Positions 1 to 64,000 of a stretch of 64,000 nucleotides of DNA are shown piece after piece (the stretch's first letter is position 1; every line of letters starts with the position of its first letter). The stretch is taken from the NCBI RefSeq assembly GCF_900100665.1, contig NZ_FNCS01000006.1:62001-126000 (forward strand). Direction: 5' to 3'. Under the pieces are notes generated by a model, which saw only the letters and a list, made by a program, of their open reading frames with translations, was not told where the DNA came from and ran no database searches. This DNA is from Pelagibacterium luteolum. Its GTDB lineage: Bacteria; Pseudomonadota; Alphaproteobacteria; Rhizobiales; Devosiaceae. The position numbers were made by a program, and so were the translations under genes.

Positions 1-226
1 GCGGCGGGCCGCCGAACTCACCGTCATTGAGATTGGCCCCGTGGCAATCCTGGCAACTCCGCACATATTCCCGCTGGCCGCTCGCAACCTGCTCCTGGGT
101 GAAGCTCACCATCTGGCCGGCATCGTCTGTTGCGGCGGCGCCATCCTGCGCATTTGCCGTGCCCCAGGCGCCCCCTGCCAGCAGCACGAATGCTGCCGCC
201 GATCCGAAAATTGCGCGGTAACCCAT
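1..226 (-). CDS. c-type cytochrome, partial (3' end outside window)
   Basis: This gene reads leftward off the window edge, so only about 75 N-terminal residues are visible. The first 26 or so residues form a signal peptide (MGYRAIFGSAAAFVLLAGG..., cleavage near NAQ), so the product is exported to the periplasm. A haem-binding CQDCH motif follows at about residues 60-64, in the context of a class I cytochrome c fold. The start is the ATG at 224-226 on the minus strand, preceded by a GGGAGC-type ribosome site. It is divergent from the PQQ-dependent dehydrogenase. Type I quinoprotein dehydrogenases pass electrons to soluble cytochrome c, so this is the likely electron acceptor; that role is inferred from position. 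Confidence 0.8.
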   Translation of the reverse strand, partial: MGYRAIFGSAAAFVLLAGGAWGTANAQDGAAATDDAGQMVSFTQEQVASGQREYVRSCQDCHGANLNDGEFGGPP

Positions 227-360
227 ATCCTGCTCCCAAAAGTCGGCGCCGCTCCTCAAGAACTCTCCACGGCGCAAAACCAATCCTGACTTAATAAATT
301 CAAATGGGCAATAGCAGCTGATCATGTCGTCAAACGTCGTCCTGCTGTCCTGTATTGACG

Positions 361-372
361 TTGTTGCAACAA
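361..372. promoter_or_regulatory. perfect 12-bp palindrome, candidate operator
   Basis: TTGTTGCAACAA is a perfect palindrome lying 59 bp upstream of the PQQ-dehydrogenase start, in the divergent region shared with the cytochrome gene. It has the form of a dimeric repressor site. No regulator is encoded nearby, so the binding protein is unknown. Confidence 0.3.
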
Positions 373-430
373 GGGGTGCAAGATTGACTGTCGGTGGCAA
401 AGCCCCGGCATTAGTGGAGGAGAAATCGTT

Positions 431-2179
431 ATGAGGAATTTTCTGCTGCTCTCGACCACGATTGTGGTCGGGCTGCTTCCTATTGGCTACGCAAACGCTC
501 AGGTCGAGAGTCGACTGTCGGCGTTCACCGACGTCTCGGACGAAACCTTGCTAAATCCGGGTGATGGTGACTGGTTGCATTGGCGCCGCACTTACGATGG
601 CTGGGGTTACAGTCCTCTTGAGGAAATCAACAAAGAAAACGTCGGCGACTTGCAAGTTGCCTGGACATGGTCGCTGACCCCAGGGGCCACCGAGACCACC
701 CCGATCGTTCACGACGGTGTGCTGTTCGTGCACAACAATCTCGACAAGGTGCAGGCGATCGATGGCGCGTCCGGAGATCTGCTCTGGGAGTACAATCGCG
801 ACCTGCCCGAAGACGTCGTGGCCGCAGGCACAGGCAACACCGCGACCAAGCGCAACATGGCGATCTATGAGGATATGATCATCCTCGCCACGAGCGACAC
901 GCACATCATTGCCCTCGATGCCCGCACCGGCCAGGAGGTCTGGAGCGTGGAACCGGCTGCGTGGAGTGATGGCTTCCGCTATTCGTCCGGTCCTCTCATC
1001 GCCGACGGCGTGGTGGTTCAGGGCATGACCGGCTGCGGCAATGCCCAGCCAGGCGGTTGTTTCATCACTGGTCATGATCCGGCCACCGGCGACGAGCTGT
1101 GGCGCTTCCATTCCATTGCGCAGGACGGCGAAGAGGGCGACACCTGGAACGACCTGCCCATCGAAAGCCGCCACGGCGCATCGGTGTGGCTGGCGGCCAC
1201 TTACGACCCCGACACGAACACCGTCTTCAGCGGTGTGGGCCAGCCCTATCCGTGGATCGCCGAAATGAGCGGCCTGCTTCCAGCCGTCGACACGCCGGGC
1301 GTCAGCAATGACGCGCTCTACACCGACTCGACTCTGGCGCTTGACCCGCAGACCGGCGAACTCAAATGGTACTTCCAGCACCTGCCGAACGACACATGGG
1401 ACCTCGATTACATCTACGAGCGCATCCTTGTGGACCTGCCGGTCGATGGTGAAGTGCGCGAGCAGGTGATCACCACCGGCAAGCTCGGCATCGTCGAGGC
1501 GCTGGATCGCAATGATGGCAGCTGGCTCTGGAGCGTGGAAACAGTGCCTCAGAACGTCATCTCGGCCATAGACCCCGAGACCGGCGATAAGACGATCAAC
1601 GAGGAAACCATCCCGATGATCGGACAGACGACGTTCAACTGCCCCGCCGATCCCGGTGGCCGCGGTTGGCCGGCGACCGCCTACAGCCCACGGACGGAGA
1701 CTCTGTATCTGCCTCTGGCCGAATTCTGCTCGAACACCACGCCGCAGCCCCTCGATCCGGGCCAAGCCTACACGGGTGGTGGCCGTGCGACATTCGCCCG
1801 CGTGGAAGTGCCCGACAGCGACGGCAATATCGGCCGGCTCGATGCCATCAATCTGGCCGACCACTCGACCGCCTGGAGCCACCGCCAGCGCTCGCCTATC
1901 ACCAGTGCCGTTCTGCCCACCGGCGGCGGCCTTGTCTTCGCCGGCGACTGGAACCGCTATTTCTACGCGTTCGACGACGAAACCGGCGATGTGCTCTGGC
2001 AGATCCGCACCAACAACGCCGTAAACTCCTTCCCGATCAGCTATGAGGCCGACGGCAAGCAGTATGTCGCGGTAGCGGTCGGTAACGGTTCGAGCCAGGC
2101 GAGAGCGCTTGCCACGCTGACGCCGGAGTTCGTCAATCCGGCTGCAGGCTCGGTCCTCTGGGTCTTTACCCTGCCCTAA
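431..2179 (+). CDS. PQQ-dependent alcohol dehydrogenase-type quinoprotein
   Basis: The 582-residue product has the length and repeat pattern of the eight-bladed propeller PQQ dehydrogenases that oxidise alcohols in the periplasm. Residues 1-24 are a signal peptide ending ANAQ. Tryptophan-docking blade repeats of the type ALDxxTGxxxW recur (for example 161-171 and 303-313). The block NDTWDLD at 320-326 matches the family's HDEWD region, and Asp294 is a candidate catalytic base by alignment. There is no CxxCH motif, so it is a type I enzyme needing a separate cytochrome, which the divergent gene may supply. The vicinal Cys-Cys pair expected near residues 131-140 in methanol and ethanol dehydrogenases is missing; Cys202 and Cys210 lie elsewhere. 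The substrate therefore cannot be named. A GGAGGAG ribosome site precedes the ATG. Confidence 0.88.
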   Translation: MRNFLLLSTTIVVGLLPIGYANAQVESRLSAFTDVSDETLLNPGDGDWLHWRRTYDGWGYSPLEEINKENVGDLQVAWTWSLTPGATETTPIVHDGVLFVHNNLDKVQAIDGASGDLLWEYNRDLPEDVVAAGTGNTATKRNMAIYEDMIILATSDTHIIALDARTGQEVWSVEPAAWSDGFRYSSGPLIADGVVVQGMTGCGNAQPGGCFITGHDPATGDELWRFHSIAQDGEEGDTWNDLPIESRHGASVWLAATYDPDTNTVFSGVGQPYPWIAEMSGLLPAVDTPGVSNDALYTDSTLALDPQTGELKWYFQHLPNDTWDLDYIYERILVDLPVDGEVREQVITTGKLGIVEALDRNDGSWLWSVETVPQNVISAIDPETGDKTINEETIPMIGQTTFNCPADPGGRGWPATAYSPRTETLYLPLAEFCSNTTPQPLDPGQAYTGGGRATFARVEVPDSDGNIGRLDAINLADHSTAWSHRQRSPITSAVLPTGGGLVFAGDWNRYFYAFDDETGDVLWQIRTNNAVNSFPISYEADGKQYVAVAVGNGSSQARALATLTPEFVNPAAGSVLWVFTLP

Positions 2180-2192
2180 CCGGCAAACGATC

Positions 2193-2222
2193 ATTGGGGC
2201 CGCACTCTTGCGCGGCCCCAAT
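2193..2222 (+). terminator. stem-loop after PQQ dehydrogenase
   Basis: An 11-bp perfect stem (2193-2203 with 2212-2222) encloses an 8-base loop and starts 14 bp after the dehydrogenase stop codon. It lacks a long T run, so it may work as a weak terminator or mRNA-stabilising hairpin. Its position argues against starting the next gene at the TTG at 2194. Confidence 0.6.
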
Positions 2223-2241
2223 CCTTTCGGAAAGCACCGCA

Positions 2242-3066
2242 TTGACCCGATTTCGATTTGGCCCTGCCCTCCTCGTCGCGTTCGCCCTCGCGGCCGGCAG
2301 TGCGACCGCGCAGGACCGTCCTTTTCTCTACAACGAAGAAGATTTCGGGCGACCGGTCGACGGCACCGAACTCGATGTCTGCATCGATCAGCGCGATCCC
2401 GCATGGCAGATCGACGAGGCCATTGCCCGCGAGATCGCCGCCGTCCTGCTGCTCGATCCGCAGATTCACTATGTCGGCGGCGCCGCCGTCACCTCGCCGT
2501 TCGATGACGTCTATTATTACCTGCGCGCCCAATGCCGCGTGTTCTTTGGCTTCAAGCTGATTGCAGGCCACTACCCGGAATGGGTCGCCGTCACCCGAGC
2601 CTATTATGATGCCAATTATGTCTTTGTCGGCAGCGACCCGAACGTCGCGCGCCTAGGCGACTTACCGCCCAGAACCGCGATCGGCACGACCAGTGCGACC
2701 TCGGCCGATTTTCTGTTTCTGCAGTTCAACAATCTGCAGCCCACCGCACAACGCTGGCGGCGTATCCCGTTCGGCACCGACGCCCAGACGCTGAGCGCGC
2801 TCGAAAGCGGCACTATCGCCGCTGCGCTCGTCTGGGGGCCATCCCTGCTTGACCTCACCGATGGAGATGCTCTCCCCCCCGATGTCCAGTTCATCGCTCC
2901 CGACCCGGTGCAATTGTCGCCGATGCCCGTAGGCGGGCTGCTGCTGTCCACCGACACCTATCTGCGCCAGGAAATCGATACCGCCATCGTGGCCCTCCAG
3001 GCACAGGGGTATCTTGACCAACTCGTCGCGCAATACCCTTTCCTAAGCGTACCCGCCGCCCAGTGA
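2242..3066 (+). CDS. quinoprotein-associated solute-binding protein (XoxJ/MoxJ-like)
   Basis: The product is a periplasmic binding protein of the family found beside PQQ dehydrogenases (MoxJ/XoxJ-like), thought to help maturation or activity of the quinoprotein rather than nutrient uptake. It has a signal peptide (residues 1-24 from the chosen start, ending ATAQ), the early block LDVCIDQRDPAW typical of these proteins, a second cysteine in the DVYYYLRAQCR segment, and a C-terminal binding-protein lobe. The TTG at 2242 is preferred because GGAAAG lies about 8 bases upstream and the signal peptide begins there; an earlier in-frame TTG at 2194 falls inside the hairpin. It follows the dehydrogenase on the same strand by 62 bp. 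The exact function is not proved for any sequence feature here. Confidence 0.72.
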   Translation: MTRFRFGPALLVAFALAAGSATAQDRPFLYNEEDFGRPVDGTELDVCIDQRDPAWQIDEAIAREIAAVLLLDPQIHYVGGAAVTSPFDDVYYYLRAQCRVFFGFKLIAGHYPEWVAVTRAYYDANYVFVGSDPNVARLGDLPPRTAIGTTSATSADFLFLQFNNLQPTAQRWRRIPFGTDAQTLSALESGTIAAALVWGPSLLDLTDGDALPPDVQFIAPDPVQLSPMPVGGLLLSTDTYLRQEIDTAIVALQAQGYLDQLVAQYPFLSVPAAQ

Positions 3067-3197
3067 AGCGCAGCCGCGTTTCCGTACCGGCCCTTCTCCC
3101 GCCTATTTCTGGCGATATCGGCTTGAACCATCAGGCGTTTTCAGCCACCACACACGCGACAACGTGCTTTCGAAGGCCAAGATTCAGGAGATACGCC

Positions 3198-3389
3198 ATC
3201 CCAACCGACACTTTTACGCTCATCGGCATTGGCGTCGCCGCGCTGGTCGCTTTATGGCTGGTGTTTTCACTGGTCAGGAAGGTTTTTGGCTTCGTGCTGC
3301 TTGCAGCGATAGGCCTCGGCGCCTGGTATTTGTGGTCGAACCCGGAAACGGCTCAAGACCTTTTCGGCGTCGTCATGGACTTCTTTTAA
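3198..3389 (+). CDS. small membrane protein, possible ATC start
   Basis: The reading frame encodes about 63 residues with one or two hydrophobic segments (LIGIGVAALVALWLVFSLV and VFGFVLLAAIGLGAWYLW), so the product should lie in the inner membrane. No function is recognised. An AGGAG ribosome site at 3186-3190 sits 7 bases before the ATC codon at 3198, while no ATG, GTG or TTG occurs at a suitable distance. The frame remains open upstream to a GTG at 3063 that overlaps the stop of the preceding gene, but those 45 residues are polar and have no ribosome site. The start is therefore uncertain. Confidence 0.55.
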   Translation: MPTDTFTLIGIGVAALVALWLVFSLVRKVFGFVLLAAIGLGAWYLWSNPETAQDLFGVVMDFF

Positions 3390-3400
3390 AACCCATGCAG

Positions 3401-3427
3401 ATGGGCCCGGGCGAAACCCGGACCCAT
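3401..3427. terminator. bidirectional stem-loop
   Basis: ATGGGCCCGGG pairs with CCCGGACCCAT around a CGAAA loop, with one bulge or mismatch. It lies between two convergent genes and can serve both strands; on the minus strand it is followed by a TTTT stretch. Confidence 0.55.
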
Positions 3428-3441
3428 TCTCGTAGTTCGTC

Positions 3442-3648
3442 TTAGATATTGTCTGCGACGACAACGCCGGTCGCAGCGCCGGCAGCGCCACCGAGCACAG
3501 CACCCGGGGTGCCCATGACGGACGCGCCAACCAGAGCACCTGCACCACCACCGACAGCAGCGCCAGTCAGGGTGCGTTCGGTCGAAGTACAAGCCGTCAG
3601 GCTCAGTGCACCGACGACGACGATGGCAAGAGATGCAATTTTCTTCAT
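3442..3648 (-). CDS. glycine-zipper lipoprotein, small
   Basis: The 68-residue product begins with a lipoprotein signal peptide (MKKIASLAIVVVGALSLTAC) whose lipobox LTAC predicts acylation at Cys20. The mature part is rich in glycine and alanine with spaced GxxxG motifs (AAVGGGAGALVGA, GGAAGAATG), the pattern of glycine-zipper surface or osmotically induced lipoproteins. Such proteins insert into or cross membranes, but the specific role is unknown. It stands alone, convergent with the small membrane protein and divergent from the universal stress gene. Confidence 0.75.
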   Translation of the reverse strand: MKKIASLAIVVVGALSLTACTSTERTLTGAAVGGGAGALVGASVMGTPGAVLGGAAGAATGVVVADNI

Positions 3649-3735
3649 GTGGATCGATCCTTGGAAGAGTACAGAGGGCTACCGTATAACCCTCGTCCCG
3701 CCGCCTGGTTCCGCATCACCTGCCCGCGGACCATA

Positions 3736-3776
3736 TTGACCCAGATCAATCCACCAACCGCCCATTGCGCTATACT
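3736..3776 (+). promoter_or_regulatory. FNR/FixK-type box and promoter upstream of universal stress gene
   Basis: TTGAC-CCAG-ATCAA at 3736-3749 matches the FNR/FixK/anaerobox pattern TTGAY-N4-RTCAA. TATACT at 3771-3776 fits a -10 element. With transcription starting near 3783-3784, the box centre (3742.5) falls at about -41, the usual place for FNR-family activation at class II promoters. Confidence 0.62.
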
Positions 3777-3802
3777 GCGGTCACGCAGCAAGGAGACGTG
3801 CA

Positions 3803-4237
3803 ATGTATTCGCATATTCTGATTGCCACGGACGGGTCGGACCTGTCGCGAAAGGGCCTCGACCACGGCCTCAAGCTTGCAAAACAACTGGGCGCGCGGGT
3901 GACGATCATTACGGTCACCGACATGTGGGCCGCCAGCGTTCTGGCTGAGGCCGGCCCCGCCACCATTGCCGATTATGAGGCCAGCCAGCAGGTCATGGTC
4001 AAAGAGGTGCTCGAAGAAGCCGCGCGCTTTGCGACCGAAAGCGGCGTCGCTTACGAAACCCGCCACATCCCCAATCGCTATCCAGCCGACGCGATCGTCG
4101 AGACGGCGCAGAAGGCTGCTTGCGATCTGATCGTCATGGCCTCCCATGGCCGCCGCGGCTTCCGCAAGATGCTGCTCGGAAGCCAGACCAATGAAGTGCT
4201 CACCACGAGCACCATGCCCGTCCTCGTCGTCAAGTAA
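3803..4237 (+). CDS. universal stress protein, UspA family
   Basis: The 144-residue product is a single Usp domain, a cytoplasmic nucleotide-binding stress protein. It shows the N-terminal strand HILIATDGSDLS, the conserved Asp10, and the nucleotide-binding loop near the C-terminus (ASHG at 113-116, then nine residues, then GS at 126-127), where the usual first glycine is alanine. It ends with the typical strand MPVLVVK. A GGAG ribosome site precedes the ATG. The upstream FNR/FixK-type box suggests induction under low oxygen, as known for several Usp genes in proteobacteria. It is monocistronic. Confidence 0.9.
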   Translation: MYSHILIATDGSDLSRKGLDHGLKLAKQLGARVTIITVTDMWAASVLAEAGPATIADYEASQQVMVKEVLEEAARFATESGVAYETRHIPNRYPADAIVETAQKAACDLIVMASHGRRGFRKMLLGSQTNEVLTTSTMPVLVVK

Positions 4238-4263
4238 GGTCACGCCCGACCACAGCCACCACC

Positions 4264-4290
4264 GTCATCCCGGGATTTATTCCCGGGATT
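4264..4290. repeat. palindromic intergenic repeat unit
   Basis: GTCATCCCGGGATTTATTCC begins a near-perfect palindrome (ATCCCGGGA / TCCCGGGAT) between two convergent genes. It is one member of a repeat family seen at several other intergenic sites here (around 19.55, 21.0-21.4, 24.9, 25.1, 27.3-27.5 and 28.9-29.2 kb). It could also act as a transcription terminator. Confidence 0.65.
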
Positions 4291-4345
4291 CAGCGCAGCG
4301 CCGACCAAAAACACAAAATTCCAGGTCACCCGGAACCGTCGCGAA

Positions 4346-4819
4346 CTATTCCACGGCGGCTTCAGCCTCAGTTCCGACCCTGGGATGCTCAAGCGTATCA
4401 CCCGCCTCGAGCCCCAGTTCGGCCGACCGTCCACCGGGTATTTCGAGAACGAACCGCACGGGCTCACCTGACGGGATCGCGGTGCGGTCCATCGGCACGG
4501 CATTTTCATGAATGCGCGCGATTTCGCCATCGGACTTGATGAACAGCATGTCGAGCGGGATCAGCGTGTTCTGCATCCAGAACGCGACCGGCCGCTCTTC
4601 GAAAAAGTCAAACAGCATGCCAGCGTCGGGCGCGAGTTCCTCAACGAACATCAGCCCCCGCGAGCGCGTCTCGTCGGTATCGACGACTTCGACCGTAAAC
4701 TCGTGCCGTAGATCGCCCGAAACGATCGTCGCCAGATCCTCGCTCTCCTGCGCAACAGCAGAAAACGCCAGCAATGACAGCCCCAGCGCCAGTCCAGCCT
4801 TGCGAAAAATTGCGTTCAT
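4346..4819 (-). CDS. DUF192 family secreted protein
   Basis: From the ATG at 4819 the product is 157 residues with a signal peptide (residues 1-22, ending AVAQ). The DUF192 core follows, with the motifs RSRGLMFVEEL, GMLFDF, FWMQNTLIPLDMLFI and the late LEIPGGRSAELGL. The family is widespread in bacteria and mostly uncharacterised. The frame stays open upstream to 5101 but that part crosses an inverted repeat and lacks a suitable start. It lies downstream of the cold-shock gene on the same strand, about 190 bp away. Confidence 0.82.
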   Translation of the reverse strand: MNAIFRKAGLALGLSLLAFSAVAQESEDLATIVSGDLRHEFTVEVVDTDETRSRGLMFVEELAPDAGMLFDFFEERPVAFWMQNTLIPLDMLFIKSDGEIARIHENAVPMDRTAIPSGEPVRFVLEIPGGRSAELGLEAGDTLEHPRVGTEAEAAVE

Positions 4820-4868
4820 CACACTACTCCCGATACCTTTCGGACGATCCCCCACGTTCGAGTCGGCG

Positions 4869-5013
4869 TTAGATTGCCGGTCGGTTGGGTCAGGGTGAGT
4901 CGAAAAGCGTGGCCTTTGAGAACCGGCGCGCAGCGTACGTTCGTACGTGAGCACCGGAAGCGCAGAAGGCCGCGCTTTGCAGGCCACCATCACCCAACTG
5001 CCCGGTAATCTAA
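4869..5013. repeat. 145-bp inverted-repeat element
   Basis: The ends TTAGATTGCCGGTCGGTTGG (from 4869) and the reverse complement of the segment ending at 5013 match over 29 bases with 6 mismatches. Inner segments AAAGCG-GGCCTT also pair, and the centre is CGTACG-TT-CGTACG. Two similar GAG-ACCGG-GCGCAG segments flank the centre in direct orientation. The right end contributes the TAG stop codon of the cold-shock gene. No open reading frame is present, so it resembles a non-autonomous palindromic element or a very strong hairpin. Confidence 0.75.
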
Positions 5014-5654
5014 TGGGAGGATGGCGCGTCGCCCCAACCATCAGGTCGAATTTCGGCGACCATAAGGCCTTTGGGCCCATCGCCATAGCGGACGAGCACA
5101 TACTGGCCGGGCCGCAATTCGGTCATCCCGTAGCGGCGCAGCGTTTCCATGTGGATGAAGATGTCGGGATGCCCCTCGCCGGCCGAGAGAAACCCGAACC
5201 CGCGCACGCGGTTGAACCACTTGACCTCGAGCCGCTCGAGTTTCGATGTCGGCTCCACCTGCACATGGGTGCGCGCAGCGGGCAACTGCGAGGGATGGCG
5301 CGCCGTCGAATCGTCCATGGACAGGATGCGGAACGCCTGAAGCCCGCCAGGGCGGTTCAGCGCCTCGACGACAATACGAGCGCCCTCATAGGCGGTCTGA
5401 TAGCCGTCGCGCCGCAGGCAGGTCACGTGCAGCAGAACGTCGCCGCCGCCATCGTCCGGGATGATGAACCCGAAGCCCTTGCCCGCGTCGAACCATTTGA
5501 TGCTGCCGGCCACTTCGATGACATCGAAATCGGCCCCATTGTCGAGACTGCCATCGGCATCGCCGGAGCGCGCATCGCGCCGCAGATCCCCTTCGGAGAT
5601 CGGTCCGCTGCCGGAAGTGTCTTTCGCCCCCATCCTATACGCCTTCTCACTCAC
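5010..5654 (-). CDS. double cold-shock-domain protein
   Basis: The 214-residue product has two cold-shock domains that bind single-stranded nucleic acid. The first starts near residue 49 with the RNP1-type motif KWFDAGKGFGFI and the RNP2-type VLLHVT; the second starts near residue 143 with KWFNRVRGFGFL and IFIHME. This tandem architecture is a known alphaproteobacterial form of the Csp family. The start shown is a GTG; the ATG seven codons later (MGAKDTSG) is a credible alternative. The final codons and the TAG stop lie in the edge of the 145-bp inverted repeat. It is monocistronic or cotranscribed with the DUF192 gene. Confidence 0.87.
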   Translation of the reverse strand: MSEKAYRMGAKDTSGSGPISEGDLRRDARSGDADGSLDNGADFDVIEVAGSIKWFDAGKGFGFIIPDDGGGDVLLHVTCLRRDGYQTAYEGARIVVEALNRPGGLQAFRILSMDDSTARHPSQLPAARTHVQVEPTSKLERLEVKWFNRVRGFGFLSAGEGHPDIFIHMETLRRYGMTELRPGQYVLVRYGDGPKGLMVAEIRPDGWGDAPSSH

Positions 5655-5837
5655 GGCCTGCGTCCTGCAGGTACTCTTACAATTGGCGCCACTGTGGCCG
5701 ATTCAGAAGCAAAAGTTAAGGACCATTCATAATTTTGTTGACGCCCGTTAACCATATATCTCGCCGCGCGCGGGACTTGGCCCGCCGCCCTGCCCTCTGC
5801 TAACGTCCGCGCCTCTACAATAACAGGGAGCCTTGCC

Positions 5838-6254
5838 GTGAAATACCTTCACACCATGGTGCGCGTCACCGATATCGAAGAGAGCCTGCGGTTTTACCGC
5901 GACGGCCTCGGCCTTATCGAATCGCGCCGCACCGAAAGCGAAAAGGGCCGCTATACACTGGTCTTTCTCCATGCCCCGGGCGACGAGAGCGCCAAGGTCG
6001 AACTGACCTATAACTGGGACCCGGAAGAGTACACCGGCGGCCGCAATTTCGGTCACCTCGCCTATCGCGTCCAGGACATCTACGCGCTGTGCCAGCATCT
6101 GGCCGACATGGGCTACACCATCCATCGCCCCCCGCGCGACGGCCACATGGCCTTCGTGAAATCCCCGGACGGCATTTCGATCGAATTGCTGCAGGAGGGC
6201 GATCGCGAACCGGCCGAACCCTGGGCCTCGATGCCCAACACGGGCACTTGGTAA
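5838..6254 (+). CDS. gloA: lactoylglutathione lyase (glyoxalase I)
   Basis: The 138-residue product matches glyoxalase I, which converts the methylglyoxal-glutathione adduct to S-lactoylglutathione in the cytoplasm. It contains the two VOC half-modules with metal ligands in the expected places: His6 (HTMVRV), Glu56 (KVELTYNW), His73 (FGHLAYRV) and Glu121 (SIELLQ). The length is normal for the bacterial enzyme. An AGGGAG site precedes the ATG, and a strong terminator follows, so it is likely monocistronic. Confidence 0.92.
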   Translation: MKYLHTMVRVTDIEESLRFYRDGLGLIESRRTESEKGRYTLVFLHAPGDESAKVELTYNWDPEEYTGGRNFGHLAYRVQDIYALCQHLADMGYTIHRPPRDGHMAFVKSPDGISIELLQEGDREPAEPWASMPNTGTW

Positions 6255-6285
6255 ACGCATAACCAATAATTAACCACGTGAGTTG

Positions 6286-6318
6286 ACCGGCGGTTAGGCA
6301 ACCGCCGGTTATTTTTAT
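6286..6318 (+). terminator. Rho-independent terminator after gloA
   Basis: ACCGGCGGTT (6286-6295) pairs fully with AACCGCCGGT (6300-6309) around AGGC, followed by TATTTTTAT. It is 32 bp after the glyoxalase stop codon. Confidence 0.85.
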
Positions 6319-6410
6319 GCCTGTGGTTTGGGAGCACCAGTGCGCCAAGAGGCTTCGAGCCGGCGCGCGAACGCGATTTATGGCCCACTCGAACACCAGG
6401 TTTTTGTTTC

Positions 6411-6875
6411 ATGCGCACTCTTGCCAGTCTCGTCGTCATGGTTTGCCTCCTCGGCGCCTGTGCACCGATGGCAATGTTCGCCTCCTCATCGGGCAGCGGT
6501 TACTCCGGCCTGCGCACCGATTGGGGCACCTTCGTTTCATCCAGCAACGTCAACGCCTTGTGCCTTTCGCCCAAGCTGCGGTTGCTGATCTGGGATTTCG
6601 AGGGCCATTTCGGCAAGAAGGTCGTGATGAATTCGGGCTATCGCACCCCCTGGCACAACGCATCGGTCGGCGGCGCGGAAGCCTCTATGCATACCAAGTG
6701 CATGGCAGCCGATTTCTACATCCCCGGCGTCCAGAAATCACAGCTTATCGCCTATGCCCGGTCGAATGGACTGACCGGTGGCCTGGGGTGCTATCCGGGC
6801 CGCAACTTCATTCATGTCGACGTCCGCGACCGTCCGCGCGGCTATACCGGCCCGGTCACTTTCAGCGGCTGTTAA
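6411..6875 (+). CDS. M15-type peptidase-like lipoprotein
   Basis: The 154-residue product has a lipoprotein signal peptide (MRTLASLVVMVCLLGAC; lipobox LGAC at 14-17) and a domain of the peptidase M15A / DUF882 (YcbK-like) group. The zinc-site pattern is visible: SMHTKCMAADFYI gives His and Asp, and FIHVDVRD gives the second His. SGYRTPWHN is the family's substrate-binding block. Members act on peptidoglycan peptides in the envelope, but activity here is inferred. It is followed by the tRNA-Glu genes. Confidence 0.78.
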   Translation: MRTLASLVVMVCLLGACAPMAMFASSSGSGYSGLRTDWGTFVSSSNVNALCLSPKLRLLIWDFEGHFGKKVVMNSGYRTPWHNASVGGAEASMHTKCMAADFYIPGVQKSQLIAYARSNGLTGGLGCYPGRNFIHVDVRDRPRGYTGPVTFSGC

Positions 6876-6977
6876 AAAACGACTTTTTTGAGTTTTTGGT
6901 ATTGCGCATTGCAAATCACCCCCCTATACACCCGCTCACTGGCTGACACGGTTTCGCTTCGGAACCGAGACAGACAA

Positions 6978-7053
6978 GCGCCCTTCGTCTAGCGGTCTAG
7001 GACGCCGCCCTTTCACGGCGGAAACACGGGTTCGATTCCCGTAGGGCGCGCCA
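6978..7053 (+). tRNA. tRNA-Glu (anticodon TTC)
   Basis: The acceptor arm GCGCCCT (6978-6984) pairs with AGGGCGC (7043-7049), with discriminator G and an encoded CCA. The anticodon loop CTTTCAC gives TTC at 7012-7014 and the T-loop is TTCGATT. The D-loop has one extra base (GGTCTAGG) compared with its neighbour. Confidence 0.95.
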
Positions 7054-7142
7054 CTCTTCTCAATCTGTTTTGGAAGATTTGGTGGTCCCCGGTTGCCTAG
7101 ACACACCGGGGGCATTATCTATGCCGGTGAAACAAGTCCCCC

Positions 7143-7217
7143 GCGCCCTTCGTCTAGCGGTCAGGACGCCGCCCTCTCACGGCGGTAACACGGGTTCGAT
7201 TCCCGTAGGGCGCACCA
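7143..7217 (+). tRNA. tRNA-Glu (anticodon CTC)
   Basis: The acceptor GCGCCCT (7143-7149) pairs with AGGGCGC (7207-7213), followed by A and an encoded CCA. The anticodon loop CTCTCAC gives CTC at 7176-7178. It is nearly identical to the upstream tRNA-Glu (TTC), so the pair probably arose by duplication. The 89-bp spacer contains a CCCCGG/CCGGGG hairpin. Confidence 0.95.
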
Positions 7218-7226
7218 ATCCTCCCC

Positions 7227-8480
7227 TTATCCTATCCATTCTGCCGCGCGCGTCATGCGCTCGCGATCGGTCGCGTTGTCCATGGTCGCCAAAGCGCGGA
7301 CCATGGCGAGACGCGCCTGTTCGCGCGCTGCGGTCCGAAACGTTTCCTTGCCCCTTTTGCTAAGCGCCTCCAGCGACTTTTGAAGCCGCACCTGCACTTC
7401 GATATGTCCTGCGCCATCGCGTGCCATCGGCATGAATGCGTCCTCAAACAGATCCTCATCCTTGAGCGGCGGCACGTAAACGGACGGATGGGCGACCTCG
7501 TCGACGCCCCTGCCCCCCTCGTCGCTCCAGAGCGTCATGAGCCGTGTCAGCCGTCCGATCACATCGATCGCGGTTCCGGAGTCGTTGATGGCCTGCGATA
7601 GCGCACGCGAGGCGATTTCGCTCATCACGGCCAGGCCGAATCTCGGGTCCTGATCGAAACTCCGCTCATCGGCGATCGTGAACCCGGCCCGCACAGCATC
7701 GATCAGCGCCTCGACATCGGTTTGCCCATCCTCCAGACGCACCCTCGCAACTTCCTGGCCGGGATGTGCGAAACTGCCCGGCACCGAGGCGATATGGACC
7801 GTGCATCCATGTGCCTTGCAACACTCCGAAAGCGCGCCGATGTCGATATGCTGGACGTATCCCACTTCTCCCGCAAACACGGGCAACGCATCGTCGGGCA
7901 GCGCGACCAGCGGCCTCCCGCCAAGATAGGGATCGGCGATCCGCGCCTCCATGGCGTCTCGCGCCGCCTGCTCCACCCTCTGGGTCGTCTCCCCGACGCG
8001 TCCGAAGCGCGTGAGATAGTCGATCCAGCGCAGCAGCGAGACCACGATCAGAACGATCACGCCGATCGTCACGATGAACAGGATCACCCGCCCCCGATCG
8101 CCATAGGCGCCGGTCTTGAGCACCACGATGCCGACGATCGAGAACAGGAACGATCCGATAAAGGTCGAGAGCACATTCTGCGTCACCCTGTCCTGCATCA
8201 GCAGTTTGGTGGCGCGCGGCGTGACATTGCTGGTGGCTGCGCCATAGGCCGAGGTCATGACGCTGAGCGAAAAAGTCGTCACGGCCAGCATCGAGGAGGC
8301 AATGATATTGAGAATGTCGTCGACGGCGTCGGCGCCGATCAGATCGGGGATTTCCCAAGGCACGAACCGATCGACGACCAACGCCAGAACGGCTGCCACC
8401 GCCCCAAGGATTCCGATCAGCGTTGCCCTGATCCAGAGCTGCCGCGTTAATTGCGTCAATATCCAGCGCCAGCGTGCCAT
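7227..8480 (-). CDS. DUF2254 family membrane protein
   Basis: From the ATG at 8480, preceded by GGAGGGGGA, the product has 417 residues. The first 160 or so contain four hydrophobic segments (including LIGILGAVAAVLALVV and VILFIVTIGVIVLIVVSLL), with the conserved DUF2254 block NIIASSMLAVTTFSLSVM between them. The C-terminal 250 residues are soluble and contain the GYVQHID and RPGQEVARV-like segments of the family. The function of DUF2254 is unknown. It ends only 10 bp after the tRNA-Glu (CTC), on the opposite strand. Confidence 0.85.
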   Translation of the reverse strand: MARWRWILTQLTRQLWIRATLIGILGAVAAVLALVVDRFVPWEIPDLIGADAVDDILNIIASSMLAVTTFSLSVMTSAYGAATSNVTPRATKLLMQDRVTQNVLSTFIGSFLFSIVGIVVLKTGAYGDRGRVILFIVTIGVIVLIVVSLLRWIDYLTRFGRVGETTQRVEQAARDAMEARIADPYLGGRPLVALPDDALPVFAGEVGYVQHIDIGALSECCKAHGCTVHIASVPGSFAHPGQEVARVRLEDGQTDVEALIDAVRAGFTIADERSFDQDPRFGLAVMSEIASRALSQAINDSGTAIDVIGRLTRLMTLWSDEGGRGVDEVAHPSVYVPPLKDEDLFEDAFMPMARDGAGHIEVQVRLQKSLEALSKRGKETFRTAAREQARLAMVRALATMDNATDRERMTRAAEWIG

Positions 8481-8564
8481 CGCGTCCCCCTCCGAGCCCA
8501 ATACCTTACGGCATACAATGGCTTGGCAGGGAGATTCGTTCACATATCACAAAGGACCGGTGCG

Positions 8565-9584
8565 CTAGCCGTTTGCGAACCGCAGCCGGGTGAACGCGCC
8601 ATTGCGGTTCTCCATGGAGAACACCGCGCCGATCTGCTCGGCAAAGCGTTGGGCCACGACGAGACCCAGGCTGCGGGCCTGCCGCAGTTCAAAGCCCTCG
8701 GGCAGCCCTTTGCCATCGTCGGCGATGGTCAACAGCACGCCCTCGTCTGCCTCGCGCCTGAGATCGATCGAGATGGTGCCACGCTCGCGCCCCTCGAAGG
8801 CATGCTCGAGGGCGTTCGATACGACTTCCGTCAGGATCAAGCCCACGGGCACAGCGCGCTCGGCGCTCAAGAACAGTTCGTCCGCCTCGACCATGCACAC
8901 CACTTTCCCACCGGTGCCCGAGGCATCGACGATATCGTGGCACAGTTCCTTGATGAAGGTGCCGAACGGCAATTGCTGCCCGTTGGGATCGTGGAGCTTT
9001 CTGTGAATGTTGCCGATCAGCGCCAGCCGCGTCGCTGCCTCGTCCAGCGCCTTGCGCGCGCCCTCGTCATCGACGCTGTTGCGCTGCATGCGCAGCAGCG
9101 CCGAGACGACGGCCAGATTGTTGGAGATGCGATGCTGCATCTCTTCAAACATCAGGTCGCGGGATCGGGCGAGCTCGCGGCTCTTCTGGCGCTCGGACTC
9201 CAGCGCGCCCATCGAGCGGAACATGTAATGGATCACCGCCAGATCGACCGTCATGATGACGACGAAGAACCCCAGCGCCAGCGCCGTGGCATCCGTGATG
9301 GCAAATGTGTCGAATGGGGGGATAAAGAAATACCAGGACGCAATGGTCGAAAGGACCGCCACCGCTATTCCGGGCGCCAGTCCGCCCACGAAGGCTGTCA
9401 GGATGACCGCCGGGAAAAAGGTCAGGAACGGGTATCCGGGCGGCAGTGTACCGTCGAGGATGTCGCGCAGCAGGAATGCCACCGCGAATGCAACGACGCC
9501 GAAGCCCCAACCCAATTTCGTTCCATGGGTATCGAGCAGGCGGCGCAGAAAGCTGCGCTCCGCCCTCTCGGACGTCTCAGTCAT
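8565..9584 (-). CDS. membrane-bound sensor histidine kinase (HisKA_2 type)
   Basis: The 339-residue product has an N-terminal membrane part of the DUF4118 (KdpD-like) type with about four helices (residues 25-120), then a HisKA_2 dimerisation domain with the phospho-acceptor His151 in FEEMQHRISNNL, and a C-terminal ATPase domain. In the ATPase domain EVVSNALEHAF is the N box and IADDGKGLPEGF the G1 box. This is the kinase class common in alphaproteobacteria, some linked to general stress signalling. No response regulator lies beside it, so its partner is unknown. It is just upstream of the DUF2254 gene on the same strand, about 85 bp apart. Confidence 0.85.
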   Translation of the reverse strand: MTETSERAERSFLRRLLDTHGTKLGWGFGVVAFAVAFLLRDILDGTLPPGYPFLTFFPAVILTAFVGGLAPGIAVAVLSTIASWYFFIPPFDTFAITDATALALGFFVVIMTVDLAVIHYMFRSMGALESERQKSRELARSRDLMFEEMQHRISNNLAVVSALLRMQRNSVDDEGARKALDEAATRLALIGNIHRKLHDPNGQQLPFGTFIKELCHDIVDASGTGGKVVCMVEADELFLSAERAVPVGLILTEVVSNALEHAFEGRERGTISIDLRREADEGVLLTIADDGKGLPEGFELRQARSLGLVVAQRFAEQIGAVFSMENRNGAFTRLRFANG

Positions 9585-9794
9585 GGCTACGGGCCCCAGT
9601 TATCGATGTGTCGGCCAGCCGCCCCGCTTTCCAGACACCCAAATTTTAGCAGGCTCGCGCCAATCCGCAAGCCGCATGGCCCGAATTTGGCCACAGATCG
9701 GCATCGAAAATTTTTTGCTGCGCCTGTTCGCTCTGCCGACCCCCTGCTAAAGTCGCGCCACCAACCCCGATTTCAGCATACGGATTTCCCAGCA

Positions 9795-11186
9795 ATGACA
9801 GACGCCAACGCTACGCTCGATGCGGTTCTTTCCCATGTCGATGCCAATATCGACGCCAGCCTCGAGCGCCTGTTCACCCTGCTGCGCATCGCGTCGATCT
9901 CCACCGACCCCGCCTATGCCGGCGAAGTCAACACCGCAGCCGAGTGGCTGACCCATGAACTCCAGGGCCTCGATTTCGACGCCGCCGTGCGCCCCACTAA
10001 AGGTCATCCCATGGTCGTTGGCCATCAGCGCACCGAAAACGGCCCCAACGTCCTGTTCTACGGCCATTACGACGTCCAGCCCGTCGATCCCATCGAGCTT
10101 TGGACCAGCGAGCCGTTCGAGCCGAAAATCGCCGAGGAAAATGGCCGCAAAATCATCCTCGCGCGCGGGTCGTCGGACGACAAGGGCCAGCTGATGACCT
10201 TCGTTGAAGCCTGTCGCGCTTACAAATCCGTCCGCGGATCGCTTCCGCTTGGCGTCACCATCCTCTTTGAAGGCGAAGAAGAATCCGGTTCTCCCTCGCT
10301 CGATGCTTTCCTCACCGCCAACGCTGACGAACTCAAATCCGACATCGCGCTCGTTTGCGACACCGACATGTGGGACACCGAGACTCCCTCGATCATCACC
10401 ATGTTGCGCGGGCTGGTTGCTGAAAACATCACCATCCAGGCCGCCAGCCGCGATTTGCATTCGGGCATGTATGGCGGGGCGGCGCGCAATCCCAATCAGG
10501 TGCTGGCCGAAATCATCACCTCCCTGCGCAATCCCGATGGCTCGGTTGCGGTCGAAGGCTTTTACGACGATGTCGAAGAACTCCCCGACGCCGTCGCCGA
10601 GCAGTGGAAGCGGTTGCCGTTCGACGACAAGGCCTATCTCGGCGATGTCGGCCTTGCCGAACCGGCCGGCGAAAAAACCCGCTCCGTTCTCGAACAGATC
10701 ACCTCGCGCCCGACCTGCGAAATCAACGGCATGTGGGGCGGCTACACCGGCGACGGCTTCAAGACAGTGATCCCCGCCAAGGCATCGGCCAAGATTTCCT
10801 TCCGCCTCGTTGCCAATCAGGACCCGCACAAGATCCGCGCTGCGTTCCGCAAGCATGTCGAAGCGCGCCTGCCGTCCGATTGCACAGTGACCTTCCACGA
10901 GCACGGCGCCAGCCCGGCCTCGCTCGTCCCGTCCGATGGTCCCATGCTGCAAAAGGCCCTCGGTGCCCTCACCGACGAATGGGGCCGTGAAGCCGCCGTC
11001 GCCGGCTCGGGCGGCTCGATCCCCATCGTTGGTGATTTCAAGCGCAAGCTCGGCATGGATTCTCTCCTCATCGGCTTCGCCCAGACCGACGACCGCATCC
11101 ACTCCCCCAACGAGAAATATAATCTCGAAAGCTACCACCGCGGCATCCGCTCCTGGGTCCGCGTTATGGATGCGCTGGCGAAATAA
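9795..11186 (+). CDS. M20 family dipeptidase
   Basis: The 463-residue product is a metal-dependent M20 peptidase of the carnosinase/dipeptidase type. Metal-site motifs are present in order: YGHYDVQPVD (first His and Asp), GSSDDKGQ (bridging Asp), LFEGEEESGS (catalytic Glu and ligand Glu), and VCDTDMWD. A dimerisation insert with SRDLHSGMYGG follows. The ATG at 9795 is chosen because the protein starts at the usual position for the family; the frame is open far upstream, but that stretch is antisense to the histidine kinase. The likely role is cytoplasmic dipeptide hydrolysis. It converges with the LysR gene with 15 bp between. Confidence 0.9.
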   Translation: MTDANATLDAVLSHVDANIDASLERLFTLLRIASISTDPAYAGEVNTAAEWLTHELQGLDFDAAVRPTKGHPMVVGHQRTENGPNVLFYGHYDVQPVDPIELWTSEPFEPKIAEENGRKIILARGSSDDKGQLMTFVEACRAYKSVRGSLPLGVTILFEGEEESGSPSLDAFLTANADELKSDIALVCDTDMWDTETPSIITMLRGLVAENITIQAASRDLHSGMYGGAARNPNQVLAEIITSLRNPDGSVAVEGFYDDVEELPDAVAEQWKRLPFDDKAYLGDVGLAEPAGEKTRSVLEQITSRPTCEINGMWGGYTGDGFKTVIPAKASAKISFRLVANQDPHKIRAAFRKHVEARLPSDCTVTFHEHGASPASLVPSDGPMLQKALGALTDEWGREAAVAGSGGSIPIVGDFKRKLGMDSLLIGFAQTDDRIHSPNEKYNLESYHRGIRSWVRVMDALAK

Positions 11187-11201
11187 GCGCCCCAAGAAAG
11201 C

Positions 11202-12119
11202 CTAGAGTCCGGCTATTGCGATTTCCTCTTGCAGCCATGCAAGGAAAGCCGCGATGGCCGGACGCTCGCCCGCCTCCGGCGTCGTGACGAAGTACCAACT
11301 GCCCTCGGTCGGACAGTCCGGCCCAAACGGACGCACCAGATGGCCGTGCGCAAGATCGTCGGCCACCAGAACGCGCCGCCCGAGCGCTACGCCCTGCCCG
11401 GCAATCGCTGCCTGTATCGCCATACCGGTATCGCTATAGCCTGGACCGCGGGAGGCGAGCTTTACGTCCAGCCCCGCCGCCTCCAGCCATGTTCCCCAGT
11501 CCGGGCCATCAAGGGGCGAAACTAGCGACGTGTCGTGGATCAGCACATGCTCTGCGAGGCCACGCAGCGTCTCAAGCGGCGTTTGCCCGGCGCGCAGGCT
11601 CGGCGCGCAGACCGGAAAAACGGCATCGTCCATGAGCTTGGTGGACACCAGACCATCATAGACGCCCTTTCCCGCCCGTATCGCCACATCGATGCCTTCG
11701 CGATGTAGGTCCACGGCCCTCTGCGTCGTCGCAATCATCGGGTTGATTTCGGGGTGCAGCGCCTGAAACCGGTGCAGGCGCGGTATCAGCCACTTGCTTG
11801 CGAACGAGGAGAGCGTCGATATCCGCACGATCTTTTCGCCAGACGTTTCGGAAATTTCCCGCGTGGCCCGGCGCATGGCGGCAAAAGCCCCGTCAATCGC
11901 CTGGAAGTATCGCTGCCCGGCATCTGTCAGTGCCAATTTGCGATTGCGCCGCACAAAGAGTGACACCCCAAGAAACTCCTCCAGCGCCCGGATCTGATGG
12001 CTGACGGCCGCCTGGGTCACAAACAGATCCGCAGCCGCCGCCGTGCACGACATCCGTCGCCCCGCCGCCTCGAAGGCACGCAACGCCGAAAGTGGCGGCA
12101 GTCTGTCACTATTTCGCAT
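11202..12119 (-). CDS. LysR-family transcriptional regulator (GcvA-like)
   Basis: The 305-residue product has the LysR layout: an N-terminal winged helix-turn-helix (LPPLSALRAFEAAGRRMSCT, then QAAVSHQIRALEEFLG at about 36-51) and a two-lobed effector-binding domain. The opening PPLSALRAFEAA and later RISTLSSFASKWLIPRL are typical of the GcvA subgroup. It is divergent from the DUF1127 gene, a pairing often seen with LysR regulators of this type, which usually control their divergent neighbour. The effector is unknown. Confidence 0.9.
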   Translation of the reverse strand: MRNSDRLPPLSALRAFEAAGRRMSCTAAAADLFVTQAAVSHQIRALEEFLGVSLFVRRNRKLALTDAGQRYFQAIDGAFAAMRRATREISETSGEKIVRISTLSSFASKWLIPRLHRFQALHPEINPMIATTQRAVDLHREGIDVAIRAGKGVYDGLVSTKLMDDAVFPVCAPSLRAGQTPLETLRGLAEHVLIHDTSLVSPLDGPDWGTWLEAAGLDVKLASRGPGYSDTGMAIQAAIAGQGVALGRRVLVADDLAHGHLVRPFGPDCPTEGSWYFVTTPEAGERPAIAAFLAWLQEEIAIAGL

Positions 12120-12155
12120 GAATTCATTTCATCCAAACGACAAAAACTATGAATT
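12118..12155. promoter_or_regulatory. candidate LysR sites between divergent genes
   Basis: ATGAATTCAT (12118-12127) is a perfect palindrome overlapping the LysR start codon, and the half ATGAATT recurs at 12149-12155. The 31-bp spacing, about three helical turns, is compatible with cooperative LysR binding and autoregulation. Confidence 0.35.
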
Positions 12156-12211
12156 TGTCCCACATGGCGCACGCCCCTACTCTGCCGGTCAACAGAGAAG
12201 GTAAATGTGTC

Positions 12212-12421
12212 ATGCAGCCGATCAGCCGCTCTATCCGAGACTATCTTGCCTTACGTCGGCTAATGAATCAAATCGCAGTCTGGCGACGCCGCGCAGACGA
12301 CCGCCGCCATCTTGGGCGCCTTGGCGCGCACGCCCTCAAGGATATGGGCCTCAACTGCACCACCACGGCGCAGGAAGCGCGAAAACCGTTCTGGCGCCCA
12401 ATCCTGCCCGATGCAGACTGA
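12212..12421 (+). CDS. DUF1127 domain small protein
   Basis: From the ATG at 12212 (AGAAGG upstream) the product has 69 residues. It carries the arginine-rich DUF1127 core (AVWRRRADDRRHLGRLGAHA, then LKDMGL). Some DUF1127 proteins bind RNA and affect phosphate or stress responses in alphaproteobacteria; the role of this one is unknown. An upstream in-frame start at 12149 would add 21 residues with no family match. It is divergent from the LysR gene. Confidence 0.7.
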   Translation: MQPISRSIRDYLALRRLMNQIAVWRRRADDRRHLGRLGAHALKDMGLNCTTTAQEARKPFWRPILPDAD

Positions 12422-12578
12422 TCAATGACTGTTGGCAAATAGCTGAGACCCCTCACTACCATGCGAGCGCGACAACACGCTTCGTTTGCTCCCAGCGCGC
12501 AAACAGCCCGACGCAACCTGATCCACCCGCCGTCCGTTCCGTAGTGGATTGATAAACAATCATGGCAAGGGGCGTCGG

Positions 12579-13334
12579 ATGGCAAAGATCGCATGGGTAT
12601 TGGGCGGTGGTTCAGGCATCGGCGCGGAAACCGTCAAGCAATTGAGCAAACGCGGTTGGACGGTCGCCATCTCGGGTCGCCGCGAGAGCCCGCTTAATGC
12701 GCTGTCGGCAAGCCACGGCGCTCGACCCTACCCGCTGGACGTCACCGATGTCGATGCCGTCAAAGCTACAATCGGCAAGATCGTCGGCGATCTGGGCAAG
12801 ATCGACCTGATGATCTTTTCCGTCGCGGCGTGGGAGCCCGGAAAGCCCGGCCAGTACGATTATGAATCCTACGCCAAGGTGATCGACACCAATCTTTTGG
12901 GCGCCATGCGGGTGCTCGATCCGTTGATCGCCCAGATGCGCAAGCAGGGGTTTGGTGAGATCGCGCTCGTGGCCTCGGTCGCCGGCTATTTCGGCCTGCC
13001 GCGCTCTGCCGCTTATTCCTCAGGCAAATCGGCGATGATCACCTTGGCCGAAACCATGCACACCGAACTGGCGCGCGACAACATCGCTGTCCGCCTCATC
13101 TGCCCGGGCTTCGTCAAGACCGACCTCACGGCGAAAAACGACTTCCCCATGCCCTTCCTCATGGAAGCCGAAGATGCCGGCAAAGCCATAGCCGACGGGC
13201 TGCTCAACACCACAAAGTTCGAAATTGCCTTCCCCCTGCCCTTCGTGCTCATCCTCAAAGCGCTCCGTTTCCTGCCCTACCCGATCTTTTTCGCCCTGAT
13301 GAAGCGCCTGATCGCGGACGACAAACAAAACTAA
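12579..13334 (+). CDS. short-chain dehydrogenase/reductase
   Basis: The 251-residue product is a classical SDR with a Rossmann fold. The cofactor loop is GGGSGIG (residues 8-14), a variant of TGxxxGIG. The catalytic Ser lies in VASVAGY and the YxxxK pair in AAYSSGKSAM. The Arg-containing segment ISGRRES after strand 2 suggests NADP(H). The ATG at 12579 follows AAGGGG. Its substrate is unknown. The stop codon overlaps the first operator half of the downstream ArsR gene. Confidence 0.85.
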   Translation: MAKIAWVLGGGSGIGAETVKQLSKRGWTVAISGRRESPLNALSASHGARPYPLDVTDVDAVKATIGKIVGDLGKIDLMIFSVAAWEPGKPGQYDYESYAKVIDTNLLGAMRVLDPLIAQMRKQGFGEIALVASVAGYFGLPRSAAYSSGKSAMITLAETMHTELARDNIAVRLICPGFVKTDLTAKNDFPMPFLMEAEDAGKAIADGLLNTTKFEIAFPLPFVLILKALRFLPYPIFFALMKRLIADDKQN

Positions 13335-13385
13335 ACCATTCGGTTTGTCATCAACGCCCTGCGTTGATACTAAACCTTATGGTTT
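13333..13385 (+). promoter_or_regulatory. twin AAACC-N4-GGTTT operators around ArsR start
   Basis: AAACC-ATTC-GGTTT (13333-13346) and AAACC-TTAT-GGTTT (13372-13385) are two matching palindromes, centres 39 bp apart. Between them lies a third palindrome, ATCAACG-CCCTG-CGTTGAT (13350-13368). TTGTCA (13345-13350) and GATACT (13366-13371) could be -35 and -10 elements with a short 15-bp spacer. The second palindrome contains the ArsR start codon (13379), so repression and leaderless translation are both plausible. Confidence 0.6.
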
Positions 13386-13717
13386 TACGTTCTGATCCGC
13401 AGCTCGATACGATCTTTCAGGCGCTGGCCGACCCGACGCGCCGCGCGATGCTGCGCAGCCTCGCGGCGCATGAGCGGTCGCTGTCGGAGCTGGCGTCCCC
13501 TTTTGTCATGAGCTTTCCCGCCGCCTCTAAGCATGTGCGCGTACTGGAGGGCGCCGGGCTCGTCACGCGGCGCGTCGAGGGCCGCACCCATATCTGCGCA
13601 CTCAACGCCGAGCCGTTAGCCGCCGCCACCGATTGGCTCAGCTTCTACCAGACCTATTGGAGCGATAAATTCGACAGGCTCGACGCCATCCTGACCGCCG
13701 AACCGGAGGAGAAATGA
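13379..13717 (+). CDS. ArsR-family winged-helix regulator
   Basis: From the ATG at 13379 the product has 112 residues with an ArsR-type winged helix: DTIFQALADPTRRAMLRSL, the recognition region MSFPAASKHVRVLEGAGLV, and the wing RRVEGRTHICAL. There are no cysteine metal sites, so it belongs to the non-metal ArsR group commonly found before SRPBCC (AHSA1) genes. No ribosome site precedes the ATG, which lies in an operator palindrome. Its stop overlaps the next start (ATGA), making the three following reading frames one operon. Confidence 0.85.
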   Translation: MVLRSDPQLDTIFQALADPTRRAMLRSLAAHERSLSELASPFVMSFPAASKHVRVLEGAGLVTRRVEGRTHICALNAEPLAAATDWLSFYQTYWSDKFDRLDAILTAEPEEK

Positions 13718-14115
13718 TTATGGCCAAAACGATGACCCCGTTCCTGATGTTTGAAGGCAAGGCGGGCGAGGCGATCGATCTCTACACCAGCCTTTTTCCA
13801 AATTCGGAAATCGTCCACATAAGCAAATACGGCCCCGACGGTCCCGGCCCGGAGGGCACGATCATCTCTGCGCTCGTTACCATAAACGGCCAGAACGTGA
13901 TGTTCTCGGACAGCTTTGTCAGCCACGGCTTTACCTTCACGCCGTCGATGTCCTTCTGGATCGATTGCGCCGACGCCACCGAGCAGGACCGCCTGTTCAC
14001 AGCGCTCGAACAGGGCGGCCAGACCTATATGCCGCTCGACAATTACGGCTTTTCAACCCGCTTTGGCTGGGTCGGCGATCGCTTCGGCATCACCTGGCAA
14101 CTCAACCTGGCGTGA
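13714..14115 (+). CDS. VOC family (PhnB/3-demethylubiquinone-like) protein
   Basis: The 133-residue product is a vicinal-oxygen-chelate fold protein of the PhnB-like group (TPFLMFEGKAGEAIDLYTSL, NGQNVMFSDSF, FSTRFGWVGDRFGITWQLN). The usual metal ligands of true glyoxalases are not clearly kept. A second ATG two codons later is an alternative start. It is cotranscribed with the ArsR gene (overlap ATGA) and the SRPBCC gene. Its biochemical role is unknown. Confidence 0.85.
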   Translation: MIMAKTMTPFLMFEGKAGEAIDLYTSLFPNSEIVHISKYGPDGPGPEGTIISALVTINGQNVMFSDSFVSHGFTFTPSMSFWIDCADATEQDRLFTALEQGGQTYMPLDNYGFSTRFGWVGDRFGITWQLNLA

Positions 14116-14119
14116 GATC

Positions 14120-14581
14120 ATGAACCGGGCTCCCGACCGCTTCCTGCGCATGACGCGCCGCTACAAGGCACCAATCGAACGCGTCTATAATGCCTGGCTC
14201 GATCCGCGCGTAACACGCACATGGCTGTTCACATCATCCGCGAGTGACTCCAACTCCACCGAGATCGACGCCCGCGTCGGCGGCAAATGGACGATCACCG
14301 ATGTGCGCGAAGGCATCACCTATACGGCGCTCGGGGAGTATCTCGAACTCGATCCCCCGCATCGGATCGTCTTCACTTTCGCCATGCCTCAATTCTCGCC
14401 CAACAGCGACACGATAACCGTCGAGCTGTCCCAGGACGGCGATGAGACCGTGATGGTCTTTACTCAATCGGGTGGCGATATCGCTTCCGAGCTCGAGAAT
14501 CTGCCCGAAGACGAGACCCAGACCAGTGAACACGGCTGGAACCTCATGTTCGTCGCGCTGGGGCACGCCGTCGAAGCCTGA
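14120..14581 (+). CDS. SRPBCC (AHSA1-type) protein
   Basis: The 153-residue product belongs to the SRPBCC hydrophobic-ligand fold, activator of Hsp90 ATPase-like C-terminal group. The family start YKAPIERVYNAWLDP and the strand pair RVGGKWTI and YLELDPPHRIVFTF are visible. It starts 4 bp after the VOC gene at the ATG at 14120. The ArsR-VOC-SRPBCC order recurs in many bacteria, but no pathway is assigned. A terminator follows. Confidence 0.85.
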   Translation: MNRAPDRFLRMTRRYKAPIERVYNAWLDPRVTRTWLFTSSASDSNSTEIDARVGGKWTITDVREGITYTALGEYLELDPPHRIVFTFAMPQFSPNSDTITVELSQDGDETVMVFTQSGGDIASELENLPEDETQTSEHGWNLMFVALGHAVEA

Positions 14582-14591
14582 CCATAAGAGA

Positions 14592-14611
14592 GGGCGGTCC
14601 GAAAACCGCCC
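14592..14611. terminator. stem-loop between convergent genes
   Basis: GGGCGGT (14592-14598) pairs with ACCGCCC (14605-14611) around CCGAAA, then CTGAACTTTATT. It lies between the SRPBCC gene and the end of the iron-importer operon and may serve both. Confidence 0.65.
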
Positions 14612-14618
14612 CTGAACT

Positions 14619-15572
14619 TTATTCCGTCACGACTTCAGCGCTCTCGATCAGCGCCGTCAACTCTTCGAGTTCAGCGGTGTAGGAGCCATAGGTCCTGATC
14701 CACCAGGCCGGCCAATCCCCGACCTGCCCTGCGGCAACGGACGGCATACGCGCCGCAAGCGGCTGTGCGTCGACGGTGGCTCGCATGTCGTCACCGCTGC
14801 GGTCGTCCAAGAGCAGGACGTCAGTGCGATAGATATCGGCGTTCTCCCAGCTCAGAACGCTCCAGTACTCGCCTTCCGGCGCGTCCGGAACGACCACGTC
14901 CAGCCCCCAATTGGTGAAATCCTGAAGCTCTGCCGACCCCGAGGGCGCAGCCACCATCAGGCTATCTTCACTGGCATACGCGGCCATGACCTTCAGCCCC
15001 GGGTTGGCGGCGGCGGCCTCCGCAAACGCGGCACGCGCCGTCTCAAAGGCTTCGCGGTCGGCGACAATTTCCGGCGCATTCAGATCGGCGCCCAGCGCCT
15101 CGGCAAGCGCGCCATAACGCTCGATAATCTCCAGGACCGAGCCCCCCTGCTCGATGCCGATGATCGGCGCGACGCTGGCGAACTGGCCCTCGGGACCCAT
15201 CTGGTCGCCACCGCTATAGCCGTCGGTACGCGGCCACCATTCGGTGACGATCAAATCGGGATCGAGCGCCAGAAGGCTTTCGGGTTGCAGCTGGTTCCAG
15301 GCCGTGCGGATCACTTCGATCCCATCGAGCTCGAACTCGGCAAGGCTCTTGTCAGAGGCGCTTTCGTCGGTGAACACACCCACCGGTTCGATCCCGAACT
15401 GCATCAGCCCAGCCGCCGAAGACGAAAACGCAACGATCCGTTCGGGCGGATTGTCGAGCGTCACGGTATTGCCGGCAGCGTCGGTAAAGCTCCACTCCTG
15501 GGCGATAGCCACGGAGGCACAAAGCGCAGCGGCAACAAGGGCCAATGCGCCGGACTTCATCAATCGATTCAC
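14619..15572 (-). CDS. iron-siderophore ABC importer, substrate-binding protein
   Basis: The 317-residue product has a signal peptide (residues 1-24, ending AIAQ) and the clamp-like fold of class III (FepB/FhuD/BtuF) binding proteins: NPPERIVAFSSSAAGLMQF at the start, DPDLIVTEWW, and the long-helix region IIERYGALAEALGAD. It delivers a ferric siderophore or similar chelate to the permease pair. It is the last gene of a four-gene operon transcribed from 18542 leftwards. The exact ligand cannot be told from sequence. Confidence 0.85.
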   Translation of the reverse strand: MNRLMKSGALALVAAALCASVAIAQEWSFTDAAGNTVTLDNPPERIVAFSSSAAGLMQFGIEPVGVFTDESASDKSLAEFELDGIEVIRTAWNQLQPESLLALDPDLIVTEWWPRTDGYSGGDQMGPEGQFASVAPIIGIEQGGSVLEIIERYGALAEALGADLNAPEIVADREAFETARAAFAEAAAANPGLKVMAAYASEDSLMVAAPSGSAELQDFTNWGLDVVVPDAPEGEYWSVLSWENADIYRTDVLLLDDRSGDDMRATVDAQPLAARMPSVAAGQVGDWPAWWIRTYGSYTAELEELTALIESAEVVTE

Positions 15573-15583
15573 GTCAAAACTCC

Positions 15584-16447
15584 TTAGGTCGATAGGGAAA
15601 CGGCGTCGACGTGAGGGATCGAGCCACGGGGGATGATCATCGGCGTTCCCGCCAATGGGTCATTGATGATGATGCAGGGCAGACCAAACACCTGTTCAAC
15701 GAGATCGGCGGTGACGATCTCGGCCGGCGCGCCTTCCGCCACGATCTGCCCCTCCCGCATCGCGATGATATGGGTGGCATAACGGCAGGCGTGATTGAGG
15801 TCGTGCAGCACCGCCACCACCGTGTGCCCCGCCGCCCTGTTCAGCCCGCTCAGGAGTTCGAGCAGCTCGATCTGGTGGGCGATATCGAGATAGGTCGTCG
15901 GCTCATCAAGCAGCAGCATCGGCGTCTGCTGCGCCAGAACCATCGCCACCCACACCCGCTGGCGCTGCCCGCCCGACAGCTCGTCGACAAGCCGGTGCGA
16001 CAGCTCGGTGATCTTGGTCGCTTCCATCGCCCCCATCACCGCTTCTTCGTCGGTGACCGACCATTGGCGGATGAATTTCTGATGTGGATAGCGCCCGCGC
16101 GCCACGAGATCCGCCACCGTGATCCCGTCGGGCGCAATGGACGTCTGCGGCAACAACCCCAGTCGCCGCGCCACTTCCTTGGCGGGATAATGCGAAATCG
16201 CCTTGCCATCGAGCATCACCTGCCCCTCCGAAGGCTGGATCAGCCGCGACAGCGCTCGCAGCAGCGTCGACTTTCCGCACGCATTGGCACCTACGATCAC
16301 CGTAAATCCCTTGTCGGGGATATCGACGCTGAGTTGCTGTGAGATTACCCGCTGGTCGTAACCGATGGTTGCGTTTTGCACCGACAGCCGCGAGGACCCG
16401 GCCAGCGTTGCGGGATCGATATGTCTGTTCACTGGGTCACCACTCAT
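15584..16447 (-). CDS. iron-siderophore ABC importer, ATP-binding protein
   Basis: The 287-residue product is the ATPase of a FecCD-type importer (FepC/FhuC-like). It has Walker A GANACGKST, Q-loop LLPQTS, signature LSGGQRQRVW, Walker B MLLLDEPTTYLDIAHQ and the H-loop VAVLHDLNHA. Its start codon overlaps the stop of the upstream permease (ATGA), indicating translational coupling. The C-terminal tail after residue 255 is typical of the subfamily. Confidence 0.93.
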   Translation of the reverse strand: MSGDPVNRHIDPATLAGSSRLSVQNATIGYDQRVISQQLSVDIPDKGFTVIVGANACGKSTLLRALSRLIQPSEGQVMLDGKAISHYPAKEVARRLGLLPQTSIAPDGITVADLVARGRYPHQKFIRQWSVTDEEAVMGAMEATKITELSHRLVDELSGGQRQRVWVAMVLAQQTPMLLLDEPTTYLDIAHQIELLELLSGLNRAAGHTVVAVLHDLNHACRYATHIIAMREGQIVAEGAPAEIVTADLVEQVFGLPCIIINDPLAGTPMIIPRGSIPHVDAVSLST

Positions 16448-17496
16448 TGCCGCTGCGCTTCCCGCACCAGCAGCCAGACGAAATAGATGCCGCCTATGCA
16501 GACGGTCACGACGCCCACCGGCAATTGCGTCGGCGCGAACGCCCGTTGCGCGAGAAAATCGGCCGCGACGAGCAGCACAGCGCCCACAGCCGCCGACGGG
16601 ATCAGCGCCACACCTGCAGCCCCCGTAATCCGCCGTGCGATCTGCGGCGCAGCGAGCGATACGAACGCAATCGGCCCGGCCACAGCCGTGGCCGTCGCCG
16701 TCAGCGCCACACCGAGCACAAGTAGCGACAGCCGCACCAGCTCGACCCGCGTACCCAGCGCCCGTGCCGCATCGTCGCCCATTTCAAGCTGTTTCATGGG
16801 CCGCTCCAGCATCAGCACCAGCGGCACGATCAGCGCGAGCACGATCAGCGAGGGCCAAAATTTATCCAGCCCCAGACCGTTCAGCGACCCCGCGCCCCAC
16901 ACCGCGGCCGTCATCGCCACCTCGAGATCGGCGCGTAGCATCAGCCAGGTGTTGAGCGAGGTCAGCATGGCCGAAAGCCCGATACCGACGATGATCAGCC
17001 GAAACCCCTGCACGCCCTGCCGCCACGCCAGGCCATAAACGGCCAGTGCCGTGGCGATCCCTCCGGCGAGCGCGCCGCCGGCGATCTGATAGTAATTGCC
17101 CGAAAATCCGATGATCACGATCAGCGCGCCGCTATAAGCGCCGGCGTTGAAACCGATCACATCGGGACTGCCCAGAGGGTTACGCGTCAGCGACTGGAAG
17201 ATCGCCCCGCTCATTCCCAGCGCCGCGCCAAAAACCAGCGCCAGCAGCGCGCGCGGCAACCGCCATTCGACGACAACCATATGCACGCGCCCCTCGGCCT
17301 GCCCGAGCAGCGCCCCGAGGACCTCGCCGAGCGGCACCTGATATTCCCCGCTCGCCAGCGTCAAAAGCGTGAGGACCAGCGCGATGGCAACCATCAGCGC
17401 CACCAGCCCCGTCACCTTCATATCCAACCGAAACGTCAACCGCCCGTCGAACAGGCGCACCACGCGGGTTGGACGGCCGAAATCGATGGCGCTCAT
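16444..17496 (-). CDS. iron-siderophore ABC importer, permease 2 (FepG-like)
   Basis: The 350-residue product is a FecCD-family permease with about ten membrane helices. Family blocks include RLPRALLALVFGAALGMSGA, QSLTRNPLGSPDVIGFNAGA and VAGPIAFVSLAAPQIARR, the last being the coupling region to the ATPase. The start at 17496 overlaps the stop of permease 1 by four bases; the frame is open further upstream but only antisense or overlapping sequence lies there. Confidence 0.9.
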   Translation of the reverse strand: MSAIDFGRPTRVVRLFDGRLTFRLDMKVTGLVALMVAIALVLTLLTLASGEYQVPLGEVLGALLGQAEGRVHMVVVEWRLPRALLALVFGAALGMSGAIFQSLTRNPLGSPDVIGFNAGAYSGALIVIIGFSGNYYQIAGGALAGGIATALAVYGLAWRQGVQGFRLIIVGIGLSAMLTSLNTWLMLRADLEVAMTAAVWGAGSLNGLGLDKFWPSLIVLALIVPLVLMLERPMKQLEMGDDAARALGTRVELVRLSLLVLGVALTATATAVAGPIAFVSLAAPQIARRITGAAGVALIPSAAVGAVLLVAADFLAQRAFAPTQLPVGVVTVCIGGIYFVWLLVREAQRQ

Positions 17497-18542
17497 AGCC
17501 CGCTCACCCTGCGCCGCCGCGCCAGCATGATCAGCACCGGCGCACCGATGAACGCCGTGACGATCGCCACCTGCACTTCGCCCGGCCGCATGATGATGCG
17601 TCCCACGATGTCGGACACCAAAAGCAGCACCGGCGCGAGCACCATGGTATAGGCCATGATCCAACGCTGATCCGGCCCCACGACCCACCGCGCCACATGG
17701 GGCACCATCAGCCCGACGAACCCGATCGGCCCTGCCGCTGCCGTCGCCGCGCCCGCCAGAAGCGTCACCGCGACCACCACGATCGTCCGCACGCGCACGA
17801 TATTGGCGCCAAGCGAACGCGCCAGATCGTCGCCCAGCGCTACCGCATTGAGTGGTCGCGCGACGATCGCCGCCAGCGCCAGCCCAACGACAATGAACGG
17901 CGCGACAGTCACCACCGCCTCATAGGTTCCCCCGCTCAACGCCCCGGCGCTCCAAAACCGCATGCGATCGAAAGCCGACGGGTTGAGCAGCGTCAAGGCG
18001 GTCGAAACGCCCCCCAATATCGCGCCGATGGCCACCCCGGCCAAGGTCAGCGACACCGGCGTCGCGCCCCGTCGTCCCGTGGAGCCGACCAGATAGACCG
18101 CCACGGTGGTGATCACCGCCCCGGCAAAGGCAAACCAGATGTAAGACTGCAAGGACGTCAGCCCGAAATAGCCAACCGCGATCAAAACGAAAAACGTCGC
18201 GCCGGCATTCACCCCCAGTATTCCGGGGTCGGCCAGTGGATTGCGCGTCAGCGCCTGGATCAGCGCGCCCGAAATCCCCAGTCCCGCCCCAACCAGCAGC
18301 CCCAGCAGCGTGCGCGGCAGGCGCAGGCTCTGGATGATCGCGTGATCATTGGAATCGTCATAGGCAAACAGCGCATCGATCACCACCGGCAGCGCGATGT
18401 CGCGTGATCCGATCGCGATGCTCGCCAGCACCACGATCCCCAGCACACTCAGACACGCCAAAAGTCCAAGCGCGCGCGCCGCATTGCTCGCGGCAACGCC
18501 GGGGCGCCTTGTGGCTTGGCTGTGTTCGGCGATGGATGTCAC
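17493..18542 (-). CDS. iron-siderophore ABC importer, permease 1 (FepD-like)
   Basis: The 349-residue product is the first gene of the operon, a FecCD permease with about ten membrane helices. RLPRTLLGLLVGAGLGISGA, QALTRNPLADPGILGVNAGA and AAGPIGFVGLMVPHVARW are the diagnostic blocks. It starts with GTG at 18542. About 50 bp upstream lies a TGA-N9-TCA motif that suggests repression when iron is sufficient. No TonB-dependent receptor is in this window, so the outer-membrane partner must lie elsewhere. Confidence 0.88.
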   Translation of the reverse strand: MTSIAEHSQATRRPGVAASNAARALGLLACLSVLGIVVLASIAIGSRDIALPVVIDALFAYDDSNDHAIIQSLRLPRTLLGLLVGAGLGISGALIQALTRNPLADPGILGVNAGATFFVLIAVGYFGLTSLQSYIWFAFAGAVITTVAVYLVGSTGRRGATPVSLTLAGVAIGAILGGVSTALTLLNPSAFDRMRFWSAGALSGGTYEAVVTVAPFIVVGLALAAIVARPLNAVALGDDLARSLGANIVRVRTIVVVAVTLLAGAATAAAGPIGFVGLMVPHVARWVVGPDQRWIMAYTMVLAPVLLLVSDIVGRIIMRPGEVQVAIVTAFIGAPVLIMLARRRRVSGL

Positions 18543-18592
18543 GGGCGCTAGCGCTCCGGCTCAAACGGCGGATCGGCCCTAGCTATATTTTA

Positions 18593-18607
18593 TGATTGCG
18601 CCAGTCA
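18593..18607 (-). promoter_or_regulatory. iron-responsive (RirA/IRO-type) motif
   Basis: TGA-TTGCGCCAG-TCA fits the TGA-N9-TCA pattern predicted for iron regulation by RirA in Rhizobiales. It is 50 bp upstream of the FepD-like start. On the minus strand TTGACT overlaps the box edge and TATAG lies downstream, so the box would cover the promoter. Confidence 0.55.
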
Positions 18608-18802
18608 AGTTAGCTTGCATAAGGCGCTGTGACCCTTGCACTCACCACTCACGCTCTCTTGAACGAAACGGAATCGCCCCGCCCCCGCGCCTTTGCGCGC
18701 CGCCCGGTGGAAAGCGCTCAAGTTTTTCCATTTCGTCAATATTTCGGAAACTGTTTGGGCAGAAAACCTTGATGCTTATGGGTATGTATGGAGTCCCCCC
18801 AA

Positions 18803-19462
18803 ATGCTTAAGACGGTCATCACAGCGGCCGCGATTTCGGCCCTCTTGCTCGGCCAGGCCAGCGCAGCAGACGCGCTCGGCACGGCCCCCTCTTACGGCCC
18901 CTATGCCCCGAGCTTCGGCGCGCCGAGCTCCGGCTTTGGCGGGTTCTACGCTGGCGGCAATGCCGGCTACAGCCGCGGCGAATATGCGCCAGACAATGCC
19001 GCCGATCAGAATATCGAAGGCTTCATGGGCGGCGTACAGGCCGGCTATAACGCCGATCTCGGTGGCCTCGTCGTCGGCGTCGAAGGCGATTACCAGCTCT
19101 CGGGCGCACGCGAAAGCGAAACCCTGATCGGCGGCGACGAACTCACCGTCGGCATCAATCACTTCGGCACAGTGCGTGGACGTGCAGGCTTCGATGTCGG
19201 CGGCATCATGCCTTACGTCACCGGCGGTATCGCCTTCGGCGACGTCGGCTCCAAACTCGAAACCGCCGCCGGCCCGACCATTTCGGAATCCGAATATGGC
19301 TGGGGCTGGGCCGCTGGCGCCGGTATCGAGGCCATGGCCGCGAACAATCTCTCGCTCAAGGCCGAATACCTCTATGTCGGCTTCGGCGACCTTGAACTCT
19401 CCACCGGAAACGTCGACGCCAGCGCCCACACCGCCCGCGCCGGCATCAACTTCCACTTCTAA
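18803..19462 (+). CDS. outer-membrane beta-barrel protein (Omp25/31-like)
   Basis: From the ATG at 18803 the product has 219 residues with a signal peptide (MLKTVITAAAISALLLGQASAA) and an eight-strand barrel of the porin-like OMP_b-brl family. Alternating strands are seen, for example FYAGGNAGYSRGEY, GLVVGVEGDYQLSG and MPYVTGGIAFGDVG. It ends in NFHF, the terminal aromatic residue expected of barrel proteins assembled by BAM. TGGAG precedes the chosen start; an ATG five codons earlier has none. The function may be structural, as for the Omp25/Omp31 family of Rhizobiales. Confidence 0.87.
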   Translation: MLKTVITAAAISALLLGQASAADALGTAPSYGPYAPSFGAPSSGFGGFYAGGNAGYSRGEYAPDNAADQNIEGFMGGVQAGYNADLGGLVVGVEGDYQLSGARESETLIGGDELTVGINHFGTVRGRAGFDVGGIMPYVTGGIAFGDVGSKLETAAGPTISESEYGWGWAAGAGIEAMAANNLSLKAEYLYVGFGDLELSTGNVDASAHTARAGINFHF

Positions 19463-19470
19463 GCGCTACA

Positions 19471-19504
19471 AAACCCCGGGCCTCACCGCCCGGGGTTTTT
19501 CTTT
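19471..19504 (+). terminator. Rho-independent terminator after outer-membrane protein
   Basis: AAACCCCGGGC (19471-19481) pairs perfectly with GCCCGGGGTTT (19488-19498) around CTCACC, followed by more T residues. It lies 9 bp after the stop codon. Confidence 0.93.
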
Positions 19505-19549
19505 GCCCGCGGTACAAGATGGTGAGCCCAGCGCCTCACCCACACCACC

Positions 19550-19588
19550 GTCATCGTCGGGCTCGACCCGAGGACCCAGTAGCGCCGG
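19550..19588. repeat. palindromic intergenic repeat unit
   Basis: GTCATCGTCGGGCTCGACCC followed by GAGGACCCAGTAGCGCCGG is a diverged copy of the dispersed palindrome family. It lies between the outer-membrane gene and the end of the cyclopropane synthase gene. Confidence 0.55.
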
Positions 19589-19621
19589 CTAAAGCCAACG
19601 ATCTAGGCGCCTCTGCGCGCC

Positions 19622-20851
19622 TTAAACCCGCCGATACTGGTAAATCCCAACATCGATCGTGCCCTCGGCGAACCCCGCCTCGCAATAGCTCAGATAATAC
19701 AGCCATTTGCGCTTGAATATCTCGTCATAGCCGAGCTGTTCGATCACCGGCCAGCGCTCCAGAAACGCGTCGCGCCACAGCCGCAGCGTCTTGGCATAAT
19801 CGAGCCGGAAATTGTCCACCTGCTCGAGCACGAGGCCGGCCTTTTCGGCGACGTCCTTCATCACCGTCTTGGTCAGCAGCATGCCACCGGGAAACACATA
19901 GCGCTGGATGAAATCGGGATGCGCCTTGTAGTCGGGGAAGTCGGGCTCGGCGATGGTAATCGCCTGGATCGCCGCCGTCCCGCCGGGCTTAAGCCGATCA
20001 TGCACCGTCCTGAAATAGTCGGGCCAGTGCTCCTCGCCCACCGCCTCGATCATCTCGATCGACACCACATGGTCGAACGCCCCGCGCGTATCGCGATAAT
20101 CCTCGAACACCAGCGTGCCTAGATCGTCCAGACCCTGCCGCTCCAGCCGGTCGACGCCATATTTGAGCTGCTCGCGCGAGAGCGTAATCCCCCGAACATT
20201 GGCGCCACTCCGCGTCGCCATTTCGGCAAACCCGCCCCAGCCGCAGCCGATTTCCAGAACATGGCTGCCGCGCGTAATCCCCGCCATCACCATGATGCGC
20301 TGATATTTGGCGCGCTGGGCTTCCTCGAGCGCAATATCCTGCCCGGCGAAATAGGCCGAGGAATAGGTCATCGAAGGGTCGAGCCATTCGGCATAGAAAT
20401 CATTGCCGAGATCATAGTGCTCGGAAATGTTTTTCTGGCTGCCTTCCTTGGTATTGGGCCGCGACATGTGCCAGGCCAGATCATGCGCCGCGCGCTGGAA
20501 AATCCCTGGATTGGCCTTGAAGAACACTTCGCGGTTCAAAAGGAAGAACCTAAACAGCGTCGTCAGATCCTTGATCTCGATATCGCCCTGCATATACGCC
20601 TCGGCGAACCCGAGCGTGCCCCGGCGCATCGCGGCCTTGAGCACCTTGAAATTTTTCAGCCGCAGGAACGCGTGCAGCCCCGATTTCGGATCCCCCAACG
20701 TCCGCGTCCGCCCGCTCGGCAGCGTCACCGTAATCGCGCCATGCCGCGGCATGCCCACCATCGCCGAGCCGAGCTTTTCGAGCAGCAAGGATTTGATCCG
20801 CGTCCCCAGTCCAATCTGGGGCTGCTGATGCTCGAAGGCGGTCTGGCTCAT
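19622..20851 (-). CDS. cfa: cyclopropane-fatty-acyl-phospholipid synthase
   Basis: The 409-residue product adds a methylene group from S-adenosylmethionine to unsaturated phospholipid acyl chains at the membrane. The SAM-binding motif VLEIGCGWGGFAE is present, preceded by the family block NISEHYDLGNDFYAEWLDP (about 170-190), and YVFPGGMLL and YCEAGF near the C-terminus are typical. The start at 20851 (MSQTAFEH) is chosen because AGAG lies just upstream and the family begins near here; a longer open frame reaches 20977. The enzyme is linked to acid and osmotic tolerance in other bacteria. Confidence 0.9.
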   Translation of the reverse strand: MSQTAFEHQQPQIGLGTRIKSLLLEKLGSAMVGMPRHGAITVTLPSGRTRTLGDPKSGLHAFLRLKNFKVLKAAMRRGTLGFAEAYMQGDIEIKDLTTLFRFFLLNREVFFKANPGIFQRAAHDLAWHMSRPNTKEGSQKNISEHYDLGNDFYAEWLDPSMTYSSAYFAGQDIALEEAQRAKYQRIMVMAGITRGSHVLEIGCGWGGFAEMATRSGANVRGITLSREQLKYGVDRLERQGLDDLGTLVFEDYRDTRGAFDHVVSIEMIEAVGEEHWPDYFRTVHDRLKPGGTAAIQAITIAEPDFPDYKAHPDFIQRYVFPGGMLLTKTVMKDVAEKAGLVLEQVDNFRLDYAKTLRLWRDAFLERWPVIEQLGYDEIFKRKWLYYLSYCEAGFAEGTIDVGIYQYRRV

Positions 20852-20996
20852 AATCTCTAACGTCTCCCGCGCCCTCTGGCGCCCTATCTCACTGACAACA
20901 TATACGCTTACGTCGCCCGCATGGTTTCGGATTATCGAAACCGCCGGAGATTTTAGCGGCGATGGGGTGGGATGCAAGCGGGGGCGGTGGCCTTGT

Positions 20997-21385
20997 CTGA
21001 CGTCATCGTCAGCGCCAGGGCCACCTCGCCTGCTAAGTCCTCGGGTCGAGCCCGAGGATGACGAGGGTGGATTTGGTTAGGCTTCAATGCCTGCTCGCCC
21101 CACCACCAACCTATGATCCTGCCTCAACCGCATCAAATCTGCACCAAACCAGGCAGTTGCGCTCCGACCGTCACCCCCGGACTTGATCCGAGCTTCCAGC
21201 CGCCCACGCCGGACCCTATTTGCATCCGCTCGCCGCCCCATCCCACAGTCACCCTCGGGCTCGACCCGAGGGCCCATCCAGCGCCGCCCCACCCACATAC
21301 GCCGATGCGACCACATCGACGAAACCCCCGCGTTCAATCGCACGCGCTACTGGGTCCTCGGGTCAAGCCCGAGGATGACGGGAGG
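20997..21385. repeat. repeat-rich intergenic region
   Basis: The 570-bp gap 20852-21421 holds no gene. It contains several palindromic units: TCCTCGGGTCGAGCCCGAGG (21038-21057), a weak copy near 21168-21200, GTCACCCTCGGGCTCGACCC (from 21248) and TGGGTCCTCGGGTCAAGCCC (from 21351). The last two face each other about 100 bp apart, giving the bipartite arrangement seen for the other elements of this family. The rest of the gap shows nothing recognisable. Confidence 0.6.
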
Positions 21386-21421
21386 GGGTGTGGTTAGCAG
21401 TGAGAAACGGAACGGCGGCCT

Positions 21422-22111
21422 TTAGCCCATGCTTCGCTCTTGCAAACGTGCAGCCGCTTGTTTGGTCGCCATTCGTCGCTTGCTTATGAAGGGCGCAAGC
21501 TTATCGCGGGTAGCCTCGACAAGCTTTTGCGGAGCTGAGCGCGGGGATCCAGCAGCGAATGGTGGAGCCGGATCATACTCCATTTGCAGTTGTATCTCCT
21601 GCGCGATTTCTTCGCCCATAAGATCAGCGACAACGGTGAGAGCGAAGTCGATCCCCGACGTCACACCCGCTCCTGTCACACGATTTCGGTCCTTAACAAC
21701 CCGTTCTGCAATCGGAATCGCTCCCAGCAACTCAAGCTGATCAATGGAAGACCAGTGGCAAGTCGCCCGATATCCTTCCAATAGACCCGCCGCAGCGAGC
21801 ACCAATGAGCCAGTGCAGACGGAGGTCACCAACTTGCACTCGGGACTAATCCGACGAAGAAAATCTAAAGTCTGCTCATCACTCATAAGGTCGATCTGCC
21901 CTGGTCCTCCCGGTACGCAGATGAGATCGAGCGAGGTGCATTCATCGAAGAGCCTGGTTGGCAAAATCGACATTCCACGGTCCGAAGAAACAGGCTCCAG
22001 AGATTTCCACAGCAAGTGAACCGAAGCACCTGGCACCCGATAAAAAACCTCCGCAGGGCCAGTTAGGTCAAGTTGGGTCAGCTTGGGGAATAGAACAAAA
22101 CCGATTTGCAT
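21422..22111 (-). CDS. DJ-1/PfpI family protein (isonitrile hydratase-like)
   Basis: From the ATG at 22111 (GAGGGA upstream) the product has 229 residues of the DJ-1/PfpI superfamily, class I glutamine-amidotransferase-like. The opening IGFVLFPKLTQLDLTGPAEV, the nucleophile elbow SVCTGSLVLAAAGLLEG and ATCHWSSIDQLELLG match the isonitrile hydratase-like group. The C-terminus ends in a basic tail. Base composition is visibly less GC-rich than in neighbouring genes, and it sits between repeat-rich and core regions, so acquisition by transfer is possible. The substrate is not known. Confidence 0.83.
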   Translation of the reverse strand: MQIGFVLFPKLTQLDLTGPAEVFYRVPGASVHLLWKSLEPVSSDRGMSILPTRLFDECTSLDLICVPGGPGQIDLMSDEQTLDFLRRISPECKLVTSVCTGSLVLAAAGLLEGYRATCHWSSIDQLELLGAIPIAERVVKDRNRVTGAGVTSGIDFALTVVADLMGEEIAQEIQLQMEYDPAPPFAAGSPRSAPQKLVEATRDKLAPFISKRRMATKQAAARLQERSMG

Positions 22112-22281
22112 GACACTTGTCCCTCGGGCGATCTTGAATGGGGCTCGATAGTCCACTGTTCGACAACTGCACGGCTAGACGGAAACCAAGAGATCTCAAA
22201 AAGCTGCGGCCGCGCAAGTATCATCGCTTTAAATTATACACTGCGAGAACGACGAAGAGACCCGTCGATCACGCCCCACCC

Positions 22282-24072
22282 CTACCCCGGCACCGCCGCA
22301 TCAATAACCCTCAGCTGCACGCTCTCGCGCCCCTGCCAATGGTCGATGTTCAGCGTCCCCGCCACGTGCAGCCTTTGCCCGTCGCGCGCCTTCAGCAGCG
22401 CTTCGCCCAGCGGCGATCCTGCCGCCCGAAACGCGATGGCCTTTAAATTCGCGCCGTCGCCCGAACCGATCGTGCAGCGGACATGCCCACCGGCGCCGAC
22501 GATTTCGGCGAATTTCACCTGATGGGCCGGAAAGGCAAAGACCGGGGTTGAATTGCCGGCCCCGAACGGCCCGGCCTGCTCCACCGTGCGTACGAAATCG
22601 GGGTTTGCGCCCCGCGCCGTCAGCGCCGCGTCGATCTTGCACCCGTCCGATGCTCGCGCCGCGAAAACATCGTCGGCGAGCGTATCGACCATATATTGCC
22701 GGAACGGCCCCAGCTGCCCCGGCGCCAGCGTCACGCCCGCCGCCATGGCGTGCCCGCCGCCCTTGGCCAAAAGCCCGCCATTGACCGCGTCGATCACGGC
22801 CTTGCCCAGATCGACCTTGGGGATCGAGCGCCCCGATCCGGTCCCGCCGCCGTCTGCCCCCAGCGCAATGGCAAAGGCCGGGCGCCCGAACCGCTCTTTC
22901 AACCGCGCCGCGACCAGCCCGACGATGCCCTGATGCCAATCGGGCGAAGCCGTCACCAGCACCGCCGGCCCCGGCCCGTCGCCAATCTCCATTTCAGCCG
23001 TCGCCACAGCCTGCTCGACAGCCGCGACCTCGATCCGCTGGCGCTCGCCATTGAGTTCATCGAGCCGCTGCGCCAGCGTCAGCGCCTCATATTCGTCAGC
23101 GGTCGAGAGCAGGCGCGCGCCGAGCCCGGCATCGCCGATCCGCCCCCCCGCATTGATGCGCGGCCCGAGCATGAAGCCAAGTTGATACGCATTGAGCGGC
23201 CCCGACACCCGCGCGGCGATCGCCAGGCTCGACAGCCCCACATTGCCCCCGGCTCGCATGACTTCGAGCCCGCGCGTAACGAATGCCCGGTTCAGCCCCA
23301 TCAGCGGCACCACATCGCACACCGTCGCCAGCGCCACGAGATCGAGCATCGCCATCAGATCGGGCAGGCCCGAAACCCCGCGCTGGCGCAGGCTCCGATT
23401 GGTCGCCACCAGCACCATGAACGCAACGCCCGTCGCGCAGAGATAGCCCAGCCCGGAAATGTCGTCGCGCCGGTTGGGGTTGACCAACCCATCGGCGTCG
23501 GGCAGTTGCGCCGGCGCCAGATGGTGGTCGATCACCAGCACATCCACCCCGAGATTGCGCGCGTGTGTAATCGGCCCATGGCTCGCCGTGCCGCAATCGA
23601 GCGTCACGATCAGCCCGGCGCCTTTTGCGACAAGGCTCTCCATCGCCGCGTTGTTGGGCCCATAGCCCTCAAAAATCCGGTCGGGAATGTGGAACGGCGC
23701 GTCGATGCCGAAATGGCCGAGATAGCGCAGCATCAACGCCACCGAAGACGCGCCGTCGACGTCATAGTCGCCGAACAGGCCGATCGTCTCCTTGCCCATG
23801 ATCGCATCCGCCAGCCGTTCGGCCAGCCCATCCATGCCCGCCAGCGTCGAGGGATCGGGCATCAATTCGCGAATCGAGGGCGCGATAAAACTCTCGGCGG
23901 CCTCGACGCTCACCCCACGCGCTGCGATGATCCGCGCAAGGATTTCCGACATCCCCGTCTGCTGGCTGATCGCCCCGGCCATGCGCGTCGCGGCGGGGTC
24001 GAGCCTGTCGATCCAGCGCTTGCCGGTGACCGATTTTTCAACGCCCAAAAAGGCTTCGGTTTCAAGTTTCAT
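22282..24072 (-). CDS. recJ: single-stranded-DNA-specific exonuclease RecJ
   Basis: The 596-residue product degrades single-stranded DNA 5' to 3' in recombination and mismatch repair. DHH-phosphoesterase motifs are clear: GLFGDYDVDGASS, TLDCGTASHG, VLVIDHHLAPAQ and LATVCDVVPLMG, followed by the DHHA1 domain with KGGGHAMAAGVTL and a C-terminal OB-like domain. The ATG at 24072 begins MKLETEAFLGVEKSVTGKRW, the usual alphaproteobacterial start. The hom-glpX-recJ neighbourhood is common in this order; here a helicase and a lipoprotein gene lie between glpX and recJ. Confidence 0.94.
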   Translation of the reverse strand: MKLETEAFLGVEKSVTGKRWIDRLDPAATRMAGAISQQTGMSEILARIIAARGVSVEAAESFIAPSIRELMPDPSTLAGMDGLAERLADAIMGKETIGLFGDYDVDGASSVALMLRYLGHFGIDAPFHIPDRIFEGYGPNNAAMESLVAKGAGLIVTLDCGTASHGPITHARNLGVDVLVIDHHLAPAQLPDADGLVNPNRRDDISGLGYLCATGVAFMVLVATNRSLRQRGVSGLPDLMAMLDLVALATVCDVVPLMGLNRAFVTRGLEVMRAGGNVGLSSLAIAARVSGPLNAYQLGFMLGPRINAGGRIGDAGLGARLLSTADEYEALTLAQRLDELNGERQRIEVAAVEQAVATAEMEIGDGPGPAVLVTASPDWHQGIVGLVAARLKERFGRPAFAIALGADGGGTGSGRSIPKVDLGKAVIDAVNGGLLAKGGGHAMAAGVTLAPGQLGPFRQYMVDTLADDVFAARASDGCKIDAALTARGANPDFVRTVEQAGPFGAGNSTPVFAFPAHQVKFAEIVGAGGHVRCTIGSGDGANLKAIAFRAAGSPLGEALLKARDGQRLHVAGTLNIDHWQGRESVQLRVIDAAVPG

Positions 24073-24259
24073 GCCCCGACCTATATCTGCGCCGCCGCAC
24101 AAGATCGATAGCCAAACGGCACCGGCGCACACGCCGCATCTTTGCCGCGATTGCCGCCCATCTGCGCGCCACGCCGTCGCATATGGGAACTGACACGGTC
24201 CTTCCCCCGTTTTGCGGCTATAGGCCCGCAAGGGCACCATTTATTTCGAGGGTTTGTCC

Positions 24260-24790
24260 ATGAACGCTAAATTGCTTTTGCCTTTTGCCGCCGTCTCGAT
24301 GCTGGCACTCGCCGCGTGCGAAAACCGCACCGAGGCCCCTGCCGTTCCCGATCCCGATGCCGGCAATCCCAACACCGCGTCCGAAGCTGTCGAAGACATC
24401 GACACGACCGATGAGGTGATGTCGCCCGAGGAATTGCAGCAGCGCCGCGAAGAGATCGAGGCCGAGGCTCAGCAGACGTTCGAATCGATCATGGAAGACA
24501 CCCAGCAGGCCGGCGACAACCTCGTCGAAATGGGCAACAACGCCATGGACTCGATCAGCAACAGCGTGGACACCGCGTCCGATGCCCTCGCCACCCAGAT
24601 CGATGCGCTCGTTGAAAACGCCGCCGAAGTGCGCGACGACAACATGACCGACGCCCAAAAGCTTCAGGTCGTCACCAACGTCCGCAACACCGCCGAAGAA
24701 GCCGCCCGCGCCCTCGGCCGCACCGAAGCCGAAATCATCGCCGCCGGCGATTCCGCCGAACAACGCACCCGGGCCGTGATGGGGCTCTAA
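24260..24790 (+). CDS. hypothetical lipoprotein, acidic helical
   Basis: The 176-residue product has a lipoprotein signal peptide (MNAKLLLPFAAVSMLALAAC; lipobox LAAC, Cys20). The mature part is acidic, rich in Ala, Glu and Asp, and largely helical, with likely coiled-coil stretches (PEELQQRREEIEAEAQQTF and on). No domain is recognised. The start is the ATG at 24260, with GAGGG upstream. It is divergent from recJ and stands alone. Confidence 0.7.
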   Translation: MNAKLLLPFAAVSMLALAACENRTEAPAVPDPDAGNPNTASEAVEDIDTTDEVMSPEELQQRREEIEAEAQQTFESIMEDTQQAGDNLVEMGNNAMDSISNSVDTASDALATQIDALVENAAEVRDDNMTDAQKLQVVTNVRNTAEEAARALGRTEAEIIAAGDSAEQRTRAVMGL

Positions 24791-24904
24791 GCGCTAGGAC
24801 AGACGCGATGCACAGAGTTCCCCCGGCCTTTTCCCTCTCACATTAGGCGAAAAGGTTGGGCGAACAGGCCCGCTGAGTGGGTAAAATCCCGCGACACCCC
24901 ACCC

Positions 24905-25015
24905 CGTCATCCCGGCCTTGAGCCGGGACCGAGTATGCTCCGAACCAATTGGCGACCGCCGTCGATAATATCACCACCGAGCATACTGGATCCCGAATCT
25001 TCGCCCGGGACGACA
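24905..25015. repeat. bipartite palindromic element, copy 1
   Basis: One half (GTCATCCCGGCCTTGAGCCG...) and an inverted half (GAGCATACTGGATCCCGAAT...GACGAC) are separated by a spacer with CAATTGGCGACCGCC. The same architecture occurs near 27.4, 28.9 and 29.1 kb. It lies in the 390-bp gap 24791-25180, which has no gene. Confidence 0.7.
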
Positions 25016-25116
25016 ATAGTGGCTGCTTGCGCGCCGATGGTCACCGCGATCGGTGTTCACAACAGTCAGCGCTCAAACGCGCCCCACGTCATTGAGACCT
25101 GGGGAACGCCCCCCGA

Positions 25117-25147
25117 CCGTCACCCCGGGATTTATTCCCGGGGGGGG
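25117..25147. repeat. palindromic repeat unit
   Basis: GTCACCCCGGGATTTATTCC continues into CGGGGGG. It closely resembles the unit at 4264-4290 and lies 34 bp downstream of the helicase stop codon, where it may help terminate transcription. Confidence 0.6.
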
Positions 25148-25180
25148 CCAGCGGCAACGCTCATCGAACGCGCGGACGCA

Positions 25181-27091
25181 TCACTTCTTCGGCTTGGGCT
25201 TTTTATAAACCTTGCCGTTTCCGCCATCGGTCTTGGGTTTGTATTTCGGCTTGCTCGGTGCCCCATCGGGCTTGGCGCCCTTGAACTTGGGCTTGCCCGG
25301 CGCACCTTCCGCCCCAGCAGGCTTGTATTTGGGCCTGCTCGGCGCTGCATCCGCAAATTCGGGATTATACGGCGCCTTGCCCTTGTGCTTGGGCTGGCCC
25401 GCAGGCGACCACGCGGTCTTGCCATCCACCCGGCTGATCGTCACGCCCTTTTCCAAGCGCTGGTTCAAAGCCTGCTGCGCGAACGCATTGGCCGCATCGC
25501 TGGCAATCTCGAACCGCGTCTCGTTCTCGTCGATCTTGATCGAGCCGACTTCGCGCTTGGTCACCCCGCCCGCCTTGCAGATCATCGGCAGGAGCCATTT
25601 GGGGTCGGCGCGATGCTTGCGCCCCAGCGAGAGCGTGAACCATACCCCGCCGACCATATCGGGCCCGCGGGCCGGACGCTCGGCGAATTCGCGCGGCTCG
25701 CTCCGCTCAAAGCCCTTATCCTTGCGCCGTGCCTTGGAGGGCATGGAGGGATCGACCTGCGACACCTCTTCGGCTACCGGCCGCAGCGCCATCTGCTGGC
25801 GCAAAAAGGCCGTCGCCAGCTTTTCGGCCGGCACTTTGGCCACCAGTTCGGCAACGAACTCGGCTTCGGTCTCGTCAGGCTCGGCGGCATCCATGCCCGC
25901 CGCCAGGATCTGGGCGCGATAACGCGCTTCGATCTCGGCGATGGTCGGCGCCGGCGCCACTGTCGCGCTCAGCTTGGCAAAGCCCAGAACCCGCTCTGCC
26001 GCCTTGCGGCGATGCTCTGGCACGATCAGAACGCAAACGCCCTTGCGCCCGGCGCGGCCTGTACGGCCCGAACGGTGCAGAAGCGTTGCCGGATTGGTCG
26101 GCAGATCGGCGTGGATCACCAGATCGAGGTTCGGCAAATCGATGCCGCGTGCCGCAACGTCGGTCGCGACGCACACATGCGCGCGCCCGTCGCGCATGGC
26201 TTGCAGCGCGCTCGAGCGCTCCGATTGCGCCAGCTCGCCCGACAGCGCCACGACGGAAAACCCGCGATTGGCCAGCCGCGCCGTCAAATGCCGCACAGCC
26301 TCGCGCGTGTGGCAGAAGACCAGCGCGCTCTTGCTCTCCGACATCAGCAGCGTGTTGATGATCGCGTGCTCGCCTTCGTCGCGCCGTACCAGCGTCATGC
26401 GATATTCGATATCGGCATGCTGTTCGGTCGCCGCCGTTGCGGTAACGCGGACGGCATCGCGCTGGAATTTCTTGGCCAGTTCGGCAATGGCGCGCGGCAC
26501 AGTGGCCGAAAACAGCAGCGTACGCCGCTCTTCGGGCGCTGCCGCCAGAATGAATTCAAGATCTTCACGAAAGCCCAGATCGAGCATCTCGTCGGCTTCA
26601 TCGAGCACCACGGCCCGCATGTCGCTCAGATCAAGCGCGCCCTTGGTGATGTGGTCGCGCAACCGGCCCGGCGTTCCAACGACAAGATGGGCGCCACGGT
26701 CAAGCGTGCGCCGCTCGGTGCGCATGTCCATACCGCCAACGCATGTGGCGATGCGGATGCCGGCCTTGCCATAAAGCCAGTCGAGTTCACGCTGCACCTG
26801 CAGGGCCAGTTCGCGCGTCGGCGCGATCACCAGCCCGAGCGGCAGTTCGGCGGCTCCAAACTGCTCGGCATCGCCAAGCAGCGTCGAAGCGATCGCGATG
26901 CCGAAGGCAACGGTCTTGCCTGATCCGGTCTGCGCGGACACCAAAAGATCGGCGTCGGCATGCGCATCGTCGAGCATGTCCAGCTGCACGGGTGTAAGCT
27001 GCGTATAGCCCTGTGCCGCCAGTGCAGGAGAAAGGGCGGCATGGACTGTGTCCGGCAAACCTGCCGGGGTGTCATTTGTAGATTGTGTCAT
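25181..27091 (-). CDS. DEAD-box RNA helicase with DbpA-like RNA-binding domain
   Basis: The 636-residue product unwinds RNA using ATP. Helicase motifs are all present: AQTGSGKT (53-60), PTRELALQVQ, GTPGRL, DEAD (164-167), SAT, the ATDVAARGIDL segment and HRSGRTGRAGR. A DbpA-like RNA-binding domain follows (about 465-545), which in relatives contacts 23S rRNA. The last 75 residues are a lysine/proline-rich tail with imperfect repeats of the form APSRPKYKP, APGKPKFKG, APSKPKYKP. The ATG at 27091 is chosen over an upstream in-frame start because it begins MTQSTNDTPAGL just before the Q-motif region. Likely role: ribosome assembly or RNA turnover, possibly in cold. Confidence 0.9.
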   Translation of the reverse strand: MTQSTNDTPAGLPDTVHAALSPALAAQGYTQLTPVQLDMLDDAHADADLLVSAQTGSGKTVAFGIAIASTLLGDAEQFGAAELPLGLVIAPTRELALQVQRELDWLYGKAGIRIATCVGGMDMRTERRTLDRGAHLVVGTPGRLRDHITKGALDLSDMRAVVLDEADEMLDLGFREDLEFILAAAPEERRTLLFSATVPRAIAELAKKFQRDAVRVTATAATEQHADIEYRMTLVRRDEGEHAIINTLLMSESKSALVFCHTREAVRHLTARLANRGFSVVALSGELAQSERSSALQAMRDGRAHVCVATDVAARGIDLPNLDLVIHADLPTNPATLLHRSGRTGRAGRKGVCVLIVPEHRRKAAERVLGFAKLSATVAPAPTIAEIEARYRAQILAAGMDAAEPDETEAEFVAELVAKVPAEKLATAFLRQQMALRPVAEEVSQVDPSMPSKARRKDKGFERSEPREFAERPARGPDMVGGVWFTLSLGRKHRADPKWLLPMICKAGGVTKREVGSIKIDENETRFEIASDAANAFAQQALNQRLEKGVTISRVDGKTAWSPAGQPKHKGKAPYNPEFADAAPSRPKYKPAGAEGAPGKPKFKGAKPDGAPSKPKYKPKTDGGNGKVYKKPKPKK

Positions 27092-27278
27092 TTCGGGGTC
27101 TCTGTGAACGGGCCGTATAACAGCCCCGGCGCCATTCGGCCAGCGCCCTGGCGCGCATTGCCCATGCGTGAGGCGCAGGCCGCCCCTTTCAGAACCCTTC
27201 GGTTCCGTCAAAACGAACCATGATCCGCGACGGCGTCATCTAGCGCCTCGCATCACGTCCGCCAGCCCTTTACCCAAC

Positions 27279-27506
27279 CGTCACCCTCGGGCTTGACCCG
27301 AGGGCCCATGCAGCACCCCCAAGCCCAATAATGACGGTTCGCCGACCACCGCAATCCATCGACCCGGCCCACCGCTGCTAACCCCGCAAACCCCCGTCAT
27401 CCCGGGCGAAGACGCGGGACCCGGCATGCTGCGCGTCAGTCGACACCTTCGATGCCCACCTAAACATCCGAGCATACTCGATCCCGGCCTAAAACCGGGA
27501 CGACAC
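27279..27506. repeat. palindromic repeats in intergenic region, incl. bipartite copy 2
   Basis: The gap 27092-27623 (532 bp) has no gene. A unit GTCACCCTCGGGCTTGACCC starts at 27280. A diverged bipartite element spans about 27396-27506, from GTCATCCCGGGCGAAGACGC to GAGCATACTCGATCCCGGCC and its end ACCGGGACGAC. The part 27092-27278 is probably the 5' leader and promoter of the helicase gene; nothing specific is seen there. Confidence 0.6.
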
Positions 27507-27623
27507 CGAATGCGCAGCGGCGCTACTGCCCGCAAACAGATTTTGGAAAATAAGTCAGGGCCAAAGGCTCATCGCCCCGGCAAACCCAACCACCGACCGC
27601 ACGACCGCTAAAAAACGGCGGGG

Positions 27624-28619
27624 CTACACCCGCCCATGCTCGGCGGTGATCCACCGCGTCGTATGGCTCCACGAGCGCATGACGACCGATGACGTCACCA
27701 CCTTGTGGGGCAAAAGCTTCACCCCCCGCAGCAGACTCCCATCGGTCACGCCCGTCGCGGCAAACAGCACATCGCCATGCGCCATTTCGTCGGCGGTAAA
27801 CTTGGCCGCCAGATCCTTGATCCCGAGCTCGCGCGCCCGACTCTTTTTCTCGGCCGTATCGAGGATCAACCGCCCCTGCATCTGCCCGCCCATGCACCGC
27901 ATCGCCGCCGCCGCCAGAACGCCCTCTTCCGCGCCGCCCGAGCCGAGATAGATATCGATCCCGGTGTCGTCCGAATTGGCCGCGTGGATCACCGCCGCGA
28001 TGTCCCCATCCGGCAGCAATTTCACCGCCACCCCGAGCTCACGCAATTCGGCAATCAGCGACGCATGCCGCGGACGGTCGAGCAGGCACGCAACGATATC
28101 GGTTGCCGCAACGCCCTTGGCCTTGGCCAGCGCCCTGATGTTGTCGCTCGCCGACTGGTCGAGATCGACGATGCCCTGCGGATAGCCGCGCCCGATTGCG
28201 ATCTTTTCCATATACGCATCGGGCACCCGCATTAGCCCATCACGCTCGGCGAACGCCATGACGCTGAGAGAATCGGCGACGTTCTTGGCGCAGCCCGTCA
28301 CGCCTTCCAGCGGATCGACGGCAACATCGATGGCCGGACCTGTGCCCGTGCCCACGGCATCCTCGAATGCCAAAAGCTCCGCGTCACGCCCCTCCCCGAT
28401 CACCACACGTCCGGCAATATCGATAGCATTGAGCGCATCGTGCATCGCCAGCACGGCGGCCTTGTCGGCCTGCATTTCGTCGCCCTTGCCGCGCCACCCG
28501 GCCGCAGCAATCGCCGCACGCTCGGTTATCCGCGCGATCTCGAGCGTAAGATTGCGGTCCACGGCGGTGGCCGGCGGGGTTGGTCTGGTGTCGGCCAAGT
28601 TGGCGTCCTCGCTAATCAT
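27624..28619 (-). CDS. glpX: class II fructose-1,6-bisphosphatase
   Basis: The 331-residue product hydrolyses fructose 1,6-bisphosphate in gluconeogenesis and, in some relatives, sedoheptulose bisphosphate. GlpX blocks are present: RNLTLEIARITERAAIAAA, GEGRDAE with metal-binding residues, AIDVAVDPLEGVTGCAKN, YLGSGGAEEGVLAAAAMRC and FAATGVTDGSLLRGV. The ATG at 28619 follows GTGGAG at good spacing. It lies downstream of hom on the same strand, separated by 671 bp of repeat-rich DNA, so it probably has its own promoter. Confidence 0.94.
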   Translation of the reverse strand: MISEDANLADTRPTPPATAVDRNLTLEIARITERAAIAAAGWRGKGDEMQADKAAVLAMHDALNAIDIAGRVVIGEGRDAELLAFEDAVGTGTGPAIDVAVDPLEGVTGCAKNVADSLSVMAFAERDGLMRVPDAYMEKIAIGRGYPQGIVDLDQSASDNIRALAKAKGVAATDIVACLLDRPRHASLIAELRELGVAVKLLPDGDIAAVIHAANSDDTGIDIYLGSGGAEEGVLAAAAMRCMGGQMQGRLILDTAEKKSRARELGIKDLAAKFTADEMAHGDVLFAATGVTDGSLLRGVKLLPHKVVTSSVVMRSWSHTTRWITAEHGRV

Positions 28620-28893
28620 CAAGCGCTCCACCCATAGGGCAAATGCGCCGACACTTTAACGTCGAACCTGCCCCCGCCGCGCAAATTTCTTGCCCACCAC
28701 GTCCAACAGCGCCAGCGCCCCGCACAAATCCCCGAATTTTCCGGGCCAGCCCGGGCTTCAAAAACGGTGGAAAGGCGAACGGCCAATCGATACCCGAACC
28801 TCAGAGCCCCCACCCTAGGAGTTTGCCACTAAGCAGACGAACGTGAGACCACCGTCCTTGCCCCCACCCCCACCAGTCGATCCACCCCCACCA

Positions 28894-29037
28894 GTCATCC
28901 CGGCCCTGAGCCGGGACCTAGTATCCTCCGCGCCATTGGTTGACCGCGGCACCCAATCTCTTCCGCCGAGCATACTGGATCCCGGGTCTCCGCCCGGGAT
29001 GACAGCGGTGGATGATACATGCGTCTGTGTCACCACC
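28894..29037. repeat. bipartite palindromic element, copy 3
   Basis: The unit opens with GTCATCCCGGCCCTGAGCCG, contains the shared spacer CGCCATTGGTTGACCGC, and closes with GCCCGGGATGACAGCGGTGG. It is an imperfect direct repeat of 29106-29249, offset 212 bp, within the gene-free gap 28620-29290. Confidence 0.75.
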
Positions 29038-29105
29038 GCGCCGACGCAACGCGATTACCACTAACCGGACAAGCAAGGGACCACCGAGCTTAATCCACCC
29101 CCAGC

Positions 29106-29249
29106 GTCATCCCGGCCTCGCGCCGGGACCCAGTATCCTCCGCGCCATTGGTTGACCGCCGCGCCAAATCTCTCCCGCCGAGCATATTTGGTCCCAGGTC
29201 ACCGCCCGGGATGACAGCGGTGGATGATACACGCGTGGGTGTAACCACC
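29106..29249. repeat. bipartite palindromic element, copy 4
   Basis: It opens with GTCATCCCGGCCTCGCGCCG, has the spacer CGCCATTGGTTGACCGC, and closes with GCCCGGGATGACAGCGGTGG. Together with the preceding copy it forms a tandem direct repeat of about 144 bp units between hom and glpX. The remainder of the gap (28620-28893) shows nothing recognisable. Confidence 0.75.
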
Positions 29250-29290
29250 ACTCCGCCACGGCCCACCGACAGAGCCCCTTAACTCGTCGC

Positions 29291-30805
29291 CTAAAATTCC
29301 TCGATCCGGATCAATTGCGGCAGCCCCACGATGAACCCGTCATTGGCGATCCGCTCAAGCGCCTCACGCACCGCGCTCTCTATCGTCTCATGGGTAATCA
29401 GCACCACGGTGCGCGAGGTTTCCTCCTCCACCCCCGGCTCGGTCGCCCGCAGATCGGGCCGCTGGATCACGCTTTCGAGCGAGATATTGCCCTCGCCCAT
29501 GCGCGTCGCAATCGCCGCCAAAGCGCCGGGAACATCCCTTGCGTTCAGCCTTATATAATAGCCACCTTCATGAATGCGCATCGGCGCACGTGTGCAGGGC
29601 GCGAGCTCCGAGCTCGGCACCCCGAGCGGCGGCACCTGCGTGCCACGCGCAATGTCGAGAATGTCCGAGAGCACCGAAGCCGCCGTCGCCTCGCCACCGG
29701 CACCTGGCCCCGCCAGCAGCAATTCCTGCACGTGGTTGGTTTCCAGCGCCACGGCGTTCAATACCCCGTCCACTCCCGCAATGGCGCTCGATTTGCGCAC
29801 CAGCGTCGGATGCACCCGCTGCTCGATGCCGCTCTCGACCTTGCGGGCCATGCCCAGCAGCTTGATCTTGTAGCCCAGATCGGCAGCGACCTTGATGTCG
29901 GCCTGCGTGATCCGCGAAATTCCCTCGACGAACACCTGATCGGCGGCGATTTCCGTCTCGAAGCACAGGCTCGAAAGGATCGCCAGCTTGTGTGCTGTAT
30001 CGAACCCTTCGACGTCGAATGTGGGATCGGCCTCGGCATAGCCCAGCGCCTGCGCATCTTTCAGGCACTCGTCGAACCCGATGCCCTCATTGCCCATGCG
30101 GGTGAGGATGTAATTGCACGTCCCGTTCATGATGCCGTAGACGCGCGTGATCGCGGCGGACCCCAGCCCCTCGCGCAGTGTCTTGATGACCGGGATCCCC
30201 CCGGCCACTGCCGCCTCGAAGCCCAATTGCGCATGCGAGGCCTCGGCCATCTTGGCCAGAGTCACCCCATGGCGCGCCAGCAACGCCTTATTGGCCGTAA
30301 CCACCGGGCAGCCATTTTCCAGCGCCGCCGTGACCGATGCCAGCGCCGGCCCGTCCTCACCGCCGATCAGCTCGACATAGAGATCGATATCGCCCGACTT
30401 GGCCAGCGCCACCGGATCGTCGAACCATTTGAACCCCGAAATATCGACACCCCGATCGCGCGAGCGCGACCGCGCCGACACCGCAGAAACCACGATCTCG
30501 CGACCCATCTTACGGGCAATCGCGTCGCCATCTTCGGTGAGAATGCGGATGAGCGCCGCGCCAACCGTCCCAAGTCCGGCAATGCCGATGCGCAGGGGCC
30601 GGAGCTTTTCGGCCTCGGTGCTCTCATAGGCGATCATCGCCTTGCCGATCCGCTGGCGCGTCTCCGTGCGCGGTTCGCGACCCTCGCGCAGATCGAAAAC
30701 GAAAAGCGGGTCACCGGCGATCTCGCGCCCGAACCGGGTGGGGGTCCATCCGCGTTCGGCGATGAAGGATTCAACTGAGGATTTGAAGGTTTCGATGTCG
30801 CTCAT
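29291..30805 (-). CDS. hom: homoserine dehydrogenase with N-terminal HTH-like extension
   Basis: The 504-residue product reduces aspartate semialdehyde to homoserine in threonine and methionine synthesis. The catalytic part starts near residue 70 with RIGIAGLGTVG (nucleotide site), then TANKALLARHG, GIMNGTCNYILTRM and the substrate block YAEADPTFDVEGFDTAHKL; a C-terminal ACT domain (GALAAIATRMGEGNISLESV) allows feedback control. It is about 70 residues longer than the usual enzyme because of an N-terminal domain (FIAERGWTPTRFGREIAGDP, FVFDLREGREPR) that resembles small stand-alone HTH-like proteins of alphaproteobacteria. An internal ATG at 30637 could give a shorter form. A 12-bp hairpin includes the start codon. 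Confidence 0.9.
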   Translation of the reverse strand: MSDIETFKSSVESFIAERGWTPTRFGREIAGDPLFVFDLREGREPRTETRQRIGKAMIAYESTEAEKLRPLRIGIAGLGTVGAALIRILTEDGDAIARKMGREIVVSAVSARSRSRDRGVDISGFKWFDDPVALAKSGDIDLYVELIGGEDGPALASVTAALENGCPVVTANKALLARHGVTLAKMAEASHAQLGFEAAVAGGIPVIKTLREGLGSAAITRVYGIMNGTCNYILTRMGNEGIGFDECLKDAQALGYAEADPTFDVEGFDTAHKLAILSSLCFETEIAADQVFVEGISRITQADIKVAADLGYKIKLLGMARKVESGIEQRVHPTLVRKSSAIAGVDGVLNAVALETNHVQELLLAGPGAGGEATAASVLSDILDIARGTQVPPLGVPSSELAPCTRAPMRIHEGGYYIRLNARDVPGALAAIATRMGEGNISLESVIQRPDLRATEPGVEEETSRTVVLITHETIESAVREALERIANDGFIVGLPQLIRIEEF

Positions 30806-30836
30806 GGCCGTCGCACTTTTGAGTTGCGACGGCCAT
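30804..30836 (-). promoter_or_regulatory. hairpin including the hom start codon
   Basis: ATGGCCGTCGCA (30804-30815) and TGCGACGGCCAT (30825-30836) form a perfect 12-bp stem with a 9-base loop. In the hom mRNA the 3' arm ends within the AUG start codon, and no clear ribosome site is present beside it. This could limit initiation. Confidence 0.55.
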
Positions 30837-30965
30837 CAATAGGAATTTGCCTATAGGGTCAAGACCAGCGAGCCACAAAATCGGGATCTGACGCGTCGAT
30901 CACGCGCACAATCTCCGATCTCGCACCATATATGCGGGGTCGTGCGAGGCGTTGAAGGCGGTTGC

Positions 30966-32180
30966 CTATGGCTTGGCCAGAGGCACCACATTGCCGTTCG
31001 ACGCAGTACCGCCAAGGAACTTTTTGATCGCCCGCGCCGCCTGCCGGATGCGCTGTTCGTTCTCGACGAATGCCAGCCGCACATATTGGTCGCCATACTC
31101 GCCGAAGCCCACACCGGGAGCCACGGCCACGCCGGTCTCCCTGATCAAAAGCTTAGCAAATTCAAGGCTTCCGAGGTCGGCAAACTGGTCTGGGATCGGC
31201 GCCCAGGCAAACATCGTCGCAGCCGGCACGGGGATTTTCCACCCTGCCCGCCCGAAGCTTTCGACCATCACATCGCGGCGATGCTTGTAGATGTTGCGGG
31301 CTTCCTCGATGCAGGAATCATCGCCGTTCAAAGCCGATGTCGCGGCCACCTGAATGGGGGTAAACGCACCATAGTCGAGATAGGACTTCACCCGCGCCAA
31401 AGCAGCGATAAGCCGTTCATTTCCAACGGCGAATCCCATGCGCCAACCCGGCATCGAGAAGGTTTTCGACATGGATGTGAACTCAACCGACACGTCCATC
31501 GCCCCCGGAACTTCGAGGATCGAGTGCGGCGGTTCATCGTCGAAATAGATTTCGGAATAGGCAAGGTCCGACAGGATGAAGATTTCATGCTTCCGGCAAT
31601 AGTCGACCACTTCCTTGTAAAAATCGAGCGTCGCCACGTAAGCGGTCGGGTTTGCCGGATAATTGAGGATCAAAGCGATCGGCTTGGGGATCGAATGGCG
31701 CACCGCGCGATCGAGCGAGCGCAGAAAGTCCTCATTGGGGTCGGCAGGCATTGAGCGGACCACGCCGCCGCTCATGATAAAGCCAAAGGAATGAATGGGA
31801 TAGGTCGGGTTAGGTACCAGCACCACATCGCCCGGCGCGGTGATCGCCTGGGCCATATTGGCAAAGCCTTCCTTGGACCCGAGGGTCGCCACGACCTGCG
31901 TATTGGGATCGAGTTTCACCCCGAAACGCCGACCGTAATAGGACGCCTGCGCCTTGCGGAGACCGGGAATGCCACGTGACGTGGAATAGCGGTGCGTGCG
32001 CGGATCCTTGACGGTTTCCTTAAGCTTTTCAACGATGTGGCTTGGGGTGGGAAGATCGGGATTGCCCATACCTAGGTCGATGATATCGACCCCCGAAGCG
32101 CGCGCCTTGGCTTTGATCGGGTTGATGTGCTCGAACACATAAGGCGGCAGGCGGCGGATGCGATGGAATTCTTCGCTCAT
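30966..32180 (-). CDS. class I/II aminotransferase (AlaC-like)
   Basis: The 404-residue product is a PLP-dependent fold type I aminotransferase. DLGMGNPDLPTPSHIVEKL is the N-terminal substrate block, and SMSKTFSMPGWRMGFAVGN carries the PLP-binding lysine and the following arginine. YPANPTAYVA and ILSDLAYSEIYFD are also conserved. Its relatives act on alanine/pyruvate or related amino acids; the position upstream of hom suggests a link to aspartate-family or branched-chain amino acids, but the substrate is inferred. The ATG at 32180 follows CGAGGA. Confidence 0.87.
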   Translation of the reverse strand: MSEEFHRIRRLPPYVFEHINPIKAKARASGVDIIDLGMGNPDLPTPSHIVEKLKETVKDPRTHRYSTSRGIPGLRKAQASYYGRRFGVKLDPNTQVVATLGSKEGFANMAQAITAPGDVVLVPNPTYPIHSFGFIMSGGVVRSMPADPNEDFLRSLDRAVRHSIPKPIALILNYPANPTAYVATLDFYKEVVDYCRKHEIFILSDLAYSEIYFDDEPPHSILEVPGAMDVSVEFTSMSKTFSMPGWRMGFAVGNERLIAALARVKSYLDYGAFTPIQVAATSALNGDDSCIEEARNIYKHRRDVMVESFGRAGWKIPVPAATMFAWAPIPDQFADLGSLEFAKLLIRETGVAVAPGVGFGEYGDQYVRLAFVENEQRIRQAARAIKKFLGGTASNGNVVPLAKP

Positions 32181-32350
32181 TTTATCCTCGTGCGGGAACA
32201 CTCTGGTATCCCTATTGGTCCGGCAGCGTCGCAAATCAGCGCGCGCACGGGCGAAAGATTATCTGGTGATCTTGGTGTCGAAACTATGAACGGGGCGTCC
32301 GCATCAAAACATAAAGACCGGCCCGCGCCGTGGTCTTTACCGGCCCTGTC

Positions 32351-32368
32351 GCTCTTTAGGGAAAGAGC
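32351..32368 (-). terminator. hairpin at end of argC
   Basis: GCTCTTT (32351-32357) pairs with AAAGAGC (32362-32368) around AGGG and contains the argC stop codon. A second hairpin, AAAGACC...GGTCTTT at about 32313-32337, follows. Either may contribute to termination. Confidence 0.4.
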
Positions 32369-33408
32369 GGCAGAGCCTCGATAGCCGTCGCCTCATCGAA
32401 GCCGAAGGCCACGTTGAAGTTCTGGATCGCCTGCCCGGCGCTCCCTTTGACGAGGTTGTCGATCGCTGCGATCACGATCACCCGCCCAGGGATGCGATCG
32501 TCAAAAACGTTGATCAAACAATAGTTTGACCCGCGCACATGGCCCGTCGAGGGAATTGCACCCTTCTCGGCGATCTGGATGAACGGCTCATCCGCATAGG
32601 CCGATTTCAGCACGTCGCGCACCGCATCGGCATTGGCCGCATTACCCAGCTTCACATGTGCCGTTACCAGTTCGCCACGGCTCATCGGGATGAGGTGCGG
32701 GGTGAAGTTGACGGCCACCTTCACGCCGGCAGCCAAGCCGATTTCCTGTTCAATTTCAGGGGCATGGCGATGAACGCCAACGCCGTATGGCGTTACGCTC
32801 TCGCCAGCTTCAGCCATCAGCGTGTTCTGCTTCGGCGCGCGCCCTGCACCTGTGACGCCGGACTTGGCATCAATGATCATATCGTCGGTCGAGATCGCAC
32901 CCGCTTTGACCAACGGCAGCAAAGCCAAGAGCGCCGCCGTGGGATAGCAACCCGGGCAAGCAATGATCCGCGCTTCCTTGATGGATTCGCGATTGTGCTC
33001 GGTCAGCCCGTAAGCCGCAACGTCTTGAAGTTGCGGTGCAATATGGTCGGCACCATAGACGGGCCCGTAATCGGCAGCATTGCGGAACCGGAAGTCGGCA
33101 CCCATATCGATCACACGAACCGAAGGATTTTGTTCAATGATTTCAGCCACGAGCTTCTGGCTTGCGCCGTGGGGCAGACCACAGAACACAACGTCGATGT
33201 CGGAAAAATCGACATCCTCATTGGCGACGAGATCGGGCAAACCGGCCCATCCCAGATGCGGATAGACGCTCGCCATGGGCTTTCCGGCATGGGTATTGGC
33301 GGTCAGCGCGACAAACTTCAATCCCGGATGGCGCACGCCAAGTCGCAACAGATCGGCCCCGGTATATCCGGAAGCACCAAGAAGTGCGGCTCTCTTGGGC
33401 GACTGCAT
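32356..33408 (-). CDS. argC: N-acetyl-gamma-glutamyl-phosphate reductase
   Basis: The 350-residue product makes N-acetylglutamate semialdehyde in arginine synthesis, using NADPH. The Rossmann motif GASGYTGADLLRL is at residues 11-23, the catalytic Cys154 lies in IIACPGCYPTAAL, and HRHAPEIEQEI supplies the catalytic histidine region. Length is normal. The ATG at 33408 begins MQSPKRAALLGASG; longer open frames upstream have no family match. It is divergent from the glycosyltransferase gene. A hairpin (32351-32368) overlaps its stop codon. Confidence 0.93.
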   Translation of the reverse strand: MQSPKRAALLGASGYTGADLLRLGVRHPGLKFVALTANTHAGKPMASVYPHLGWAGLPDLVANEDVDFSDIDVVFCGLPHGASQKLVAEIIEQNPSVRVIDMGADFRFRNAADYGPVYGADHIAPQLQDVAAYGLTEHNRESIKEARIIACPGCYPTAALLALLPLVKAGAISTDDMIIDAKSGVTGAGRAPKQNTLMAEAGESVTPYGVGVHRHAPEIEQEIGLAAGVKVAVNFTPHLIPMSRGELVTAHVKLGNAANADAVRDVLKSAYADEPFIQIAEKGAIPSTGHVRGSNYCLINVFDDRIPGRVIVIAAIDNLVKGSAGQAIQNFNVAFGFDEATAIEALPLFP

Positions 33409-33549
33409 GTGACTTGCCCTCGCAATGGAATTGTGTAAATGACGTTCGCGAGGGGTCCTCATACTGCGCTGTATGTGCAAAGTAAATGATCCCTCTTGCC
33501 TCTCGGCCTCACACTTTGTGCCGAGTTGCGGCAGCCAATCGAGGTGAAG

Positions 33550-34836
33550 ATGACCAAGCGCATTGCGATGGCCACGATCGGCACGCAAGGTGACGTTCAG
33601 CCCTATGTTGCCCTTGCCGGGGCCATGAAAGCGCAGGGCTATTCAGTCGTGCTGGGAACGACACGCGATTTCGAATCCATGGTCACCGATCACGGCATCG
33701 AATTCTGGGACCTTGGCGATTCGATCCAGGATTTCGTCAAGCAGGCGCAATTCGAACGCGCCATGAGCCAGAGCCTTCTGGTCAACGCGCCTGCCCTCTT
33801 GCGTCAGGGTCAAAAGATCGTCAACCGCGCTGCCCGCTCCGCCTGGGACATGGCCCAGGGCGCCGATTGCATTATCTTGAACATGAACACGAGTTTTTCG
33901 ATCGATATCGCCGAAGCGCTCGATATTCCGGCTATCGTCGCCGCCCTGCAGCCGCTCAATTCCACCAGTGAATTCCCGCTCTGCATCTATTACGGCCCGA
34001 CCTTCGGCAAGACGATCAACCGTTTGACCTATTCCACGATGACGGTGCAGCAGATCTATTACAATCTGCCTCGCAACAAGCTGCGCCGGGAATTGATGAA
34101 TCTCGGCCCGCGCCGCAATGGTGGGTTTTTCAAGGACACCGATGGCAGCGCGCTCTGGACGCTGAATGCCTATTCGGAAACCATCTCCCCCCGCCCGCGC
34201 GACTGGCCGAAGACCTCTATCGTCACGGGCTATTGGATGCTGGAAGATCGCTCGGGATGGGAACCGAGCCCGGAATTCAAGGCGTTTCTCGATGCCGGTC
34301 CTCCACCCATCTATGTCGGGTTCGGGTCCATGCCATTCGGCGCCGATCGGAATACCGACATCCTGCGCGGCGCCATCAAGCTCTGGCCCGGACGCGTAGT
34401 GGTCGGTCGCGGCTGGGGCGGCATCCGTCCCGACGATCTTCCGTCGGACCAGGTCTATGTCATCGATCGCGCGCCGCATGACCAATTGTTCAAGCACGTC
34501 AAAGGCGTGGTCCATCACGGGGGCGCGGGCACGACGGCAGCAGGATTGGTGCTGGGCAAACCCACATTCATCGTGCCCCAGATGGTCGACCAGCCCTATT
34601 GGGGCCGCCGCGTCCACGATCTGGGCTGCGGCCCCAAGCCCGTTCGCCGTCGCAAGCTGACGCCCGAGCTTCTGGCCGACGCGCTCGAGCAGATCGACAC
34701 CAATCCCAGCTATGCCCGCAACGCCGAAAAGATCGGCGAAATGCTGCGCGCCGAGGACGGCACCGGCAAGGCGATCAAGGTCATTGAACGCGTTATGGCC
34801 AATTACCAACCCCGCGGCGAACGCAAACGGGCTTAA
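33550..34836 (+). CDS. GT1-family glycosyltransferase (sterol/lipid glucosyltransferase-like)
   Basis: The 428-residue product has the GT-B fold of UDP-sugar glycosyltransferases. The N-terminal half starts with MATIGTQGDVQPYVALAGAM, typical of sterol and glycolipid glucosyltransferases; the C-terminal donor site reads VVHHGGAGTTAAGLVLGKP, then PQMVDQPYWGRRV. The likely reaction is sugar transfer to a lipid or hydrophobic acceptor on the cytoplasmic face of the membrane, but the acceptor is unknown. The ATG at 33550 follows GAGGTGA. It is divergent from argC and ends at a terminator. Confidence 0.86.
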   Translation: MTKRIAMATIGTQGDVQPYVALAGAMKAQGYSVVLGTTRDFESMVTDHGIEFWDLGDSIQDFVKQAQFERAMSQSLLVNAPALLRQGQKIVNRAARSAWDMAQGADCIILNMNTSFSIDIAEALDIPAIVAALQPLNSTSEFPLCIYYGPTFGKTINRLTYSTMTVQQIYYNLPRNKLRRELMNLGPRRNGGFFKDTDGSALWTLNAYSETISPRPRDWPKTSIVTGYWMLEDRSGWEPSPEFKAFLDAGPPPIYVGFGSMPFGADRNTDILRGAIKLWPGRVVVGRGWGGIRPDDLPSDQVYVIDRAPHDQLFKHVKGVVHHGGAGTTAAGLVLGKPTFIVPQMVDQPYWGRRVHDLGCGPKPVRRRKLTPELLADALEQIDTNPSYARNAEKIGEMLRAEDGTGKAIKVIERVMANYQPRGERKRA

Positions 34837-34858
34837 CGGTTACAGACTGCATAAGCAA

Positions 34859-34887
34859 AAATGCCCCAGCTATTGGCCGGGGCATTT
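34859..34887 (+). terminator. Rho-independent terminator after glycosyltransferase
   Basis: AAATGCCCC (34859-34867) pairs with GGGGCATTT (34879-34887) and is followed by GTATTTCT. It lies between convergent genes and may act on both strands. Confidence 0.8.
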
Positions 34888-34911
34888 GTATTTCTAACCC
34901 GCTCAGTTGGC

Positions 34912-35673
34912 TTAACTGCGCAGCTTGTAGCCTGTCTTGAAAATCCAGGTGATGATCGCCAGCGCAGCGGCCATGAAGAACAGCGTCATGCCAAGACTGA
35001 TGGCGATATCGACGTCGGCGACGCCGTAGAAGCTCCAGCGGAAGCCGCTCACCAGATACACCACCGGGTTGAACAGCGCGATGGTCTGCCATGTCTCGGG
35101 CAGCATCGAGATCGAGTAGAACGTACCGCCCAGAAAGGCGAGCGGCGTCACGATCAACAGCGGGATGAGCTGGAGCTTTTCGAACCCGTCGGCCCAGATG
35201 CCGATGATGAAGCCGATGAGCGAAAATGTCAGCGCCGTCAGTACCATGAACACCACCATCCACACCGGATGCTGGATTTGCAGGTCCACAAACAATGCAG
35301 CCGTGGCGAGAATAATCAGCGCCAGAATAATCGACTTGGTCGCCGCAGCGCCCACGAAGGCAATGACGGTTTCGACATGCGAGATCGGGGCTGTCAGGAT
35401 TTCATAGACCGTCCCTGCGAACTTCGGAAAATAGATGCCGAAACTCGCATTCGAAAGCGATTGCTGCAGCAGCGACAGCATGATCAGGCCGGGGACGATG
35501 AAGGCCGCGTAGCTGACGCCTTCCACCGATTCTATGCGCGAGCCGATGGCGGCGCCGAACACCACGAAATAAAGTGACGTCGAGACAACGGGTGAAATGA
35601 TCGACTGCATGACGGTGCGCCACCAGCGAGCCATTTCAAAGGTATAGATGGCTTTGATCGCGTAGAGATTCAT
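34912..35673 (-). CDS. ABC-2 type exporter permease
   Basis: The 253-residue product is a six-helix ABC-2 membrane protein of the YadH/NodJ type. It begins [20 protein letters not shown] and has the conserved block [18 protein letters not shown] in the second half. With its partner ATPase it should export a substrate from the cytoplasm; which one is unknown. Its start overlaps the stop of the ATPase gene by four bases. Confidence 0.88.
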
Positions 35674-36617
35674 GTCCGTTCCCTCAACAGCCCGATGAAG
35701 ATGTCCTCAAGCGAAGACTGATGCGTCGATACATCCTTGATGCGATAGCCCTCTTCACTGATGGCGGCGATGAGCGTCGCGATACCCGTGCGATCGGATT
35801 GGCTGTCATAGGAGAAACGGAGCTCCTCACCGCCATCCGAGAGTTTTAGACCCAGAGCCTCCAGCGAAGGCGGAAGCGCTTTCAGCGGCTCCTGTAACTG
35901 GATTGCGAGGTCCTTCTTGCCCAACTTGCTCATGAGCTCGATCTTGTCTTCCACGAGAATGATTTCACCGCGGGAGATAACGCCGATACGGTCGGCCATC
36001 TCCTCGGCTTCCTCGATGTAGTGAGTGGTCAGAATGATCGTCACGCCCTGCTCACGCAGCTCGCGCACGACGTTCCACATGTCCCGGCGCAGTTCGACAT
36101 CGACGCCGGCAGTAGGCTCGTCGAGGAACAGGATGGATGGCTCGTGGCTCAGCGCCTTTGCGATCAGCACCCGCCGCTTCATGCCGCCCGAGAGCGTGAT
36201 CAGCTTGTCGTTGCGCTTGTCCCAAAGCGAGAGATCGCGGAGGATTTTTTCGATGATTGCATCGTTCCGCGGCTTACCAAACAGGCCGCGCGTGAAGCTG
36301 ACGGTCGCCCAAACCGTTTCGAAGCGGTCGCCGGTCAATTCCTGCGGCACCAGGCCAATCATGGCGCGGGTCTTGCGGAACTGCGTGATGACGTCATAGC
36401 CGCCCACAAGGATTTGGCCCGCCGTGGGCCGCACCATTCCGCAGATCGTACCGATCAGGGTCGTCTTGCCGGCGCCATTCGGGCCGAGCAGAGCGAAAAT
36501 CTCCCCGGGCCTGATTTCAAGATTGATGTTTTTGAGGGCTGAGAAGCCCGTATCATAGGTCTTGTCGAGACCAGTTATCGCAACCGCGGGGGACGCGGTG
36601 GTGGCATGCATGTTCAT
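35670..36617 (-). CDS. ABC exporter ATP-binding protein (YadG-like)
   Basis: The 315-residue product has Walker [11 protein letters not shown]-loop LVPQEL, signature [10 protein letters not shown], Walker [19 protein letters not shown] and H-loop [12 protein letters not shown]. The C-terminal extension of about 80 residues is typical of the YadG/CcmA-like group, and [11 protein letters not shown] is diagnostic. It is cotranscribed with the permease that follows. Confidence 0.92.
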
Positions 36618-36697
36618 GGGAATTCGCCCTCCGGCCAGAGGTGCCTATATAGGCGCGACGAGCCGGAAGGCCACCCCCTTGGCCAAGAAAAATGTCA

Positions 36698-37087
36698 TCA
36701 GCGCCGCGCGCTCGGCCCAATCGGCCCCATATGCGTCGTGGAAAATCCCTCGGGGGATTTCAGACCATAGCCGAGGAGACGGTCAAAACCCGAATGCGCC
36801 AGCCACAGAGCACCCAGGGGCGCAAGGATGGAAAACGGGGTCAATATGCCGATCGCCAGCAATGCCAGCCCGAACGCATAGATGTGGACGAAATTGTACG
36901 CCATCGCCCCGATTTTGGGGCCGGCAAGATATGCGGCGAATGAGAGATCGGGGGCGAAAAAGACGATGATAGCCAGCCACCAAGGCAGTTCGGTGATGAA
37001 GTGGATGAAAAGCAGAATGCCGGCGGCAAAGATTATTGCCCCTTCCGCCTTCTGCCACAGCCTCGCCACGACCATTTGCGCCCCCAT
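36698..37087 (-). CDS. DUF4260 family membrane protein
   Basis: The product, about 129 residues from the ATG at 37087, has three or four hydrophobic helices (AIIFAAGILLFIHF, WWLAIIVFFAPDLSFAAYL, FVHIYAFGLALLAIGIL) and ends HSGFDRLLGYGLKSPEGFS, the family signature. DUF4260 has no known function. An ATG four codons later (37075) is an equally possible start; the upstream open frame contains the rpsI terminator and is rejected. Confidence 0.8.
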   Translation of the reverse strand: MGAQMVVARLWQKAEGAIIFAAGILLFIHFITELPWWLAIIVFFAPDLSFAAYLAGPKIGAMAYNFVHIYAFGLALLAIGILTPFSILAPLGALWLAHSGFDRLLGYGLKSPEGFSTTHMGPIGPSARR

Positions 37088-37120
37088 TACGCTTCGATCT
37101 GCAATTACTGCAGCGTAAAC

Positions 37121-37148
37121 AAAAAAGCCCCGCTCGCAAGCGGGGCTT
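37121..37148 (-). terminator. Rho-independent terminator after rpsI
   Basis: On the minus strand AAGCCCCGCT and AGCGGGGCTT (37125-37148) form a perfect 10-bp stem with a 4-base loop, followed by a run of T residues (complement of 37121-37126). It is 21 bp after the rpsI stop codon. Confidence 0.93.
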
Positions 37149-37169
37149 CTGATATCGGTCTCGGCGCGA

Positions 37170-37649
37170 TCAGCGCTTGGAGAACTGGAACGAACGACGG
37201 GCCTTGGCCTTGCCGTACTTCTTACGTTCAACAACACGGCTATCACGGGTGAGGAAACCACCCTTCTTGAGAACCGGGCGCAGTTCAGGTTCGAACAGTG
37301 TCAGAGCCTGCGAGATGCCGTGACGGATAGCACCGGCCTGGCCGGAAAGACCGCCGCCAGCAACCGTTGCGATCACGTCATACTGGTCGACGCGCTCGGC
37401 AGCCACGATCGGCTGGTTCAGGATCATCTGCAGAACCGGACGCGCGAAATAGGCGACGAATTCCTTGCCGTTGACGGTGATCTTGCCCGAGCCGGGCTTG
37501 ATCCATACGCGGGCAACGGCGTCCTTGCGCTTGCCGGTAGCATAGGCGCGGCCGTAAGCATCGAGCTTCTGTTCGCGAACCGGTGCGTCATTGGTCTCAA
37601 TGCCGGTTGCGGTGCCCAGATCTTCGAGGGAGTTGATGGTCTCGGACAT
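37170..37649 (-). CDS. rpsI: 30S ribosomal protein S9
   Basis: The 159-residue product is ribosomal protein uS9. The core starts at [18 protein letters not shown] and ends with the conserved basic tail [20 protein letters not shown]...SKR that reaches the P-site tRNA. A 30-residue acidic N-terminal extension is common in alphaproteobacteria. It is cotranscribed with rplM, which ends 2 bp upstream of its start. Confidence 0.97.
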
Positions 37650-37651
37650 AT

Positions 37652-38116
37652 TTACTTCACCCTCACATTCTTGGTGTTGAGCGCTGCAACGTCGAGGGTT
37701 TCAGGCTGCTGTGCTTCATGGGGATGCTCGGCACCGGCATAAACACGCAGGTTCTTGAGCTGGGCGCGGGTCAGCGGGCCGCCCGGCATCATGCGACGAA
37801 TGGCGTTCTCAACGACACGCTCCGGAAAACGGCCTTCGAGGAGCTCGCGCATCGTGCGATCCTTGATGCCGCCGGGGTAGCCGGTGTGCCAGTAGAAACG
37901 CTTGTCGTCGAGCTTCTTGCCGGTGAACTTCACCTTGCCAGCGTTGATGACGATGACGTTGTCGCCCATATCCTGGTTGGGCGTGAACGTCGGCAGGTGC
38001 TTGCCGCGCAGACGGGTGGCGATGATCGCAGCGAGGCGACCAACGACCAGACCTTCAGCGTCGATCAAAACCCACTTCTTCTCGATCTCGCCAGCTTTGG
38101 CCGAGTAGGTTTTCAT
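37652..38116 (-). CDS. rplM: 50S ribosomal protein L13
   Basis: The 154-residue product is ribosomal protein uL13, with the blocks [45 protein letters not shown] and [14 protein letters not shown]. It is the first gene of the rplM-rpsI operon, an arrangement kept throughout bacteria. The promoter should lie in 38117-38290. Confidence 0.97.
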
Positions 38117-38290
38117 TGTGTAGTTCCTTGGTAAAATTCATCTGGACAAGCCACCGGAACCGGAACTTATCCCCGACCGCCCCAATGATGGTACGATCAA
38201 TTCGTCGCGGGTATTACAGCGCGACCGACAGAGCGTCAAGCGGAAAGAATTTATCTCTTTAAAACATAGGCTTACGATTGCGGTATTGGG

Positions 38291-39352
38291 CTACCGCACC
38301 GAAAGCCTTTTCATATCAGAGAGATACGCGACCACCATAGAGATCAGCGTGAACGCCAGCCCCTGATGAACCAGCGCAATGGGGATATTGACTACCGAAA
38401 GTAGCGTCACGATACCCACGCCGACCTGGAGCACGACCAGCGCCGCAATGCGCGGAAGCCATTTGTGGACGCCTGAAAACCCAGGGTTTGTGCGCCCGAC
38501 CCACCACAGGACCAACGCGTAGATCGTTATGAGATAGGCGAGGTTACGGTGATTGAACTGGACCGTCAGCATATTCTCAAAGACGTTGCGCCATGCGGGG
38601 TCCATCGCGAACAGACCGCCTGGTATGACAGCACCATCGATCAGCGGCCAGGTATTATAAATGAACCCGGCATCGAGCCCGGCCACCAGAGCCCCTGCCC
38701 CAATCTGGATAAACAGCAACGCTACGAGACCCCAATTGGCCAACACCCAACCGCGTTGTGGCTTCACACCGATAACGGGAGGCTCGAGCATGCGGGCCAC
38801 CCAGATCAACGCCATCATCAAAACGCTGGCCGCGGTGAGATGCGCAGCAAGGCGATATTGGGAAACCGAAGTCAGTTCGGATAGGCCCGAAGACACCATC
38901 CACCAGCCCAGAAAGCCCTGAAATCCACCAGCGACGAACAGTCCCGCCATTGGCCAGATGAGGCTCTTGGGAATGCGACGCTGGACGACAAAGATCACGA
39001 AGGGAATCGCAAACGCCACGCCCAGCATGCGGGCCAGGAACCTGTGCCCCCACTCCCACCAGAAGATGTATTTGAATTCATCGACGCCCATCCAGCTTTC
39101 GACCAGCCCATACTGGGGAATCTGCTGGTAGGCCTCAAATTCAGCCTGCCAGTCGGCATCGCTCAGGGGCGGGATGATGCCGGAGATCGGCCGCCAGCTG
39201 GTGATCGAGAGACCAGATTCCGTCAGCCGCGTTCCGCCGCCGACAATCACGATCAGCAAAACCATCGCCGCAAGCACGTAGAGCCAGATGCGGACGGGCG
39301 TCAGGCGATCATGGTCGAGCGCTTTTGGCGCAGCGGAAGCAATTGCAGACAC
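38291..39352 (-). CDS. ctaA: haem A synthase (CtaA/COX15)
   Basis: The 353-residue product converts haem O to haem A in the inner membrane for cytochrome oxidase. It has eight hydrophobic segments and conserved histidines: WWEWGHRFLARMLG, YRLAAHLTAA, QFNHRNLAYL and ALVHQGLAF. GGGTRLTESGLSITSW near the N-terminus and YNTWPLIDG are diagnostic of the alphaproteobacterial/mitochondrial type. The start is a GTG at 39352. It is divergent from the DUF2842 gene. Confidence 0.94.
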   Translation of the reverse strand: MSAIASAAPKALDHDRLTPVRIWLYVLAAMVLLIVIVGGGTRLTESGLSITSWRPISGIIPPLSDADWQAEFEAYQQIPQYGLVESWMGVDEFKYIFWWEWGHRFLARMLGVAFAIPFVIFVVQRRIPKSLIWPMAGLFVAGGFQGFLGWWMVSSGLSELTSVSQYRLAAHLTAASVLMMALIWVARMLEPPVIGVKPQRGWVLANWGLVALLFIQIGAGALVAGLDAGFIYNTWPLIDGAVIPGGLFAMDPAWRNVFENMLTVQFNHRNLAYLITIYALVLWWVGRTNPGFSGVHKWLPRIAALVVLQVGVGIVTLLSVVNIPIALVHQGLAFTLISMVVAYLSDMKRLSVR

Positions 39353-39445
39353 GATTACGGACCGGAGTTGTCAAAGCTGAATGAAGTGCTAATGGGGTGG
39401 TCCCCGAATGGCAATGATAACAAACGCCGCAGGCAGGAGCCAAAC

Positions 39446-39655
39446 ATGACCCAGCGCCAGCGCAAAGCTCTAGGCACCGTGCTGACAATCGTGACCCTCA
39501 TTGCATGGGCGGTCATGGGCATGTGGATCTATGACACCTGGCTTGTCGGGGCCAACAACCTCATTCACTTGCTGTTTTTCGTCCTGTTCGGACTCGCCTG
39601 GGTATTCCCGGCGATGGTGGTGATCCGGTGGATGGCGAAACCCGACCGTTTGTGA
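39446..39655 (+). CDS. DUF2842 family small membrane protein
   Basis: From the ATG at 39446 (AGGAGC upstream) the product has 69 residues and two membrane helices (TVLTIVTLIAWAVMGMWIY and LIHLLFFVLFGLAWVFPAMV), ending IRWMAKPD, the DUF2842 signature. It often lies beside ctaA in this order. Its function is unknown. Confidence 0.83.
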   Translation: MTQRQRKALGTVLTIVTLIAWAVMGMWIYDTWLVGANNLIHLLFFVLFGLAWVFPAMVVIRWMAKPDRL

Positions 39656-39679
39656 TCGTGCCCTGAGAGAGCCCTCAGC

Positions 39680-40726
39680 TCAGCCGATATCGATACGCTT
39701 GCCACGCCGCATCAGAGTGAACACCTCGGCGGTCAACAGCACGTCGATAAAGCGGCGTTGCTGGAACAGGCCATTGAGCGATATACGCGGCAACGCGCTC
39801 TTGTGTTCGGCGTGGTCCCTGTAAAGTCCGCCCGGACGGGTCGTCACCGCAGTGGCAAAACCCATATCTCTTGCCGCCGAAAACTCGCGCGGGCCGGCAG
39901 CTGCGACGCCGCCGATCGGATAGGACAGATGACGCGGACGGATGCCGAACTGGGCATCGAGAACGTTAACCGACTGCGCGATTTCCGACCGCATCTGCGT
40001 TTCGGGCAGCTTGGACAGTTCGAAGTGATGAACCGTATGGGCCCCGATCGTGCAGAGCTGCTCATCGGCAAAGGTCTTGAGTTCCGCCCAGTCCATGATC
40101 AGCGCGCGGCAATGCGCGGCCAGATCGAAGTCGTAGCGCGCGGCAAGGGCTTTGATCGAGGCCTCACGCTCAGGTTCGGGAATGGTCCGATAGCGCGCAT
40201 AGATATGGGCGAAGGTGGCGTTCTTCTGCTCGAGCGTGCCGGCGTCTCCATAATGCGGCCCATCGGGCAACTCGACCGCGACAACGTCGTTCGCAGCGAT
40301 GACATCCTCGAGAGCCTGCCACCACACCAGCCCGACACCATCGACCAGAGCCGTCGGCACATAAAGCGTGAACGGCGCGGCATGCTTGCGCAAAATCGGC
40401 AGCGCGTGGACGAGATTATCGCGGTATCCGTCATCGAAGGTGAGGACCACAAACGGCTTTGCCGCATCGTCCTCGAGCCGTCGCATGGCTTCATCGAGAT
40501 CGACGATATCAAAGCCCGCAGCGCGTGCTTTGACGATCACCGCTTCCAGAAAATTTGGGGTGATCTGCAGGATGGCGTTCGGTGAAAAAGCTGCTGGCTG
40601 TTCGGGAAGGACGCGATGCAGCGTAAAAATCACGCCCTTTGCGGGGGAGAACCGCCGAATGGTTTTGGCAAAGCCAGGCAGCGCAAGGGCTTCGAACGCC
40701 AATTTGTAGAGCTTGTAGGGCGCCAT
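39680..40726 (-). CDS. polysaccharide deacetylase family protein
   Basis: The 348-residue product belongs to the carbohydrate esterase 4/NodB family, which removes N-acetyl groups from polysaccharide using a metal ion. The first catalytic motif is VLTFDDGYRDN, with the base Asp and metal Asp; the metal histidines lie in TIGAHTVHHFELSKL. PRHLSYPIGG carries the later conserved proline-rich loop. No signal peptide is obvious. It is cotranscribed with the chain-length protein (8 bp apart), so the likely target is the exopolysaccharide of this locus. Confidence 0.87.
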   Translation of the reverse strand: MAPYKLYKLAFEALALPGFAKTIRRFSPAKGVIFTLHRVLPEQPAAFSPNAILQITPNFLEAVIVKARAAGFDIVDLDEAMRRLEDDAAKPFVVLTFDDGYRDNLVHALPILRKHAAPFTLYVPTALVDGVGLVWWQALEDVIAANDVVAVELPDGPHYGDAGTLEQKNATFAHIYARYRTIPEPEREASIKALAARYDFDLAAHCRALIMDWAELKTFADEQLCTIGAHTVHHFELSKLPETQMRSEIAQSVNVLDAQFGIRPRHLSYPIGGVAAAGPREFSAARDMGFATAVTTRPGGLYRDHAEHKSALPRISLNGLFQQRRFIDVLLTAEVFTLMRRGKRIDIG

Positions 40727-40734
40727 TCCGGAAC

Positions 40735-42729
40735 TTAAGCGACTTCGGAACGCGCGCCAGGCAGCACGATCAGATGAACGCTTTCGTAGCCAAGCTCGAG
40801 AATTTCATCCTTGGCCGCATCGCCCGTTACTTCCTCGCTGGAAAGCAGGAGGCACTGCGCTCCGGTTTCCGCAAATAGCGGCAAGCTCGAACCCATGCCA
40901 GTACGCCCGGTGACGATGACGACGCATTCGTAGATATCTGAGAGTGCGTCGACAAGCGTCGCCATGCGATCCGAATTGCGGTTGAGCCGCGCGCTTTGAC
41001 CCCATGGAACGTAAGCGAACTGCCCATTAGGCGCGCGGTGCACGACGTCACCAAATTCGGCCTCGTCGACCGACAGATCAGACAGCCCGGGCTCTATCCC
41101 CTGCTGGCCGCTGGAGGCGTCGATTTCGGCAACGCTGAGTTGATCGTTGATCAGCTTGGCGGTGAGCTTGTCCGCGAAGTCCTGGGTATCGATCCGCGCA
41201 TCGTCAGTGGCGATAACCAGTATGCGCTCGATGCCGCCGAGCGCACCGGCCGCGATGGCCTCGATCTCGGTTTCAAGCGACACCGGTGTGTGATGCCTGC
41301 GCACCGAAGCGACCGGGGTCGGCGCGACATGAACGTCATCGGCTTCAAGCTGCTCGTCGTTGACTTCCGGCCGACGTGGCGCAACGGGGTGCTTTTCGAC
41401 CAATGCACGCCCCGAGAGCAATTCGGAAAAGATGACGGCGCCGACCTGCAAGAGGATCGAGACAATTGCGATGGCAACGAGGATCATCATCGTCTGTGGC
41501 GCGGCAGGCCGGACCGGGGGCGCTGCCTCGCTAACGATACGAATATCAGGCAAAGCCGAGTTGACGTCGGAACGCGCGCTGGCTTCTGCAAAGCCCAAAA
41601 GATAGGCGTTGAGCAATTCGCGCTGTGCCGTCGCTTCCCGCTCCAGTTCGGCGAGTGTGACTCCCTCGATCGTGTCGGTTCCGGCCGTTACCTTGAGGCG
41701 GTCAAGTTCAGCCTGCAAAGAGGTCTGCAGGTCGGCTTCGATCTGGGCCTGAGCTTCCAGCGCAGCGGCGATGCGGCGGCCTTCGGCGGAAATCTGGGTG
41801 TCGATTTCAGCGATCTGAGCGTCGAGCGCGCGGATCGTAGGATGATTGGGCAAGAGGGTTGCGGCCTGCTGCGCACGCTCGCCCTGGAGCCGCGCCACTT
41901 CCTGGCTCAGCTGCTGGCCCACCGAAGACGATTGCACATCGGACACGCCGATGACCGACTGACCGGACTCCAGCAGCGCCCGAATGAGCTGCGCGCGCGA
42001 TTGAGCCGTGCTGCGACGCTCGGCGGCGGCGGACATCTGGGCCGTAAAATTGGAGAGCTGCTGATTGGTGAGGCTCTCATTGTTCGAGCCGACGAAGAGA
42101 TCGTTATCGACCCTGAACTCGGCGATAGCCCGCTCGGCGGCGCCCACACTGGCCCGGAGACGGCCGATTTCGTCTTCGAGCCAACCGGTCGTTTCGATCG
42201 TGTCGGAAATCTGCTGCCCCGCCCGTCGGCTGACATGAGCCAAGGCGATCCCGTTGGCAATAAGAGCGGCCATATCGGGATCTTCGGAGCGGTAGGCGAT
42301 AGAAATGAGGCGCGAGCCGCGTTCCTGGGTGACGATCAGATCATCGGAAATGCCTGCAATGATACGATCGAGGTTCTGGCCGGTAAAGGCCGGGTCGTCC
42401 TCCAGATTGAGCGTTTCGATCGCTGCGCGGATTGTGTCGCGCGATTTGATCAATTCGATCTGGCTGGCAACCGCCGCGGCATCGAGCAGATATGCATCAC
42501 TACCGGAGGCGACAGAGGATGATAGCGCGGAGTTCGAACGTGGCTCCACCAGTAGTTCGGCCCGTGATTCGTAAACTCGTGGCACGAACAAGAGCACAGC
42601 GTAGGCCGCCGCGCACAGCAATAAGGTGATGAAAGCAATACGGATCAGACTTCTCAATACCGCGCGCAGGATGAGACCCGCGTCGATACTGGTGTCCACT
42701 TGGTCTGGCGCGCTGCCGGAATCACTCAT
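40735..42729 (-). CDS. polysaccharide co-polymerase (GumC/ExoP-like) with degenerate kinase domain
   Basis: The 664-residue product controls chain length and export of exopolysaccharide. It has a Wzz domain between two membrane helices (about 29-50 and 413-437), with a long periplasmic coiled coil (180-390), and a cytoplasmic C-terminal domain (about 500-664) in the place of a bacterial tyrosine kinase. That domain keeps the strand pattern but lacks the nucleotide-binding motifs: the Walker A site reads IATDDARIDTQDF and the Walker B-like strand reads ECVVIVTGRTG; no tyrosine-rich tail follows. It is therefore probably a pseudokinase form. It is divergent from the export lipoprotein gene. Confidence 0.85.
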   Translation of the reverse strand: MSDSGSAPDQVDTSIDAGLILRAVLRSLIRIAFITLLLCAAAYAVLLFVPRVYESRAELLVEPRSNSALSSSVASGSDAYLLDAAAVASQIELIKSRDTIRAAIETLNLEDDPAFTGQNLDRIIAGISDDLIVTQERGSRLISIAYRSEDPDMAALIANGIALAHVSRRAGQQISDTIETTGWLEDEIGRLRASVGAAERAIAEFRVDNDLFVGSNNESLTNQQLSNFTAQMSAAAERRSTAQSRAQLIRALLESGQSVIGVSDVQSSSVGQQLSQEVARLQGERAQQAATLLPNHPTIRALDAQIAEIDTQISAEGRRIAAALEAQAQIEADLQTSLQAELDRLKVTAGTDTIEGVTLAELEREATAQRELLNAYLLGFAEASARSDVNSALPDIRIVSEAAPPVRPAAPQTMMILVAIAIVSILLQVGAVIFSELLSGRALVEKHPVAPRRPEVNDEQLEADDVHVAPTPVASVRRHHTPVSLETEIEAIAAGALGGIERILVIATDDARIDTQDFADKLTAKLINDQLSVAEIDASSGQQGIEPGLSDLSVDEAEFGDVVHRAPNGQFAYVPWGQSARLNRNSDRMATLVDALSDIYECVVIVTGRTGMGSSLPLFAETGAQCLLLSSEEVTGDAAKDEILELGYESVHLIVLPGARSEVA

Positions 42730-42784
42730 GCTTTAAGTCCCTTAGGCCTAGGGTTGCTTATGGCGCGCGTATGGTAAGTATTCA

Positions 42785-42830
42785 GTTAAGGCCCGAGGCA
42801 GGAGGCGACATCCGATAAGGGCTTCTTAAC
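42785..42830. promoter_or_regulatory. inverted repeat in divergent exopolysaccharide promoter region
   Basis: GTTAAGGCCC (42785-42794) and GGGCTTCTTAAC (42819-42830) form an imperfect inverted repeat in the 143-bp region between the co-polymerase and export genes. It may be an operator or a promoter element for both directions; the binder is unknown. Confidence 0.35.
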
Positions 42831-42872
42831 CATGACGTGCGACAGCTAGCATCAGATTCATGAGGTTTGTCC

Positions 42873-43430
42873 ATGAGCTGGCTCCGTGCTGCGCTGTTGC
42901 TGATTATCCCCGTCCTGCTTGCCGGCTGTAACCACACGAGTGGCCCGGCGACCTATCTTGTCGAGCAGACCGGCCCCTATCTGCTCGACAGCGGTGATGT
43001 CCTTCGCGTTACGGTCTATGGCGACGAAAGCCTCACTAACACCTATCGAATCGATGATTCCGGGAACGTTTCCATGCCGCTGATCGGCGCCGTACCAGCA
43101 CGCGGCGTGACATCGCAGGCAGTAAATCAACGCATCGTTTCAAAGCTAGCGGCCGGGTTTATTCGCAGCCCCAACGTCGCGGTAGAAGTCGCCGAGTATC
43201 GCCCGTTCTTCATCCAGGGCGCCGTCGGCAATTCGGGCCAGTTTGCTTATATTTACGGCATGACGGCTCGGGCCGCGATCAGTTCGGCAGGCGGGTTCTC
43301 CGACACAGCCAACCGCAACAGTGTCACGATTTACCGCCGTGTTGGCGCAGAGATGGTCAAGGGCAATGTGGCCCTGGACTTCCCCATCCAGCCGGGCGAC
43401 ACGATCGTCGTTTCCGAACGCTGGATCTGA
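42873..43430 (+). CDS. polysaccharide export lipoprotein (Wza/GumB-like)
   Basis: From the ATG at 42873 the product has 185 residues: a lipoprotein signal (MSWLRAALLLIIPVLLAGC), a poly-export domain (LLDSGDVLRVTVYGDESL, VSMPLIGAV) and one SLBB-type domain (PFFIQGAVGNSGQF, MTARAAISSAGGF). It is the short GumB/ExoF-like form of the outer-membrane export channel. It is the first gene of the rightward exopolysaccharide operon; the glycosyltransferase follows after 2 bp. Confidence 0.9.
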   Translation: MSWLRAALLLIIPVLLAGCNHTSGPATYLVEQTGPYLLDSGDVLRVTVYGDESLTNTYRIDDSGNVSMPLIGAVPARGVTSQAVNQRIVSKLAAGFIRSPNVAVEVAEYRPFFIQGAVGNSGQFAYIYGMTARAAISSAGGFSDTANRNSVTIYRRVGAEMVKGNVALDFPIQPGDTIVVSERWI

Positions 43431-43432
43431 CG

Positions 43433-44554
43433 ATGGCGCGACCACAGCGCATCCTTCAGATCATGCGCGCGCCTGTGGGCGGTCTCTTTCGACACGTGGC
43501 CGATCTCACGCGGGAACTGGCGGATCGTGGCCACGCTGTTGGTCTGGTGGTCGACAGCACGAGTGGCGACGCGCAGACCGAGCAAAAGCTTGCAGCGCTT
43601 TCCGATGCAGTGGCGTTGGGCATCCACCGCTTTCCCATACCACGCCTGCTCGGCCCAGCTGACATTTCGACGCCGTTCAAAATCAGTCGCTTAGCTGCCG
43701 ATCTCGACATTTCGATTCTGCATGGCCATGGCGCCAAGGGCGGGTTCGGTGCGCGGCTGGCTCGCTTTGGGTCTCGGACCCGCAAGGCGGTCTATACCCC
43801 GCATGGCGGCGCACTGCATTTCAATCCCAGATCACCCAGCGGTGCGCTGTTCATGGCGATCGAGCGAGGGTTGTTGGGCGTGACCGACGCTCTGGTTTTC
43901 GAGAGCGCATATGCGAAAGAGACGTTTGCCAAGCATGTTGGCGGCGCCAAGCGTCACCAAGTGGTGATCCATAACGGCTTGGCAGCTGCCGAATTCGAGC
44001 CGATCATTCCAAACGCCGATGCAGCAGATTTCGTTTTCGTCGGCGAATTGCGCATGCTCAAGGGCATTGATCTGATCATTGAAGCGCTGGCACCTCTTGT
44101 CGGCCCAAATGGCCTGCCGGCGACGCTCATCATGGCGGGAGACGGCCCCGATCGCGGTTGGCTCGAACAGGCGATTGCCGACCGGAACCTCCAGCAGCGC
44201 GTGACGCTGGCGGGCGTAAAGCCGGCACGCGAAATGTTTTCGCGCGGGAGATGTGTTCTGGTGCCCTCGCGGGCCGAGTCCCTGCCCTATATCGTTCTCG
44301 AAGCCTCAGCTGCGGCACGGCCGGTCATTGCGACAAGGGTCGGGGGTATCCCTGAGATATTTGGTCCGACCTCGGACCGGTTGGTGCCTGCCGATGACGC
44401 CGCCGCGCTTTCTTCGGCTATGGCGGCTTTCCTGAACAATCCCGACGCGGCGTCTGCCGATGCGTCAGCAAGGCTCGATTTCATCCGCAACCGGTTTTCC
44501 GTTGGGATGATGGTCGACGACATCGAAGCGCTCTATGCGAACCTTGGCCGTTAG
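43433..44554 (+). CDS. GT4-family glycosyltransferase
   Basis: The 373-residue product is a GT-B glycosyltransferase. The N-terminal half includes APVGGLFRHVADLTRELADRG and the acceptor-site ILHGHGAKGG; the C-terminal half has FVGELRMLKGIDLIIEAL and the donor motif SRAESLPYIVLEASAAARPV (EX7E). It would add a sugar to the lipid-linked precursor started by the following sugar transferase. It is the only clear committed glycosyltransferase in the locus. Confidence 0.9.
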   Translation: MARPQRILQIMRAPVGGLFRHVADLTRELADRGHAVGLVVDSTSGDAQTEQKLAALSDAVALGIHRFPIPRLLGPADISTPFKISRLAADLDISILHGHGAKGGFGARLARFGSRTRKAVYTPHGGALHFNPRSPSGALFMAIERGLLGVTDALVFESAYAKETFAKHVGGAKRHQVVIHNGLAAAEFEPIIPNADAADFVFVGELRMLKGIDLIIEALAPLVGPNGLPATLIMAGDGPDRGWLEQAIADRNLQQRVTLAGVKPAREMFSRGRCVLVPSRAESLPYIVLEASAAARPVIATRVGGIPEIFGPTSDRLVPADDAAALSSAMAAFLNNPDAASADASARLDFIRNRFSVGMMVDDIEALYANLGR

Positions 44555-44647
44555 GTACAATCTTAAGCATTAGTTTTCATCGAGTCTTCACCTGTGAACG
44601 CCTATGGTTGCCCTCACATTCCGTGAGTTTTGCGTAAGGCGTGGACC

Positions 44648-46165
44648 ATGTATCGGGTCGACCCAAAGGAAGCCGTTTTAAGCCATCTCAACCAGCCCAA
44701 TGACAGGGCCGGTGAGGCATTGTCGGCGCGTGCCGAGGCCCTGATGCGTGCTCATGTGGAGCCGGGTTGGTCTCACAAGGTCATTTCGGGTGTTGCACAG
44801 CTTGCGGAAGCGGCAATGCTGCTGGTGGTCGGGTTTGCCATCTACCTCTACTATGTGGGCTGGGCGGCACCGCAAATTTACGTGCCATTGATGCTCGGTA
44901 CCGTTCTGTCCGCCAACATCGCCTTCAATATCGCGCGGACGCACCGGATCGTCAGCTACCGCACGCAGTTCAAGCAAATCCTGCGCGTCCTTTTTGGCTG
45001 GTCGAGCGTATTCCTGATCATCGTTGCGGGGCTGTTCGTGATGAAGGCGGGGGAGGAAATCTCTCGTGTCTGGCTCACGAGCTGGCTGCTCGCAGGTGCT
45101 GTAGCACTTATCGCCTATCGGCTGGCGCTGCGCGCGCTTGTGCTGACATGGTCCGAACAGGGCAAGCTCAAACGCCGGACGGTGGTCGTGGGCGGCGGGC
45201 CGGATGCGGAAGCGCTGATCGCCAATATCAGCCGCGGCGCAACCAATGATATCGAGCTGATCGGCCTCTTCGACGACCGCGAGGGTGATCGTTCTCCCGA
45301 TCAGGTTGCCGGGCTTTACAAGCTGGGGCGGGTTGCGGACCTCGTCGAATTCGCGCGCCGGGCCAGGATTGATCTCGTCATCGTGTCGATGCCGCTCTCG
45401 GCGGAATCGCGTGTGCTGGAGATGCTGCGCCAGCTTTGGGTGCTGCCTGTCGATATCCGGCTCTCAGCGCATATGAGCAAGCTGCGCTTCACCGACAAAA
45501 CCTATTCCTATGTCGGCGATTTGCCCGTCTTCGATATGGCGGACCGTCCGATTTCCGATTGGAACCTGGTCTTCAAGTGGGTGTTCGACAAGGTCGTGGC
45601 GCTTAGCGCGATCATAGCGCTCTCGCCGATCATGATAGGCACCGCCCTTGCCGTGAGGTTCACCAGCAAAGGTCCGGTGCTGTTCAAGCAGAAGCGCCAT
45701 GGGTTCAACAACGAACTCATCGAGATTTACAAGTTTCGCTCGATGTATACCGACATGAGCGACGCGAAGGCGGCAACGCTCGTGACCCGCGACGATCCTC
45801 GTGTCACGCCCGTCGGGCGCTTTATCCGCAAGACATCGATTGATGAACTGCCGCAGTTGTTCAATGTCCTGAAGGGCCAGCTCTCGATTGTCGGCCCTCG
45901 GCCGCATGCGCTTGAAGCCAAAGCGGCCAACCGGCTCTATCACGACGCCGTCGATGGCTATTTCGCACGCCACAAGGTCAAGCCCGGGATTACTGGATGG
46001 GCGCAGATCCACGGATGGCGTGGGGAAACCGACACTGTCGACAAGATCATGAAGCGCGTGGACCACGACCTCTATTATATCGAGAACTGGTCCATCGTTC
46101 TCGACCTCTATATTCTCGTCATGACACCCGTCTCGCTGTTCACCAAGACAGAGAATGCATTTTGA
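44648..46165 (+). CDS. undecaprenyl-phosphate sugar phosphotransferase (WbaP/WcaJ-like)
   Basis: The 505-residue product starts exopolysaccharide synthesis by moving a hexose-1-phosphate to undecaprenyl phosphate. Four N-terminal membrane helices (about 45-155) lead to a CoA-binding-like domain ([13 protein letters not shown]), then a fifth membrane segment and the catalytic domain with [36 protein letters not shown] and [15 protein letters not shown]. The ATG at 44648 follows AAGGCG. The last codon and stop overlap the TTG start of the next gene. Confidence 0.92.
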
Positions 46166-47442
46166 CGGTCTCGTCGCCCGGACTTGTTGGCCGGGACCGC
46201 CCCGAACTGGGGCGGGCATTTATCGCGGGCGTACTGCGCAAGGCGCTGCCTGTGATCGTGGCACTTTGGGTGTTTTCGGGTGGCTTCGTCATCGTCGAGC
46301 CCTCCCCTTACGAGGTCATGTTTCTCGCAGCGTTCGGGCTGGCACTGATCGGCGGCTTGCGCCTGAGCCGGGGCACCTTGCCCGTGCTCTACGTGACATT
46401 GGCGTTCACGCCCTTCGCCATAATCGCAGTGTTCCAGATGCGCTATCAGTCTGTCACCGATGGGCTGATCTACAATCTCGTTACGATCTTTCTGTTCGTG
46501 ACAACCTATTTTGCGGCTAATTTCGTGGCGCAGGCGCCGTATCGCCACATGCGGCTCATCGCGCATTCCTATGTGGTGGTCGCGATCATCGCGTCCTGCG
46601 TCGGTACTCTCGCTTATCTGGGCTTGTTGCCGGGTGAAGGCGTTTTCCTCCTTTACGGCCGCGCCAAGGCATTCTTCAAGGACCCGAACGTTTATGGGCC
46701 CTTCCTGATGCTTCCAGCAATGTTCGTGCTTCAGCGGGCATTGTTGGGGCAAGGCAAGAGCGTCGCATGGAATGGTCTGGCGTATCTCGTGATCTTCATT
46801 GGGGTCTTTGTAAGCTTTTCGCGCGGCGCGTGGGGACATTTGGCCGCCTCGTCGGCCATGCTGTTCTTCCTTATCTTTTTCCTCGAATCTTCGGGACGGG
46901 ACAAAGTTCGGCTGTTGTTGTTCGCGGTTGGCGGTACGATGGTACTGGCGGCCGCACTGGCCGCCCTGCTCTCGATCCCGGCTGTGGCTGATTTGTTCGT
47001 GCATCGCTTCTCGCTCACGCAGAGCTATGACACCGGCGAAACCGGGCGCTTTGGGCGGATTTGGTACACGATCGAGGTGGCGCTGCTCAATCCACTCGGT
47101 ATTGGCCCACTGGAATACGGCTACATGCGGATCGAAGAGCAGCCCCATAACACCTATCTCAACGTCCCCCTCTCCTACGGATGGGGCGGTGCGTTGGCGT
47201 ATTATTCACTTGTGGTCTGGACGACGGTCGTGGGACTTACATGCTTGGCGCGCCGCTCGGTCAACCGGACACTCCTCATACCGGTCTTTGCGACGTTTTT
47301 GCCGATGCTGATCCTGTCAGGCATCATCGATACCGACCACTGGCGTCACTGGTTCCTGGTGGCAGGATTGGTATGGGGCGTGTGCGCCGGCTACCGGGTC
47401 GTGGATCCGGCGCAATTGAGACTGCGCCGGTCCCTGCCCTAA
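46162..47442 (+). CDS. Wzy/O-antigen ligase-type membrane protein
   Basis: The 426-residue product has about eleven membrane helices and the O-antigen ligase/polymerase (Wzy_C) pattern, with the large periplasmic loop containing GETGRFGRIWYTIEVALLNP and QPHNTYLNVPLSYGWGGALA. The likely role is polymerisation of the repeat units on the periplasmic side. The start is the TTG in the overlap TTGA with the upstream stop; the frame continues upstream but inside the sugar-transferase gene. No flippase gene is beside it. Confidence 0.84.
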   Translation: MTVSSPGLVGRDRPELGRAFIAGVLRKALPVIVALWVFSGGFVIVEPSPYEVMFLAAFGLALIGGLRLSRGTLPVLYVTLAFTPFAIIAVFQMRYQSVTDGLIYNLVTIFLFVTTYFAANFVAQAPYRHMRLIAHSYVVVAIIASCVGTLAYLGLLPGEGVFLLYGRAKAFFKDPNVYGPFLMLPAMFVLQRALLGQGKSVAWNGLAYLVIFIGVFVSFSRGAWGHLAASSAMLFFLIFFLESSGRDKVRLLLFAVGGTMVLAAALAALLSIPAVADLFVHRFSLTQSYDTGETGRFGRIWYTIEVALLNPLGIGPLEYGYMRIEEQPHNTYLNVPLSYGWGGALAYYSLVVWTTVVGLTCLARRSVNRTLLIPVFATFLPMLILSGIIDTDHWRHWFLVAGLVWGVCAGYRVVDPAQLRLRRSLP

Positions 47443-47606
47443 AACACTTTTCGGACGAGCCAGACTGCCGCGATGAGCACCGTCGCGCCGACCAGAACCC
47501 AGAATAGCACCAGCAGGGCCACCGCGCCCAAAATTGCGCCGATGGCATCCCAGAAACCGAGCGTGCCGATCAGCAGTGCCAATAGAACGATCAAAAGAAT
47601 GGGCAT
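47439..47606 (-). CDS. small hydrophobic membrane protein
   Basis: From the ATG at 47606 the product has 55 residues and is almost wholly hydrophobic (two segments, PILLIVLLALLIGTLGFWDA and ALLVLFWVLVGATVLIAAVW), ending VRKVF. It resembles other tiny bacterial membrane proteins, but no family is recognised. Upstream the frame remains open through the antisense of a tRNA gene, which is not coding. It overlaps the stop of the polymerase gene by four bases on the opposite strand. Confidence 0.6.
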   Translation of the reverse strand: MPILLIVLLALLIGTLGFWDAIGAILGAVALLVLFWVLVGATVLIAAVWLVRKVF

Positions 47607-47735
47607 TGATGAAGTCCCCCGTTTGAATGGCGGGGTAACGACTGGACGCACCGAGACGTTCCCAACGCGAGGCCGCAATTTTTTACCCTTCGCACCTTGC
47701 GCTATCGGCGGCGATTGGATAGGTGAGAGGCCAAT

Positions 47736-47812
47736 CGGGGCGTAGCGCAGCCTGGTAGCGCATTTGTCTGGGGGACAAAGGGTCGTCGGTTCAAATCCGG
47801 CCGCTCCGACCA
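47736..47812 (+). tRNA. tRNA-Pro (anticodon GGG)
   Basis: The acceptor CGGGGCG (47736-47742) pairs with CGCTCCG (47802-47808) with one G-T pair, then A and an encoded CCA. The anticodon stem TTTGT/ACAAA encloses CTGGGGG, giving GGG at 47770-47772; the T-loop is TTCAAAT. Confidence 0.94.
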
Positions 47813-47820
47813 TTCATCAA

Positions 47821-47855
47821 AAAGGCCCGCGCGCTCACGCCGCGGGCCTTTTTTG
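47821..47855 (+). terminator. Rho-independent terminator after tRNA-Pro
   Basis: AAAGGCCCGCG (47821-47831) pairs with CGCGGGCCTTT (47841-47851), followed by further T residues. It is 8 bp after the tRNA. Confidence 0.93.
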
Positions 47856-47872
47856 TTGGGGTGCAAAGGCTT

Positions 47873-48853
47873 ATGGCTGAAACCTGGACCGTGCTCGATA
47901 AGGCGCTTTCCCTCTGGCCGCAATTTTCCGGAAGTCGCCCGACTCTTATCAATCTCTCGGAAAATCACACCTTCAGGCTTGATCTGCCGGATGGTGGGCG
48001 TGCGATCCTGCGGGTGCACCGCCCCGGCTATCACACCCGTCTGGGTATCGAGAGCGAATTGGCCTGGATGCGCGCGCTACAGATTGAGGCAAAGCTCTTT
48101 ACGCCGACACCTTTGGCGGGGACGGATGGGGAACTCGTACAAGAGGCACCGTTTCTCGATACGAAGGATCAGCGCTTCATGGTTGCCTTCGCCTTTGAAG
48201 AGGGCGCGGAACCGCAAGAGGCCGAAGACCTAACCGGAGTCTTTCGCCAGCTCGGTGCGCTCGCGGCCCAGTGCCATCGCCACGTCATCGACTGGAGCCC
48301 TCCAGAGCCCTTCTCACGGCAAGTTTGGACCGCTCCGGCAATCCTTGACCCGGATGCGATCTGGGGTGACTGGCGGGCCGCGCCAGGCATCTCGGGTGAC
48401 GTGCGACGCCAGATCGATACGCTCGATCAGACGTTGCGAAGGCAATTGGCCGCTTATGGCATGGGGCGCGACCGGTTCGGCCTCATCCATGCCGATATGC
48501 GGCTGGCAAACCTGCTGGTAGCGGAGGGCACGACACGGCTTATCGACTTCGACGATTGTGGGTTTTGTTGGTTCGGCTACGATTTTGGTGCCGCGGTGTC
48601 ATTTTTTGAGGACAGCGACACCGTCCCTGCCCTTCGCACGGCCTGGCTTGAAGGGTACCGCACCATTCGGGCTTTTGGGCCGGAACACGAAGCAATGCTG
48701 GACGCAATGGTAATGCTGCGCAGGATGGCTCTTCTTGCATGGACCGGGTCGCACGCTGAAACCGAACTGGCACAGAGCCTTCACGGCACTTATGCCTCGG
48801 GAACTGCGGAAATGGCAGAGCGCTATCTGTTGCGCGGCACCATCGACCGATAG
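47873..48853 (+). CDS. phosphotransferase enzyme family (APH/ThrB-like)
   Basis: The 326-residue product has a protein kinase-like fold of the APH/choline kinase/homoserine kinase II group. The catalytic loop is GLIHADMRLANLLV (HxDxxxxN) and the metal-binding motif is TTRLIDFDDCGFCWFGYDFG. The N-terminal lobe starts LINLSENHTFRLDLPDGGRA. Its substrate, likely a small alcohol or amino alcohol, cannot be told. The ATG at 47873 follows AAAGGC just after the tRNA terminator, so it probably has its own promoter or depends on read-through. Confidence 0.83.
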   Translation: MAETWTVLDKALSLWPQFSGSRPTLINLSENHTFRLDLPDGGRAILRVHRPGYHTRLGIESELAWMRALQIEAKLFTPTPLAGTDGELVQEAPFLDTKDQRFMVAFAFEEGAEPQEAEDLTGVFRQLGALAAQCHRHVIDWSPPEPFSRQVWTAPAILDPDAIWGDWRAAPGISGDVRRQIDTLDQTLRRQLAAYGMGRDRFGLIHADMRLANLLVAEGTTRLIDFDDCGFCWFGYDFGAAVSFFEDSDTVPALRTAWLEGYRTIRAFGPEHEAMLDAMVMLRRMALLAWTGSHAETELAQSLHGTYASGTAEMAERYLLRGTIDR

Positions 48854-48857
48854 GCGG

Positions 48858-49616
48858 TCAATCGTAAAACAGCGATACGCGATGTCCGCCGATTTCATGG
48901 ACGTTGATGTCCATGTCATAAATCTCTTTGAGCGCTTCGGGCCGGATCAATTCGTCTGGCGTGCCCTGCCGCACCACCCGTCCGTTCTTCATCGCGATGA
49001 TGTAGTTGGAATACCAGGACGCGAAATTGATGTCGTGCAGGACGAGCACGACGGTTTTGCCAAGCTCCCGGCACGCCTTCTGCATAAGCTTCATCATGCC
49101 CATTGCGTGTTTCATATCGAGATTGTTGAGAGGTTCATCGAGCAGGACATAATCCGTGTCCTGACAGATCACCATGGCGACGAATGCGCGCTGACGCTGG
49201 CCGCCCGAGAGCTCGTCGAGAAAGCGATTCTTGAGGTCATCGAGATTGAGGTAGCTGATGGCCTGATCGATATGTGCCTTGTCTTCGATATTCAGGCGCC
49301 CCTTCGAATAGGGGTAGCGCCCGAAGGCCACGAGATCGTGCACGGTCAGGCGCGCCGTCATATGGTTGTCCTGCCGCAGGATCGAGAGACGCCTCGCCAG
49401 AACGTCGCTGGGCGTATTGGACACGTCCAGCCCATCGATCGTCACCGACCCGCTATCCATGCCCAAAAGGCGCGAAACGATCGACAGCATGGTCGATTTC
49501 CCGGCCCCGTTCGGTCCTATAATCGAGGTGATACCGCCGGCGGGCAGTTGGATAGACACATCGTCGACCACAGCGGTCTCGCCATAGTATTTCTTGAGGC
49601 CGGACGTGATGATCAT
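48858..49616 (-). CDS. iron-siderophore ABC importer 2, ATP-binding protein
   Basis: The 252-residue product is the ATPase of a second FecCD-type importer, closest in style to YclP/FatE/VctC of catechol-siderophore uptake. It has Walker A GPNGAGKST, Q-loop ILRQDNH, signature LSGGQRQRAF, Walker B DYVLLDEPLNNLDMKHA and H-loop LVLHDINFASWYSN. It is the last gene of a four-gene operon, overlapping the stop of the preceding permease by four bases. Confidence 0.92.
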   Translation of the reverse strand: MIITSGLKKYYGETAVVDDVSIQLPAGGITSIIGPNGAGKSTMLSIVSRLLGMDSGSVTIDGLDVSNTPSDVLARRLSILRQDNHMTARLTVHDLVAFGRYPYSKGRLNIEDKAHIDQAISYLNLDDLKNRFLDELSGGQRQRAFVAMVICQDTDYVLLDEPLNNLDMKHAMGMMKLMQKACRELGKTVVLVLHDINFASWYSNYIIAMKNGRVVRQGTPDELIRPEALKEIYDMDINVHEIGGHRVSLFYD

Positions 49617-50581
49617 CGGGCAGCTCCGCGCAAAATCAGGATTATGAAGACGAGGCCGCCAAGGAACTCGACGATGATGGATAGCGCCGTGTCGAACTCG
49701 AACACGCGCTCGAATAGCGTCTGACCGCCGACCAATGCGATGACGCCCAAAAGGGATGCCGCGGGCAGGATGTATCTGTGCTTTGACACACCGACCAGCC
49801 CATGCGCCAGACTTGCGACCAAGAGCCCGAAGAATGTGATGGGTCCGACAAGCGCCGTCGAGACGGAGACGAGAACCGACACCATCGCCAAAATGATGAC
49901 GACGGTGCGCTTGTATTCCACGCCCAGGTTAACTGCGTTATCGCGTCCCAGCGCGAGCACGTCGAAACTATGCCCCATGCGCCAGAGCACAAGCGTGACA
50001 CAGCCGACCACAGCAGAGGCGACGCCCAACAGCGTTGGGTCGATGGTCGAAAAGCTCGCGAAAAAGCTATCCTGAAGCACCTGAAAGGCGTTGGGATCCA
50101 AAAGGCGCTGCATGAAGTTCGATAGACTGCGAAAAAATATCCCGAAGACGATGCCGACCAACACCAGAAGGTGAAGGCTTCTGTTGCCGCTGAGAAACAA
50201 CCATCGGAACAGCATCCAGGAAAACGCCATCATCAGCACCACTTCCATGCCGAACTGGGCGTATGGATTGATCAGCACCAGCATCTGCGGCCCAAGGAAG
50301 AAAACGATGGCGGTCTGGACGAGAATGTAAAGCGCATCGAAACCCATGATCGACGGCGTGAGGATGCGGTTGTTGGTGACCGTCTGAAACAGCACCGTCG
50401 AGACGGCGACGGCATAGGCGACGAGCAGCAGACCCAAAAGCTTGCGGCCGCGGAACGGCAGAACGAAGCTCCAGTTTCCTCGTGCCCCCAGTGTCATGAA
50501 GCAGACGATGGACACCAGCGCCAGCACGGCGAGGAGAACGAGGAAAAGTGTGGGTCGCGACCACCGCAGTTTATGCAGCAT
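49613..50581 (-). CDS. iron-siderophore ABC importer 2, permease (YclO-like)
   Basis: The 322-residue product is a FecCD-type permease with about nine membrane helices. Family blocks are FRGRKLLGLLLVAYAVAVST, QTVTNNRILTPSIMGFDALY and ALVGPITFFGLLVASLAHGL. The start at 50581 (MLHKLRWSR) overlaps the end of the upstream permease by 11 bp; the longer open frame upstream lies wholly inside that gene and is rejected. Confidence 0.9.
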   Translation of the reverse strand: MLHKLRWSRPTLFLVLLAVLALVSIVCFMTLGARGNWSFVLPFRGRKLLGLLLVAYAVAVSTVLFQTVTNNRILTPSIMGFDALYILVQTAIVFFLGPQMLVLINPYAQFGMEVVLMMAFSWMLFRWLFLSGNRSLHLLVLVGIVFGIFFRSLSNFMQRLLDPNAFQVLQDSFFASFSTIDPTLLGVASAVVGCVTLVLWRMGHSFDVLALGRDNAVNLGVEYKRTVVIILAMVSVLVSVSTALVGPITFFGLLVASLAHGLVGVSKHRYILPAASLLGVIALVGGQTLFERVFEFDTALSIIVEFLGGLVFIILILRGAAR

Positions 50582-51533
50582 TTTGACGCTTCCTGAGCAG
50601 CAGGTAGAGGAAGACGCCGCTACCGAGGACGCCGACGACCACGCTGATCGGAATCTCGTAGGGGTAGCGTACGATCCGTCCAACAATGTCGCATGCAAGA
50701 ACGAAAGCTGCGCCCATTACGGCAACCCAGGGAACCGTTCGGCGCATGTTGTCGCCCACCATGAGGCTGACCACATTGGGCACGATGAGACCCAAAAAGG
50801 GGATCGACCCCACTGAGACCAGCACCACCGCGCTGACGACCGAGACCACCAAGAGGCCCAGCGTCATGACCCGCTTGTAGTTCAGGCCCAGATTGGTCGT
50901 GAAATCCTGGCCCAGACCGGCCACTGTGAACCGGTCCGCAGCGATATAGGCGAGGATCGTGCCTGCAAGACCAAACCAAAGCAGTTCGTAGCGGCCCCTG
51001 AGCACCCCGGAGAAGTCGCCCATGTTCCACGCCAGCAAGGTCGGCAGAAGGTTGAACCTGTAGGCGAAAAATGACGTGATGGCCCCAATGATTCCGCCCA
51101 GCATTATCCCCACCAAAGGCACGAGGAGGACGTCGCGCAGGGGGACGAAGCGCAGGATGCGCAAGAACAACGCAGTACCTGCCATGGCAAATGCCGCTGC
51201 GACGACCATTTTTGCGATGAGCGGCCAACCCGGCGCAAACAGGGTGACGACAAGAAATCCCAAACTCGCGGACTCAGTCGTCCCTGCCGTCGAGGGCTCG
51301 ACGAAGCGGTTGCGGACGATGATCTGCATAACGAGGCCGGCAATGGCAAGCGAGGACCCTGCCAGCAGAATGGCCAAGGTACGCGGAACTCGGCTGACCA
51401 ACAGCACCTGCATCGCCCGCCCTTCGGCGTCCGACGAAAAAAGCGTTTGCAGGGAGACATTGCTGACCCCGACGAAAAGGGAAATCACGGCGAGGAGAAG
51501 CGTCACCGCAATGGCAAGGATGAAAAGACGCAC
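50571..51533 (-). CDS. iron-siderophore ABC importer 2, permease (YclN-like)
   Basis: The 320-residue product is the other FecCD-type permease of the operon, with about nine membrane helices. VSRVPRTLAILLAGSSLAIA, QIIVRNRFVEPSTAGTTESA and SVGSIPFLGLIVPNVVSLMV are the family blocks. The FVEPSTAGTTESA version is typical of the YclN/FatD group. A stem-loop lies between it and the binding-protein gene upstream, which may lower permease expression. Confidence 0.9.
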   Translation of the reverse strand: MRLFILAIAVTLLLAVISLFVGVSNVSLQTLFSSDAEGRAMQVLLVSRVPRTLAILLAGSSLAIAGLVMQIIVRNRFVEPSTAGTTESASLGFLVVTLFAPGWPLIAKMVVAAAFAMAGTALFLRILRFVPLRDVLLVPLVGIMLGGIIGAITSFFAYRFNLLPTLLAWNMGDFSGVLRGRYELLWFGLAGTILAYIAADRFTVAGLGQDFTTNLGLNYKRVMTLGLLVVSVVSAVVLVSVGSIPFLGLIVPNVVSLMVGDNMRRTVPWVAVMGAAFVLACDIVGRIVRYPYEIPISVVVGVLGSGVFLYLLLRKRQNAA

Positions 51534-51581
51534 CCGATCTGCCCTTTGCTGCAGGCCAGCGCGCGAAACCGCGGCCCTAAA

Positions 51582-51611
51582 GAAAACCCCGGCGGTTGCG
51601 AGACCGCCGGG
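51582..51611 (-). terminator. intra-operon stem-loop (attenuator)
   Basis: CCCGGCGGT (51588-51596) pairs with ACCGCCGGG (51603-51611) around TGCGAG, and on the minus strand is followed by TTTTC. It lies between the binding-protein gene and the first permease, a common place for partial termination that keeps binding protein in excess. Confidence 0.75.
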
Positions 51612-51630
51612 ATAGACAGGTCAAAATCGA

Positions 51631-52566
51631 TTAGGCAGCGCCGTTGACGCCTTCGATCACCTGGTCGAGGAGGAGCATCAGACCCTGATAGCCGTGCATC
51701 GAGATGTAAGCGGCCTGAGGATCAAGGAAGACCATGTGATCTTCCTGCCAGAAGGTTGTCTGGTGGATCAATTCGTTGTCGAGCAACTGGCGCGCGGCGC
51801 CTTCATTGCCCACACCGGCGTCACGGTCGACGACAAAAAGCCAATCGGGGTTGGTTTCAAGCAGATACTCGAACGAGATCGCATCGCCGCCGTGGTCACC
51901 ATCGTCGACGGTGTCGAAGACCGACGGCATGCCGAGGTCGTTGTAAATCCAGGCAACACGCGAATCCGGGCCATAAACACCGAGATTGCCAGCATTGGTG
52001 ACGACGACGAGGCCCGTACCGGCGCCGTCGAGAGCCGCGCGGGCCTCTTCAACCTTTGCATCGAGATCGGCGATCAATTCGGCGGCGCGATCCTGAAGGC
52101 CGAATGCCTCGCCAAGCGTTTCGATATTGTGCGTCACGCCCTCGACAAAGCTGGTGTTATCGACCGACATGTCGATCGTTGGCGCTATCTCAGAAAGCGT
52201 TGGATATGAGGTGCTCGAGCGGGCCGCGACGACGATCAGATCGGGCTGCTCGGCGGCGATACCTTCGAAGTCAGGCTCGAAAAGCGAACCGACATTGATG
52301 AGATCATCGACAAGGACGTCCGCCAGGTAGGAGGGCGCGTTCGAGCCCGGCGCACCATCGATCTGAACACCGAGCGCAGTGAGATTGTCATAGGCGGCCC
52401 AATCGATAACGAAGACCTTTTCGGGCACGCCCGACAGCGTTGTTTCGCCCTGCGGGTGCGCAATCGTTACGTCCTGCGCAGACGCTCCAGCGGTGAGGGC
52501 GAGCGAAGCTGCAAGAACGACCGCGGAGGCGACCGGGCGGAATTGAATGTGAAGTGACACGATCAT
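51631..52566 (-). CDS. iron-siderophore ABC importer 2, substrate-binding protein
   Basis: The 311-residue product has a signal peptide (residues 1-31, ending GASAQ) and a class III binding-protein fold of the YclQ/FatB group: HPQGETTLSGVPEKVFVIDW, EQPDLIVVAARSSTSYPTL, and the long-helix region IETLGEAFGLQDRAAELIAD. It is the first gene of the second iron importer. The ligand is likely a ferric siderophore, perhaps catecholate by family resemblance. A TGA-N9-TCA motif lies 37 bp upstream. Confidence 0.87.
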   Translation of the reverse strand: MIVSLHIQFRPVASAVVLAASLALTAGASAQDVTIAHPQGETTLSGVPEKVFVIDWAAYDNLTALGVQIDGAPGSNAPSYLADVLVDDLINVGSLFEPDFEGIAAEQPDLIVVAARSSTSYPTLSEIAPTIDMSVDNTSFVEGVTHNIETLGEAFGLQDRAAELIADLDAKVEEARAALDGAGTGLVVVTNAGNLGVYGPDSRVAWIYNDLGMPSVFDTVDDGDHGGDAISFEYLLETNPDWLFVVDRDAGVGNEGAARQLLDNELIHQTTFWQEDHMVFLDPQAAYISMHGYQGLMLLLDQVIEGVNGAA

Positions 52567-52602
52567 AATCCAATCGTTGGCTAAAAAACTGCCGCGAATA
52601 GT

Positions 52603-52617
52603 TGATCCGCAACGTCA
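52603..52617 (-). promoter_or_regulatory. iron-responsive (RirA/IRO-type) motif
   Basis: TGA-TCCGCAACG-TCA fits TGA-N9-TCA and lies 37 bp upstream of the binding-protein start. It matches the form and position of the motif before the first iron importer (18593-18607). Confidence 0.55.
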
Positions 52618-52679
52618 GGTTTTTAGACACAGCGATGGAGGTCGGTCAATATAGGTGATCAAGTTTGTCCGGTTTTAAT

Positions 52680-53174
52680 TCAGCCGCGAGCGCGACTTAT
52701 GAGCGCCTGGCAATCCTCTAGCAATTCCAGCGCCGTGTTAAGCCGGTCCCGTTGCTCGGCTGAAAGCCCCGCTGTCTCGCCATGCAATGTTTCAGTATGT
52801 CGCTCAGGCGCAGGCAACGCAGTCAAATCATCGATGTCTTCGTAATCATGGTCAGGCACGACGACATCGTCGGGAGATTGGGGCGCGATGGGAACAATGG
52901 ACCCGGTATCGCCGATGGCGATCACGTGCTTGGCCCCCTGCTCCTTGAGGATGCGCTGGACGCCCTTGATCGTGAAACCCTGATCATAAAGGAGGTGCCG
53001 AATGCCCTTGAGCAACTGCACGTCGTCAGGCCGGTAATACCGGCGACCGCCGCCCCGTTTCAGAGGCCGTATCTGGTTGAACCGCGTTTCCCAGAAGCGC
53101 AGCACATGCTGGGGGAGATCAAGTTCTTCCGCCGCTTCGGAGATGGTCCGGAAGGCGTCTGGCGATTTGTCCAA
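52680..53174 (-). CDS. MerR-family transcriptional regulator
   Basis: The 164-residue product has a MerR-type winged helix: [20 protein letters not shown], then [20 protein letters not shown] and [16 protein letters not shown]. The rest is acidic and without a known effector domain. It is the conserved MerR-like gene next to ihfA in Hyphomicrobiales; its target is unknown. It follows ihfA by 24 bp. Confidence 0.87.
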
Positions 53175-53198
53175 CGCGACCTGCTCCGTGAAAAATTG

Positions 53199-53510
53199 TT
53201 ATTTTCCAGAGCGGACCATAGATTTGTTGATCTTGGATTTCAAGACATTGGAGGGTTTAAACACAAGAACCTGCCGGGGCAGGATCGGCACTTCCTCGCC
53301 CGTCTTTGGATTCCGCCCTACCCGCTCATTCTTGGACCGTACCTGGAAGGAGCCGAAAGAAGAAAGTTTGACGTTGTCACCCGTGGCCAGCGCGTCGCTT
53401 AAGAGCTGCAAAAAACGCTCAACGAGTTCCGCCGACTCGGTGCGCGACAGCCCAACCGATTGATAGACCGCTTCGGCCAAATCGGCCCGCGTGACTGTTT
53501 TTCCCGCCAT
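53199..53510 (-). CDS. ihfA: integration host factor subunit alpha
   Basis: The 103-residue product is the alpha subunit of the DNA-bending heterodimer IHF. It starts [20 protein letters not shown] and has the beta-arm region [20 protein letters not shown] and [20 protein letters not shown] that inserts a proline into the minor groove. The order fabH-ihfA-merR is typical of the order. Confidence 0.95.
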
Positions 53511-53593
53511 GGTTTACCCCTCAACCTCTCTGCGACCCTAACAGCCCCCAAGATTTCAACCACTTAACGCCCAAATGATCGCAGGGTCAACGC

Positions 53594-54571
53594 CTACCAG
53601 CGAATGAGCGAAGCGCCCCAGGTGAAGCCGCCGCCCATGGCCTCGATCATAACCAGATCACCCGATTTGATTCGTCCATCTTCACTGGCAACCCACAGCG
53701 CGAGCGGCACGGACGCTGCGGATGTGTTGGCGTGCTTGTCGACCGTGATGATTGTCTTTTGCTCGGGAATGCCGAGCTTTTTGCCCGCGCCATCGATGAT
53801 CCGGCGGTTAGCCTGGTGAGGCACGAACCAATCGAGATCTGCTGTGGCCTTGCCGGTCTTTTCCAGCACATCTTCGATCACGTCCGAAATCATCCCAACG
53901 GCATGCTTGAAGACCTCACGACCCTCCATGCGCAAATGGCCGATCGTCTGAGTCGACGAGACGCCGCCATCCACATACAGCTTTTCCCAATGGGTGCCGT
54001 CGGTGCGAAGGCTCGATACCAGTACACCGTTTTCCGGCGCATCATCGGCGACCTCTTGGGCTTCAAGCACCATGGCGCCCGCCCCGTCACCAAACAGGAC
54101 ACAAGTCGTGCGGTCGTTCCAGTCGAGGATGCGCGATGCGGTTTCGGCGCCAATGACTAGAGCGCGCTTGGCCATGCCGGTCTTGAGGTAGCTGTCGGCC
54201 GTCGCAACGGCGAAAACAAAGCCCGAGCACACGGCCTGGACGTCAAATGCGGTGCCCTTGGTGATTCCGAGTTTCTGCTGGAGAATCGCTGCAGTGGCCG
54301 GGAAGGTTCGGTCCGGCGTGGTCGTACCCACGATGATGAGATCGATATCGCTCGCGGTGAGCCCGGCTTTGTGCAAGGCGCGCTGCGATGCCTTGAGCGC
54401 GAGATCGGACGTCAGCTCGCCTTCTGCAGCAATATGGCGTTGCCGTATGCCGGTGCGCTGGACGATCCACTCATCGGACGTGTCGACGAACTTGGACAGG
54501 TCTTCATTGGTCATCACGCGCTCGGGCAGATATCCCCCGACGCCTCGCACAACAGATTGAATTTTGGTCAC
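53594..54571 (-). CDS. fabH: beta-ketoacyl-ACP synthase III
   Basis: The 325-residue product condenses acetyl-CoA with malonyl-ACP to start fatty-acid synthesis. The catalytic triad is visible: Cys115 in [11 protein letters not shown], His in [11 protein letters not shown] and Asn in [15 protein letters not shown]. Substrate-binding segments [13 protein letters not shown] and the C-terminal [13 protein letters not shown] are normal. It follows plsX by 2 bp, so the two are coupled. Confidence 0.96.
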
Positions 54572-54573
54572 GC

Positions 54574-55635
54574 CTACGGTGCCTCCGGATTCGATATGGT
54601 CGCCGGAGCATCCGGCCGGGGGAAGCGTCTGATACCTTCCCCGATCTTTTCGATGAGATCGTTGCGCGCCATGTCATAAGCCAGGCCAAGCGCGCTCTTG
54701 TAGCCAATCTCGTCGGTGCCACCATGGCTCTTGATCACGACGCCATTGAGGCCAAGAAACACACCGCCGTTGACCGTGCGCGGATCCATCTTGCTCTTGA
54801 TCGCCGACAGCGCCTGGCGCGCGAACAGAGCCCCGATCTTGCTCATGATCGAAGATGTCATGGCGTTGCGCAGATATGTGCCGACCTGACGGGCCGTTCC
54901 TTCGGCAGTCTTGAGCGCGATGTTCCCGGTGAACCCTTCGGTTACGACGACATCGACCGTGCCCTTCCCAAGATCGTCGCCCTCGACGAAACCGCGATAC
55001 TCAAAGCCTGCACCATGGGTTTCGCTCAGGATCTTGCCCGCGTCCTTGACCCATTCATTACCCTTCGCCTCTTCAACGCCCACATTGAGCAGGCCGATCG
55101 AAGGCGTGTCGGTGTCAAACAGTGCCCTTGCGAGCGCGGAGCCAAGAATGGTGAAATCGACGAGGAGGTCAGCGTCCGCACCAATCGTGGCACCCACGTC
55201 GAGTACGACGATATCGGATCGGAGCGTGGGCCAGATTGCGGCGATGGCTGGTCGCGAAATGCCTTGGATCGGCCGCAGGCAAAACGTGGCCATCGCCATC
55301 AGCGCGCCGGTGTTGCCGCCCGAAATCGCAACCTGGGCCTCACCGTCCTTGACGGACTGGATTGCTGCCCACATGGAGGAATTGCCCCTTCCCTTGCGCA
55401 ACGCCTGGCTGGGTTTGTCGTCCATCGTGATGACGGTTTCGCTGTGACGAATATCCGAGACGGCCTTCAGTTCGGAGAACTCTTCGAGAAGCGGTCCGAT
55501 CACCTCCTCGCGTCCGTGAAAGATGAAGCGCACGTCAGGTCGCTCCCGCAAAAGGAGCTTGGCTCCGTGGATTGGCGCACGCGGGGCATTATCCCCGCCC
55601 ATGGCATCCACGGAGATCGTTATCTGTCCACTCAT
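54574..55635 (-). CDS. plsX: phosphate acyltransferase PlsX
   Basis: The 353-residue product makes acyl-phosphate from acyl-ACP for phospholipid synthesis. PlsX blocks are [65 protein letters not shown] and [18 protein letters not shown]. The ATG at 55635 ([14 protein letters not shown]) is the family start; an earlier in-frame start adds residues without homology. Confidence 0.95.
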
Positions 55636-55746
55636 TGCCTGCCTTAGTGCATGCCCGCTGAAAGCGCGGGCGTCTCCGGTCCCGCGCACACCATAGCCAA
55701 TGGACGTCCACTGGCAAGGTTGTCAACCGCGCGGGTCATTTTGGGT

Positions 55747-56286
55747 TCAGTCCGCCTTGAGCGACTTGAGCGCCGCGAAAGGCGAAAGCGCTGCCGGATC
55801 ATCGCCTGCCGTCGCCTCATCGAGCTCAACGCCGGGTTTGCGGGGATAGAGATCGATGGACAGCGCAAACACTTCCAAAACGAGATCGGCCAGATCGATT
55901 TCGTTTCCGTCAAAATAGTCCGGAAGGTCATCGTCTTCCAGATTGACGAAAACTTCGGCGCCAGCCGACGCCTCACTCGCTTCGTCGTGACCTGGCAGAT
56001 ATACCCGGTCCACAGCTTCATCGATTGACTGCGTCACCGGATCGCCAGTCACGACACACGCCTGAACGATGGTGCCTGATACGCGGCCTTCCGCGCGAAG
56101 TCCGCCGCGAAAGCGAGTCACGGTAACTTTCGCCGCAAAATCCTCGACGACATCGACCTTGAGCCGGTCGGCCAGCGCTTTTTTTTGTTCGTCGTCAGAA
56201 TTGATGATGATGACGCGGCCGGACGGGGGAATTTTGTCGACTTTGACGACGGCATCGAGGTCAAGGGGATCAAGTCTGCGGGTCAT
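55747..56286 (-). CDS. DUF177 (YceD-like) domain protein
   Basis: The 179-residue product has the DUF177/YceD pattern: CVVTGDPVTQSIDEAVDRVY with its conserved Cys, and later DYFDGNEIDLADLVLEVFAL, then LDLYPRKPG-like. YceD proteins in other bacteria are linked to 23S rRNA processing or stability; the role here is inferred. Its start overlaps the stop of the upstream chaperone gene (ATGA). Confidence 0.87.
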   Translation of the reverse strand: MTRRLDPLDLDAVVKVDKIPPSGRVIIINSDDEQKKALADRLKVDVVEDFAAKVTVTRFRGGLRAEGRVSGTIVQACVVTGDPVTQSIDEAVDRVYLPGHDEASEASAGAEVFVNLEDDDLPDYFDGNEIDLADLVLEVFALSIDLYPRKPGVELDEATAGDDPAALSPFAALKSLKAD

Positions 56287-56810
56287 TTGGGCTCTCCGAA
56301 CGTCACTTTGCCGGCCATGATGTCCTCAATCGATTGCGTGGCCAACAGGTCGTCGCAGAGCAGAATATAATCGGCAAATTTGTCGGCTTCTGGATGGGCT
56401 TTTCCATCATGGAAATTGCGTGAGACGAAGCCGCTCACCGCGTCGCGATCTCCTGTTTCCAGGGCCGAAGACAGATTTGTCAGCGTGCCATAAAAAAGGC
56501 TGCCCATTTTTTCGATACGCTTTCCGACGGAGAGATCACCCACGCCCATCTCCCGAAGCGAGCGATCCATATCCTTAAAAAAGCAATCAAAGACATTCTG
56601 CGAGAAATCACGTGTCAGCTTTTCGCTCGAGCGCAGCCGGCGAAAGACCAGCGCCGCATGAAGCGAAATCATGTCGAAACGCCCCGTCATCGTATCGGAA
56701 GCGCCCCATTCGGCATAGAAAACCGGGCGCCGGGATTGCGCCACAATGGCGTTATACACGGCGTAAACGGGTTCGCTGAACTTGGTCTTGCGGAACAAAG
56801 ACAGGATCAT
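56283..56810 (-). CDS. ubiquinol-cytochrome c chaperone family (CBP3-like)
   Basis: The 175-residue product belongs to the Ubiq_cyt_C_chap family related to mitochondrial Cbp3, which helps assemble the cytochrome bc1 complex. It shows AVYNAIVAQSRRPVFYAEWG, GRFDMISLHAALVFRRL and FFKDMDRSLREMGVGDLSVG. It is the first gene of a pair with DUF177, divergent from bamE. Confidence 0.87.
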   Translation of the reverse strand: MILSLFRKTKFSEPVYAVYNAIVAQSRRPVFYAEWGASDTMTGRFDMISLHAALVFRRLRSSEKLTRDFSQNVFDCFFKDMDRSLREMGVGDLSVGKRIEKMGSLFYGTLTNLSSALETGDRDAVSGFVSRNFHDGKAHPEADKFADYILLCDDLLATQSIEDIMAGKVTFGEPK

Positions 56811-56966
56811 GTCATCGCATCTCGCGTACGAGGAAAGTGGCGGTCGTGGTTTAAGAATTTGGCGCCGCCGCTTGCCAGAACTATCCTTGGACGGCTAAAC
56901 AACACCGGAAATCCCTGGCGCATCGTCGCGAGGCTATAGTCGCAAGACCTGAGGAAAGTCAATTCC

Positions 56967-57413
56967 ATGACCCTGCGTAACGTCCTTGTCCGCGTTTCCC
57001 CCATCGCCACGGCGATCGCTCTCGGGCTGACATTGTCGGCCTGCTCCGGCACCGGCCTGGTGGCGGAGCGCACGCAGGGCTACGTTCTCCCCGACGATGC
57101 GGTACGTCAGGTGCAGCCCGGATCGAGCCAGGACCTCGTGCGCATTGTTCTGGGCTCGCCGCAAACCACAAGCACCTTCGGTGGCGAAACGGCTTGGTAC
57201 TACGTAGAGACCAAGGTGACGCAGACAGCCTTCGGATTGACCTCGATTCAGGAACGCAAGGTCGTTGCCGTCTATTTCGACGGCAATCGTAGGGTGACCG
57301 ACAAGGCCGTTTACTCGCTGGAAGATGGCCGCGTTTTCGCAATCGAACAGCGTCGTACCGGCTCGTTTGGCGAAGACCAGAGCTTCGTGCAATCGCTGCT
57401 CGCGTCAGTCTGA
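56967..57413 (+). CDS. bamE: outer-membrane assembly lipoprotein BamE (SmpA/OmlA)
   Basis: The 148-residue product is the small lipoprotein of the BAM complex that inserts beta-barrel proteins. The signal peptide ends with lipobox LSAC (Cys29). The SmpA/OmlA fold follows, with VQPGSSQDLVRIVLGSPQTT and WYYVETKVTQTAFGLTSIQE. It is divergent from the chaperone gene and converges with nusB. A hairpin overlaps its stop codon. Confidence 0.92.
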   Translation: MTLRNVLVRVSPIATAIALGLTLSACSGTGLVAERTQGYVLPDDAVRQVQPGSSQDLVRIVLGSPQTTSTFGGETAWYYVETKVTQTAFGLTSIQERKVVAVYFDGNRRVTDKAVYSLEDGRVFAIEQRRTGSFGEDQSFVQSLLASV

Positions 57414-57420
57414 CGCGAGC
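57398..57420. terminator. hairpin overlapping bamE stop
   Basis: GCTCGCGTCA (57398-57407) pairs perfectly with TGACGCGAGC (57411-57420) around GTC and contains the TGA stop codon. No T run follows, so termination at this convergent junction is possible but not certain. Confidence 0.4.
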
Positions 57421-57464
57421 ACGCATTCGCTGCTAAGCGGCATCGATAACGTGTCGCGCGGTGC

Positions 57465-57956
57465 TCAGGAAGCGGGCTTGTCTCCGCCGCCATAGCCCTC
57501 AGAATATTTGCGCGCCACCGCGTCGAGGACGCCGTTGACCATGCCCGGCACCTCGTCTTCGTAGAAGGCGTGTGCCACATCGACATATTCGCGAATAACG
57601 ACCTTGAAGGGAATATCCTTGCGCATGGTCAACTCGAACACCCCTGCCCGCAGCAACGCGCGAAGCGTGGCATCAATGCGCGTCATCGGCCAGCCGGACT
57701 GAAGGGCGGAATTGACGACCGGATCGAGCTTGATCTGGTTCTGCACAACGCCGCGCACGATGTGGCGAAAATAGTCGGCGTCGGCAGGCAGGTACTGATC
57801 GCCTTCCAACTCACGACCGAGCCGGAAGCTTTCAAACTGGCTCAGCGTTTCCTCGAGCGTCTGTTCGCCCACATCCATCTGATAAAGCGCCTGAACGGCT
57901 GCCAGACGAGCTGAACCGCGCTGGTTGGCGGGCTTGGTGTCCTTGGGGTCAGCCAC
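57465..57956 (-). CDS. nusB: transcription antitermination factor NusB
   Basis: The 163-residue product is the all-helical RNA-binding factor that works with S10 in rRNA antitermination. Blocks are RGSARLAAVQALYQMDVGE, WPMTRIDATLRALLRAGVFE, and IPFKVVIREYVDVAHAFYED. It is the last gene of the nrdR-ribD-ribE-ribH-nusB run, 3 bp after ribH. Confidence 0.94.
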   Translation of the reverse strand: MADPKDTKPANQRGSARLAAVQALYQMDVGEQTLEETLSQFESFRLGRELEGDQYLPADADYFRHIVRGVVQNQIKLDPVVNSALQSGWPMTRIDATLRALLRAGVFELTMRKDIPFKVVIREYVDVAHAFYEDEVPGMVNGVLDAVARKYSEGYGGGDKPAS

Positions 57957-57959
57957 GGC

Positions 57960-58442
57960 TCAATCCTCCATCAGACGATTACGCAGGGCTGCCATGGTCA
58001 TGGCCGCGACAGCCGCGCCACCGCCCTTGTTCTGGTCGGAGATTTTCGCTCGAGCCCAAGCCTGATCCTCGTTCTCGACGGTGAGGATACCATTTCCGAG
58101 CGCGATGCCATCAGCGACCGCCAGGTCCATCAGTGCGCGCGAACTTTCGTTCGAGACGATTTCATAGTGGGTGGTCTCGCCGCGGATCACGCATCCGAGC
58201 GCGACATATCCATCATACGCATCTGCCTTGAGTTCGGACGCCATGGCGATAGCTGCAGGTATTTCGAGCGCTCCCGGCACTGTGACGACGTCGTAGGTCG
58301 CGCCGGCGTCGTCGAAAGCCGCCTTGGCGCCTTCGAGGAGCGCGTCGGCCAGATCGTTGTAAAAGCGGGCCTCAACGATGAGGTAGTGCTGGCCATTGGC
58401 TGAGCCAGGCGCAATTGCAAAAGTGTCGCCAGAACTGGCCAT
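57960..58442 (-). CDS. ribH: 6,7-dimethyl-8-ribityllumazine synthase
   Basis: The 160-residue product condenses the pyrimidine intermediate with dihydroxybutanone phosphate in riboflavin synthesis. [35 protein letters not shown] with the catalytic His, and [17 protein letters not shown] are typical. It starts 2 bp after ribE ends. Confidence 0.95.
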
Positions 58443-58444
58443 AA

Positions 58445-59053
58445 TTAAATCCGTCGCGTTTCGAGCAGGCGCGCGGCATAGCGCGCCATAAGATCAACTT
58501 CAAGGTTCACTGCGTCACCCGGCGTATAATCGGGCCAGTTTGTTGCTGTGAGCGTGTGGGGAATGAGATGGACTGAAAACCGATGGCCGTCGACCCAATT
58601 CACGGTCAATGACGTACCATTCAGCGCAACGCCGCCCTTTTTGGCGATAAACGGCGACAAGTCGTCGGGAGCTTCTAGGACGAAAGTGATCTGGTCGCCG
58701 ATGTCCTTGCGCTCGAGGATCGTCGCGATGCCATCCACATGGCCGGAAACGATGTGCCCGCCCAGCTCGTCGCCCACCTTGAGCGAGCGTTCGAGGTTGA
58801 TGCGCCGCCCAGCCTGCCAGTCGCCGACTTTTGTCACGTCGAGCGTTTCGCGTGCGGCGAACACGTCGAACCAGTTCTGGCCATCATTGCTCCCCTTTTC
58901 GGTCACGGTCAGGCATATGCCCTCACACATGATCGACGCTCCGAGGTCGATACTATCTGGCTCATAGATAGTGCCGATGCGTAACTTGCGTCCGTCGTTG
59001 CGCTCTTCGACGGAAAGAAGCGTGCCTATATCGGTAATGATGCCGGTGAACAT
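58445..59053 (-). CDS. ribE: riboflavin synthase, alpha subunit
   Basis: The 202-residue product dismutates ribityllumazine to riboflavin. It has two lumazine-binding domains: the first with [16 protein letters not shown] and [15 protein letters not shown], the second with [16 protein letters not shown] and [20 protein letters not shown]. Length is normal. It lies 3 bp after ribD. Confidence 0.95.
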
Positions 59054-59056
59054 GGA

Positions 59057-60151
59057 TCAGACTTTCTCGAAGGTCGTGAGCATATCGCACCCCAGCGATC
59101 GGGTTTCAACAGGCACAAATCCCAGTTCCAGCAAACGCTGGGTCATATCTGGATGAACAGTGGCGGGAACCCCGTCCGTCCCGACCGTCCCCACTCCGAG
59201 CAGCAGGTGAAAGCGATCGACGAGGCCGGCATCGAGGAGGGTATCGGTGAGTGCCGCGCCTCCCTCCACCAGAACGCGCCCGATGCCGCGCTTTGCGAGC
59301 GCAACCAGCGCGGCGGCCGGGTGGGGGCGACCGCTTTCGCCTGAGACAGCGACAACATTGCTCAGTTCAGACAATGATTCAGCACGGTCGTTTTCTGTAA
59401 TGATGACAGTGGATTGGCCAGATTGCCGATTAAAAAGAGTCAGGTCGGGTGGCAGTGATTTTCGGCCAGCCAAGATAACACGCACGGGCCGCCGCAGCGC
59501 GAGGCCCGGCAGCCTGACATCAAGTCGCGGATTGTCGAGCCGAGCCGTCTCCGCGCCCAGAACAATCGCGTCCGACATGGCCCGCTGCATGTGGGTCCAG
59601 CGGCGCGCCTCATCGCCCGTGATCGCCACATTGCCGTCGTCGCGGCGGCCAATCATTCCATCGCTTGAAACCGCGAGTTTTACAGTCACGAAGGGACGCC
59701 CGTGGCGGATGCGTGAGAAAAACCCTTCGTGCAACCGCTCGATGGCGCCTAGCCCCTGCCCCACCGCAACATCGATTCCTGCGGCGCGCAGTTTTGCAAT
59801 GCTCTGGCCCGCAGTTCGTGGATCGGGGTCGGACGCACCGCAGACAACTCGTTTAACGCCTGAGGTGAGCACAGTATCGACACAAGGCGGCGTCTGGCCC
59901 CAATGGTTGCAGGGCTCCAAGGTGACGTAAAGCGTTGCGCCGTTGGTGCCGTTGCCGGTTATGGCCAGCGCCTGTGGCTCGGCATGAGGACGCCCACCTG
60001 CCGCTGTGACGCCACGACCTAAAACGCGGCCATCGGGCGAGACAACGATGGCCCCGACTGTCGGATTCTCCGCTGTCGTTCCGCGGAATGGCATGGCGAT
60101 GCGCACAGCAGCCTCAAGCCAGCGCAAATCGGCTGGCGTCAGGTCGCTCAC
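59057..60151 (-). CDS. ribD: bifunctional riboflavin deaminase/reductase RibD
   Basis: The 364-residue product deaminates and then reduces the pyrimidine precursor of riboflavin. The deaminase zinc site is visible ([11 protein letters not shown] and [18 protein letters not shown]), and the reductase domain has [20 protein letters not shown] and [20 protein letters not shown]. Its start overlaps the nrdR stop by four bases, so the operon begins at least at nrdR. Confidence 0.95.
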
Positions 60152-60627
60152 TCGTCATCCTCAGGAAGAGCTGGCGCGTCGGCTCCCATTTCCGTCAGAA
60201 ACGATTGAAAATCATCGGCGCTTGCGAAGTTCTTATAGACCGAGGCGAAACGCACGAAGGCCACGTCATCGAGGCCCTTTAGGCCATCCATGACGTATTC
60301 GCCGATCTGGTCGGATGTCACCTCCACATCGCCCAGGCTCTCAAGCTGCCGGACGACGCCCGAAATCATGCGCTCGATGGTTTCGGGGTCGACTTGGCGT
60401 TTGCGCAGCGCAGTATAGACGGATCGCGCCAGCTTCTCGCGGTCGAACGGAACCTTGCGGCCCGATTTCTTGACGACCGTCAGGTCACGCAGTTGCACGC
60501 GCTCGAACGTCGTGAAGCGTCCGCCGCAACCGTTGCAAACACGGCGGCGGCGGATGGCGTTGGAATCCTCGGTGGGCCGGGAATCCTTGACCTGCGTATC
60601 GTCATTCCCGCAATAGGGACAGCGCAT
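60148..60627 (-). CDS. nrdR: transcriptional repressor NrdR
   Basis: The 159-residue product represses ribonucleotide reductase genes. It has a four-cysteine zinc ribbon ([20 protein letters not shown] and [18 protein letters not shown]) and an ATP-cone domain ([20 protein letters not shown]). It lies 4 bp after glyA, so glyA to nusB may be a single transcription unit of six genes. Confidence 0.96.
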
Positions 60628-60631
60628 GACT

Positions 60632-61930
60632 TTATCCGTAGATGGGGAATTTGGCGGTCAGTTCGAGGACCTTTTCCTTGACCTGAGCCTCGACCTTGCC
60701 GTTGTTGTCATCGCCATTGGCAGCAAGACCGTCGATGACTTCGACCATGAATTCGCCCACAAGGCGGAATTCTTCGACGCCAAACCCGCGCGACGTGGCC
60801 GCCGGCGTTCCCACCCGAATACCCGATGTAATAGCCGGCTTTTCCGGATCGAACGGCACGGCGTTTTTGTTAGTCGTGATATTTGCCCGCTCCAGAGCGG
60901 CCTCGGTCGCCTTGCCGGTGACCTTTTTGGGGCGCAGGTCAACGAGCATCAAATGATTGTCGGTGCCGCCGGTGGCAATTTCCAGACCGCCCTTGACCAG
61001 GGTTTCTGCAAGCGCCTGAGCGTTATCGACTACCTGACGCGCGTACTGCTTGAACTCAGGGGTCAATGCCTCGCCGAATGCAACGGCCTTGCCTGCGATG
61101 ACATGCATCAAAGGGCCGCCCTGAATGCCGGGGAAGATGGCCGAATTGATCTTCTTTGCGATCGCTTCGTCACTCGTGAGGATCAAGCCACCGCGCGGTC
61201 CGCGAAGCGTCTTGTGCGTGGTCGTGGTCGCGACGTGGGCGTGGGGGAACGGGTTGGGATAGACACCCGCTGCAACCAGCCCAGCCACATGCGCCATATC
61301 GACGAAAAGGTAAGCACCCACTTCATCGGCAATAGCACGGAATTCGGCCCAATCGAGAATACGCGAATAGGCTGAGAACCCGGCGACGATCATCTTGGGC
61401 TTGTGCTCAGCGGCAAGCGCCCGCACCGAATCCATATCTACGCGACCGTCTTGCTGGCGCACGCCGTATTGAATGGCGTTGAACCATTTTCCGGACTGGT
61501 TGGGCTTTGCCCCGTGGGTCAGGTGCCCGCCGGCATCAAGGCTCATGCCAAGGATCGTGTCGCCCGGCTGGAGCAACGCTTGATAGACGCCCTGATTGGC
61601 TTGCGAACCCGAATTGGGCTGCACGTTGGCAAATTCACAACCGAACAGTTCCTTGGCGCGGTCGATGGCGAGTTGTTCAACAACGTCCACATACTGGCAA
61701 CCGCCGTAATAACGCCGGCCCGGATAGCCTTCCGCGTATTTGTTGGTCATCACCGAACCCTGCGCTTCGAGCACAGCGCTCGAAACGATGTTTTCGGAGG
61801 CGATCAATTCGATCTCGTTTTGCTGGCGACCGAGTTCATCGGCAATCGCCTTGGCGACGACCGGATCGTGATCGGCAATCGTACGCGAGAAGAAATCAGG
61901 AAAAAGTGGGGCTGTCCCGGTGGCGCTCAT
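60632..61930 (-). CDS. glyA: serine hydroxymethyltransferase
   Basis: The 432-residue product interconverts serine and glycine with tetrahydrofolate. PLP-binding lysine lies in [14 protein letters not shown]; other blocks are [40 protein letters not shown] and [14 protein letters not shown]. The ATG at 61930 follows GAGGG. It is the first gene of the glyA-nrdR-rib-nusB cluster. Confidence 0.96.
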
Positions 61931-62038
61931 TGGCGGACCCTCGACCTGTTGCAGGAGTGCTGAATGGCAAGCAAGCGCGCTCCGCATAGCACGAGGCGTC
62001 AAGCGATTCCAAGCAAAGATCGGGAAAGCGAGAGACGG

Positions 62039-62242
62039 TCAGGTTCCCTTGCCCGTATCCATCTCGATGCGCCGGCGCAGTTTTGCCAGCGCAAGATTTT
62101 TCATCTGCGTTTCACTCGCGGTGAGCGGAGCGATGGCGACGACTTCGATGCCTGTTTCGACATCTATCGCCGCCACCCTGATCTGCGGACCAGCCTGGCG
62201 GAACTCGAACAGCACTTCACGACCTTGGCCAGCGCTGCTCAT
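62039..62242 (-). CDS. small DUF6898-type protein
   Basis: The 67-residue product matches the small alphaproteobacterial family found beside glyA: VLFEFRQAGPQIRVAAIDVE, TGIEVVAIAPLTASETQMKN and a basic end LAKLRRRIEM. The function is unknown. It lies between the transpeptidase gene (20 bp upstream) and glyA (108 bp downstream) on the same strand. Confidence 0.78.
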   Translation of the reverse strand: MSSAGQGREVLFEFRQAGPQIRVAAIDVETGIEVVAIAPLTASETQMKNLALAKLRRRIEMDTGKGT

Positions 62243-62262
62243 GTCGCCCCCGAGCCTGATCG

Positions 62263-63540
62263 TCAGGCGCTGATTTCAGGGAAGTCGATCTTGCCCTGGG
62301 CATCGTATTCGTAAACGTCATCGCGGAAACTCACGACACCGTTGCGGTTTGCCCACGCCGTGAAATACGTCATGAAGATCGGCACGGGATTGGAGACGCT
62401 GACATCGAGGCGTTCGCCCGACGCGAATGCGCCGTTGACGCCAATGATGTCGTAGCCCGAATCCTGCAAGATCCACGCGACGAAGTCGGCGACATTGGCA
62501 ACTCGCACACAGCCCGACGAGTGGAAACGCGCGTTTTCGGAGAACAATGTCTGCTGCGGCGTATCGTGGAGATAGACCGCATGCGGATTGTGGAAATTGA
62601 TCTTGACGTTACCCATGGAGTTCTGGGCGCCGGGATCCTGACGGAAGGTGTAGTTGACCGCTTCCTCTGTCGACCAGTCGATAGCGCTCTGGGGCACTTC
62701 CCGGCCGCTGCCGTCGAAAATCCGGATCGAGTATTCGTTGAGATAATTGGGGTTGTTGTTGACCAACCCGATGATATCGCGCCGAATAATCGAGACCGGA
62801 ACGGTCCAGTATGGATTGAAATTGATCTGGTGGATGCGGCTGCGCAGGATCGGCGTCTGGCGATCGATCTTGCCGACGACGGCCGTATGACGGCGGGCCA
62901 CCTGCTTGGAGGCGATGGCCTCAATGGCAGCAGCCGGAATGTTGACGTTCACGTAGCGGTCTTCCAAGCGGCCCTCAAGGCCGCGGACGCGTTCCATGTT
63001 GAGCTTGATCTGGTTCAGCCGGGTCGCGGCGGGAACTTTCATGGCCCAATAGGTAAATTCGTCGATCTGGCCGTTGATCTGAAGTCCGTGACGCGCCTGG
63101 AACCCGCGCACCGCGGCGTCGACGTCCGTATCGAACTGATCCGACAGCGCTACGTCCTGCGAAAGATCGCCCGTGTGGGCAAGATAGCCGCGCAAATCGC
63201 GAACGGCGCGATTTTCGGAGTTGAGCGACAGACGGAAAATCGCCTCGGGAACGTCGGGCCAGCCGCCGATGGCGTTCAGGCGCTCGTAATATTCGGCGAC
63301 GCGCTGAAGATTGTACTCTGTGTCGACCGACACGATCGGATCGAACCCGCCGATGGCGTCCATCGCCTGTCGGGAGTTCAACTCCAACTGTTCCTGGGTC
63401 ACGACGCGGCGGCCACCGCCCAGCAGATTGCTAAAGAGAGACTGGGAATAGGCCGGCGCCGAGAAGGCTGCAGTGGCGGCAAGGGCAGACATGCCTGCCA
63501 TGACGGTCCGCCGATTGATTTTTCCAGAATCGTCGCGCAT
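62263..63540 (-). CDS. L,D-transpeptidase (YkuD) with peptidoglycan-binding domain
   Basis: The 425-residue product cross-links peptidoglycan in the periplasm. A twin-arginine-like signal (INRRTVMAGMSALAATAAFS) leads the protein, then a peptidoglycan-binding domain (VDAAVRGFQARHGLQINGQI) and the YkuD domain with the active site RFHSSGCVRVANVADFV, whose Cys is the nucleophile. The ATG at 63540 has AGGTGA 9 bases upstream; a longer open frame to 63624 crosses a palindrome and is less likely. It is divergent in control from, but on the same strand as, the ldtR gene. Confidence 0.9.
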   Translation of the reverse strand: MRDDSGKINRRTVMAGMSALAATAAFSAPAYSQSLFSNLLGGGRRVVTQEQLELNSRQAMDAIGGFDPIVSVDTEYNLQRVAEYYERLNAIGGWPDVPEAIFRLSLNSENRAVRDLRGYLAHTGDLSQDVALSDQFDTDVDAAVRGFQARHGLQINGQIDEFTYWAMKVPAATRLNQIKLNMERVRGLEGRLEDRYVNVNIPAAAIEAIASKQVARRHTAVVGKIDRQTPILRSRIHQINFNPYWTVPVSIIRRDIIGLVNNNPNYLNEYSIRIFDGSGREVPQSAIDWSTEEAVNYTFRQDPGAQNSMGNVKINFHNPHAVYLHDTPQQTLFSENARFHSSGCVRVANVADFVAWILQDSGYDIIGVNGAFASGERLDVSVSNPVPIFMTYFTAWANRNGVVSFRDDVYEYDAQGKIDFPEISA

Positions 63541-63592
63541 TGCGTTTAATTCACCTATCGTAACAGCAGGAAATGCCGAGCCGCCCTTTTGC

Positions 63593-63609
63593 ATCAAGTC
63601 CAACTTGAT
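63593..63609 (-). promoter_or_regulatory. perfect 7-3-7 palindrome upstream of L,D-transpeptidase gene
   Basis: ATCAAGT-CCA-ACTTGAT is a perfect inverted repeat 53 bp upstream of the transpeptidase start. Its size fits a MarR-family dimer site, and the MarR-type gene ldtR lies next to it, so it is a candidate LdtR operator. Confidence 0.5.
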
Positions 63610-63728
63610 AACAACGGCGCTCACCTTGGTTTGACCGCACCGTAACCGAGATTGTGGTGCGTCAAGTCGGCGACTGCGTTCTTAGCTCGACTTATTGCCA
63701 GCTAAAATTGATTTGCGGCGCAAATAAG

Positions 63729-63754
63729 AAACGCCGGCACTCTGGCCGGCGTTT
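63729..63754 (-). terminator. Rho-independent terminator after ldtR
   Basis: AAACGCCGGC (63729-63738) pairs perfectly with GCCGGCGTTT (63745-63754) around ACTCTG; on the minus strand TTTCTTATTT follows. It lies 41 bp after the ldtR stop. Confidence 0.88.
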
Positions 63755-63795
63755 GACTGTTCGGTGTGACACCAATGCCACAATAAAGCGTAAGC

Positions 63796-64000
63796 CTAGA
63801 GCTTGTAGAGGATCTGATCGACCCAGAAACGCTCCAGACGCGACAGCGCGGTGTTCAATCCGGAAAAATCCGATTCGCCTAGACCGCCGACCTTTTCGAT
63901 CGAATTGAGGTGGCGTTCGTAAAGCTCGTCGATGACTTCGGCGACTTCTTCGCCCTTGGGCGACAGGCGGATGCGCACCGAACGACGGTCTGTCTTGGAG
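63796..64000 (-). CDS. ldtR: MarR-family regulator LdtR, partial (5' end outside window)
   Basis: Only the C-terminal 67 residues are visible. They begin in the wing of a MarR winged helix (SKTDRRSVRIRLSPKGEEV) and continue in the dimerisation helices (ELYERHLNSIEKVGGLGESD and LNTALSRLERFWVDQILYKL). The position directly upstream of an L,D-transpeptidase gene is the same as for LdtR of Rhizobiales, which controls the transpeptidase and osmotic tolerance. The name rests on family likeness and position together. Confidence 0.82.
   Translation of the reverse strand, partial: SKTDRRSVRIRLSPKGEEVAEVIDELYERHLNSIEKVGGLGESDFSGLNTALSRLERFWVDQILYKL

Follow-up and report, generated by a model that had tools for sequence, protein, structure and literature searches.

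Does a homoserine dehydrogenase (Hom) that carries about 70 residues before its RIGIAGLG motif, as read from the open reading frame, also control its own gene? This question was addressed for the hom gene in the window, a term used here for the whole stretch of DNA that was analysed (64,000 nucleotides of Pelagibacterium luteolum, contig NZ_FNCS01000006.1 of assembly GCF_900100665.1, positions 62,001 to 126,000 of the forward strand; coordinates below are those of the window). Homoserine dehydrogenase catalyses the step at which carbon is committed to threonine and methionine. A preliminary description, made without database searches, had claimed that the extra residues are in frame with the enzyme with no stop between the two parts, that they resemble small stand-alone helix-turn-helix (HTH)-like proteins of alphaproteobacteria, and that the fusion may be a trigger enzyme. 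It had proposed comparing the extension with protein families and listing the hom genes of the Devosiaceae that carry it, and had named relatives with a stop between the two parts as refuting evidence. In the window, hom lies between open reading frames which we take to be an aminotransferase gene and a glpX-like gene. The gene and the parts of its product are as follows.

29291..30805, minus strand: 504-residue open reading frame of Hom (504 codons, ATG at 30805)
30611..30805, minus strand: Cro/C1-type HTH domain, residues 1-65, assigned from conservation and predicted fold; predicted helices at residues 3-18, 22-30, 35-41 and 47-65
30599..30634, minus strand: variable linker, residues 58-69, mean pairwise identity 27.5%; the last predicted helix extends into it
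30218..30577, minus strand: NAD-binding domain (NAD_binding_3), residues 77-196, PF03447, E=4e-11
29657..30193, minus strand: catalytic domain (Homoserine_dh), residues 205-383, PF00742, E=6.7e-63
29345..29560, minus strand: ACT domain, a possible amino-acid sensor, residues 416-487, PF01842, E=1.6e-07

With the NAD-binding, catalytic and ACT domains all present, the protein qualifies as a homoserine dehydrogenase, and the NCBIfam model PRK06349 covers residues 69-503 (5.2e-157). PF00742 was matched once in the whole genome, which corresponds to a single homoserine dehydrogenase; that this is the sole hom of the genome argues for enzyme activity of the fused protein, which is thereby inferred. 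The search of the genome revealed no second significant copy of the extension.

The extension is restricted in its distribution and conserved as protein. A scan of bacterial genomes yielded at least 80 hom loci. Of the 80 that were retained, 28 match the query from residue 1, and their titles name Pelagibacterium, Devosia, Maritalea, or unnamed Hyphomicrobiales or Alphaproteobacteria metagenome-assembled genomes. The other 52 do not match from residue 1; hom begins shortly before the LRIG motif in most of them, and none of the 52 gave a hit to the domain in a motif search. The extension is present in 126 of the 136 genomes of the Devosiaceae, a family found in soil and in the sea (116 of the 119 of good quality), and none of these 126 matches contains a stop codon. 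The claim of about 70 in-frame residues without a stop between the two parts therefore held, and no relative of the refuting kind was seen among the 126 matches. When the window and the 28 loci were compared, the mean identity was 79.7% for residues 1-57 as compared to 79.9% for the enzyme core, and 27.5% for the 12-residue linker, while the differences in the domain fell mostly at the third codon position (0.18/0.11/0.51 for the three positions). The extension comprises an in-frame domain, about 57 residues long, and a variable linker; both the in-frame fusion and purifying selection on the fused domain are shown computationally. Chance or an assembly artefact was considered as an explanation and rejected on the basis of the family-wide, stop-free extension and its core-level conservation.

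Of the 10 Devosiaceae genomes without a match to the extension, hom was found in five. Four of these hom genes, all from one genus, truly have no domain, and only the C-terminal part of the fifth was seen; we read this as a loss of the fused domain in one genus (four genomes). As a separate observation, a contig labelled Bacillus subtilis SK6B4 (L043) carries a hom with the N-terminus MSNA followed directly by LRIGVAGLG, the same as in Pseudochrobactrum (L032), and this record is likely mislabelled or contaminated.

The sequence-family databases gave little information about the extension. The first 70 or so residues had no match in Pfam and no plausible one in NCBIfam, and the PHROG match was weak (phrog_4779, transcriptional regulator, E=0.066); membership in a curated HTH sequence family is thus not met. 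A distant stand-alone relative of the domain matches phrog_7669, of unknown function, with E=3.4e-8, and a search of PDB sequences gave a best E of 0.12. Alignments of 12 of the 29 Devosiaceae sequences (A1), of 16 hand-picked rows (A2), and of 16 of the 29 Devosiaceae sequences plus 14 phage proteins (A3) were prepared. AlphaFold2 with a 30-sequence alignment predicted four helices with a pLDDT of 87 for the domain; the single-sequence model of full-length Hom was uninformative (pLDDT 37). The 50 highest-ranked Foldseek matches include DdrO, ClgR, C.Esp1396I, HipB, SinR and P22 c2 on operator DNA, and most of the listed matches are Cro/C1-type HTH proteins, as judged by title. The best-ranked chains of DdrO, ClgR, C.Esp1396I, HipB and the P22 c2-operator complex had Foldseek probabilities of 0.94-0.99 and TM scores of 0.59-0.69, and no Foldseek E-value was significant (0.2 and worse; none reaches 0.001). 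VIA-align gave Z scores of up to 7.7 for POU domains and 6.9 for ClgR; it also listed the epoxidase HppE (Z about 6), the N-terminal helical part of which aligns with the model. By model prediction, and without a significant Foldseek E-value, residues 1-65 meet the four-to-five-helix fold criterion for a Cro/C1-type HTH. This fold prediction is a computational result, and it supports the earlier claim of an HTH-like domain. The most conserved positions of the domain include those in the predicted recognition helix and before it.

A palindrome of the form TAGG-N6-CCTA is located upstream of hom. The features in this region are listed below.

30857..30862, minus strand: -35-like TTGACC, just upstream of the operator, read from the sequence
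30840..30853, minus strand: predicted operator TAGGCAAATTCCTA, a TAGG-N6-CCTA palindrome whose 5' end is 48 nt before the ATG
30806..30834, minus strand: leader hairpin directly before the ATG, with 10-bp arms at 30825-30834 and 30806-30815; -24.2 kcal/mol, z -5.1

The window holds this one TAGG-N6-CCTA site alone, with 0.12 expected. Most hom promoters in the Devosiaceae read CCTATTGAC-N3-TAGG-N6-CCTA, and an exact palindrome was identified within 200 nt, at 27-82 nt from the ATG, in 28 of the 29 domain-bearing hom loci (the exception being L024) and near none of the 52 domain-free ones. One-mismatch sites occur near four of these 52, at up to 200 nt before or after the match start. In total, the 579,917 bases of these loci hold 28 exact sites, of which 27 are at hom; the other lies 3.4 kb away from a hom without the domain (L071). 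TAGG and CCTA at other spacings (0-12) were found in none of the 29 domain-bearing loci. An outer half-site (CCTA-N8-TAGG) is present in 25 of the 29; it is absent from the promoter in the window, where the full scan pattern is not matched. Another 20 fetched regions from domain-bearing Devosiaceae, which share some genomes with the 29-locus set, contain 15 exact sites and 17 with at most one mismatch; the non-exact ones have one (G105, G001), two (G003, G008) or three (G111) mismatches. The association between domain and palindrome is shown computationally.

Across the 4.3-Mb genome of P. luteolum there are seven exact palindromes as compared to 69 for the pattern read backwards, and in our judgement the hom site is the sole one of the seven to lie in a promoter of this type, a pair of sites on contig C47 not having been included in the judging. 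That pair (G000:C47:46364-46377 and 46562-46575; L167 and L168) consists of two more TAGG-N6-CCTA sites 198 bp apart. Within the genus in which four genomes have hom without the domain, the four domain-free hom promoters keep TTGACC, and the palindrome is found in none of the four (2-3 mismatches at best). Of three domain-bearing congeners, one has an exact site and two have a site with 2 mismatches, and the latter two indicate that site and domain are only partly coupled in that genus.

A promoter scan found no sigma-70 consensus pair in 30780-31000, which suggests that the -10 element is weak or of another type; the hom promoter is therefore inferred from TTGAC and from the phage parallels described below. 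Judging from the sequence alone, the operator would take up the spacer of this promoter, an arrangement shared with the phage relatives. No Rfam match to a riboswitch or known RNA was obtained in 30600-31200 at E<=1. Among seven leaders that were folded, the hairpins of L003, L005 and L009 also have z -3.1 or lower, with a similar position and a different sequence, and in L002, L012 and L029 the hairpin does not stand out. It is possible that the leader hairpin provides a second layer of translational control.

We also asked where else the domain occurs. Profile searches recovered it from at least 34 of 297 genomes of the order (15 of them Devosiaceae), and from at least 46 of 387 and at least 35 of 289 class genomes; the order and class samples are subsets, and the tallies are lower bounds because only the best 16-22 candidates per genome were scored. 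The domain was found as a stand-alone protein, in tandem before another HTH-like segment (by reading), and fused to enzymes, namely CysD, CoaBC, fumarase (FumC) and a methyltransferase-like protein; the clipped loci L136 and L153 were left out of the fusion reading. In one genus it is present in 28 of 37 genomes at cysD, and domain and CysD were read in one frame in 27 of the 28 (in this set L315 departs from the CysD frame, L307 does so midway and L292 is cut). All 28 fused cysD genes have an operator within 150 nt, 14 exact and 14 with one mismatch, a count that leaves out row L321, misplaced on a clipped contig. None of the five unfused cysD genes of the same genus has one (best 3 mismatches), and four further genomes gave no cysD match. 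Since near-misses also arise by chance, as at the four domain-free hom genes mentioned above, the 14 cysD sites with one mismatch carry less weight than the exact ones.

Two fusions whose enzyme part was confirmed as CoaBC were identified in different genera, with an exact site 24 nt before the ATG in one (L354) and a site with one mismatch in the other (L353). Another CysD fusion occurs in other alphaproteobacterial families (L342, L347) with a diverged domain of the SRKLLNDGK type; in L342, TGGGAAGTTTCCCA lies 30 nt ahead of the matched start, and L347 has one mismatch at best. This group is separated from the first CysD group in the tree (split 100/97), and at least two separate fusions to CysD are thus probable. 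The site at the fumC fusion is TAGG-N6-CCCT, with two mismatches, and TGGG-N6-CCCA is located upstream of three of the ten methyltransferase-like fusions.

Some side observations concern these proteins. The methyltransferase-like partner is uncharacterised (FRFFDNRQKYLLFV...DAGMGDGTVL; by reading, in L137, L138, L144, L149, L151, L156, L357 and L358), and L137 gave no Pfam hit. In L142, L147, L148, L155 and L159 the domain was read as tandem copies with an excisionase/MerR-like HTH behind them. By eye, residue 38 is Asp or Gln with TAGG and Arg with TGGG in many rows, which we do not claim as a code.

The stand-alone copies connect the domain to phages. When viral contigs were scanned with the Devosia-type hom operator, the query being DNA alone, 10 contigs matched, and all 10 encode a stand-alone copy of the domain. 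Nine encode it in the fetched stretch (58-78 bits) and the tenth (L171) on the same contig (L180), about 0.8 kb from the same two sites. With a looser operator pattern, 14 of 42 stretches contain the domain, as compared to none of 73 for the backwards control pattern (best 12 bits). As this phage set was chosen by the operator, operator counts in it are circular; the domain counts are not. In 13 of the 14 domain-bearing stretches the operator starts 26-46 nt before the ATG of the small gene. The seven layouts that were read are lambda-like, with the small gene and another gene diverging from the operator and more operators beyond that other gene. Of the six divergent genes that were tested, five from phages and one from a prophage, five match Peptidase_S24 and phage repressor PHROGs, and the remaining one (L176, 112 residues) had no Pfam hit; the divergent gene in a Bradyrhizobium plasmid record is annotated as an S24 peptidase. 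In the layouts and genes tested, the small genes thus fit the definition of a phage Cro, whose small gene points away from that of a CI-like repressor and shares operators with it, and this Cro position is shown computationally. In L192 and L200 sites were found beside a CI-like gene with no domain detected, and CI may bind the same sites in phages. A tblastn search with one phage copy against 50,697 annotated phages gave no match, and two plasmid records match the domain of the window. These stand-alone relatives in genomes and phages support the earlier claim of kinship to small alphaproteobacterial proteins.

The chromosomal stand-alone copy most similar to that of Hom is L116 (L361:8959-9174), which lies in a prophage-like region with a divergent S24 gene and operators at both ends. 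The tree was built from 11 of the 29 hom, 6 of the 28 cysD and 12 of the 14 phage rows over 68 columns, and many of its forks are unresolved. L116 falls inside the hom clade next to Pelagibacterium, and the direction of transfer is therefore not settled; the phage may have acquired its copy from the host, or the placement may be a long-branch effect.

We also searched for inverted repeats with no half-site assumed, using arms of 4 or 5 bp and varied spacing, and compared the counts to those in shuffled sequences. The sets included 27 of the 28 cysD loci (L312, which is clipped, was left out) and 31 hand-picked diverse loci without clipped loci, near-duplicates and most tandem-domain loci. For hom, the most frequent spacing with 4-bp arms was 6, in 29 of 29 loci (shuffled mean 14.1), and this spacing was also highest in the diverse set (27 of 31; shuffled 13.8, sd 2.5). 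With 5-bp arms at spacing 6, repeats were found in 17 of 31 diverse loci (shuffled 4.9) and 15 of 27 cysD loci (shuffled 3.4). The cysD loci had no peak at 6 with 4-bp arms (22 of 27 at spacing 5, 19 of 27 at spacing 6). The domain-free hom control was raised at spacing 6 (29 of 52 with 4-bp arms, shuffled 22.2; 18 of 52 with 5-bp arms, shuffled 7.3), within a broad rise and with no peak there.

A phage-like domain together with a matching DNA switch makes it likely that Hom would control its own gene. In the mechanism that we propose, a cassette of promoter, operator and cro-like reading frame would have been captured from a temperate phage early in the Devosiaceae, giving one chain in which a putative phage-derived, Cro-like DNA-binding domain is joined by a short linker to a complete homoserine dehydrogenase, ACT domain included. 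The Cro-like domain would bind TAGG-N6-CCTA in the hom promoter spacer. Homoserine dehydrogenases are oligomers and could supply the dimer; the enzyme's own oligomer would bring two domains together as a DNA-binding pair. The bound dimer, just downstream of the -35-like TTGAC, should block RNA polymerase and thereby transcription, so that Hom would limit its own amount by negative autoregulation, like Cro in a phage. A ligand such as threonine, acting at the ACT or the catalytic domain, may possibly tune the binding. Similar captures would have occurred independently at cysD, coaBC, fumC and the methyltransferase-like gene. DNA binding, repression, the dimer argument, the direction of transfer and ligand control are all inferred. 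We consider the account as a whole, a captured Cro-like repressor and operator with autorepression by Hom, to be likely, in the absence of binding or expression data. A bolder reading is that phage immunity switches are recurrent raw material for metabolic control in alphaproteobacteria, with in-frame captures before hom, cysD (at least twice), coaBC, fumC and the methyltransferase-like gene yielding enzymes that count themselves at their own promoters, and with the oligomeric or ACT-ligand state of Hom gating the repressor; we put this forward tentatively and would lean slightly against it at present.

Other explanations were weighed against autorepression. Another protein, such as a CI-like regulator of the host or a prophage, might bind the operator, the fused domain being a relic or structural. 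CI and Cro usually share operators, and the operators beside the CI-like genes in L192 and L200, where no Cro-like gene was detected, are compatible with this view. However, the site tracks the domain and not the gene, being found at fused hom, cysD and coaBC but not at the 52 domain-free hom or the five domain-free cysD genes. Furthermore, P. luteolum has no second significant copy of the domain (CI-like genes were outside that search), and the conservation in and before the predicted recognition helix speaks against this view. We regard this alternative as unlikely. Less likely still is that the palindrome is a mere promoter feature and the domain a module for oligomerisation or protein interaction. 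There is no direct evidence of DNA binding by the domain, and HppE, which is not known to bind DNA, appears in the structure list, but the same palindrome recurs at unrelated promoters, including phage early promoters, that have the domain alone in common.

It could also be argued that translation starts at Met57 or later, with the upstream frame encoding a separate short product or lying outside mature Hom. The internal ATG at 30637 corresponds to Met57, which is Met in 28 of 29 loci (Ile in L021) and is preceded by a Shine-Dalgarno-like AAGG in 23 of 29, and the linker behind it is variable. Yet a mere 2 nt separate this AAGG from the ATG, less than a normal Shine-Dalgarno sequence requires, and the presence of the AAGG is explained by the Lys-Ala codons of which it is part; a start at Met57 is not well supported. 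The lack of a separating stop in all 126 matches, the core-like conservation of the domain and the placement of the operator relative to the first ATG also contradict this explanation, which we consider very unlikely. Autorepression by a fused, Cro-like domain remains the preferred reading.

The earlier suggestion of a trigger enzyme is thus supported by the joint occurrence of domain and palindromic operator, both at hom and elsewhere, without binding data, and the link to threonine and methionine was not shown. The link to phage Cro proteins, the operator and the parallel fusions go beyond the preliminary description, and the operator and the phage link make the Hom fusion a strong, testable case. 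If true, it would provide a concrete route to the control of an enzyme gene, in which a ready-made phage promoter and repressor become fused to the enzyme. It would also add a domain family that has no Pfam model, with a readable operator code of TAGG or TGGG half-sites and a 6-bp spacer, and self-regulation would be predicted for unremarkably annotated enzymes of threonine/methionine, sulfur, CoA and TCA metabolism. In the literature searched (titles and abstract openings), a fusion of this kind was not described; the nearest topic there was that of XRE factors common to Caulobacter and phage phiCbK (PMC10688885).

We compared the Hom fusion to known systems. Residues 69-503 match the monofunctional ACT-type homoserine dehydrogenases (PRK06349/NF004976), but most of the 52 other hom genes start directly before LRIG and none has the domain. 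The lambdoid Cro and the 434 and P22 repressors are likewise small, all-helical HTH proteins (here by prediction). The phage relatives of the domain occupy the Cro position opposite a CI-like gene in the layouts read, with operators at the promoter of the small gene and beyond the CI-like gene. The geometry of the 434 operator is 4-6-4, a 14-bp palindrome, which matches that of the hom palindrome. Unlike these repressors, the Hom domain is fused to an enzyme and matched no Pfam or NCBIfam model, and the half-site here is TAGG (or TGGG).

PutA, BirA and NadR are trigger enzymes with a fused DNA-binding domain. Two criteria for such an enzyme are met in Hom: enzyme and DNA-binding domain are in one chain, with the HTH assigned by predicted fold, and a cognate operator is located at the target gene, by association and without binding data. 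To our knowledge, no ligand coupling has been described for the Hom fusion, which differs from PutA, BirA and NadR in this respect. Like these proteins, Hom combines a metabolic enzyme with a DNA-binding domain and is predicted to control its own gene, but its domain and operator seem to be derived from phage immunity regions and to have been recruited repeatedly by unrelated enzymes.
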